In this document: one piece after another, positions 1 to 32,675 of the stretch
Layout: every line of letters begins with the position of its first letter
Position numbering within the stretch: position 1 is the first letter of the stretch
DNA from: Streptomyces afghaniensis 772
GTDB lineage: Bacteria > Actinomycetota > Actinomycetes > Streptomycetales > Streptomycetaceae
NCBI GenBank assembly: GCA_000415505.1
Contig: KE353995.1
Coordinates: 1 to 32,675 of the forward strand
DNA: 32,675 nt
Direction of reading: 5' to 3'
Made by a program: the position numbers and the translations under genes
The notes under the pieces: model-generated
The model's database searches: none
What the model saw: only the letters and a program-made list of their open reading frames with translations
What the model was told of the DNA's origin: nothing

Positions 1-1300
1 GCAGGAACCCGTAAGTCCGCGCCAGCCACGGGTCGTACAGCACCAGCAGCAGGACCGCCGTCGCCAGCGCCGGGATGAGGGACCTGCGGCGGCCGGTCGC
101 TAGGGCGAGCAGCGCGACGGCTCCGCAGGCCGCGGCCCGCAGCACGCTCGGATCGGGTCTGCACACGACGACGAACCCGAGTGAGAGCACGCCCCCGAGC
201 ACGGCGGTCGCCCGCAGGGAGACACCGAGGCGAGGCGCGAGTCCCCGCCGCTCGGCGCGCTGTGCCAGGCCCGGTGGCCCGAGCAGCAGGGCGAGCAGGA
301 TCGTGAAGTTGGCCCCGGACACGGCCAACGTGTGGGTGAGGTCGGTCTCCTTGAAGGCCTCCTCCAGCTCCAGGGTGATCCGCGAGGTGTCCCCCACGAC
401 CAGCCCAGGCAACAGCGCCCGGGCATCCGCCGGCAGCCCGTCGGTCGCCTCCCGCAGCCCGGCCCGCAACCGCCCGGCGAGCCGCTGAGCAGCCGAGGGT
501 TCCCCGACCACCTCCGGTTCGGCCCGGCCCCGTACCCGCAGCACCGCCGCGACCCGGTCACCGCCCGTCATCGCGGGCGCCAGCCGTGCGCCGACCCGCA
601 GCCGCGTCGAGGGCAGCAGCCCCAGCCACGGCGACCGCACCGGCCCATCGGCGACTGGCCGCCCACCTGCCGTCCGGTCGGCCGACCCCAAGTCGACGAT
701 CATCAGCACCGGCGTCCGCGTCCTCACCGTCGCGCCGCCCGCCTCCTGGACGCGCCGCACATCGGCATCGATCAGCACGGCGGTCGGAGCGACGTGATCT
801 CCCCGGACCTTCGGCCGGGTGAGCCGGGGATCGGAGGTCAGCTCCACCTCGGCAGTCACCGTCGCGTACTCCCGCGCCAGGCCGGGCACAGGTCCCCGGT
901 GCAGATCCGCCCCGTGCAGCCCGGCCGAGACGGCAGCCGCGGCCACGCACAGCAACACGGCTGCGGCCGACGCTCGCGGCCAGGAGGCCCATCCCGCCCG
1001 CCGGGCGAGCGGCAGCAGTCCGAGGGCGGCCAGACAGCCGGCCACGATGCCGAGGACCCACCCCGGCGACGCGTCCAGCACCAGCGCCGCCGTGCCCCAG
1101 GCCGCGAGGGCGGGTGGGACGAGCCGCAGGTCTGTGGGGCCTTCCTGCCGCGGACGGGCGCTGCCCAGCCGCTTCCCGCAGGAGGCGTGCACGGACGAAC
1201 GGGCGGGAGAGGCGGAGCCGCTGGGAGGGGGCGCCCCGGCGGTGAAGGCCTCAGGCGCCGCCTCGTCCCGTCCCGTCGGCACGTCACGGCCGCTCCTCAT
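1..1300 (-). CDS. comEC: ComEC/Rec2 family DNA-uptake channel protein, N-terminal part (cut by window edge)
   Basis: ComEC forms the inner-membrane channel that takes in single-stranded DNA. About 433 codons are visible and the frame runs off the left edge, so the C-terminal part is missing. Visible parts are a hydrophilic N-terminus, hydrophobic segments (ALAAWGTAALVLDASPG, AAVLLCVAAAAVSAGL), an OB-like region beginning YATVTAEVEL, and the start of the competence channel domain, where LTHTLAVSGANFTILLAL matches the family's HLLAISGxH-type motif. The ATG at 1298-1300 overlaps the comEA stop as ATGA, the usual comEA-comEC coupling. Because of an apparent indel in comEA, this frame is also open back to the comEA start at 2356. 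The family call is secure; real DNA uptake in this organism is not shown. Confidence 0.88.
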   Translation of the reverse strand, partial: MRSGRDVPTGRDEAAPEAFTAGAPPPSGSASPARSSVHASCGKRLGSARPRQEGPTDLRLVPPALAAWGTAALVLDASPGWVLGIVAGCLAALGLLPLARRAGWASWPRASAAAVLLCVAAAAVSAGLHGADLHRGPVPGLAREYATVTAEVELTSDPRLTRPKVRGDHVAPTAVLIDADVRRVQEAGGATVRTRTPVLMIVDLGSADRTAGGRPVADGPVRSPWLGLLPSTRLRVGARLAPAMTGGDRVAAVLRVRGRAEPEVVGEPSAAQRLAGRLRAGLREATDGLPADARALLPGLVVGDTSRITLELEEAFKETDLTHTLAVSGANFTILLALLLGPPGLAQRAERRGLAPRLGVSLRATAVLGGVLSLGFVVVCRPDPSVLRAAACGAVALLALATGRRRSLIPALATAVLLLVLYDPWLARTYGFL

Positions 1301-2356
1301 GGCCGTACGAGATTCCGCAAATCGGCGAAGCGGCGGTCGCCGATACCGTTCACCTCGCGCAACTCGTCCACGGAACGGAAGCCGCCGTGCTGCGTGCGGT
1401 AGTCGATGATGTGCTGCGCCAGCACCGGGCCGACACCCGGCAAGGTGTCGAGCTGGTCGGCGGTGGCCGTGTTGAGCGAGACGGGAGCCCCCGGCATCAT
1501 GCCGCCCGCCGCCGCACCACCCGTGCCTCCGGCGGCAGTACCACCCGCACCGGTCCCACCCCGCCCCCGCAGCGGGAGCCGGTCCCCCGACGATCACCTG
1601 CTCGCCGTCCACGAGGAACCGGGCGCGGTTGAGACCGTCGGTCTTCGTGCCGGGCTTCACCCCGCCCGCCGCGCGCAGCGCGTCCGCGACACGCGAACCG
1701 GCCGGCAGCCGGTGGATCCCGGGTTCACGGACCTTGCCGCCGACGTCCACGACGATCTCGGCCGCCCCTGCCGCACCCGCCGCACCTGTCGACTTCGCCG
1801 CCCCCGCGAGCGCACCCGCTCCTCGTTCCGGATCGGCCTGTCCACCGTGTCCCCGCTCCCCGTGGGGTGCCGCCGCTCGCACCACCTCCGGCGGCCGCAC
1901 GGACTGGGTTCGGCCGGCCCAGAAGTGCTGCACGGCGAACGCCGCGGCGACGACGAGCACCACCGTCAACGCGAGCACGCTCCGCCGCTCCAGGCCACAC
2001 CTCGCCTGCAACCACACAGGCAGGCGCTCCCGCACCGCGAGACCGGCCCGCGCCGACCAGGCCCCTTCCCCAGGACGGCCGTCCCCGCTGCCGCTGCCCG
2101 CCCCGGCGGGAGCAACCCTCTCCTCGGGCTCGGGCGGGCCATGCCCCGACTCCCGCCGCTCCCTGCCTCGTTCGGCATGGTCGCCGAACAGCACCTCCGC
2201 GCGCCGGCGGAGTTCCTCCGCCGAGGCATGGCGATGCCGTGCCCGGCCGCGTGCGACAGGTCGGTGACGGCGGTGACGGACGCGGCCGTCGGACGCCGGT
2301 CCACGGCCCGGCCCGCTGGTCGCAGTCGCTGTGCGTGAACGTGATCGAAGTGCCAT
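1297..2356 (-). CDS. comEA: ComEA family DNA-binding protein, apparently frameshifted
   Basis: ComEA is the membrane-anchored DNA receptor that feeds ComEC. From the ATG at 2354-2356 one frame encodes a basic, disordered N-terminus, a membrane segment (SVLALTVVLVVAAAFAVQHF, about residues 124-145) and an SLBB/Gram-positive soluble-ligand domain (EIVVDVGGKVREPGIHRL to FLVDGEQVIVGG). After about 1559 the reading must move to another frame to give the C-terminal helix-hairpin-helix domain (SLNTATADQLDTLPGVGPVL, then VNGIGDRRFADL), which ends at 1297 with a stop overlapping comEC. The two halves together give the normal domain order and a length of about 352 residues. As written, the sequence joins the ComEA N-terminus in frame to ComEC and loses the HhH domain. 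A sequencing indel or a recent mutation is most likely. Confidence 0.82.
1556..1570 (-). other. Putative frameshift site in comEA
   Basis: On the plus strand the tract reads as runs of four and five C split by a single G. Upstream of it the coding frame is that of comEC (codon first base at position mod 3 = 1); downstream it is mod 3 = 0. The upstream frame stays open to the window edge, and the downstream frame hits a stop at 1594-1596 when read backwards. The switch must therefore fall between 1556 and about 1593, most simply as one base too many in the C tract. Confidence 0.75.
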
Positions 2357-2475
2357 GCGACGAGGATCGGCCACATCGGCACCCTCGCGATGATCTTGGT
2401 CAAATCTCGGGGAGAACGGCCGACTTGTGGATAACCCAGCCACCCGCACGGGTGATCAGAGCCCGCCGTGACCGT

Positions 2476-3321
2476 TCACTGCGGCGAAACCACGACCCCC
2501 AGCAACCCGGGCCCCGTGTGCGCCCCGATCACCGCTCCGACCTCGCTGACATGCAGATCGGCGAGCCCGGGCACCCTTGCCCGCAACCGGTCGGCGAGGG
2601 CCGACGCCCGGTCCGGGGCGGCGAGATGGTGGACGGCGATGTCCACCTGGGCGCTGCCCGCGCGCTCGGCCGCGATCTCCTCCAGGCGGGCGATCGCCTT
2701 CGAGGCGGTCCGCACCTTCTCCAGCGGTTCGATGCGGCCGTCGGCCAGTTGCAGCAGCGGCTTCACCGCGAGGGCCGAGCCCAGCAAGGCCTGCGCGGCA
2801 CCGATACGGCCGCCGCGGCGCAGGTAGTCGAGGGTGTCGACGTAGAAGTAGGCGGACGTGCCCGCGGCCCGCTTCTCCGCGGCCGTGACGGCCTCGTCCA
2901 TCGTGCCGCCCGACTCCGCGGCCTCCGCCGCGGAGAGCGCGCAGAAGCCGAGCGCCATCGCGATCATGCCGGTGTCCACCACCCGCACGGGCACCTCCGC
3001 CTGCCGCGCGGCGACGACGGCCGCGTCGTACGTACCGGAGAGCTCGGCGGAGAGATGGAGGGAGACGATGCCGGTGGCGCCGGACTCGGCGACCTTGCGG
3101 TACGTCTCCTCGAAGAGGGCGGGGCTGGGCCGCGAGGTCGTCACCGGGCGCCGCTTCTGCAAAGCCTGGGCGAGGGCGCGGGTCGAGATCTCGGTGCCCT
3201 CCTCCAGGGCCCGGTCGCCGAGGACGACGGTGAGAGGTACCGCTGTGATGCCGTGGCGCTCCATCGTCCGGGCCGGCAGGTAGGCCGTTGAATCGGTGAC
3301 GATCGCGACATGGCGGGACAT
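2476..3321 (-). CDS. DegV family fatty-acid-binding protein
   Basis: The DegV family binds fatty acids; in Firmicutes relatives (FakB) it presents exogenous fatty acids to a kinase. The 281-residue product is full length. It opens with VAIVTDSTAYLP, the conserved DegV start (TDSTADLP), followed by VPLTVVLGDRALEEG and the Thr/Ser patch PVTTSRPSPALFEETY. The lipid-pocket motifs SAELSGTYDAA and VVDTGMIAMALGF come next, then YVDTLDYLRRGGRIGAAQALLGSALAVKPLL, which is the family's hallmark segment. No FakA-type kinase is visible nearby. The gene lies just downstream of the coiled-coil membrane gene on the same strand (10 nt gap as annotated) and may share its transcript. Cytosolic. The physiological ligand is not deducible here. 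Confidence 0.92.
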   Translation of the reverse strand: MSRHVAIVTDSTAYLPARTMERHGITAVPLTVVLGDRALEEGTEISTRALAQALQKRRPVTTSRPSPALFEETYRKVAESGATGIVSLHLSAELSGTYDAAVVAARQAEVPVRVVDTGMIAMALGFCALSAAEAAESGGTMDEAVTAAEKRAAGTSAYFYVDTLDYLRRGGRIGAAQALLGSALAVKPLLQLADGRIEPLEKVRTASKAIARLEEIAAERAGSAQVDIAVHHLAAPDRASALADRLRARVPGLADLHVSEVGAVIGAHTGPGLLGVVVSPQ

Positions 3322-3331
3322 GAGCTGGAGG

Positions 3332-4168
3332 TTACCTGCCGTAGCGCCCGTGCGGCAGCCCGGCCCCCGTGCCGTGTGACGCGAGTGGCCGGATCAAGTG
3401 GTGCTCTCGGGCGGGGCTTCTTCTGCCAGGGGTAGGTCGGGCGCGGTCCCGACGGGCTGATGGCGGGCCGTGCCGGCTCGGGCGCCGGGCTCGACTGCGG
3501 GGTCTCCGGCCAGGTCTGCCCGGCCGCGGCGGGATCGGCGGCGGGCGGCCTCGGGGCCGATGGCGTGGAGGCGGCCCGGGGCTCCGGCTTCGGCGAGGCG
3601 GCGGCCGGGGCTCCGGCTCCGGCTCCGTCGTCCAGTGCCGCAGCGCCCCGGCCTCCATGTGGATCTGGGCGCTGAGCGTGTCCAGGTCGTCCTCCGCGAA
3701 GCGGCGGGCGCGGTCGCGGGCCGCCCAGCGCAGGGCGTCAGCCGACTGTGTGACGCGTTCGGTGCGCTCGCGCAGCCCGGGCAGCCGCTCGGTGAGCGCG
3801 GTGCGGTCGGGCTCGGCCTCCAGGCGTTTCAGCTCGTCGTCCAGCTCCTGCCCGTGCGCACTGAGCCGTTCGAAGAGGCCGATGGACTCCTTCAGGGACT
3901 CGTCCTCGGCGACGGCCGCGTGCAGCGCGTCCTGGGTGGCGCGCATCGACGTGCGCAGTTTCAGCCGGAGTTGGGCGAGTTCCCCCGCGGCGCCCGGCTG
4001 GGCGAAGGACTTGGCCCGCAGGGTGTGGTCCTCGACCGTGCGGCGCGCCTGTGTGATGCCGCGGTCCACGCCGCGCTTGGCGGCGCCGACCACCTTGACC
4101 GTGGCGTACACGCCGAGCCCCAGAAAGAGGACGAAAAGCAGGGCGAACACTGCGATCACTGCTTCCAC
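3332..4168 (-). CDS. Coiled-coil membrane protein of unknown function; C-terminal tail probably frameshifted
   Basis: I do not recognise a characterised family. The GTG start at 4166-4168 follows a strong GAGGAGGAG ribosome site. Residues 3-30 form one membrane segment (VIAVFALLFVLFLGLGVYATVKVV); residues of about 30-175 are charged, helical and coiled-coil-like (LAQLRLKLRTSMRATQDAL, LKRLEAEPDRTALTERL). After EPEPEP the annotated frame turns into an Arg/Pro string with many codons ending in A or T, unlike the rest of the window. The +1-shifted frame from about 3607 to 3413 has roughly 94% G/C third positions and reads as a Pro/Ala/Glu linker ending near TYPWQKKPRP. The native stop is then probably the TGA at 3394-3396, which needs a second small indel near 3410. 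It lies between leuS and degV, with a terminator separating it from leuS. Confidence 0.7.
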   Translation of the reverse strand: MEAVIAVFALLFVLFLGLGVYATVKVVGAAKRGVDRGITQARRTVEDHTLRAKSFAQPGAAGELAQLRLKLRTSMRATQDALHAAVAEDESLKESIGLFERLSAHGQELDDELKRLEAEPDRTALTERLPGLRERTERVTQSADALRWAARDRARRFAEDDLDTLSAQIHMEAGALRHWTTEPEPEPRPPPRRSRSPGPPPRHRPRGRPPPIPPRPGRPGRRPRSRARRPSRHGPPSARRDRARPTPGRRSPAREHHLIRPLASHGTGAGLPHGRYGR

Positions 4169-4229
4169 CGGCTCCTCCTCAGGACCTCGCCGCGCACCTC
4201 ACGTCGCTCTTCAACGGTAAACGCAACAG

Positions 4230-4264
4230 GCAGGCCCGGAGTTCCAGAAAAACCCCGAACCTGC
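4230..4264 (-). terminator. Terminator downstream of leuS
   Basis: The minus-strand RNA can fold GCAGGUUCGGGG against CUCCGGGCCUGC (12 pairs including G-U wobbles) around a short U-rich loop, about 40 nt past the leuS stop. There is no U tract after the stem, as is common in Streptomyces. Confidence 0.55.
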
Positions 4265-4306
4265 CCGTAGGGGACCACCCCGAGAGCGGTCCGCAGTGCC
4301 CGGCGG

Positions 4307-7189
<2,883 letters not shown>

Positions 7190-7244
7190 GATCCTCAAAG
7201 CTCCATCGATCGTCTCTGCCTGCGGCTGTGTGGTTCGAGAAACG

Positions 7245-7268
7245 AAAAATCCCCTCGCACAGGAGGGG
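7245..7268 (-). terminator. Intrinsic (attenuator) terminator in the leuS leader
   Basis: The minus-strand RNA has a perfect CCCCUC/GAGGGG stem (7263-7268 with 7251-7256) with a six-base loop, followed at once by UUUUU (7245-7249). It lies 56 nt before the leuS start codon, so termination here would prevent leuS expression. A run of T after a stem is rare in this GC-rich window, which strengthens the call. Confidence 0.88.
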
Positions 7269-7316
7269 ACGCCGCGCCGATTCCGGCCACTCGACTCGTC
7301 CGGTGGCCGGGACTGA

Positions 7317-7355
7317 TCAGCGCGGCCCGCTAAGCAGAAGGCGTACGGCATGCAT
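7317..7355 (-). CDS. leuS leader peptide (12 aa, three consecutive Leu)
   Basis: The frame reads [12 protein letters not shown] and stops with TGA at 7317-7319. The three adjacent leucine codons are CTT, CTG, CTT. CTT is a rare codon in high-GC streptomycetes, so translation here should be sensitive to the supply of charged tRNA-Leu. No Shine-Dalgarno sequence precedes the ATG; a possible -10 hexamer ends 6 nt upstream, consistent with a leaderless start at the 5' end of the RNA. The peptide product itself probably has no function; its translation is the sensor. Confidence 0.8.
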
Positions 7356-7442
7356 GGCGTTAGGGTACCGCAGGCCCCCAGCGCACCGCGACGCGCTTCC
7401 GCTGCGCCTCCTCGGCACCCAAAAAGCTGAACAAGGGTCAAA

Positions 7443-7496
7443 AGTTACTTCGCGTAACAGCCGCTAAAGGACATCACAACAGCCACATTGTCCTTT
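7443..7496 (+). promoter_or_regulatory. AT-rich upstream region with two inverted repeats, candidate operators
   Basis: Between leuS and the redox module the DNA becomes unusually AT-rich. It holds GTTAC-N5-GTAAC (7444-7448 and 7454-7458) and AAAGGACA-N15-TGTCCTTT (7466-7473 and 7489-7496). These look like dimeric-regulator sites for the rightward membrane/NuoF-like genes. The regulator is unknown, and no clear -35/-10 pair can be assigned. Confidence 0.4.
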
Positions 7497-7594
7497 GATA
7501 ACAACGCAATAACTCAAACCTCGTACCCATCGGTATGGCGCCGCTTAGAGTGCGGCAGCGGGACCGCTTTCCCGAACCGCTCGGAGTTGCCCCC

Positions 7595-7660
7595 ATGAAC
7601 CCTCATCGCAGTAACAGCTCGCTACGCCCCGTCACCGGGATGTGGGGAGGCCGGCCGTGA
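7595..7660 (+). CDS. Small upstream ORF (21 aa), overlapping the start of the membrane redox gene
   Basis: ATG at 7595 follows a GGAG ribosome site with 8 nt spacing and reads MNPHRSNSSLRPVTGMWGGRP. Its TGA (7658-7660) overlaps the GTG start of the next gene (7657-7659) as GTGA, the usual translational-coupling arrangement. Third-position G/C is about 75%, lower than the neighbours, so it may be a coupling leader more than a functional peptide. Not recognised. Confidence 0.4.
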   Translation: MNPHRSNSSLRPVTGMWGGRP

Positions 7661-8922
7661 CGAACTACGACTCCACGGTGGACGACTCGTTCGCCGACTT
7701 CCTCAACTTCGGCGCCGGCGTGCTGTCCCTCGTGTGTCTCTCCTGCTCGGTGATCTGGGGACTGGTCGCCCAGGACCGGATCCTGCTGGACACGCGCAGG
7801 CGCATCCTGGCGCAGGCCGTGCACCGGACCACGGCGGTCGCCTCGATCGTCTTCCTCCTGGTGCACATCGGGGTCAAGCTGGCGCTCGCCCACACCACGT
7901 GGGTCGCGGTGTTCATCCCCTTCGGTCTCATCGCCAGCGACAACGACGAGATCATGGGCCGGTCGTTCCTCGTCGGCCTCGGCACCCTGGCCAGCATGCT
8001 CATGATCTTCGTGGGCGTCACGGGCGTGCTGCGCAACCGTTTCGCGTCCCCGGCGCCGGTCGCGGCCCGCTGGCGGGCCATGCACATGCTGGCCTACCCG
8101 GCCTGGTGCGCCGCCCTGGTCCACGGCCTCTACGCGGGCCGCCAGGCCAAGCCGATTTTCGTCATCCTGTACTGCGTGTCCCTGGTCGCCGTGGCCGGAG
8201 CCCTCGCCCTGCGCGCCGCTCCGCGCCCGGTCAAGCGCAAGGTCGCCGACAAGTTCGCCCAGCTCATCGGGCCGGGGGACGGTCTGGGCCGCAGGGACCT
8301 GGAGGAGAGCCGGGCCCGGGCGGGCACCGGCTCCGCGCTGCCCGGCTACGAGGGCCGGGACACGCCCGTGGGGGCCATGACCTCCTCGTCGGGGCCGCGG
8401 TACGAGAAGGCGGAGCGCGCCGCTCCGCAGGAGTCCACGAACGGCTTCGCCGCGGCCTACCGGGCCGTCTCGAGCCCGCCCCTGGGCCAGCAGGCGTTCG
8501 CGCCGGGACCGACCGACCGCGCGGAACTGCCGCTGGACATGCAGGCCACCCAGACCATCCCGACCGTGGACGGCCCCTCCAGCACCTCGGGCAACTGGCC
8601 GATCCCGTCCCCGCCCCCGGTCGGCGAGGCCCCGCCGTCGGCCTACGACCCGCTCCAGGACACGGGCTTCAACATCCCGCCCTACGACCCGCTCCAGGAC
8701 ACCGGACAAAGCATCCCGGCCTATGGCAATCCAGGCGCCGCCGGCTACGGATCGAGTGACGTGTACGACACGGGTGAGACGAACGCCGTCTACGACACGT
8801 ACTACCCGAACGACACGTACAACAGCGGTCCCGCCACTGAAACACTGCCCGGTGCGTCCTACGACTTCGACGCACCGGGATCGGGCGAACCTTGGAACAC
8901 GCCTTCCGGAGGCTTTAAGTGA
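7657..8922 (+). CDS. Ferric-reductase-like/cytochrome b-type membrane protein with long low-complexity tail
   Basis: The product is 421 residues. I prefer the GTG at 7657, which is preceded by GGGGAGG at 6-7 nt, over an in-frame GTG at 7642. Residues about 18-185 form about six membrane segments. Histidines at 56 and 70 (H-X13-H) and at 143 and 156 (H-X12-H) lie in separate helices, the spacing of bis-haem ferric-reductase/NOX transmembrane domains, so two b-type haems are likely. The cytoplasmic tail (about 185-421) is disordered and rich in Pro, Gly, Tyr and Ser, with YDPLQDTG repeated twice. The stop overlaps the NuoF-like gene (GTGA), which suggests that the flavoprotein passes electrons to this membrane protein. 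The electron acceptor is unknown, and no separate FAD/NAD domain is present in this polypeptide. Confidence 0.72.
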   Translation: MTNYDSTVDDSFADFLNFGAGVLSLVCLSCSVIWGLVAQDRILLDTRRRILAQAVHRTTAVASIVFLLVHIGVKLALAHTTWVAVFIPFGLIASDNDEIMGRSFLVGLGTLASMLMIFVGVTGVLRNRFASPAPVAARWRAMHMLAYPAWCAALVHGLYAGRQAKPIFVILYCVSLVAVAGALALRAAPRPVKRKVADKFAQLIGPGDGLGRRDLEESRARAGTGSALPGYEGRDTPVGAMTSSSGPRYEKAERAAPQESTNGFAAAYRAVSSPPLGQQAFAPGPTDRAELPLDMQATQTIPTVDGPSSTSGNWPIPSPPPVGEAPPSAYDPLQDTGFNIPPYDPLQDTGQSIPAYGNPGAAGYGSSDVYDTGETNAVYDTYYPNDTYNSGPATETLPGASYDFDAPGSGEPWNTPSGGFK

Positions 8923-10535
8923 ACGAGGCTTTGCCTGACGTACCCGAAGTCCGCGTAGTCGGCCTTCCCCAGCTCACGTCCGGCTTCGACCTTGTCGATC
9001 GGCTCGACCTGCCCATGCACCTGAAGGTGCATGGGCCACTCGAGCCGATGGGCGGCGAGCAGCTCGCGCAACTCGCCGAACGCATCAACCTGAAGGGCCG
9101 CGGCGGCGCGGGCTTCCCCTTCCACAAGAAGCTGCGCTCGGTCGCCGAGGCGGCGATCAAGCGCGGCGTCCGGCCGGTCGTCGTCGTGAACGGCAGCGAG
9201 GACGAGCCGGCCTGCCGCAAGGACACGGTCCTGATCAACCGTGCTCCCCATCTGATCCTGGACGGCGCACTGCTGTGCGCCGAGGCCCTGGGTGCCCGCA
9301 CGCTCGTGGTGGGGGTCACCCGTGAGTCCACACAGCGCTCCATGGAGGCCGCGCTCGCCGAACGCGGCCTCAACAACGGCCGCCGATCGGCTCTCCGCGC
9401 GCGCGTGCAGCGCAATCCGGTCCGCATGGTCACCGGTGCCGCCGCGTCGCTGATCCGCTCCATCGACGGCGGCCCGGCCATCCCGCCGGGCCGCAAGGTC
9501 AGCGCCTCGCAGAACGGCGTCGGCGGCGCCCCCACGTTGCTGTCCAACGCCGAGACCTTCGCCCAACTGGCCATCGCCGCCCGCATCGGCCCGGAGCGCT
9601 ACGGGAACACCGGCCTGTACGACGAGCCGGGCACCGTCATGCTCACGGTCTCCGGTGCGGTCGCCCGCCCCATGGTGATCGAGGTCCCCACGGGCGTGCC
9701 GCTGCGGTACGTCCTCCAGCTCGCCGGCGCCCCGCCGGTGCCCCAGGGCGTGCTCACCGGCGGCTACCACGGCAAGTGGATCGACGCGGCGACGGTCAAC
9801 GAGGCGATCGTCTCGCGCAACTCCCTTGACGCGGTGGGCGGTGCGCTCGGCGCCGGCGCGATCCTGCCGATCACTCAGGAGACGTGCCCGCTGGGCGAGT
9901 CACTGCGCGTCGCCCAGTGGCTGGCGGAGGAGAGCGCGGGCCAGTGCGGCCCCTGTTACCTCGGCCTGCCGGCCGCCGCGCGCGGCCTGGAGGACATCCT
10001 CAACGGCGGCGGACCGGCCGCTCTGGAAGCCCTCAAGCAGGTCGCCAAGAACGTGAAGCGGCGCGGCGCGTGCTCGCACCCGGACGGCTCCGCGATGTTC
10101 ATCGAGTCGACCATCAAGGCGTTCACGGACGACCTGGCCGCCCACGTCCTCGGAAACGGCTGCGGACGGCCCGTGGAGGGCGTTCTGCCGCTCTTCGAGG
10201 GCGGCAGGGCCCCTACGGGCATCCCGGGCGGCGGCGAGTCCGAGGAGAACGGCCCCAGCCGCCAGAAGATCTTCGTCGACTGGACGCTGTGCCGGGGCCA
10301 CGGCCTGTGCGCGGACATCCTCCCCGAGGTGTTCCAGCTCGGCGCCGACGGCTTCCCGACCGTGGCGCAGGCGAAGGTGCCGCGGTACGCCGAGGACAAG
10401 GCTCTACGCGCGGTGCGCCGCTGCCCGGCGCTGGCCCTGCGCATCGAGGAGGACACGCGCGCTCAGGGCGGCGCGCCGTCCCGCAACCTCCCGGTCCTGT
10501 CCCAGGGCCGCGGCCGCCGCGCCCTCGGCCGCTGA
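8919..10535 (+). CDS. NuoF-like NADH-binding flavoprotein fused to a C-terminal ferredoxin
   Basis: 538 residues. The N-terminal two-thirds resembles complex I subunit NuoF: the FMN/NADH glycine loop GRGGAGFP (60-67), VVNGSEDEPACRKD (90-102), and an SLBB-like segment around 240-290. The Fe-S region reads ESAGQCGPC with Cys343, Cys346 and later Cys385, but Ala340 replaces the first cysteine of the NuoF consensus (ESCGxCxPC). The C-terminus (about 449-510) is a separate small ferredoxin with CRGHGLC (Cys458, Cys464) and RCP (Cys502), a three-cysteine pattern typical of actinobacterial [3Fe-4S]-type ferredoxins. It overlaps the upstream haem-protein gene. No other complex I genes are here, so this is probably not the nuo operon. 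Inferred path: NADH to FMN to ferredoxin to membrane haem. Confidence 0.82.
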   Translation: MNEALPDVPEVRVVGLPQLTSGFDLVDRLDLPMHLKVHGPLEPMGGEQLAQLAERINLKGRGGAGFPFHKKLRSVAEAAIKRGVRPVVVVNGSEDEPACRKDTVLINRAPHLILDGALLCAEALGARTLVVGVTRESTQRSMEAALAERGLNNGRRSALRARVQRNPVRMVTGAAASLIRSIDGGPAIPPGRKVSASQNGVGGAPTLLSNAETFAQLAIAARIGPERYGNTGLYDEPGTVMLTVSGAVARPMVIEVPTGVPLRYVLQLAGAPPVPQGVLTGGYHGKWIDAATVNEAIVSRNSLDAVGGALGAGAILPITQETCPLGESLRVAQWLAEESAGQCGPCYLGLPAAARGLEDILNGGGPAALEALKQVAKNVKRRGACSHPDGSAMFIESTIKAFTDDLAAHVLGNGCGRPVEGVLPLFEGGRAPTGIPGGGESEENGPSRQKIFVDWTLCRGHGLCADILPEVFQLGADGFPTVAQAKVPRYAEDKALRAVRRCPALALRIEEDTRAQGGAPSRNLPVLSQGRGRRALGR

Positions 10536-10545
10536 GCAGACGTCG

Positions 10546-10577
10546 TACGGCGGGCTTCCCTCAGGGGAGCCCGCCGT
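10546..10577 (+). terminator. Terminator after the NuoF-like gene
   Basis: Strong hairpin, TACGGCGGGCT...AGCCCGCCGTA, with a short C/G-rich loop, 11 nt past the stop codon. No T tract follows. Confidence 0.65.
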
Positions 10578-10615
10578 AGGCGTACACGGACACCGCACAC
10601 GGGTACCGCACACGA

Positions 10616-10647
10616 AAGGCGGGCCATCCGATCGGATGGCCCGCCTT
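10616..10647 (-). terminator. Perfect 32-nt palindrome, terminator of tRNA-Ala
   Basis: AAGGCGGGCCATCCG is followed directly by its reverse complement across a central AT. It lies 11 nt past the 3' end of the minus-strand tRNA and is followed on that strand by TTTCG. Being a perfect palindrome, it could also stop plus-strand readthrough from the NuoF-like gene. Confidence 0.65.
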
Positions 10648-10658
10648 CTCATCTGTTG

Positions 10659-10731
10659 TGGAGCTAAGGAGAATTGAACTCCTGACCTCCTGCATGCCAT
10701 GCAGGCGCTCTACCAACTGAGCTATAGCCCC
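10659..10731 (-). tRNA. tRNA-Ala (anticodon GGC), copy 1
   Basis: The 73-nt minus-strand gene folds as a full cloverleaf. The acceptor GGGGCTA pairs with TAGCTCC, giving the alanine identity pair G3-U70. The D arm has AGCTCAGTTGGTAGAGC, the anticodon stem is CCTGC/GCAGG with loop ATGGCAT (anticodon GGC), and the T arm carries GTTCAAT. CCA is not encoded; the discriminator is A. The sequence is identical to the copy at 11472-11544. Confidence 0.97.
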
Positions 10732-10770
10732 TTGCTGTGTTGCCCCCTGGTTTCCCTGGCGGCGACGCCA

Positions 10771-10800
10771 ACATTACTGGTCCTCCGGGCCCAACGCCAA
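10771..10800 (-). promoter_or_regulatory. Candidate promoter of tRNA-Ala copy 1
   Basis: On the minus strand, TTGGCG (10795-10800) and TAATGT (10771-10776) are 18 nt apart, placing the likely start about 34 nt before the tRNA. The second copy has a similar layout. Only a partial consensus match. Confidence 0.35.
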
Positions 10801-10860
10801 ATCGATTTCACCTCGTACAGAGATGCCCGTTATGTCGGATTTGCACCGACTCTGCTGGCG

Positions 10861-11094
10861 CTAAGCCGTGACGAACGAATAGAACCGCTTGAGCGTGCAG
10901 TGCTCCTCCAGAAGCCGGCCGTAGATCGGCTCGCCCTCCAGCTCGCGGTACGTCTCGATCGGGTCGCCCTTTATGATCAGCGCCCGTGCGCACTCCTCGC
11001 ACCAGTACTGGTAGTCGGGATTGATCGGCTCCATGTCACGGACGATCGGAGTCCCGCTGCCACACCAGTCGCATTTCCGCCTGTGTGCACCCAT
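10861..11094 (-). CDS. Small zinc-ribbon protein of unknown function (77 aa)
   Basis: The product has CDWCG (Cys8, Cys11) and WCEEC (Cys32, Cys35), a CX2C-X20-CX2C zinc ribbon, followed by a mixed helical C-terminus ending YSFVTA. The ATG lies 3 nt beyond the stop of the upstream zinc-ribbon gene, and its GGAG site sits inside that gene's last codons, so the two are surely co-translated. Function unknown; the acidic ribbon with no catalytic motif suggests a nucleic-acid or protein adaptor. The pair lies between two identical tRNA-Ala genes. Confidence 0.75.
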   Translation of the reverse strand: MGAHRRKCDWCGSGTPIVRDMEPINPDYQYWCEECARALIIKGDPIETYRELEGEPIYGRLLEEHCTLKRFYSFVTA

Positions 11095-11097
11095 CGA

Positions 11098-11268
11098 TCA
11101 GCTCCAGCTGTGGCCGCAGGCCGTGCACACGTAGGAGATCCCGCCATTGTCGCCGAGCATCTGGGCCACGTGCGCGGATCCGCAGGAAGGGCAGCTGAGG
11201 CGGGTCGACATATCCCCTGTCAATGCTGCTCCGAGGAGGTGGTCGACCTCCTGGATGCTCGCAGGCAT
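11098..11268 (-). CDS. Very small zinc-ribbon protein (56 aa)
   Basis: I choose the ATG at 11266-11268 because GGGAGGGAG lies 5 nt upstream; an in-frame ATG at 11211 has poor spacing. The product begins MPASIQEVDHLLGAALTGDM and ends with a compact zinc ribbon, CPSCG (Cys26, Cys29) and CTACG (Cys48, Cys51), then HSWS. The pattern CX2C-X18-CX2C-GH resembles the zinc-ribbon fold of TFIIS/RPB9-like and ribosomal zinc proteins, but it is too short to assign. First gene of the two-gene zinc-ribbon operon. Easily missed by gene finders because of its size. Confidence 0.7.
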   Translation of the reverse strand: MPASIQEVDHLLGAALTGDMSTRLSCPSCGSAHVAQMLGDNGGISYVCTACGHSWS

Positions 11269-11432
11269 CGCTACTCCCTCCCGTCGGGCCGCGCCCCCTT
11301 CCGGCCGTTTGATTCTGCCACGACCGGACCAATACGGTCAGCGACGCCTCAGTACCAGTCCGGACACGGCAACCCGGCGGGGCCGTAGAGGTATACGCCT
11401 CAGGGGGCCCGAGTGACTCAAGAGGGAGCATG

Positions 11433-11462
11433 AAAAATCCCGCCCCCTGACGGGAACGGGAT
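11433..11462 (-). terminator. Intrinsic terminator of tRNA-Ala copy 2
   Basis: On the minus strand ATCCCG-TT-CCC, a short loop, and GGG-GG-CGGGAT form a stem followed by TTTTT (11433-11437), starting about 10 nt past the tRNA 3' end. Confidence 0.75.
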
Positions 11463-11471
11463 CTTGAAGCG

Positions 11472-11544
11472 TGGAGCTAAGGAGAATTGAACTCCTGACC
11501 TCCTGCATGCCATGCAGGCGCTCTACCAACTGAGCTATAGCCCC
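11472..11544 (-). tRNA. tRNA-Ala (anticodon GGC), copy 2
   Basis: Identical in all 73 positions to the copy at 10659-10731, including the G3-U70 acceptor pair and anticodon GGC. It has its own candidate promoter and terminator, so the two copies appear to be separate transcription units. Confidence 0.97.
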
Positions 11545-11581
11545 TCATGTTCCTTCCCGGCGGGCCGGGCGAACAAGAAGA

Positions 11582-11611
11582 ACTTTAGCCTGCGACCTGC
11601 CGGAAAGTGAA
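11582..11611 (-). promoter_or_regulatory. Candidate promoter of tRNA-Ala copy 2
   Basis: On the minus strand TTCACT (11606-11611) and TAAAGT (11582-11587) are 18 nt apart, placing a start about 30 nt before the tRNA. Confidence 0.4.
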
Positions 11612-11619
11612 ATCCGGGG

Positions 11620-12288
11620 TCAGTCGTCGTCGCCGAGCACCGGTTCCGGCAGGGTGCCGGCGTTGTGCTCCAGCAGGCGCCAGCCGCGGGCGCCTTCACC
11701 GAGGACGGACCAGCAGCAGTTGGAGAGTCCGCCGAGGCTCTCCCAGTTGTGGGCGTCCAGGGCGAGGAGGCGGCCGATGGTGGTGCGGATGGTTCCGCCG
11801 TGGCTGACCACGACGAGCGTGCCGTCCTCGGGGAGCTTCTCGGCGTGCCGCAGCACCACGGGGGCGGCGCGGTCGGCGACCTCGGTCTCCAGCTCGCCGC
11901 CGCCGCGGCGTACCGGCTCGCCGCGCTTCCACGCGGCGTACTCGGCGCCGTACCGGGCGATGATCTCCTCGTGCGTCAGGCCCTGCCAGGCGCCCGCGTA
12001 GGTCTCGCGCAGCGCCTCGTCGTGGGTCACGTCGAGGTCCGTGAGCGCGGCGAGTTCGGCGGCCGTGTTCGCGGCCCGCTTCAGGTCGGACGCGACGATC
12101 GCGTCCGGCTTCAGGGCGACCAGCAGGCGGGCCGCGCGCCGGGCCTGGGCGACGCCGGTCTCGGTGAGCTCGACGTCCGTGGTGCCCTGGAAGCGGCGCT
12201 CCACGTTCCACGCGGTCTGGCCGTGCCGCCAGAGGATGATGCGGCGGCCCCGGCCCTTGCCGGCGGACGCCTCACTGAAGGAGGTCAC
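11620..12288 (-). CDS. Histidine phosphatase (phosphoglycerate-mutase-like), possible glucosyl-3-phosphoglycerate phosphatase
   Basis: 222 residues. The phosphohistidine motif is IILWRHGQTAWN; substrate-clamp and second catalytic elements follow at QGTTDVELTETGVAQA, LKRAANTAAELA, RETYAGAWQGLTHEEI and VVVSHGGTIRTTIGRLL. These are typical of cofactor-independent 2H phosphatases of the PhoE/GpgP type, not of the glycolytic mutase. The GTG start overlaps the rsfS stop (GTGA), so it is translated with rsfS. In mycobacteria the gene next to the rsfS and nadD homologues encodes GpgP of the methylglucose-lipopolysaccharide pathway, so this synteny supports, but does not prove, that substrate. Cytosolic. 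Confidence 0.85.
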   Translation of the reverse strand: MTSFSEASAGKGRGRRIILWRHGQTAWNVERRFQGTTDVELTETGVAQARRAARLLVALKPDAIVASDLKRAANTAAELAALTDLDVTHDEALRETYAGAWQGLTHEEIIARYGAEYAAWKRGEPVRRGGGELETEVADRAAPVVLRHAEKLPEDGTLVVVSHGGTIRTTIGRLLALDAHNWESLGGLSNCCWSVLGEGARGWRLLEHNAGTLPEPVLGDDD

Positions 12289-12731
12289 CGCCAGTCACCT
12301 TCCAGCTCCGCCGCCTCCTCGGCCGCCCGCAGCTTGGCGTGCTCCTCGGCCTTGCCGCGGGTGGCCTTGGCGTCCTCGGGCAGCTCCAGCTCGGGGCAGT
12401 CCTTCCACAGCCGCTCCAGGGCGTAGAAGACGCGCTCCTCGCTGTGCTGGACGTGGACGACGATGTCGACGTAGTCGAGCAGCACCCAGCGGGCCTCGCG
12501 GTCGCCCTCGCGGCGCACCGGCTTGGCGCCGAGCTCCTTGTTGAGGCGCTCCTCGATCTCGTCGACGATCGACTTGACCTGGCGGTCGTTGGGCGCGGAG
12601 GCCAGCAGGAAGGCGTCCGTGATGGACAGCACGTCACTGACGTCGTAGGCGACGATGTCGTGTGCCAGCTTGTCGGCGGCCGCCTGGGCGGCGGTGTTGA
12701 TCAGCTCGTGAGAGCGGTCGGTCACGGTCAC
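12285..12731 (-). CDS. rsfS: Ribosome silencing factor RsfS (Iojap family)
   Basis: RsfS binds ribosomal protein uL14 on the large subunit and blocks subunit joining when nutrients are scarce. The 148-residue product shows the Iojap core AADKLAHDIVAYDVSDVLSI, TDAFLLASAPNDRQVKSIVDEIEERL, and REGDREARWVLLDYVDIVVHVQ followed by YALERLWKDCPEL. A charged tail of about 35 residues (KATRGKAEEHAKLRAAEEAAEL) is longer than in many bacteria. GTG start, with GGAAAG upstream. It lies downstream of the LCP gene and its terminator and overlaps the histidine-phosphatase gene by 4 nt. Confidence 0.96.
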   Translation of the reverse strand: MTVTDRSHELINTAAQAAADKLAHDIVAYDVSDVLSITDAFLLASAPNDRQVKSIVDEIEERLNKELGAKPVRREGDREARWVLLDYVDIVVHVQHSEERVFYALERLWKDCPELELPEDAKATRGKAEEHAKLRAAEEAAELEGDWR

Positions 12732-12787
12732 TACAAGGCTTTCCGTCGGCGGTCACTTGCCACCAAGGGTCTCACGGACCGCCGCGC

Positions 12788-12822
12788 GCTCCCCACGCGA
12801 TTACGGCGACCGCGTGGGGAGC
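12788..12822 (-). terminator. Terminator downstream of the LCP gene
   Basis: Perfect 12-bp stem, GCTCCCCACGCG with CGCGTGGGGAGC, around an 11-nt loop, 14 nt past the LCP stop. It separates nadD-LCP from rsfS. Confidence 0.75.
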
Positions 12823-12835
12823 ACACTCCTGCCGG

Positions 12836-14530
12836 CTAGTCGGACGACGGCTTGTAGTCCTGTCCGAGGACGACGGCCACGTCGGCGCTCGCGGAGGTCC
12901 TGCCCTTGGTGACGGAGCCCGCGGGCAGACCCAGGGTCTTGGCGACCTCGGCCGCGTCGGCCTTGTCGGCGGCGTCGGCGTAGGTGACCTCGGACGTGGC
13001 CCGGGCGGAGCCGGCCGTGCCGCCCTCCAGGAAGGTGAAGCCGCCGTTGAGGAGCACGACGCGGGCCTTCTCCGTGTTGTCCTTCACACCGCTGGCGTTC
13101 TGGACGGAGACGCTGACGGCGGCGTCCTTGTCGGGACTCTTGGCGGTGCCGCCGAGGACGTTCTTGACCACGCCCGCACTGGCCTGGGCGCTGAGCGTGC
13201 CGTCGGCCTGTACGGGCAGCAGGTCCGTCCGGTAGTCGCCGCCCTTGGCCAGGTCGGAGAGCCCGGCGAGGAAGGTGCCGAGATCCTTGTCGGTCAGGGA
13301 CGGGTCGAGGATCTGCTGCAGCGTCTGGATCGTGGTCGTCGCGGCCTGCGGGTCGGAGGACAGCTTGCGCAGGACGCCCTGCAGGACCTGCCCGAAGCGC
13401 TCCAGCTGGGCGTCCTGGGCCTCGCCGGGTGCGCGGTAGGTGGCGTAGGCGACGGCCATCTTGCCGCTGAGGGTCTGGGCCTTGCCCTTGCTGACCAGGG
13501 GGGCCTCGCCCTTCTTCTTCGCGGCGGGGTCGGGAACCTCGGCGTTGGTGTCCACGTCGATGTTGCCGACCAGGTCGACGAGGTTCTGCAGGTACGGCGT
13601 GTCCAGGCGCCAGGTGCCCTGGATGTCGGTGCCGAGGACCGTGTCGAGCGCCCCGCGGGTGCCGTCGGAGCCGTCGTCCTCGACCGACTTGGCGAGCGTC
13701 GTCGTGGTGCCGTCGTCGCTGGTCAGGGCGAGGGAGTTGGGCAGCAGGACGGTGGTGCCCCGCTTGGTGGTGGTGTTGTCGACGAGGAGGGCCGTGGCGG
13801 TGCCGCCGCCCTTGATGTCGTGCAGGTGGACGACGACCACATCGCGCTTCTGGGCGCCCGCGGCCGTCGCCGTGCCCGTCGCGGTGTCGTCGGAGGACAG
13901 TCCGGGCAGCTTCCCCGCGTACCAGAGGTAACCGACGCCGCCGACCGCGGCGAGCGCGAGGACGACGACCAGGGCGACGATCCGGCTGCGGGCGCGGCGC
14001 CGGGCCTCCTCGCGGCGCTCGGTGCGGTTCTCGGTGAACTTCAGCCAGTCGATGACGTCTTCGGAGTTGTCGTCGGGCTCCTCGACGAAGGCGAACTGCT
14101 CGGTGTGGTACTCCCGTCGAGGGCCCTCCCCGACTCCCTCGTCGTCGGCCGGGCCCGCCTGCTGCGGGATGTGGGCGGTCTGTTCGGCGACGCGGGGCTG
14201 CTGGGCCGTACCGGCGCCGGCCGTGGCCTGGCCGTAGGGATCCTGAGACGCGGTGCCGCCCTGGTGCTGCCCGGAGGCGTAGGGGTCGTAGGAGCCGTAG
14301 CCGGGCTGCTGCCCGCTCGTGCCGTAGTCGTACGCGGGCTGGGGCTGCTGCCCGGCCGCGCTGTACGGGTCGTAGCCGTAGCCCTGCTGTTGCTGCTGGG
14401 CGTACGGGTCGTACGCCTGCTGCTGGGTCTGCTGGGCCTGGACCTGCCGGTAGACAGGCCGGCCGTACTCGTCGTAGCCGACGAGCTCGTACTGGTCGCC
14501 CCCGTACCCCGGGTCGTATCGGTCGTTCAC
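12836..14530 (-). CDS. LytR-CpsA-Psr (LCP) family envelope protein, divergent, probable PdtA orthologue
   Basis: LCP proteins transfer lipid-linked glycopolymers to the cell wall outside the membrane. Start GTG at 14528-14530 (VNDRYDPG) follows GAGAGGGG; 564 residues. Residues about 15-130 are a Gln/Tyr/Gly-rich low-complexity cytoplasmic arm with YDPY repeats; a membrane segment (IVALVVVLALAAVGGVGYLW) is near 185-207. An LCP-like domain follows (YLQNLVDLVGNIDVDTNAEV, LSGKMAVAYATYRAPGEAQDAQLERFGQVLQ), then a LytR_C domain (VSVQNASGVKDNTEKARVVL). The position between nadD and rsfS matches SCO2578 (PdtA) in S. coelicolor, reported to be needed for proper spore walls; the equivalence is from memory of synteny. 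Residues normally IPRD and the arginine motif are replaced here (LLPNS, no GRxxRQ), so catalysis is doubtful. Confidence 0.82.
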   Translation of the reverse strand: MNDRYDPGYGGDQYELVGYDEYGRPVYRQVQAQQTQQQAYDPYAQQQQQGYGYDPYSAAGQQPQPAYDYGTSGQQPGYGSYDPYASGQHQGGTASQDPYGQATAGAGTAQQPRVAEQTAHIPQQAGPADDEGVGEGPRREYHTEQFAFVEEPDDNSEDVIDWLKFTENRTERREEARRRARSRIVALVVVLALAAVGGVGYLWYAGKLPGLSSDDTATGTATAAGAQKRDVVVVHLHDIKGGGTATALLVDNTTTKRGTTVLLPNSLALTSDDGTTTTLAKSVEDDGSDGTRGALDTVLGTDIQGTWRLDTPYLQNLVDLVGNIDVDTNAEVPDPAAKKKGEAPLVSKGKAQTLSGKMAVAYATYRAPGEAQDAQLERFGQVLQGVLRKLSSDPQAATTTIQTLQQILDPSLTDKDLGTFLAGLSDLAKGGDYRTDLLPVQADGTLSAQASAGVVKNVLGGTAKSPDKDAAVSVSVQNASGVKDNTEKARVVLLNGGFTFLEGGTAGSARATSEVTYADAADKADAAEVAKTLGLPAGSVTKGRTSASADVAVVLGQDYKPSSD

Positions 14531-14546
14531 CGGTGCCCCTCTCGGC

Positions 14547-15275
14547 TCACTCGCCGCGGTACAGCTCGCGCTTGTCGATATAGCGCACGACTCCGTCCGG
14601 CACCAGGTACCAGATGGGGTCGCCCTTGGCGACTCTCGCACGGCAGTCCGTGGAGGAGATGGCGAGGGCGGGCACCTCGACGAGCGAGACACCGCCCTCC
14701 GGGAGTCCTGGGTCGTTCAGGTGGTGGCCCGGCCGGGTGACCCCGATGAAGTGCGCGAGGGAGATCAGTTCCTCGCTGTCCCGCCAGGTGAGGATCTGGG
14801 AGAGCGCGTCGGCGCCGGTGATGAAGAACAGGTCCGTGTCGGGGTTGAGCGCGCGCAGGTCGCGCAGCGTGTCCACGGTGTAGGTGGGGCCGCCGCGGTC
14901 GATGTCGATGCGGCTCACGGAGAACTGCGGGTTCTCCGCGGTCGCGATGACCGTCATCAAGTAGCGGTCCTCGGCCGGGGAGACCTTGCGGTGGCTCTTC
15001 TGCCAGGGCTGGCCGGTCGGGACGAAGACCACCTCGTCGAGGTGGAACGCCGCGGCGACCTCGCTGGCCGCCACCAGGTGCCCGTGGTGGATCGGGTCGA
15101 AGGTGCCGCCCATGACGCCGAGGCGGCGCTTGCCCGGCTGGGGCCGGTCGTTTCCGGGGCCGTCGATCTGGCGGTGCGCCGCGGCGGCACGCCGGGGCTC
15201 CGAGTGTCGCTCGGTGCCGCTCGCCGTGTCCTGTGCCGGGTCGTGCGGCGTCTCGTTCGCCGGACCGGTAGGCAT
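14547..15275 (-). CDS. nadD: Nicotinate-nucleotide adenylyltransferase
   Basis: NadD joins nicotinate mononucleotide and ATP to give deamido-NAD in NAD synthesis. The nucleotidyltransferase signature is [18 protein letters not shown] (GxFDPxHxGH), with [35 protein letters not shown] and the C-terminal [10 protein letters not shown]. The core is preceded by about 45 hydrophilic residues that are not part of the fold. I take the ATG at 15273-15275 because GGGAG lies 8 nt upstream; an in-frame ATG five codons earlier (15290) lacks a ribosome site. The LCP gene begins 16 nt downstream on the same strand, so the two are probably co-transcribed. Confidence 0.95.
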
Positions 15276-15345
15276 GTCCTGCTCTCCCATGCGTGCAGAC
15301 CCTACCGGCCCTGCCTGAGGGCTCCGGCCGCCCCCGTGGTCCCCG

Positions 15346-15367
15346 GGGCGCCCCGCGCGGGGCGCCC
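15346..15367. terminator. Perfect 22-nt palindrome between nadD and the 54-aa gene
   Basis: GGGCGCCCCGC followed by its exact reverse complement. It is located just past the stop of the 54-aa membrane protein gene and before nadD. No T tract; it may act as a terminator or processing hairpin. Confidence 0.45.
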
Positions 15368-15375
15368 GGCCGGGC

Positions 15376-15540
15376 TCAGCGGTCGCGGTTGAAGCGGGTG
15401 GTGATCCACAGCAGGAGCAGCAGGGCGAAGAGGGCGCCGCCACCGGTGAGGTAGGGGCTGAGGCTCTCGTGGTTACCGCCGTGCTCCTCGCCCTCGGCGG
15501 CGAGGGTGACCAACTGGGCAGCGGTGCTGTGGAAGCTCAT
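15376..15540 (-). CDS. Small membrane protein (54 aa)
   Basis: A short reading frame that standard size cut-offs miss. It begins [20 protein letters not shown], passes through [15 protein letters not shown], then one membrane helix ([16 protein letters not shown]) and ends NRDR. The helix with a positive C-terminal end suggests an N-out, C-in single-span protein. Codon third positions fit Streptomyces coding DNA. No clear ribosome site (only AGG). It lies upstream of nadD on the same strand. Function unknown. Confidence 0.6.
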
Positions 15541-15703
15541 CTTCGGCAGGACCTATCGCGTGTGGGCGGGTTAAAGACGTCGGCTCATCGTAAGCGGGCG
15601 CCCCGACCGCGATCACCCCGACTCCGCCTGTTCGTGACACGGAGGCCGTCCGCGGTCCCGCCCGGCCCGGTCCCGGGGCCCTGCGGGGAACCTTCCCCGT
15701 GCC

Positions 15704-15865
15704 TCAGTCGTCCTTCCGTCTGTAGCCACGCAGCAGGAACCACGCCGTCAGCACACAGCCCACGATCATCACGAGCAGTACGTACCGCAGCATCCCCGGC
15801 CCCCCTTGCCGATCGGCGGCGGACGCGGCCTCGGCGAGCCAGGCGGCTGCGGGGTGGTGCTCCAT
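15704..15865 (-). CDS. Small membrane protein (53 aa)
   Basis: The ATG at 15863-15865 follows AAGGAGA at about 8 nt, a strong ribosome site. The product begins MEHHPAAAWLAEAASAADRQ, has one membrane helix (YVLLVMIVGCVLTAWFLL) and a basic end (RGYRRKDD). It is divergently placed from the M48 protease gene and upstream of the 54-aa membrane protein gene on the same strand. Function unknown. A shorter start at the internal Met30 is possible but lacks as good a ribosome site. Confidence 0.6.
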   Translation of the reverse strand: MEHHPAAAWLAEAASAADRQGGPGMLRYVLLVMIVGCVLTAWFLLRGYRRKDD

Positions 15866-15990
15866 GGCGATGGTCTCCTTCGCTGTACTGCCCGACCACC
15901 GTAACTCCGCCTAGGCTGGGCTCCGCCTCGGGGAAGCAAAAGGCCGCACAAGGGGCCGCAAAGGTCACACAGACGCACATGGGGGAAGAC

Positions 15991-17124
15991 ATGTCCGACG
16001 GCCACGAGCACAACGGGCACGAGCACGTGCCGAGCAGGCAGCGCAGGCGCTTCCCCGGAATCTCCTCGCGTACGTACGAGCATCCGGCCGACCGCTCCGC
16101 CCTGGTGGCCCTGCGCAAGCTGAGCGGTTTCGACACGGTGTTCAAGGCGCTCAGCGGCCTGCTGCCCGAGCGCAGTCTGCGGCTGCTGTTCCTGTCCGAC
16201 TCGGTGCGGGTGTCGGACCAGCAGTTCTCGCATCTGAACGTGATGCTGCGGGACGCCTGCTACATCCTGGACCTGGAGAAGGTCCCGCCGATGTACGTCA
16301 ACCAGGACCCGCAGCCGAACGCGATGTGCATCGGCCTGGACGAGCCGATCATCGTCGTCACGACGGGGCTCGTCGAGCTGCTCGACGAGGAGGAGATGCG
16401 GGCGGTCGTCGGGCACGAGGTGGGGCACGCGCTGTCCGGGCACTCGGTCTACCGGACCATCCTGCTGTTCCTGACCAGCCTCGCCGTCCGGGTCGCCTGG
16501 ATCCCGCTGGGCAACCTCGCGATCATGGCGATCGTGACCGGGCTGCGGGAGTGGTTCCGCAAGTCGGAGCTGTCCGCGGACCGGGCGGGGCTGCTGGTCG
16601 GACAGGATCTCCAGGCGTCCATGCGGGGCCTGATGAAGATCGCGGGCGGCAACCACCTGCACGAGATGAACGTGGACGCGTTCCTCGCCCAGGCCGAGGA
16701 GTACGAGGCCGGGGGCGACCTGCGCGACTCGGTGCTGAAGATCCTGAACGTGCTGCCGCGCTCCCACCCCTTCACCACCGTGCGGGCGGCCGAGCTGAAG
16801 AAGTGGGCCGAGTCCCGGGACTACCAGCGGATCATGGACGGCCACTACCCGCGGCGCGACGAGGACAAGGACACCTCGGTCCGGGACTCCTGGCGGGATT
16901 CGGCGAACCACTACACGACCCATGTGAAGAGCTCCAAGGACCCGCTGATGAAGCTGGTCACCGATCTCGCCGGCGGCGCGGGCGACCTGGGCGACCGCGT
17001 CCGCCGGGGCTTCGGCGGCTTCACGAACCCGGGCCAGAAGCCCCCCGGCCCCGGGGCGCCGGGCCCGTCGGACTCCTCCTCGGGCTCCCCGGACGACGAC
17101 CAGCCGCCGCGCGACGGCAGCTGA
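15991..17124 (+). CDS. M48 family membrane metalloprotease (HtpX-like)
   Basis: M48 proteases are zinc endopeptidases usually acting on membrane or envelope proteins. The ATG at 15991 is preceded by GGGGGAAG; another ATG at 15979 is less well placed. 377 residues. After a His-rich start and a motif FPGISSRTYEHPADR come LFLSDSVRVSDQQFSHLN and GLDEPIIVVTTGLVELLD. The zinc site is GHEVGHALSGH (HEXXH), two hydrophobic helices follow (TILLFLTSLAVRVAWIPLGN and NLAIMAIVTGL), and the third ligand segment is KSELSADRAGLL. The C-terminus is a Gly/Pro-rich disordered tail. It is transcribed towards the next, minus-strand gene with only 33 nt between the stops. Confidence 0.93.
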   Translation: MSDGHEHNGHEHVPSRQRRRFPGISSRTYEHPADRSALVALRKLSGFDTVFKALSGLLPERSLRLLFLSDSVRVSDQQFSHLNVMLRDACYILDLEKVPPMYVNQDPQPNAMCIGLDEPIIVVTTGLVELLDEEEMRAVVGHEVGHALSGHSVYRTILLFLTSLAVRVAWIPLGNLAIMAIVTGLREWFRKSELSADRAGLLVGQDLQASMRGLMKIAGGNHLHEMNVDAFLAQAEEYEAGGDLRDSVLKILNVLPRSHPFTTVRAAELKKWAESRDYQRIMDGHYPRRDEDKDTSVRDSWRDSANHYTTHVKSSKDPLMKLVTDLAGGAGDLGDRVRRGFGGFTNPGQKPPGPGAPGPSDSSSGSPDDDQPPRDGS

Positions 17125-17157
17125 GGCGCCCGCCCAGGCCCTGGAAAGCCCGTCTTC

Positions 17158-18228
17158 TCACACCCTCGGCTGCGCGCTCGTCGCCAGGGTGCCGCAGAGG
17201 GCCGTGGCGCTGCCCGTGGCGTAGGGGTCCGTGCCGGCGGGGCCGCCTTCCTTGGCCGTCTGGCCGGCCAGGAGGGGGCGCAGGTGGTTCGTGGAGTCCT
17301 CGGCGCAGGACAGCGGGCCGGCCTGGACGTAGGAGACGACGAGCTGGCCCTGGTGCAGGCGCAGGTCGTCGCGGTCGAAGCGGAAGTGCAGCTCGCGCCG
17401 GACGGTGAACAGGGACACCTCGGCCTTGGCACCGGCCCCGGCGGGCCGCAGTGCGTAGACGAGCGTGTGGTCGGCGGTGACCTCGAGCGTGGACGAGTCG
17501 ACCTCGGCGGCCTGGAGCGTGCCCTGGACCCGCACCTTGCGGTCGGCCAGCTCGGCGCGGGAGGGGTCGAAGCGGACGAGCCAGCCGGTGGGGGCGTGGC
17601 GTCCGTCCGCGGTGGGGCGGGCGAAGCTCTGGTCGAACTGGTCCAGCTGATCGGGGTCCAGCAGGAGCCGGACGGCGCGGACCTCACCGCCCATGAGCAC
17701 GCCCGGGTCGAGGGCGGAGCGGACGATGTAGTCCTTGGCGGTGGTCAGGGCGCCGACGACCTGGCTGTCCGAGAAGTGCGCGGTGCGCCGCGAGGCGGGC
17801 AGCGGCACGCCCTCCGCACCGCTCTTGAACTGTGCGGCGGGGCTGCGCTCGTACAGGTACGCCGTGTCGGCCGTGCCGGGCACCTTGCCCTCGGGGGCGA
17901 GCGGGATGACGGTCATCCGCAGGGGTTCGGCGGTTTCCCGGGCGGCGGGGGTCTGGTAGGGGTGCCGCACCCCCATGTAGATCGCGGTGCCGAAGGCGAC
18001 GGCGATCAGCAGGACCAGGACCAGTGCCTGCCGGGACAGGCCCCGGCGCAGGGGCGGTGCGTGGCGCACGGCGGGCGCGTGATCGCCGATGCGCTCCTGG
18101 GCGGAGTACTCCTTGAGGCGGGCAGCGCGGACGAACGACTCGTCGAAGACGACGGATCGATACTCGTCCTCTCCACCTCCGGGAGCGCCCTCCGGTGTCC
18201 CCTCAGGTGGGTCTCCAGGCCCGCCCAT
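17158..18228 (-). CDS. Membrane-anchored protein of unknown function with SVVFDE-x-FVRAA motif
   Basis: 356 residues. The cytoplasmic N-terminus carries EDEYRSVVFDESFVRAARLKE (22-40), followed by a basic stretch and one membrane helix (LVLVLLIAVAFGTAIYMGV, about 70-90). The rest, about 265 residues, would lie outside the cell, with PSRAELADRKVRVQGTL and an apparent β-rich fold; Cys pairs (LSCAEDS and ALCGTL) may form a disulfide. I recognise no enzyme motif. The next gene upstream (18318-18920) shares the same N-terminal motif and layout. A TACCCT hexamer ends 6 nt before the ATG and there is no ribosome site, suggesting a leaderless transcript. Confidence 0.75.
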   Translation of the reverse strand: MGGPGDPPEGTPEGAPGGGEDEYRSVVFDESFVRAARLKEYSAQERIGDHAPAVRHAPPLRRGLSRQALVLVLLIAVAFGTAIYMGVRHPYQTPAARETAEPLRMTVIPLAPEGKVPGTADTAYLYERSPAAQFKSGAEGVPLPASRRTAHFSDSQVVGALTTAKDYIVRSALDPGVLMGGEVRAVRLLLDPDQLDQFDQSFARPTADGRHAPTGWLVRFDPSRAELADRKVRVQGTLQAAEVDSSTLEVTADHTLVYALRPAGAGAKAEVSLFTVRRELHFRFDRDDLRLHQGQLVVSYVQAGPLSCAEDSTNHLRPLLAGQTAKEGGPAGTDPYATGSATALCGTLATSAQPRV

Positions 18229-18317
18229 ATCTTCAGGGTAGGTCTCCGGAAGCTCGGGTAAACGCCCGGCCGCACCACAAGTTCTGACAGGTCCTCACCA
18301 GGACGGGCGGGTTCCGG

Positions 18318-18920
18318 TCAGGGGTTGCGCGGGATCACCGAGACGGCCGGCTGGGAGTAGTCGGCGGAAGCGGAGGGAGCCGCCCCGCTGCCCTGTTCCA
18401 GCCCGGTCGAGGTGGGCGCCGGCACGGGATCCTCGCGGTTGGAGGACGCGCCCCGGTAGACCGCCGTGAAGGCCAGCGCGACCATGCCGATGCCCATCAC
18501 GAGGGCGAGCAGCCAGGCGACAGGGCGGTGCCAGCGGACCTGTTTGGAGTACGGCCCCGTGCCGCCGTAGTGGTCCTCGAGGATGTCGGGGTCGTCCAGC
18601 TCGTCCAGCTCGGGATCATGGCCGAAATTCCCGGGGGCGTCCGGGCCGTACCCCTCGTCGTACCGCTCGCCTCTGGAGTGGGCGCGGCGCGCCTCCGCCT
18701 CGGAGGCCTCGGCTCTCGCCTTGGCGGCGGCCAGGAGGCGCTCCACGGCGGTCGGCTCGTGCACCACGGCCGCGCGTACGAAGGCCTCGTCGAAGACCAC
18801 GGAGGCGAACTCTTCGTCCGACACCCCGCGGTCGTGGTCGTCGTCGGGCTCCCGGCCGTCAGGAAACGGCGTGCCCCCCACGTCCTCCGGCACGGTTCCA
18901 GAGTAGACCTGGGGGGTCAT
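18318..18920 (-). CDS. Single-span membrane protein with SVVFDE-x-FVRAA motif
   Basis: 200 residues. An acidic N-terminus carries DEEFASVVFDEAFVRAAVVHE (35-55), then a charged helix ERLLAAAKARAEASEAEARR, an acidic linker (DELDDPDILEDHYGG), one membrane helix (VAWLLALVMGIGMVALAFTAVY, about 132-155) and a short Pro/Ser-rich exterior tail. It is related to the 356-residue neighbour by motif and layout, but its exterior part is much smaller. By position it may correspond to SCO2584 of S. coelicolor; I infer this from synteny only. Function unknown. Confidence 0.72.
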   Translation of the reverse strand: MTPQVYSGTVPEDVGGTPFPDGREPDDDHDRGVSDEEFASVVFDEAFVRAAVVHEPTAVERLLAAAKARAEASEAEARRAHSRGERYDEGYGPDAPGNFGHDPELDELDDPDILEDHYGGTGPYSKQVRWHRPVAWLLALVMGIGMVALAFTAVYRGASSNREDPVPAPTSTGLEQGSGAAPSASADYSQPAVSVIPRNP

Positions 18921-19052
18921 TTTGGGCAGACGGTATGCAAATTCATCCGCCGGTTGAGACGGCGTTCACGGGGTGCCGCACGGCGCACGCGCGGCCCGTT
19001 CACGCCTGTCGCACGCACATGCGCCGCTTCCCATACCCACGTGGCAGGCGGC

Positions 19053-20339
19053 TCAGCGCCGCACGTGCCCGTCCCCGGTGACGATGTACTTCGTGCTGGT
19101 CAGCTCGGGCAGCCCCATCGGGCCGCGGGCGTGCAGCTTCTGGGTGGAGATGCCGATCTCCGCGCCGAAGCCGAACTGGCCGCCGTCGGTGAAGCGGGTG
19201 GAGGCGTTGACGGCGACCGTGGTCGAGTCGACCAGTTGGGTGAAGCGGCGGGCGGCCTGCTGGGAGGTCGTGACGATGGCCTCGGTGTGGCCGGAGGTCC
19301 ACAGCCGGATGTGTTCGACGGCCTTGTCCAGCGAGTCCACCACGGCCGCGGCGATGTCGTACGACAGGTACTCCGTCTCCCAGTCCTCGGCCGTCGCCTC
19401 GACGACCGTGGCCTTGGAGTCCTTGGCATGGGCCAGGACGCGCTCGTCGGCGTGCACCGTGACCCCGGCCTCCGCGAGGGCGTCCAGGGCCCTCGGCAGG
19501 AACTCGGCGGCGATGTCCTGGTGGACCAGCAGGGTCTCGGCGGCGTTGCAGACGCCGACGCGCTGGGCCTTGGAGTTGATCAGGATCTCGACGGCCATGT
19601 CGAGGTCGGCCTGGGCGTCGACGTAGACGTGGCAGTTGCCGGTGCCGGTCTCGATGACCGGGACGACGGACTCCTGGACGACCGTGTTGATCAGGGAGGC
19701 GCCGCCGCGCGGGATGAGCACGTCGACCAGGCCGCGGGCGCGCATCAGCTCGCGCACGCTGTCGCGGCTCTCGCCGGGCACGAGCTGGATGGCGTCGGCG
19801 GGCAGCCCGGCCCCGCCCACGGCGTCGCGCAGGACCCGCACGAGGGCCGTGTTCGACTGGTACGCCGAGGAGGAGCCGCGCAGCAGGACTGCGTTGCCGG
19901 ACTTCAGGCAGAGGGCGGCGGCGTCGACGGTGACGTTCGGCCGGCCCTCGTAGATGATCCCGACGACGCCGAGCGGCACGCGGACCTGGCGCAGGTCGAT
20001 GCCGTTGGGCAGCGTGGAGCCGCGCACGACCTCGCCGACCGGGTCGGGCAGCGCGGCGACGTCACGCACGTCGGAGGCGATGGCGCGGACCCGCTCGGGG
20101 GTGAGCGTGAGCCGGTCGATCATGCCCTCGCTGATGCCGGCCTCGCGGGCCTTGGCGACGTCCTTGGCGTTGGCCTCGACGATCTCGCTCGTACGGACCT
20201 CCAGCGCGTCGGCGATGGCGAGCAGCGCGTCGTCCTTGTCGGCCCGCGGCAGCGGCGCGAGGTTCGCGGCGGCGGCCTTGGCACGGTAGGCGGCCTCGGT
20301 GACCGGGGACATGGAGTCGTACGGCGAAAGCGTGGTCAT
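19053..20339 (-). CDS. proA: Glutamate-5-semialdehyde dehydrogenase (gamma-glutamyl phosphate reductase)
   Basis: ProA reduces glutamyl-5-phosphate with NADPH, the second step of proline synthesis. The 428-residue product has the family segments [39 protein letters not shown] and [20 protein letters not shown], where the Cys is the catalytic nucleophile, and [32 protein letters not shown] near the end. It lies on the same strand as proB, with one small unknown gene between them. No ribosome site precedes the ATG; TACGCT ends 6 nt upstream, so the transcript may be leaderless. Confidence 0.98.
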
Positions 20340-20411
20340 GAGGGAAGCGTAGTGCGCCGGGCGATTGCGTTCATCGCGCGTTTCACACCCCGAGACACGC
20401 CCTGGACCTGA

Positions 20412-20879
20412 TCAGAACGGGTGAACTCCGACGGGCGAGGCCGGGGGCGGGCCGTACCCCTCGGCGATGCGCTGGTGGTAGGTCGCGCGGTCGATGACCT
20501 CCAGGCCGACGATCTCCCAGGGCGGCAGTCCGGCGGTCTGCCGGTGCTCGCCCCACAGGCGCAGGGCGACGGCGGCCGCGTCGTGCAGGTCGCGGGCCTC
20601 CTCCCAGTAGCGGATCTCCGCGTGGTCGACCGCGTATCGGCTGGTCAGGAGGAAGGGGTGGTCGTGGGCCAGCTGTTCCAGGGCGCGCCGGACCTCGGGG
20701 AGCGGGGCCTCCTTGCCGGAGACGCTGAGGGTGACGTGCCACAGGCGCGGGATGTCACCGGGCTCCTCGCCCTCGAAGCGGTCCCCCGCTGCCACGCTCG
20801 TCAGGGCCCGCTCCTCACCGGCCGCGCGGGAGCCGGCACCACCACGGGACGCCGCGGCCCCAGGGCGCACTCGTCTCAC
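20412..20879 (-). CDS. Conserved-looking protein of unknown function between proA and proB (155 aa)
   Basis: The GTG at 20877-20879 follows AAGGAGG at 5 nt, a near-perfect ribosome site, so I prefer it to the longer frame from 21005. The first 35 residues are low complexity; the rest is a compact domain, RLWHVTLSVSGKEAPLPEVRRALEQLAHDHPFLLTSRYAVDHAEIRYWEEARDL, followed by a region with LWGEHRQTAGLPPWEIVGLEV and DRATYHQRIAEGYG. I see no catalytic motif and do not recognise the family; the βα order and placement of His residues are not enough to assign it. It lies inside the proline gene group but has its own strong ribosome site. Confidence 0.75.
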   Translation of the reverse strand: MRRVRPGAAASRGGAGSRAAGEERALTSVAAGDRFEGEEPGDIPRLWHVTLSVSGKEAPLPEVRRALEQLAHDHPFLLTSRYAVDHAEIRYWEEARDLHDAAAVALRLWGEHRQTAGLPPWEIVGLEVIDRATYHQRIAEGYGPPPASPVGVHPF

Positions 20880-21004
20880 GACGGCCTCCTTTGCACTGTG
20901 GCGCTGCTGCGGAATATGTCCCCGAGACAAAGTTGAGCAGGCCGCAAGAGATCGCGTGGCGGTTTTGCGGAACGTCCACCACCGGGGGCGGACGTTTCGA
21001 CCCA

Positions 21005-22132
21005 TTACGGGTGCAGGAGCACCAGGTCGTCCCTGTGTACGACCTCGCGTTCGTACGCGGGTCCGAGTTCACGGGCCAGTTCGCGGGTGGAGCGGCCGAT
21101 CAGCCGGGGGATCTCCTTGGCGTCGAAGTTGACGAGCCCGCGGGCCACGGCGTGTCCCTTGGCGTCCCGCAGTTCGACCGGGTCGCCGGCGCTGAACTCG
21201 CCCTCGACGGCGGCGATGCCGGCCGGCAGCAGCGACTTGCGGCGCTCCACGACGGCCTGGACGGCGCCGTCGTCCAGGGTGAGGGCGCCCTGCGGGGTGG
21301 AGGCGTGCTGCAGCCACAGCAGCCGGTCGGCGGAGCGTTTGCCGGTGGGGTGGAAGTAGGTGCCGGTGTCCTGGCCGGTCAGGGCGTCGGCCGCGTGGAT
21401 CGTGCTGGTCAGGACGACGGGAACACCGGCGGCTGCCGCGATCCGGGCGGCCTCGACCTTGGTGACCATGCCACCGGTGCCGACGCCGGCCTTGCCCGCG
21501 CTGCCGATCTCGACGTCCGCGAGGTCGGACGGGTCGCGGACCTCGGCGATGCGGGAGGTGCCGGGCTTGGCGGGGTCGCCGTCGTACACGCCGTCCACGT
21601 CGGACAGCAGGACCAGCAGGTCGGCGTGGACGAGATGGGCGACCAGGGCGGCGAGACGGTCGTTGTCGCCGAAGCGGATCTCGTCCGTGGCGACGGTGTC
21701 GTTCTCGTTGACGATCGGGAACGCGCCCATCGCGAGCAGCTTGTCCAGGGTACGGGAGGCGTTGCGGTGGTGGGCGCGGCGGCTCATGTCGTCGGAGGTC
21801 AGCAGCACCTGTCCGACGCGGACGGCGTAGCGGGCGAAGGAGGCGGTGTAGCGGGCGACCAGCAGGCCCTGGCCGACGCTGGCGGCGGCCTGCTGCCGGG
21901 CCAGGTCCTTGGGGCGGCGGCGCAGGCCCAGCGGGGCGAGGCCGGCGGCGATGGCACCCGAGGAGACCAGGACGATCTCCCGTTCGCCGCCGCTACGGAC
22001 CTTGGCGAGCACGTCGACCAGCGCGTCCACGCGGTCCGCGTCCAGGCCGCCCGAGGCGGTGGTCAGCGAGGAGGACCCGACCTTGACGACGATCCTGCGG
22101 GCCTCGCCCACGGCCTGCCTTGCCCCTGCCAC
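21005..22132 (-). CDS. proB: Glutamate 5-kinase (gamma-glutamyl kinase) with PUA domain
   Basis: ProB phosphorylates glutamate and is normally inhibited by proline. 375 residues from a GTG start at 22130-22132. The amino-acid-kinase domain has VVKVGSSSLTT, VLVSSGAIAAGLAPLGL, GQVLLTSDDMSRRAHHRNA, PIVNENDTVATDEIRFGDNDRLAALVA, LLSDVDGVYDGDP and GTGGMVTKVEAARIAAAAGV. A C-terminal PUA domain (about 280-375) contains AGDPVELRDAKGHAVARGLVNFDAKEI. In many Actinobacteria obgE lies directly upstream of proB; here a cell-wall polymer cluster begins instead, divergently transcribed across about 180-300 bp. Confidence 0.98.
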   Translation of the reverse strand: MAGARQAVGEARRIVVKVGSSSLTTASGGLDADRVDALVDVLAKVRSGGEREIVLVSSGAIAAGLAPLGLRRRPKDLARQQAAASVGQGLLVARYTASFARYAVRVGQVLLTSDDMSRRAHHRNASRTLDKLLAMGAFPIVNENDTVATDEIRFGDNDRLAALVAHLVHADLLVLLSDVDGVYDGDPAKPGTSRIAEVRDPSDLADVEIGSAGKAGVGTGGMVTKVEAARIAAAAGVPVVLTSTIHAADALTGQDTGTYFHPTGKRSADRLLWLQHASTPQGALTLDDGAVQAVVERRKSLLPAGIAAVEGEFSAGDPVELRDAKGHAVARGLVNFDAKEIPRLIGRSTRELARELGPAYEREVVHRDDLVLLHP

Positions 22133-22275
22133 GTCGCCGTCCGTCCCCTCGCGTCGATTCGGTCGCTCACCAGGAAATCTACGGGACGGCCGGACGGGGC
22201 GCGGCGCCGGTCCACGCTACGGACGGTGCCGCTCGTGTCACGGGAGCACCGTCGCCCTGCTCGGGTCCCGCCCCC

Positions 22276-22304
22276 CCGACAGGAATGGAATCTTCCGCTA
22301 CGGT
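22276..22304 (+). promoter_or_regulatory. Candidate promoter for the uORF/TagF-like gene
   Basis: CCGACA (22276-22281) and TACGGT (22299-22304) are 17 nt apart, each matching four or more positions of the housekeeping consensus. The predicted start falls almost on the ATG at 22313, which would make the transcript leaderless. Confidence 0.5.
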
Positions 22305-22312
22305 CCGACGCC

Positions 22313-22426
22313 ATGCGGGACGGCAGCCGCCCACGCCTCGACGACACGCGCGTGTCGTCGGGAGGTCGCCGCGCGTTAACCCGGTCGGCCGACCTGCGCC
22401 GCGCCGACCCGACGCTCCTGGAGTGA
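22313..22426 (+). CDS. Leaderless upstream ORF (37 aa) with a TTA codon, overlapping the TagF-like start
   Basis: Reads MRDGSRPRLDDTRVSS and on to ADPTLLE; about 89% of third positions are G/C, so it looks coding. Codon 22 (22376-22378) is TTA, which in Streptomyces is read only by the bldA tRNA and is largely confined to developmentally controlled genes. The stop TGA (22424-22426) overlaps the GTG at 22423-22425. No ribosome site; a promoter is positioned for a leaderless start. If real, it would couple translation of the downstream gene to bldA. The coding role of the peptide itself is unknown. Confidence 0.45.
   Translation: MRDGSRPRLDDTRVSSGGRRALTRSADLRRADPTLLE
22339..22360. repeat. Perfect 22-nt palindrome within the uORF
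   Basis: CGACGACACGC directly followed by its reverse complement, no spacer, inside codons 9-16 of the upstream ORF. It may be an operator, or an RNA hairpin that affects translation of the uORF. Confidence 0.4.
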
Positions 22427-24504
22427 CCGCAGTGCCCCTACCTCTCCCCCGCCCACCGGCCCTGCTGAAGGGGCTGGTCACCATCGTCCTGGCCGCCGCG
22501 TTCGCCGCTCAGGCGGTCGCGGCGCTGCTGCCCCACGTACCCCTGCTGATCGCCGCGACCACCGTCTCCCTGGCCACCGAGGGCGCCCTGTACCGGTGGC
22601 AGCGCGTGGTGCTGTCGCTGTTCGCCAAGTCGCACGCGGACATCTCCGTGCGGCACGTCCTGCGGGACCTGCTGCTGGTGGTGGGCCTGCTGCGGCTCGG
22701 CGAGCAGGACCGGGAGACCGTGTACGCCCCGCTCGTGGCCGGTCTGCTCGCCTTCTACGTGCTGCACTGCGCGATCCAGGCGCTCTCCGTGCTGGTGCGC
22801 CGTACCCGCACCCTGCCGGTGGTGACCCGCAACATCGACGCCTCGGCCCTGCGGCTGTCCCCGGCCCCGTCCGTGCTGCTGCGCCGCCCCGGCCACCGGC
22901 TCCTGGTGTTCGGCCTGCCGGCGACGGCCGGGCTGCTGGCCGCAGCGCCGGGCGACGACCCGGTGTACGCCGCCGCGGGCATCGCGCTCTCCCTCGCGCT
23001 CGCGCTGACCGGCCTCGGCGCACTGCTCTTCCGGCTGCTGCCGGGACGCCGCCCGGCCGGCGAGCAGGAAGTGCTCGCCTGGTTCGACGCGTGGCTGGCC
23101 GAGTACCGGCCGACCGTGGGCCTGTACTTCTCCGGCGGCGCCTCCTCGGCCTACCAGGCGAACATGTGGCTGGAGCCGCTCGCGGGGCTCGACGGCAAGC
23201 CGGTCATCGTGCTGCGCGAGCGGTTCATGGTGCAGAAGATCGCGCCGACGGACATCCCGATCGTGTGCCTGCCGAAGGTGTCCACGCTGATGCGTCTCGA
23301 GCACTCCACGCTCCAGGTCCTCATCCACCCGTCGAACTCCGGCAAGACCTCTCAGGTGCTGCGCATCCCCACGATCAGGCACACCTTCGTCAACCACGGC
23401 GAGAGCGACAAGCTGTCCTCGTGCAACCCGTACGCGAAGGCGTACGACGAGGTCTGGGTGGCCGGGCCCGCCGCGCGCGAGCGGTACGCGCTGGCCGAGG
23501 TGGGCGTCGAGGACAAGGACGTCGTGGAGACGGGCCGTCCGCAACTGGACGCCGTGCAGCCGTACGCCGGTCCGCCGGCCGGGACCTACACGACCGTGCT
23601 GTACGCGCCGACCTGGGAGGGCTGGGACGGCAACCCCGGCAACACGTCGGTGATCGCGGCCGGTGAGAACCTGGTGCGGGCGCTGCTCGCCGACCCGGGC
23701 GTGCGGCTGCTGTACAAGCCGCACCCGCTGACGGGGTCGGTGGACCCGCGCGCGGGCGCGGCCGATCTGCGCATCCGGGAGCTGATCCGGTCGGCCAACC
23801 GGGAGCGCACGGGGGCGCGTCGCCCCACGGCCGGTGCCGAACTGGCCCGTCTCACCGAGGAGCTGGACCGGCTCACCACGGCCGACTTCCGGGCCGGGGC
23901 CGACACGCTGGAGCGGATGCGCGTGCAGTCGGCGCCGGAGCCGGGCCGGGCGGAGGCGGTGGCACGGGCGACGGCGGCCTGGGAGGAGGCGTACTGGGCC
24001 TCGCTGCCGGAGGGCGAGCACCAGATCATCACGGACGCCCGGCCCGCGCTGTACTCCTGCTTCAACGTGGCCGACCTGCTGATCAGTGACGTGTCGAGCG
24101 TGATCAGCGACTTCCTGGCGAGCGAGAAGCCGTACGCGGTGGCGAACACCAGCGGGCTGCCCGAGGAGGCCTTCCGCACGGCGTTCCCGACGGTGGCGGC
24201 GGCGACCGTGCTGACACCGGACGCCACCGGGGTGCCGAGCCTGCTGGAGACGGTCCGGCACCCGGAGAAGGACGTCCTGGCCGAGGCACGCGCCGAGTTG
24301 AAGCTGCGCCTGCTGGGTCCGGCCGATCCGCCGTCGCAGGAGCGCTTCAACGCGGCCGTACAGGCTCTGTGCGCTCAGGCCCGGGACCACCGGGCACGGG
24401 TGGCGGAGCGCCTGGCGGCGGAGCAGCCGGCGGCGGAACTGCCCGGTCAGCGCACGCAGCCGGCGAGCGGCGGAGCGGGCCTGCCGACGACGGCACCGCG
24501 CTAG
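22423..24504 (+). CDS. Membrane-anchored TagF/TarL-like poly(alditol-phosphate) transferase, copy A
   Basis: TagF/TarL enzymes polymerise glycerol- or ribitol-phosphate from CDP-alditol onto teichoic-acid linkage units. About 693 residues if the GTG at 22423, overlapping the uORF stop, is used; a GTG at 22432 with GGAG 8 nt upstream is an equal candidate. The first about 200 residues contain several membrane helices (VTIVLAAAFAAQAVAALLPHV, LLLVVGLLRLG), unlike classical TagF. The CDP-glycerol-glycerophosphotransferase-like domain has LYFSGGASSAYQANMWLE, VNHGESDK (catalytic His segment), YAPTWEGWDGNPGN, LLYKPHP and SDVSSVISDFLASEKPYAV. Between KPHP and SDVSS sits an unusual charged insert (ELARLTEELDRLTTADFRAG). 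The C-terminus is Pro/Gln-rich. It is divergent from proB and convergent with the GT2 gene. Confidence 0.85.
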   Translation: MTAVPLPLPRPPALLKGLVTIVLAAAFAAQAVAALLPHVPLLIAATTVSLATEGALYRWQRVVLSLFAKSHADISVRHVLRDLLLVVGLLRLGEQDRETVYAPLVAGLLAFYVLHCAIQALSVLVRRTRTLPVVTRNIDASALRLSPAPSVLLRRPGHRLLVFGLPATAGLLAAAPGDDPVYAAAGIALSLALALTGLGALLFRLLPGRRPAGEQEVLAWFDAWLAEYRPTVGLYFSGGASSAYQANMWLEPLAGLDGKPVIVLRERFMVQKIAPTDIPIVCLPKVSTLMRLEHSTLQVLIHPSNSGKTSQVLRIPTIRHTFVNHGESDKLSSCNPYAKAYDEVWVAGPAARERYALAEVGVEDKDVVETGRPQLDAVQPYAGPPAGTYTTVLYAPTWEGWDGNPGNTSVIAAGENLVRALLADPGVRLLYKPHPLTGSVDPRAGAADLRIRELIRSANRERTGARRPTAGAELARLTEELDRLTTADFRAGADTLERMRVQSAPEPGRAEAVARATAAWEEAYWASLPEGEHQIITDARPALYSCFNVADLLISDVSSVISDFLASEKPYAVANTSGLPEEAFRTAFPTVAAATVLTPDATGVPSLLETVRHPEKDVLAEARAELKLRLLGPADPPSQERFNAAVQALCAQARDHRARVAERLAAEQPAAELPGQRTQPASGGAGLPTTAPR

Positions 24505-24559
24505 CGGCACAGTACGACGAGCCAACAGCCGAACCAGCAGCCGAACCAACCCACCGAAC

Positions 24560-24593
24560 GCGGGGCCGTGGGCGATCACCCCACCGGCCCCGC
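24560..24593. terminator. Bidirectional terminator between TagF-like A and GT2
   Basis: GCGGGGCCG pairs with CGGCCCCGC, continued inside by TGGG with CCCA, in the 97-nt gap between convergent genes. Confidence 0.7.
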
Positions 24594-24601
24594 GCCCGCG
24601 T

Positions 24602-25810
24602 TCACGCCGCCTGCCGCACCTCACGCGACGTCAGCACCCGTCGCGCCTTGCGCACCGCCCGGCGTACGAACGTGTCGACGCCGCCCTCGCGGTAGCCCGG
24701 GAAGGCGCGGGCCTCGCGCGGCTCGGCGAGGTACACCGAGTCGGGGATGCCCGCGGCGCGGTCGCGGAAGTGCGGATAGGCCAGGTAGACGCGGCGGCCC
24801 TTCTTCTCCAGCAGGGCCGCCGCCTGCTTCTTGGCCTTGACGAACTTCACGACGTCCAGCAGCAGTTCGGGACGCTGCTCGGCGACCAGATGCAGCCGCA
24901 GCCGCTCGTGGACCTTGAGGCGCTGGGCGACGCCCTCGGTCCAGTGGGCGTCCATCAGCGGCTTGGCCAGCTCGAACTTGTGCCGGCGTATCTCCTCGCT
25001 GTCCGTCAGGTACTTGGGCCCGAACTGCGGCAGCAGCGTGACGAGGAACGGCCGGACCATCAACTGGTCGCGCCGGCCGCCCGCGGGGACGAGCTCGGCG
25101 ATGAGGTTCATCAGGGCCCGCGCGGAGTCGAAGCGCAGCGTGTAACTGCCGCTCTTGGTCACGTGCTTGCCGTCGTCACGCCCCACCAGGTAGTAGCAGG
25201 TGTGGTCGGCGACCACGGAGACGCCGTCCGCCCGCAGATACGCCTCCATCGTGAACAGGGCGTCCTCACCGGTGAACAGCGACTCGTCGAACCGCATGCC
25301 GTGCCGGTCGAGCAGCGCGCGGCGGAACAGCTTCTGCGCGCTGAGCGTGAACTTGATGTTGGACGAGTAGACGTCCGTGCGCTCCACCGTCTTGCCCCAC
25401 ATGGACTTCGGGGCCGAGCGGTTGACGCCCTCGACCTTGCCGAGGACGACGTCCGTGCCGGCGCGGTCGGCCATGTCGACCATCCGCTCCAGGGCCTCGG
25501 GGCCCAGCCGGTCGTCGGCGTCGAGGAAGAAGACGTAACGCCCGGTCGCCTTGCCCAGACCGACGTTGCGCGGGCCGCTGGGGCCGCCGGAGTTCTCCTG
25601 CCGGATCACCAGGACGTGCATGGGAGCGCGCTCGGCGAACTCCTCCAGGTACTCCCCTGTGCCGTCCGTCGATCCGTCGTCCACCGCGATGACCTCGATG
25701 CGCTCCGGATCGATGGTCTGTGCCTCGACGGACGAGAGGCACTCGATCAGGTACGGCATCGCTTCGTACGCACCGATGATCACACTCACATCAGGCTGCG
25801 CAACGGTCAC
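24602..25810 (-). CDS. Glycosyltransferase family 2 (GT-A), probable wall-polymer glycosyltransferase
   Basis: 402 residues from a GTG at 25808-25810 with AGGGGGAAAC just upstream. The GT-A nucleotide-sugar motifs are present: VSVIIGAYEAMPYLIECLSSV, VIAVDDGSTDGT, RQENSGGPSGPRNVGLGKATG and FFLDADDRL (DxD), then FTGEDALFTMEAYLRA, which may contain the catalytic acid. The C-terminal about 200 residues are helical and basic, ending RKARRVLTSREVRQAA, suggesting a domain that binds acceptor polymer or membrane. GT2 enzymes of this size decorate teichoic acids in other Gram-positives (TarS/TarP-like), which fits the cluster. A candidate ECF-sigma promoter lies upstream. The sugar donor cannot be deduced. 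Confidence 0.88.
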   Translation of the reverse strand: MTVAQPDVSVIIGAYEAMPYLIECLSSVEAQTIDPERIEVIAVDDGSTDGTGEYLEEFAERAPMHVLVIRQENSGGPSGPRNVGLGKATGRYVFFLDADDRLGPEALERMVDMADRAGTDVVLGKVEGVNRSAPKSMWGKTVERTDVYSSNIKFTLSAQKLFRRALLDRHGMRFDESLFTGEDALFTMEAYLRADGVSVVADHTCYYLVGRDDGKHVTKSGSYTLRFDSARALMNLIAELVPAGGRRDQLMVRPFLVTLLPQFGPKYLTDSEEIRRHKFELAKPLMDAHWTEGVAQRLKVHERLRLHLVAEQRPELLLDVVKFVKAKKQAAALLEKKGRRVYLAYPHFRDRAAGIPDSVYLAEPREARAFPGYREGGVDTFVRRAVRKARRVLTSREVRQAA

Positions 25811-25865
25811 GTTTCCCCCTAGTCAATGGGATATTCCCCCCGTATCGCCTCATTCGCTACTTGGT

Positions 25866-25893
25866 AGACGAGTGATCGGGACAAGCGGTTGCC
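25866..25893 (-). promoter_or_regulatory. ECF sigma factor (SigE-type) promoter for the GT2 gene
   Basis: On the minus strand GGCAACC (25887-25893) is followed after 16 nt by CGTCT (25866-25870), close to the GGAACC-N16-CGTCT pattern of σE envelope-stress promoters. The predicted start would be about 50 nt before the GT2 start codon. Confidence 0.55.
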
Positions 25894-25954
25894 TCAAACA
25901 CACGTATTAGTGAGTCACCTCACATGGCGAACCGACAGGAAGCGGGAACGCGAA

Positions 25955-25995
25955 AGAGTTCGGCCCCCGAGGACGCTCCTCGGGGGCCGAACTCT
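25955..25995 (-). terminator. Strong terminator after TagF-like copy B
   Basis: A perfect 19-bp stem (AGAGTTCGGCCCCCGAGGA with its complement) and a 3-nt loop, 18 nt past the stop codon at 26014, followed on the minus strand by TTTCG. Confidence 0.85.
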
Positions 25996-26013
25996 GAAGC
26001 AGGTGGCGGCTGT

Positions 26014-28125
26014 TCAGGCCGTGCCGACACCGTCCGTGTCACCGGCGGAGGACACCCGCTGCCCGGGCACGGCGTTCGCCAGTTCCGACTCGGCGGTGGC
26101 GGCCGCGATCCGTGACTCCTGGCCGACGTTGCGCGTCTCGGCCTTGAGCGCGAGGTTCGCGACGGCGGTGTTGAACTGGTCGATGGAGGCCGGCTCGTCC
26201 GGGCCCAGCAGGTACTGCTTGAGCTCCTTGCGGTCCTCGGCCAGCGGGTCGGCGGCCGGGTCGCGCACGGCACTCAGCAGCTCGCCCAGCTCGTCCGCGC
26301 TGTTGGAGAGGATCACCGCGGCACGCACGGCCGTGTTGTTCCGCTTGAACTCCTCGACGCCCACCTCCGCGGAGTCGGTGACCGCGTAGGGCTTGCCGCT
26401 CGCGATGAAGTCGGAGACCACGCTGGAGATGTCGGAGACCATCGCGTCGGAGACGTTGAAGCAGTCGTACAGCCGCGGTTCGGAGCCGGTGATGACGCGG
26501 TGCTCCCAGGTGGGGAAGGAACGCCAGTAGACCTCGTTCCACTCGGCGCGCAGCCGGGCGACCTCCTCGTGCCGGGCGACGTCGACCTGCCCGTCACGGG
26601 TGGCCTCGGCCTCGTCGCGGCCCTTGTCGCCGCCGTTGCCGGCCAGCTGGGCGATCCGGGCCTCGATCCGGGCCAGCTCGGCCTTGGCCTGCGTCTGGGC
26701 GGCGTTGTCGGTGACGAAGCGGGAGTCGGCGGCACGCTCGGCGGCGGCCTTCCGGACCAGGGCGGTGATGCGCTGGTGGGCGGCGCCGGCCTCCTTGCTG
26801 ACGTTGCCGGTGAAGGGGTGCGGCTTGTACAGGACGCGGACCGGCGGGTCGGCCTGCACGAGCTGCTTCACGATGTTCTCGCCGGCCAGCACGACCGAGG
26901 TGTTGCCCGGGTTACCGTCCCAGCCCTCCCAGGTGGGGGCGTACAGGACGGTCGGGATACGGCCCTCGGGGACGCCCTGCCAGGGCTGGATCGGGGCGAG
27001 CTGCGGGCGGCCGACCTCGACGATGTCCTCGTCGCGGACACCGACGTCGGCGATGGCGTAGCGGTCGCGGCCCGCGCGGCCGGCCGTCCACACCTCGTCG
27101 TAGACCTTGCTGTACGGGTTGACGCTGGCGAGCTTGTCGCTGTCGCCGTGGCCGATGAAGACGTGCTTGATGGTGGGCACGCGCAGCATGTGGATGTTCT
27201 TGCCGACGTTCGCCGCGTAGAGCGCGACCCGCACCGTGGACAGGTCCATGTTCATCAGGTGCACCCCTCCGGGCACGCAGATGACGGGGACCGTGGTCGG
27301 CGCGAGGTTGTTCAGGATGGCCCGCTCACGCAGGATGATCAGCGGCTTGGAGTCCAGCTTCTCCATGGTGTCCAGCCACATGTTCACCTGGTACGCGGAG
27401 TCCTTGGAACCGGAGAAGTACAGGACCGTCTCCGGCTTGTACTCGCCCAGCCAGTCATCGACGGCGGCCAGCACCTTCTCGGCGTTCGGCGGGATCTTCC
27501 GGCCCCGGACGTACGGCATGAGCGCCAGGACGTACAGGGTGGCGACGGCCACCGTGATGCCGATGCCGACGAAACCGACGAGGGCCGACTTCACCTGCGC
27601 GGCGAGCAGGATGCCGGCGACCGCGAAGAGGTCGAGGTGCAGCATCTTCTCGGCGGAGCGGTGCAGCAGCCGGCGCGGCGGTGCGTCCGGGATGCGGATG
27701 CGGGACTTCAGGTCGACGTTGCGGGTGGCGACCGGCATGCGGCGGCGGTTGCGGATCAGCTGGACCAGCGCACCGTGCGGGGCCTGCAGACCGTAGAAGG
27801 CGATGAAGCAGGCGATCGCCCCGTAGTAGATCAGGTTGTCCGCGAGGGACAGCCGGGCCAGCAGCAGGACCAGGAGCAGCTGGCGGATCAGGAAGCGGAT
27901 CGACAGGCCGGCCCGCACCTTGCTGAGGCGGTTGATCAGGTAGCTGCCCTTGCGGTGCAGATAGTGGTCCGCCAGGTACGTCACGGCGGCCGCTGCCGCG
28001 AAGGCGGGGACGCTCGGGACGAGCGCGGCCAGCATGAGGCAGGGGAAGCCCAGCATCATGAGGACCGCCGCGGCCAGCTCGGCCGCGCTGCCCACCCGGG
28101 CGACGCGAATAGCGGTGGATATCAC
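26014..28125 (-). CDS. Membrane-anchored TagF/TarL-like poly(alditol-phosphate) transferase, copy B
   Basis: 703 residues from a GTG at 28123-28125. About six membrane helices in the first 200 residues (AAVLMMLGFPCLMLAALVPS, IRQLLLVLLLARLSLADN, LLAAQVKSALVGFVGIGITV), then a loop shared with copy A (RMPVATRNVDLKS versus TLPVVTRNIDASA). The catalytic domain has VLYFSGSKDSAYQVNMWLD, FIGHGDSDK, YAPTWEGWDGNPGN, VLYKPHP and SDISSVVSDFIASGKPYAV. The charged insert between KPHP and SDISS (about 90 residues, ELARIEARIAQLAGNGG and so on) is longer than in copy A. The two copies are clearly paralogues that have diverged; they may act on different substrates or polymer lengths. Transcription is downstream of the cytidylyltransferase gene but separated by a structured terminator. 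Confidence 0.87.
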   Translation of the reverse strand: MISTAIRVARVGSAAELAAAVLMMLGFPCLMLAALVPSVPAFAAAAAVTYLADHYLHRKGSYLINRLSKVRAGLSIRFLIRQLLLVLLLARLSLADNLIYYGAIACFIAFYGLQAPHGALVQLIRNRRRMPVATRNVDLKSRIRIPDAPPRRLLHRSAEKMLHLDLFAVAGILLAAQVKSALVGFVGIGITVAVATLYVLALMPYVRGRKIPPNAEKVLAAVDDWLGEYKPETVLYFSGSKDSAYQVNMWLDTMEKLDSKPLIILRERAILNNLAPTTVPVICVPGGVHLMNMDLSTVRVALYAANVGKNIHMLRVPTIKHVFIGHGDSDKLASVNPYSKVYDEVWTAGRAGRDRYAIADVGVRDEDIVEVGRPQLAPIQPWQGVPEGRIPTVLYAPTWEGWDGNPGNTSVVLAGENIVKQLVQADPPVRVLYKPHPFTGNVSKEAGAAHQRITALVRKAAAERAADSRFVTDNAAQTQAKAELARIEARIAQLAGNGGDKGRDEAEATRDGQVDVARHEEVARLRAEWNEVYWRSFPTWEHRVITGSEPRLYDCFNVSDAMVSDISSVVSDFIASGKPYAVTDSAEVGVEEFKRNNTAVRAAVILSNSADELGELLSAVRDPAADPLAEDRKELKQYLLGPDEPASIDQFNTAVANLALKAETRNVGQESRIAAATAESELANAVPGQRVSSAGDTDGVGTA

Positions 28126-28207
28126 GGAGAAACCTGCTCTTGGGAGGGGTGTGCCGGTCTTGGTTCTGAAATGCGGCTGGTCTGTGAATATTCGCGAGAC
28201 GGTATGG

Positions 28208-28271
28208 ATTCAGGCCCCTGCGAACACCCCTGTTGACGAAGCCGTTAACAGAAGGGCGCAGAGGCCTGAAT
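28208..28271 (-). terminator. Two-tier hairpin after the cytidylyltransferase-SDR gene
   Basis: Outer 15-nt arms ATTCAGGCC(C)CTGCG and CGCAG(A)GGCCTGAAT (28208-28222 with 28257-28271) enclose an inner hairpin of CTGTTGACG and CGTTAACAG (28230-28238 with 28243-28251). On the minus-strand RNA the one outer mismatch becomes a G-U pair. It lies 26 nt past the stop at 28298. Confidence 0.7.
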
Positions 28272-28297
28272 TACCGAAGTCTATTTGGCGCCAATTA

Positions 28298-29794
28298 TTA
28301 CACGCCGTCCTGCCGGTCCAGCACCGAGGCGAGTGCCTGCTCGAAGCCGGAGGCGCGGGCCGCACCGGCGGTCGGGTCCTGCTGGCGGACGTCGATGACG
28401 TGGCCGGTCAGCTCGGACAGCAGCACGTCGAGCGAGGTGCGGGCCACGGCCTCGGAGGACAGCAGCGAGCCGGTCGGCTCCTGGCCGAACGCCTTGGTGC
28501 GCATCGGGGTGGCGGTGCGCTCCGGGTTGATGCAGTTGACGCGGACGCCGTCGCCGGCCCACTCGTCGGACAGGGCCTGGGTGAGGTTCACCATGGCGGC
28601 CTTGGTCGAGGAGTACAGGCTGTACTCGGCGCGACCCCGGGTGTAGCTGCTGGAGGTGTACAGCAGCAGCTGGCCCTTGGTCTCGGACAGGTACTTGTAC
28701 GACGAACGGGCGATCTGCACCGGGGCCAGGTAGTTGACCTTCAGCGCCTCCTCGATGGTGGCGTTGTCGGTCTCGGCGAGCTTGCCGATGCGCAGCACTC
28801 CGGCGGTGTTCACCACGTAGTCGATGCGGCCGGTCTCGGCGTAGGCCTTGGACAGGGCGTCGTCGACCTCCTCCGGGTTCTCCACGTGGGTGCCGGTGGT
28901 GGAGCGGCCCAGGGCGTAGACCTTGGCGCCGTAGGACTCGGCGAGTTCGGCGATGTCCTTGCCGATGCCGTAGGAGCCGCCGAAGACGACGACCGTCTTG
29001 CCGGTCAGCAGTTCCCGGTAGGCCTCCTCGGAGACCTGCTCGGGCGCGGCGGTGGAGGCCAGCTGGAAGAGCTTGTCGGCGATGAAGACGTCGACGGGCT
29101 GGGTGACCTTCATGTTGTACTCGTCACCCGCGACGACGTGGATCGGCACGTCCGGCAGGTACTTGAGCACGACGGAGCAGTCGTCGGTGGCCTGGAAGTT
29201 GGGGTCGCCGGCGGCCACCTCGTAGGCCCGCTTGATCGTGGACAGCTTGAAGGCCTGCGGGGTCTGGCCGCGGCGCAGCCGGGAGCGGTCCGGGATCTCG
29301 GTGATGAATTCGCCGTCCTCGCCGTGCGTGCGCGTGACGATGATGGTGTCGGCGGAGGGGATGGCGACGTCGACGGCCTGGTAGCGCTCCAGCGCGGTGA
29401 CGCAGTCGTCGATGACGCGCTGCGACAGCAGGGGGCGCACGGCGTCGTGGAAGAGGACGTTGGCGTCCTCGCCCTCGGCCAGGCCCTCGCCCAGGGCCGA
29501 GATGGCGCGCTCGGTGGTCTCGTTCCGCGTGGCGCCGCCCTCGATGACCTTCGAGACCTTCTTGAATCCGGCCTTCGCGACGATCTTCTCGACGTCGGGC
29601 ACGTAGCCGGGTGCCATCAGCACGATGATGTCGTCGATCGAGTCCGCGTTCTCGAAGGTGGTCAGCGTGTGCTCGATGACTGCCTTGCCGGCGATCTTCA
29701 GCAGCTGCTTGGGGATCGACAGACCCACCCGCTGACCGGTACCACCGGCCAGGATCACTGCGGTGGTACGGGGCTTGGCTATGTGCTGGGACAC
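28298..29794 (-). CDS. Bifunctional cytidylyltransferase/SDR family oxidoreductase, probable CDP-ribitol synthase
   Basis: The GTG at 29792-29794 follows AAGGTAGG; 498 residues. Residues 1-240 are an IspD/TarI-like nucleotidyltransferase: TTAVILAGGTGQRVGLSIPKQLLKIAGK (nucleotide loop), FHDAVRPLLSQRVIDDC, RGQTPQAFKL and TDDCSVVLKYLPDVPIHVVAGDEYNMKVT. Residues about 265-490 are an SDR reductase: VVVFGGSYGIGKDIAELAESYGA (cofactor loop), VNTAGVLRIG, SYTRGRAEYSLYSSTKAAMVNL (catalytic Ser-Tyr-Lys) and VNCINPERTATPM. The same fusion order occurs in Haemophilus Bcs1/Acs1, which reduces ribulose-5-phosphate and makes CDP-ribitol. The product would supply the TagF-like enzymes. A plain IspD role is unlikely because of the fusion and the context. 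Confidence 0.87.
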   Translation of the reverse strand: MSQHIAKPRTTAVILAGGTGQRVGLSIPKQLLKIAGKAVIEHTLTTFENADSIDDIIVLMAPGYVPDVEKIVAKAGFKKVSKVIEGGATRNETTERAISALGEGLAEGEDANVLFHDAVRPLLSQRVIDDCVTALERYQAVDVAIPSADTIIVTRTHGEDGEFITEIPDRSRLRRGQTPQAFKLSTIKRAYEVAAGDPNFQATDDCSVVLKYLPDVPIHVVAGDEYNMKVTQPVDVFIADKLFQLASTAAPEQVSEEAYRELLTGKTVVVFGGSYGIGKDIAELAESYGAKVYALGRSTTGTHVENPEEVDDALSKAYAETGRIDYVVNTAGVLRIGKLAETDNATIEEALKVNYLAPVQIARSSYKYLSETKGQLLLYTSSSYTRGRAEYSLYSSTKAAMVNLTQALSDEWAGDGVRVNCINPERTATPMRTKAFGQEPTGSLLSSEAVARTSLDVLLSELTGHVIDVRQQDPTAGAARASGFEQALASVLDRQDGV

Positions 29795-30223
29795 AGGTGA
29801 CCTACCTTGGGGCGACAGGGAACTTGGAAATGGTCCCACTTGTGGTTACCGCAGTGCAAGGTGAGCGCCCTCCGCCGCATATGTGCGCGCAACCTGTCAT
29901 TCACCTCCCACTCCTGGTGATTGGTGAGACGGCTGCGCGACCCTCCGGGAAATGCGCTGTGAGTAACTCCACAGGTGCTCAGCGACGTCGGAGCCGCTTG
30001 TGACAGCGGTGACCCAGGACCTTCACGAGTTCCTTGGACGATGTCTCGTGCACGGTACGCGCTTTGGCGGCGCAGGCCCGCACCGTCACCCCGGCGCCGG
30101 TCGCGGCAGCTCATTGCCGCGGAATTGGTGGTTAAGATTCCGCAGCATTTCGGTCTCGGCGAGAGCAATACGCCGGTGGCCCGGGTCGGACTTCTCACAT
30201 GCTCACGCCTCTCGTACGAGGAA
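29795..30223. other. Non-coding stretch with two overlapping hairpins
   Basis: No reading frame here shows Streptomyces codon use. Two potential stems share bases: CGCGGCA/TGCCGCG (30102-30108 with 30115-30121) and GCGGAAT/ATTCCGC (30119-30125 with 30137-30143). They cannot form together. The region should hold the promoter of the cytidylyltransferase gene, but I could not pick a convincing one. Confidence 0.4.
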
Positions 30224-30253
30224 GAGCCCGGCACTCCGAGGAGTACCGGGCTC
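30224..30253 (-). terminator. Terminator after phoD
   Basis: On the minus strand GAGCCCGG-U-ACUCC pairs with GGAGU-G-CCGGGCUC; the U-G wobble makes the stem continuous. It lies 22 nt past the phoD stop. Confidence 0.75.
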
Positions 30254-30274
30254 ACGCGTGTGTCAGGGGTCGGG

Positions 30275-31825
30275 TCAGACCACCTCGACTCCCGGCCGGC
30301 CCGCCTCGACCCGCAGCCTGGCCAGCGTGCTCGGCGTCGCCGACGGCTGCCGGACGGTGTCGACCACCCTCACCTGCGCGTCGATGCCGGCGCGGCCGAT
30401 GTCGAAGAGGTGGTAGCCGCGGTGGGCGTCGAGCAGCTTCCAGTGCGGGTTGTCCGGGCGCCGCGGGTCCCACTCCTTGCGGAAGGCCGCCTGGTCCTGG
30501 TCGCCGTTGCTGGAGATGGAGGTGCCGACGAACTCGGCGCCGACGACCGTGGAGTCCGGATCGGCGTAGTCCTCCTTGAGGTCGCTGATCATCGTCAGGT
30601 GCCGGTCGCCGGAGAGCACGACGGGGTTGCGGACCTGCCTGAACTCCTTCAGGAAGCGGTTGCGTTCGGCCTGGTAGCCGTCCCAGGCGTCGTAGAACCA
30701 GAGCTTGCCCTCGCCGACCTGGAGGTCCGTCTCGGCCATCATGATCTGCGAGGCGATCAGGTTCCAGCGGGCCGGCGAGTTCTGCAGCCCGTTGAGCAGC
30801 CACTGCTTCTGCCGTGCGCCCAGCATGGTCAGCGACGGGTCCTGGGCACCGGCCTGGCTCTTGGCCTGGTCGCTGCGGTACTGCCGGGTGTCCAGGACGT
30901 TGAGCCGGGCCAGCCGGCCGAACTCCAGACGGCGGTACATCCGGATGTGCGGCCCGTTGGGGACGGCGGTCGCACGGACCGGCATGTGCTCGTAGAACGC
31001 CTGGTAGGCCGCGGTCAGCCGGGCCACGAACGCGTCGTGCGGCTGCTTGTCCGGGTCCTGCGGGATCTCGCCGGCGAAGTCGTTGTCCACCTCGTGGTCG
31101 TCGAAGGACACCACGAAGGGCGCGTTCGCGTGCATCGCCGCGAGGTCGGCGTCGGTGCGGTACTGGGCGTACCGGTTGCGGTACTGGGCGAGGCTGAACG
31201 GCTCACCGGTCCCCTCGTGGCGTCGTACACCCGTCGCCGACGGCGTGGACTCGTAGATGTAGTCCCCGACGAACACCACGACGTCCGGGTCCTGGTCGAG
31301 CATGTCGGCGTACGGCGTGAAATAGCCGTGCTGCCAGTTCTGGCAGGAGGCCAGCGCCATGCGCAGGGAGCCACCGGAGCTGTAGGGGTGGGGCGCGGTA
31401 CGGGTGCGGCCGACGGGCGAGAGCTGCCCGCTGGTGCGGAAGCGGTACCAGTACGTGCGGTCCGGGCGCAGCCCGCGTACGTCCACGTGAACGCTGTGCC
31501 CGTACTCGGGCCGGGCCTGGGCGGTGCCCCGGCGGACGAGCTTTCTGAACCGCTGGTCCTCCGCGAGCTGCCACTCCACGGGCACCACCCGGTCGGGCAT
31601 TCCGCCGCCGTTCAGCGGGTCCGGGGCGAGCCGGGTCCACAGCACGATGCCGTCCGGCAGCGGGTCTCCGGAGGCGACGCCGAGGCTGAACACGCCGTCG
31701 GGCAGCGGAGTCTCGGCCCCGTGGGCGGTGGCCGGAAGCCACAGCTGGGCGGAGGCCGCCGCACCGAGGACCGCGGCACCGGCGGTCAGAAAACGGCGTC
31801 GGTCGGGGGATACTGCTCCGGTCAT
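30275..31825 (-). CDS. phoD: PhoD-like alkaline phosphatase/phosphodiesterase, Tat-exported
   Basis: 516 residues. PhoD enzymes are Fe/Ca-dependent phosphodiesterases and phosphatases secreted to the cell surface; B. subtilis PhoD degrades wall teichoic acid. The N-terminus SPDRRRFLTAGAAVLGAAASAQLWL is a twin-arginine signal peptide with a likely cleavage after AHG. A PhoD N-terminal β-domain follows (GDPLPDGIVLWTRLAP, YWYRFRTSGQLS), then the catalytic domain: MALASCQNWQHG, VVVFVGDYIYE, VVSFDDHEVDNDFAGE, LNVLDTRQYR, and VVLSGDRHLTMISDL near the end. It lies beside the TagF-like cluster, which suggests a role in turnover of that polymer or in recovering phosphate. Confidence 0.94.
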   Translation of the reverse strand: MTGAVSPDRRRFLTAGAAVLGAAASAQLWLPATAHGAETPLPDGVFSLGVASGDPLPDGIVLWTRLAPDPLNGGGMPDRVVPVEWQLAEDQRFRKLVRRGTAQARPEYGHSVHVDVRGLRPDRTYWYRFRTSGQLSPVGRTRTAPHPYSSGGSLRMALASCQNWQHGYFTPYADMLDQDPDVVVFVGDYIYESTPSATGVRRHEGTGEPFSLAQYRNRYAQYRTDADLAAMHANAPFVVSFDDHEVDNDFAGEIPQDPDKQPHDAFVARLTAAYQAFYEHMPVRATAVPNGPHIRMYRRLEFGRLARLNVLDTRQYRSDQAKSQAGAQDPSLTMLGARQKQWLLNGLQNSPARWNLIASQIMMAETDLQVGEGKLWFYDAWDGYQAERNRFLKEFRQVRNPVVLSGDRHLTMISDLKEDYADPDSTVVGAEFVGTSISSNGDQDQAAFRKEWDPRRPDNPHWKLLDAHRGYHLFDIGRAGIDAQVRVVDTVRQPSATPSTLARLRVEAGRPGVEVV

Positions 31826-31889
31826 CGTCTGACTCCCTTACCTCGCTGGCCACTTGGACACTGGGAAGCTTCACGCTCGCGGGCGGTCC

Positions 31890-31911
31890 GCCCGCTGAAC
31901 GCCGGAGTTCA
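31890..31911 (-). promoter_or_regulatory. Weak PHO-box-like repeat upstream of phoD
   Basis: On the minus strand GTTCAGCGGGC (31890-31900) matches nine of eleven positions of the GTTCACCCGGC repeat unit bound by PhoP in Streptomyces. The adjacent 11-mer (31901-31911) matches only about five. A real PHO box needs at least two good units, so this is suggestive only. Confidence 0.25.
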
Positions 31912-31940
31912 CGTACATGACAACTAAGCAGACAAAAGGA

Positions 31941-31983
31941 GACCCACCGCCAGCGTCGGAACAAGCCGTTGCCGGGGTGGGTC
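31941..31983 (-). terminator. Terminator after the FG-GAP repeat gene
   Basis: GACCCACC and GGTGGGTC flank a 27-nt loop; on the minus strand the stem is followed by TCCTTTTG. Located 21 nt past the stop at 32005. Confidence 0.65.
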
Positions 31984-32004
31984 TGACAGATGATCAGGCA
32001 GAGA

Positions 32005-32675
32005 TCACCGGGCGAATCCCGCGCCGAGGGCGGAGCCGTCCGCGACGGTGCCGAGGGTGCCCGCGCCGAAGCTGACCGAGCCGGTGGCGGTGGGGGCGCC
32101 GGCCGGGTTGGGGAACGCCCAGACTCCCCCGTCCCGGTTCTCCCCGGTGGCGCTGACGAACAGCTCGGGCCGGCCGTCGCCGTTGACGTCGAGCAGCTTG
32201 GTCCTGGCGCCGAAGAAGTCGTTCTGCTCCGCCGTGCCCGGGACGTGCGCGGTGTTCTGGTTCATGGACAGGGCGCCGTCGCCGGTCAGCCCGGACTTCC
32301 CGCCGCGCAGGACGGTGAACTGCCCGGCCGCGTACACGTCCCCGATGCTCTCGGTCCCGCTGCCGGTGGAGACGTCGGCGTAGCCGTCGCCGTTGACGTC
32401 GGCCACGGAGACGCCCCCGCCGAAGCCGTCGCCCCACTCCGGGCTGCCGGGCACACCGGGGGTGTCCTGCGTGATGATCGTCGTACGGGAGGTGTCGGGG
32501 CCGTCGGCCGCGCCGTACACGACCCCGATCTGGCCGCCCTTCAGCAGCGGGTCCTCCAGCGGGACTTCACCGGAACCGTCGAGCCGGCGGCCGATGACGA
32601 GGTCGCCGTACCCGTCCTTGTTCACGTCGCCGATGCCGAGGCTCTCGCCGCCCCGCATCCGCGTGCCGTCGGGGT
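32005..32675 (-). CDS. FG-GAP/VCBS repeat protein, C-terminal part (cut by window edge)
   Basis: About 223 codons are visible; the frame is open through the right edge, so the start and any signal peptide are missing. Repeats with a calcium-binding DxNxDGxxD core are spaced along the chain: GIGDVNKDGYGDLVIG, VSVADVNGDGYADVSTG and KLLDVNGDGRPELFVS. Each is followed by glycine-rich turns. This is the integrin-α-type β-propeller arrangement common in secreted Streptomyces proteins. It is on the same strand as phoD, separated by a terminator. Function unknown; likely extracellular binding. Confidence 0.9.
   Translation of the reverse strand, partial: PDGTRMRGGESLGIGDVNKDGYGDLVIGRRLDGSGEVPLEDPLLKGGQIGVVYGAADGPDTSRTTIITQDTPGVPGSPEWGDGFGGGVSVADVNGDGYADVSTGSGTESIGDVYAAGQFTVLRGGKSGLTGDGALSMNQNTAHVPGTAEQNDFFGARTKLLDVNGDGRPELFVSATGENRDGGVWAFPNPAGAPTATGSVSFGAGTLGTVADGSALGAGFAR

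Follow-up and report, generated by a model that had tools for sequence, protein, structure and literature searches.

A conserved actinobacterial gene pair encodes a putative di-haem membrane protein and a NuoF-like flavoprotein fused to a ferredoxin

The window, which is the whole stretch of 32,675 nucleotides analysed from Streptomyces afghaniensis 772, carries two forward-strand ORFs that overlap by four bases, with GTGA common to both. The first encodes an FRD-type membrane protein (7657..8922), as judged by the ORF, profile matches and alignment, and the second a NuoF-like flavoprotein of 538 aa fused to a single-cluster ferredoxin (8919..10535), as judged by the ORF and by matches to profiles and solved structures. 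The overlapping pair, the fusion and the four histidines of the membrane protein (H-X13-H and H-X12-H) had all been described in the initial annotation, and all were found. The membrane ORF ends at 8922 and starts at GTG 7642, which gives the longest ORF, or at GTG 7657, the start chosen in the initial annotation and the better supported. A leader ORF of 21 codons (7595..7660, forward strand) corresponds to the former N-terminus of the membrane protein, and its TGA overlaps GTG 7657.

Both genes are present with open frames in 80/80 Streptomyces loci (the best 80 of 397 matching loci) and the NuoF-ferredoxin gene shows a low dN/dS (0.05-0.15) across seven comparisons, so the pair is more than a product of chance; a pseudogene or spurious ORF is ruled out on the same grounds. 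A viral or mobile origin was also rejected, as two scans of viral contigs returned no relative. All 89 loci checked in the Streptomyces clade to which the window belongs have the pair at one chromosomal site, beside leuS.

Five helices were counted by eye in the membrane protein, the first FRD helix having been lost in the clade of the window (6 of the 80 Streptomyces loci were unclassifiable for this helix). The predicted haem ligands are H61-X13-H75 (7822..7866) and H148-X12-H161 (8083..8124), identified from the sequence and alignment on the forward strand and numbered from 7642. The double motif is found in 55/56 candidate ORFs, the remaining one being truncated by a contig end, and the four histidines are invariant in all 55 aligned FRD proteins, whose His spacing was part of the pattern used to select them. 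The di-haem type proposed earlier for the membrane domain is supported. The same proposal included a long repeat-bearing cytoplasmic tail. The tail comprises about 200 residues of low complexity, and a repeat search located a real but small repeat (YDPLQDTG, 39-bp unit, 2.1 copies; 8642..8723, forward strand), but the long tail is restricted to the Streptomyces clade of the window and two other loci and is not a feature of the family.

Against the Pfam profile Ferric_reduct (PF01794), the window protein scores 21.1 bits, below the cut-off of 28. Three relatives encoded beside an ApbE gene pass it (38.0, 29.1 and 32.5 bits); among the fused-type relatives, one scores 16.1 bits and another has no match. 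FRD membership is supported through the passing relatives, which a profile of the window family matches (98.6%, E 6e-16). Compared with the three ordinary FRDs encoded in this genome, the profile gives no significant match (probability 2.9%). In those three ordinary loci, the FRD protein has its own NAD-binding domain, with FMN_bind and ApbE close by. The window FRD protein lacks an NAD-binding domain, and its place would therefore be filled by the NuoF-like protein. The four-His arrangement resembles that of NOX, FRE and bacterial ferric reductases by motif, but the window FRD has no FAD/NAD domain and the predicted donor is a separate NuoF-like protein.

The second protein exceeds the Pfam cut-offs for Complex1_51K (107 bits), SLBB (29), NADH_4Fe-4S (63) and Fer4_15 (54), and its solved relatives include 7p5h_B (E 5.1e-36) and 8e9g_F (E 3e-33). 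It thus shares the FMN, SLBB and N3 domains of complex I NuoF/Nqo1 and of the flavin subunits of NAD-linked hydrogenase and formate dehydrogenase. It differs from them in lacking the first N3 Cys, the second GEET Glu and the PPFP aromatic residue, in its fused ferredoxin and in the absence of a complex I partner: no subunit other than the NuoF-like one was found among the pair proteins and the ten other window proteins scanned. The NCBIfam equivalog for complex I NuoF (TIGR01959) gives 165.7 bits, far below its cut-off of 558.65. Since the relatives also form a branch of their own (51 proteins, support 100/99), a complex I remnant was excluded.

The FMN-binding loop, GRGGAGFP (9096..9119, forward strand), was placed by alignment, and its Arg and Phe are retained in nearly all of the 51 clade proteins. 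The Lys and both Glu of NxxExE are present in 51/51. The GEET motif reads GAAA in the window protein, and its second Glu, the putative NADH selector, is absent from 26/26 fused-type proteins. The coupled electron-transfer module described earlier is supported by sequence and co-occurrence as an NAD(P)H-flavin-FeS-haem path, but its specificity for NADH is not. The partly changed NAD(P)H site (GEET to GAAA), the PF01794 score below cut-off and the lack of a significant profile match to the ordinary FRDs all count against an oxidoreductase reading of the pair.

The N3-type site was mapped by alignment to two forward-strand segments: SAGQCGPC at residues 339-346 (9933..9956; Ala340 replacing Cys, with Cys343 and Cys346) and Cys385-Ser-His387-Pro-Asp-Gly (10071..10088). 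The window reads ESAGQCGPC where the complex I NuoF of the same genome, which has NuoA and NuoB next to it (named by eye), reads ESCGKCTPC. Ala340 at the first Cys position, as originally noted, is the rule for the family: this position is Ala in 48 and Ser in 3 of the 51 clade proteins. The other three Cys, and the His two residues past the last of them, are invariant in 51/51, and this His is missing from all 8 outgroup proteins. From this pattern, the cluster is altered and probably not lost; of the earlier suggestion that it was altered or absent, the first part is thus the better supported. A tight motif pattern missed 10 of the 80 Streptomyces loci, where the alignment shows the same motifs. 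The tree and motif counts omit L146, for which the alignment failed, L170, which has an assembly gap, the close Streptomyces loci L176 and L177, and the overly short L174. In both, three of the 80 near-identical Streptomyces loci (L012, L033 and L070), together with L100, represent the others.

The fused domain (10266..10448, forward strand) matches Fer4_15 with 54.4 bits and has solved relatives in 4id8, 8amp and 6mcw (E 5e-6 to 7e-5). The three Cys reported for it are present as C458-X2-H-X2-C464 (CRGHGLC) and C502-P, which fits the single-cluster CXX?XXC(X)nCP motif, and a [3Fe-4S] type is expected. Ferredoxin is fused or adjacent in 48/51 clade members. The initial annotation had suggested that the ferredoxin took over as the electron exit because the N3 Cys was lost. 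This is less well supported: loci with a separate ferredoxin gene also have Ala at the first N3 position, and all of the 6/6 sister proteins that have no FRD partner show Ala or Ser, so the substitution predates the fusion.

The shared C-X2-H-X2-C ... CP motif and single-cluster domain liken this ferredoxin to the CXX?XXC [3Fe-4S] ferredoxins that serve P450s, according to the excerpts of PMC6237146 available (PDB 4id8, 8amp); the window domain differs in being fused to a NuoF-like reductase and adjoining an FRD gene in place of a P450. On a rival reading, the pair would supply oxygenases through a soluble NAD(P)H:ferredoxin reductase, the membrane protein being no more than an anchor or redox sensor. 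This would agree with the use by P450s, as well as with the nearest FRD-free NuoF-like proteins, which have an adjacent ferredoxin in 5/6 loci; near one of them lies a ring-hydroxylating oxygenase (L148) and near another a Rieske protein (L153). We consider it improbable, since an anchor needs neither the four invariant His, the predicted haem ligands, nor the retention of both genes together in the genus sample, and no oxygenase was found among the ten window proteins scanned.

The two genes were found to co-occur, as the initial annotation had proposed to check; the pattern it had named as refuting, independent occurrence in most genomes, was not seen in the genus and, for the greater part, not in the class. 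Among the matches listed for 28 genomes of the genus, 22 have both genes, 5 have neither and 1 has a remnant. In the class sample, a NuoF-like neighbour was present at 55/60 FRD matches (among the matches listed, with the apparently FRD-only places then checked) and lacking at 4/60 (L192, L194, L195 and L197), the first of these being a second FRD in a genome of the genus (G143). Of seven places that had appeared to be FRD-only, L193 and L196 did have the neighbour, and G020:C245 was left out of the check. Outside the class, only 1/13 FRD loci has one. The FRD loci lacking this neighbour suggest that the FRD protein can use other donors. Seen from the other gene, an FRD gene lies beside the NuoF-like gene in 48/51 clade members, with no FRD match near L125, L127 and L143; the distant loci were hand-picked, mostly from the top of the match list, and are not a random sample. 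Over 47 loci, the two proteins show correlated distances (Mantel r 0.87, reached by 0/2000 permutations), which, like the co-occurrence, would also follow from inheritance as one locus.

Two layouts were observed: ApbE-FRD-NuoF with a separate ferredoxin, in which ApbE is present at 21/25 loci, and FRD with NuoF fused to ferredoxin and no ApbE, as in the window. The pair is an orphan in that no other complex I subunit was found in the proteins scanned, but not in its wider family, where relatives have the four-gene operon. Read most simply, the tree suggests an ancestral operon that contained ApbE and had the ferredoxin as a gene of its own; in the window form, the ferredoxin would then have become fused and ApbE would have disappeared from the locus.

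Such a composition is not new to the literature, contrary to what the initial annotation supposed: Meheust et al. 2021 (eLife, PMC8238504), in the passages available, mention a NuoF-like protein (PF10589) in 31 MsrQ-like gene clusters. The likeness lies in an FRD (PF01794) membrane protein encoded with a NuoF-like protein, although the window protein matches PF01794 only below the cut-off. Membership of that set called for a gene for ApbE, an FMN-binding protein, DUF3570 or DUF2271 no more than five genes away and, in at least one of these, for a signal peptide or a lipidation site (PMC8238504). No ApbE or FMN_bind was found on the contig of the window (C290; matches in the same genome are on contigs C422, C461 and C492), and no DUF3570 or DUF2271 among the ten window proteins scanned, which places the window outside this gene definition. 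The ApbE-FRD-NuoF operons may be the NuoF-like subset of that study; the overlap is unsure, because of these absences and because the ApbE proteins L130 and L131 have no obvious signal peptide by eye. In the parts of PMC8238504 available, no mention was found of the ferredoxin, its fusion, the Cys-to-Ala change or the conserved His. The pair belongs to an actinobacterial family that has been little described and that has replaced one of the Cys ligands of a cluster.

From the gene pairing, homology and conserved motifs, we infer that the pair is quite probably a two-subunit transmembrane NAD(P)H oxidoreductase, with all cofactors, electron order, direction and acceptor predicted. The cytoplasmic NuoF-like domain would take hydride from NAD(P)H onto FMN and split it into single electrons, which would pass to an altered N3-type cluster whose ligands would be three Cys and perhaps also His387, and then to the fused [3Fe-4S] ferredoxin. 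The ferredoxin would reduce the inner haem of the FRD protein, and the second haem would carry the electron toward the outer face. The acceptor reduced there would be a quinone or else an extracytoplasmic one, either a metal or a protein.

The acceptor side can be approached through the neighbourhood. Fused-type loci away from leuS have a DUF1996 gene in 13/16 cases, 12 of them with a DUF4142 gene too, and none of either was found near the leuS-side form. These two families were rejected as known redox partners: among solved structures, DUF1996 had no relative and DUF4142 a weak one (E 0.018), and the only paper found to name both is about a database. At a threshold of E 0.01, a profile built from two FMN-binding domains of the own genome found no FMN-binding partner in any of the 25 loci with the ApbE layout; it did find three ordinary FRD loci, two of which were its sources, with L191 as the independent control. 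The lack of both DUF genes beside leuS agrees with a non-pumping NAD(P)H:menaquinone reductase, in which the FRD protein would hand electrons to a quinone within the membrane. Such a route has been proposed for MsrQ, which the available text of PMC8238504 names as the subunit that binds quinone in its system. For the window pair, this reading is possible but, we think, not probable, since the DUF1996 and DUF4142 genes of the other fused-type loci and the ApbE of 21/25 other-layout relatives hint at an outer partner.

Complex I-type flavoproteins are reversible, and electrons could flow inward, from an outer donor to NAD(P)+ or ferredoxin. With the potential of a His-type [3Fe-4S] ferredoxin at -31 mV (PMC6237146, excerpts), NAD(P)+ reduction would be uphill without energy input. 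The locus showed no energy-coupling subunit, and we regard this direction as very improbable.

Returning to outward NAD(P)H oxidation, a more elaborate and rather doubtful version would make the FRD-linked clade a new kind of NuoF. The first N3 Cys would have been swapped for His387, and the resulting relay, either a high-potential Cys3His [4Fe-4S] cluster or a [3Fe-4S] cluster, would pass electrons one at a time to the fused high-potential [3Fe-4S] ferredoxin and from there to the transmembrane haem. Without the putative NADH-selecting Glu, the fused form may draw on NADPH, and its target may be a secreted metalloprotein of the DUF1996/DUF4142 type.

The invariant signature, Cys to Ala or Ser together with the His, represents a natural variant of an Fe-S site that is among the best studied in biology, and it allows the effect of ligand exchange on the potential of that site to be tested directly. 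If the oxidoreductase reading is right, the NuoF module of complex I would supply an off-the-shelf flavin head to a haem wire across the membrane, and a respiratory part and a ferric-reductase part would have been combined into an electron-export machine. It would also point to an electron donor for extramembrane reactions in antibiotic-producing bacteria.

The FRD membrane gene (encoding a protein with a ferric-reductase domain, FRD, PF01794; 7642/7657–8922) and the NuoF-ferredoxin gene (8919–10535), both open reading frames on the forward strand, form a real and conserved pair, and their sequences suggest that it probably functions in electron transfer. The two genes overlap by GTGA, a sequence found at the end of the first gene in 78 of the best 80 of 397 Streptomyces loci. 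The NuoF-ferredoxin protein shares 100% identity with its S. coeruleorubidus counterpart. The pair is flanked by leuS on the opposite strand and, on the other side, by a tRNA-Ala(GGC) gene. leuS adjoins it in all of these best 80 loci and in 9/9 additional Streptomyces loci; at none of the 16 other loci of the fused type (FRD gene, NuoF fused to ferredoxin, no ApbE) does leuS lie next to the pair. Two tRNA-Ala(GGC) genes were located at 10658–10731 and 11471–11544, with 0.8 kb between them. The palindrome GTTACTTCGCGTAAC (7444–7458), between leuS and the pair, looks like a putative regulator site; its TTAC-N3-GCGTAAC is present in 14/14 aligned rows. The scanned neighbours in the window (DegV, histidine phosphatase, RsfS, LytR-CpsA-Psr protein, aldehyde-dehydrogenase-family protein, amino-acid kinase, glycosyltransferase and two further proteins without a family match) gave no clue to the function of the pair.

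The window's clade has lost the first FRD helix. What was once the N-terminus of the membrane protein is now a 21-codon leader ORF (7595–7660) that begins at the old start codon (7595) and ends in a TGA overlapping the GTG at 7657 (GTGA stop-start). The helix is absent from 23 of 74 classifiable loci, 22 of which have a leader of 21–39 codons. In those 22 loci, as in the window, an RTG overlapping the leader stop lies in the reading frame of the FRD ORF, which supports the start at 7657 given by the initial annotation. L086, the twenty-third locus lacking the helix, is in frame and merely shorter.

Co-occurrence of the two genes, a check set beforehand, was borne out in the genus and largely in the class. 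Both were present in 22 of 28 genomes of the genus. The class sample comprised 296 genomes, of which 57 gave an FRD match; after checking, 55 of the 60 FRD matches had a NuoF-like match within 5 kb (53/60 among the matches listed). Five genus genomes had no FRD match and weak NuoF matches, the best with E values of 1e-32 to 1e-34, in the complex I range; another (G123) retained a NuoF-ferredoxin remnant in two frames, without its N-terminal part, and had no FRD match. G143, among the 22, carries a second FRD gene (L192) without a NuoF-like neighbour. Outside the class, FRD matches were found in 17 genomes; with one locus taken from each of 13 genomes, ApbE was near the FRD gene in 11/13 and a NuoF-like gene in 1/13. 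The FRD-ApbE link is therefore the wider one, the NuoF-like donor being a speciality of some actinobacterial lines.

Unlike the pair, three ordinary FRD loci in the window's genome have the NAD-binding domain within the FRD protein itself, with FMN_bind and ApbE close by. Of the 1797 MsrQ-like clusters described in the available portion of Meheust et al. 2021 (PMC8238504), 1437 have an NAD-binding domain built in and 31 are mentioned as containing a NuoF-like protein; the authors conclude that some such systems use NAD(P)H. These 31 clusters are a precedent for the pair's composition, which the initial annotation had thought undescribed. By the counting rule in that portion (an ApbE, FMN-binding, DUF3570 or DUF2271 gene within five genes), the window locus would have been left out. 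The missing N3 cysteine, the histidine and the ferredoxin fusion are not mentioned in the available portions of PMC8238504 or PMC11334425.

The window membrane protein matches PF01794 weakly (21.1 bits); relatives with the ApbE layout (ApbE, FRD, NuoF, separate ferredoxin) pass the cut-off and also match the window family's profile. H61, H75, H148 and H161 are invariant in 55/55 aligned proteins, their spacing being part of the selecting pattern, for which one of 56 candidate ORFs, cut by a contig end, was the sole failure. The C-terminal tail reads as cytoplasmic from its charge pattern. Of 13 listed proteins from the Streptomyces clade that includes the window, 12 have tails of at least 200 residues, all ending in GE[PS]WxxPxG, a motif not found in L173; L160 and L161 also have tails of this length. 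Tails of fewer than 65 residues are found in 16 of 18 listed ApbE-layout proteins. A T-x-x-[IM]-P motif, which we take to resemble a Ser/Thr-kinase site, recurs in Streptomyces tails (TQTIP here, 8548–8562; TEAIP or TEAMP elsewhere). In seven comparisons, dN/dS was 0.31–0.59 for the membrane part and 0.44–0.95 for the tail, so the FRD protein is evolving far more rapidly than the NuoF-ferredoxin protein. Five ApbE-layout FRD proteins (L128, L131, L133, L139, L145) extend C-terminally beyond the domain; visual inspection suggests an additional helix and an outer part, possibly an ApbE substrate.

The fused ferredoxin has the motif C-X2-H-X2-C ... CP. According to the accessible part of PMC6237146, ferredoxins with a non-Cys residue at this place have been isolated in [3Fe-4S] form, and the potential of a His-type M. 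tuberculosis ferredoxin is -31 mV. Solved relatives of the domain include 4id8 and 8amp. A separate ferredoxin gene is present in 22 of 25 ApbE-layout loci; in the other 26 of 51 clade proteins the ferredoxin is fused. A branch with 93/87 support, recovered in 96% of 200 bootstrap trees, separates the fused type from the rest; with the tree rooted on the outgroup, the fused type sits inside the ApbE layout. On the simplest reading, the ferredoxin was fused once and ApbE was lost from the locus.

Among the 16 fused-type loci away from leuS, DUF1996 was found in 13 (L120–L124, L157–L159, L162–L166) and DUF4142 in 12 of these 13, within the stretch fetched; neither occurs in the 25 ApbE-layout loci. 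L190, an ordinary FRD locus, matched partially (62 bits) at the end of a contig, and the window's genome has two DUF1996 matches outside the window locus. Several His and Cys of DUF1996 are retained in at least 13 of 14 aligned proteins. A secreted metal protein is a fair candidate for the electron acceptor. No published link for DUF1996 or DUF4142 near fused-type pairs was found in the open-licence literature searched.

Complex1_51K, SLBB, NADH_4Fe-4S and Fer4_15 all exceed their Pfam cut-offs in the NuoF-ferredoxin protein, and PDB chains aligning with its NuoF part are from hydrogenase, formate dehydrogenase and NuoF. Identity as a NuoF equivalog was ruled out (165.7 bits, cut-off 558.65). 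In a tree of 59 proteins, 51 fall on one side of a branch (support 100/99), 48 of them with an FRD match within 5 kb (exceptions L125, L127 and L143). The GRGGxGF loop of the NAD(P)H site retains its Arg and Phe in nearly all 51; the Lys that follows this loop and the two Glu residues of NxxExE are present in 51/51. None of the 26 fused-type proteins has the second Glu of GEET (12 have Ala, 12 Gly and 2 Ser), whereas 15/25 ApbE-layout proteins retain it; the window protein has Ala in place of both Glu. Other residues, often basic, replace the PPFP aromatic. E. coli NuoF with a changed second Glu reportedly accepts NADPH, which offers a lead.

The initial annotation took the N3 cluster to be altered or absent. 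Alteration is upheld, position 340 (the first N3 Cys) being Ala in 48/51 clade proteins, the window's included, and Ser in 3/51. Absence is not favoured: Cys343, Cys346 and Cys385 are Cys in 51/51, which argues that an N3-type cluster is probably still present. The first Cys is kept in the genome's complex I NuoF and in a formate-dehydrogenase-like outgroup protein, and is Ala or Ser in 6 of 8 outgroup proteins, so its loss predates the link with the membrane protein. All 51 have His387 and Pro388. The outgroup has Leu (6), Thr or Phe at position 387, so His387 goes with that link; our guess is that it could be a cluster ligand. In the FRD-free sister NuoF-like proteins (L126, L147–L150, L153) the first N3 Cys is likewise replaced by Ala or Ser, and a ferredoxin adjoins 5/6. 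L148 is near a ring-hydroxylating oxygenase and L153 beside a Rieske protein; these sisters are possibly unrecognised oxygenase reductases. The strongest new point is the clade-wide signature, in which the first N3 Cys is replaced by Ala or Ser and accompanied by an invariant His.
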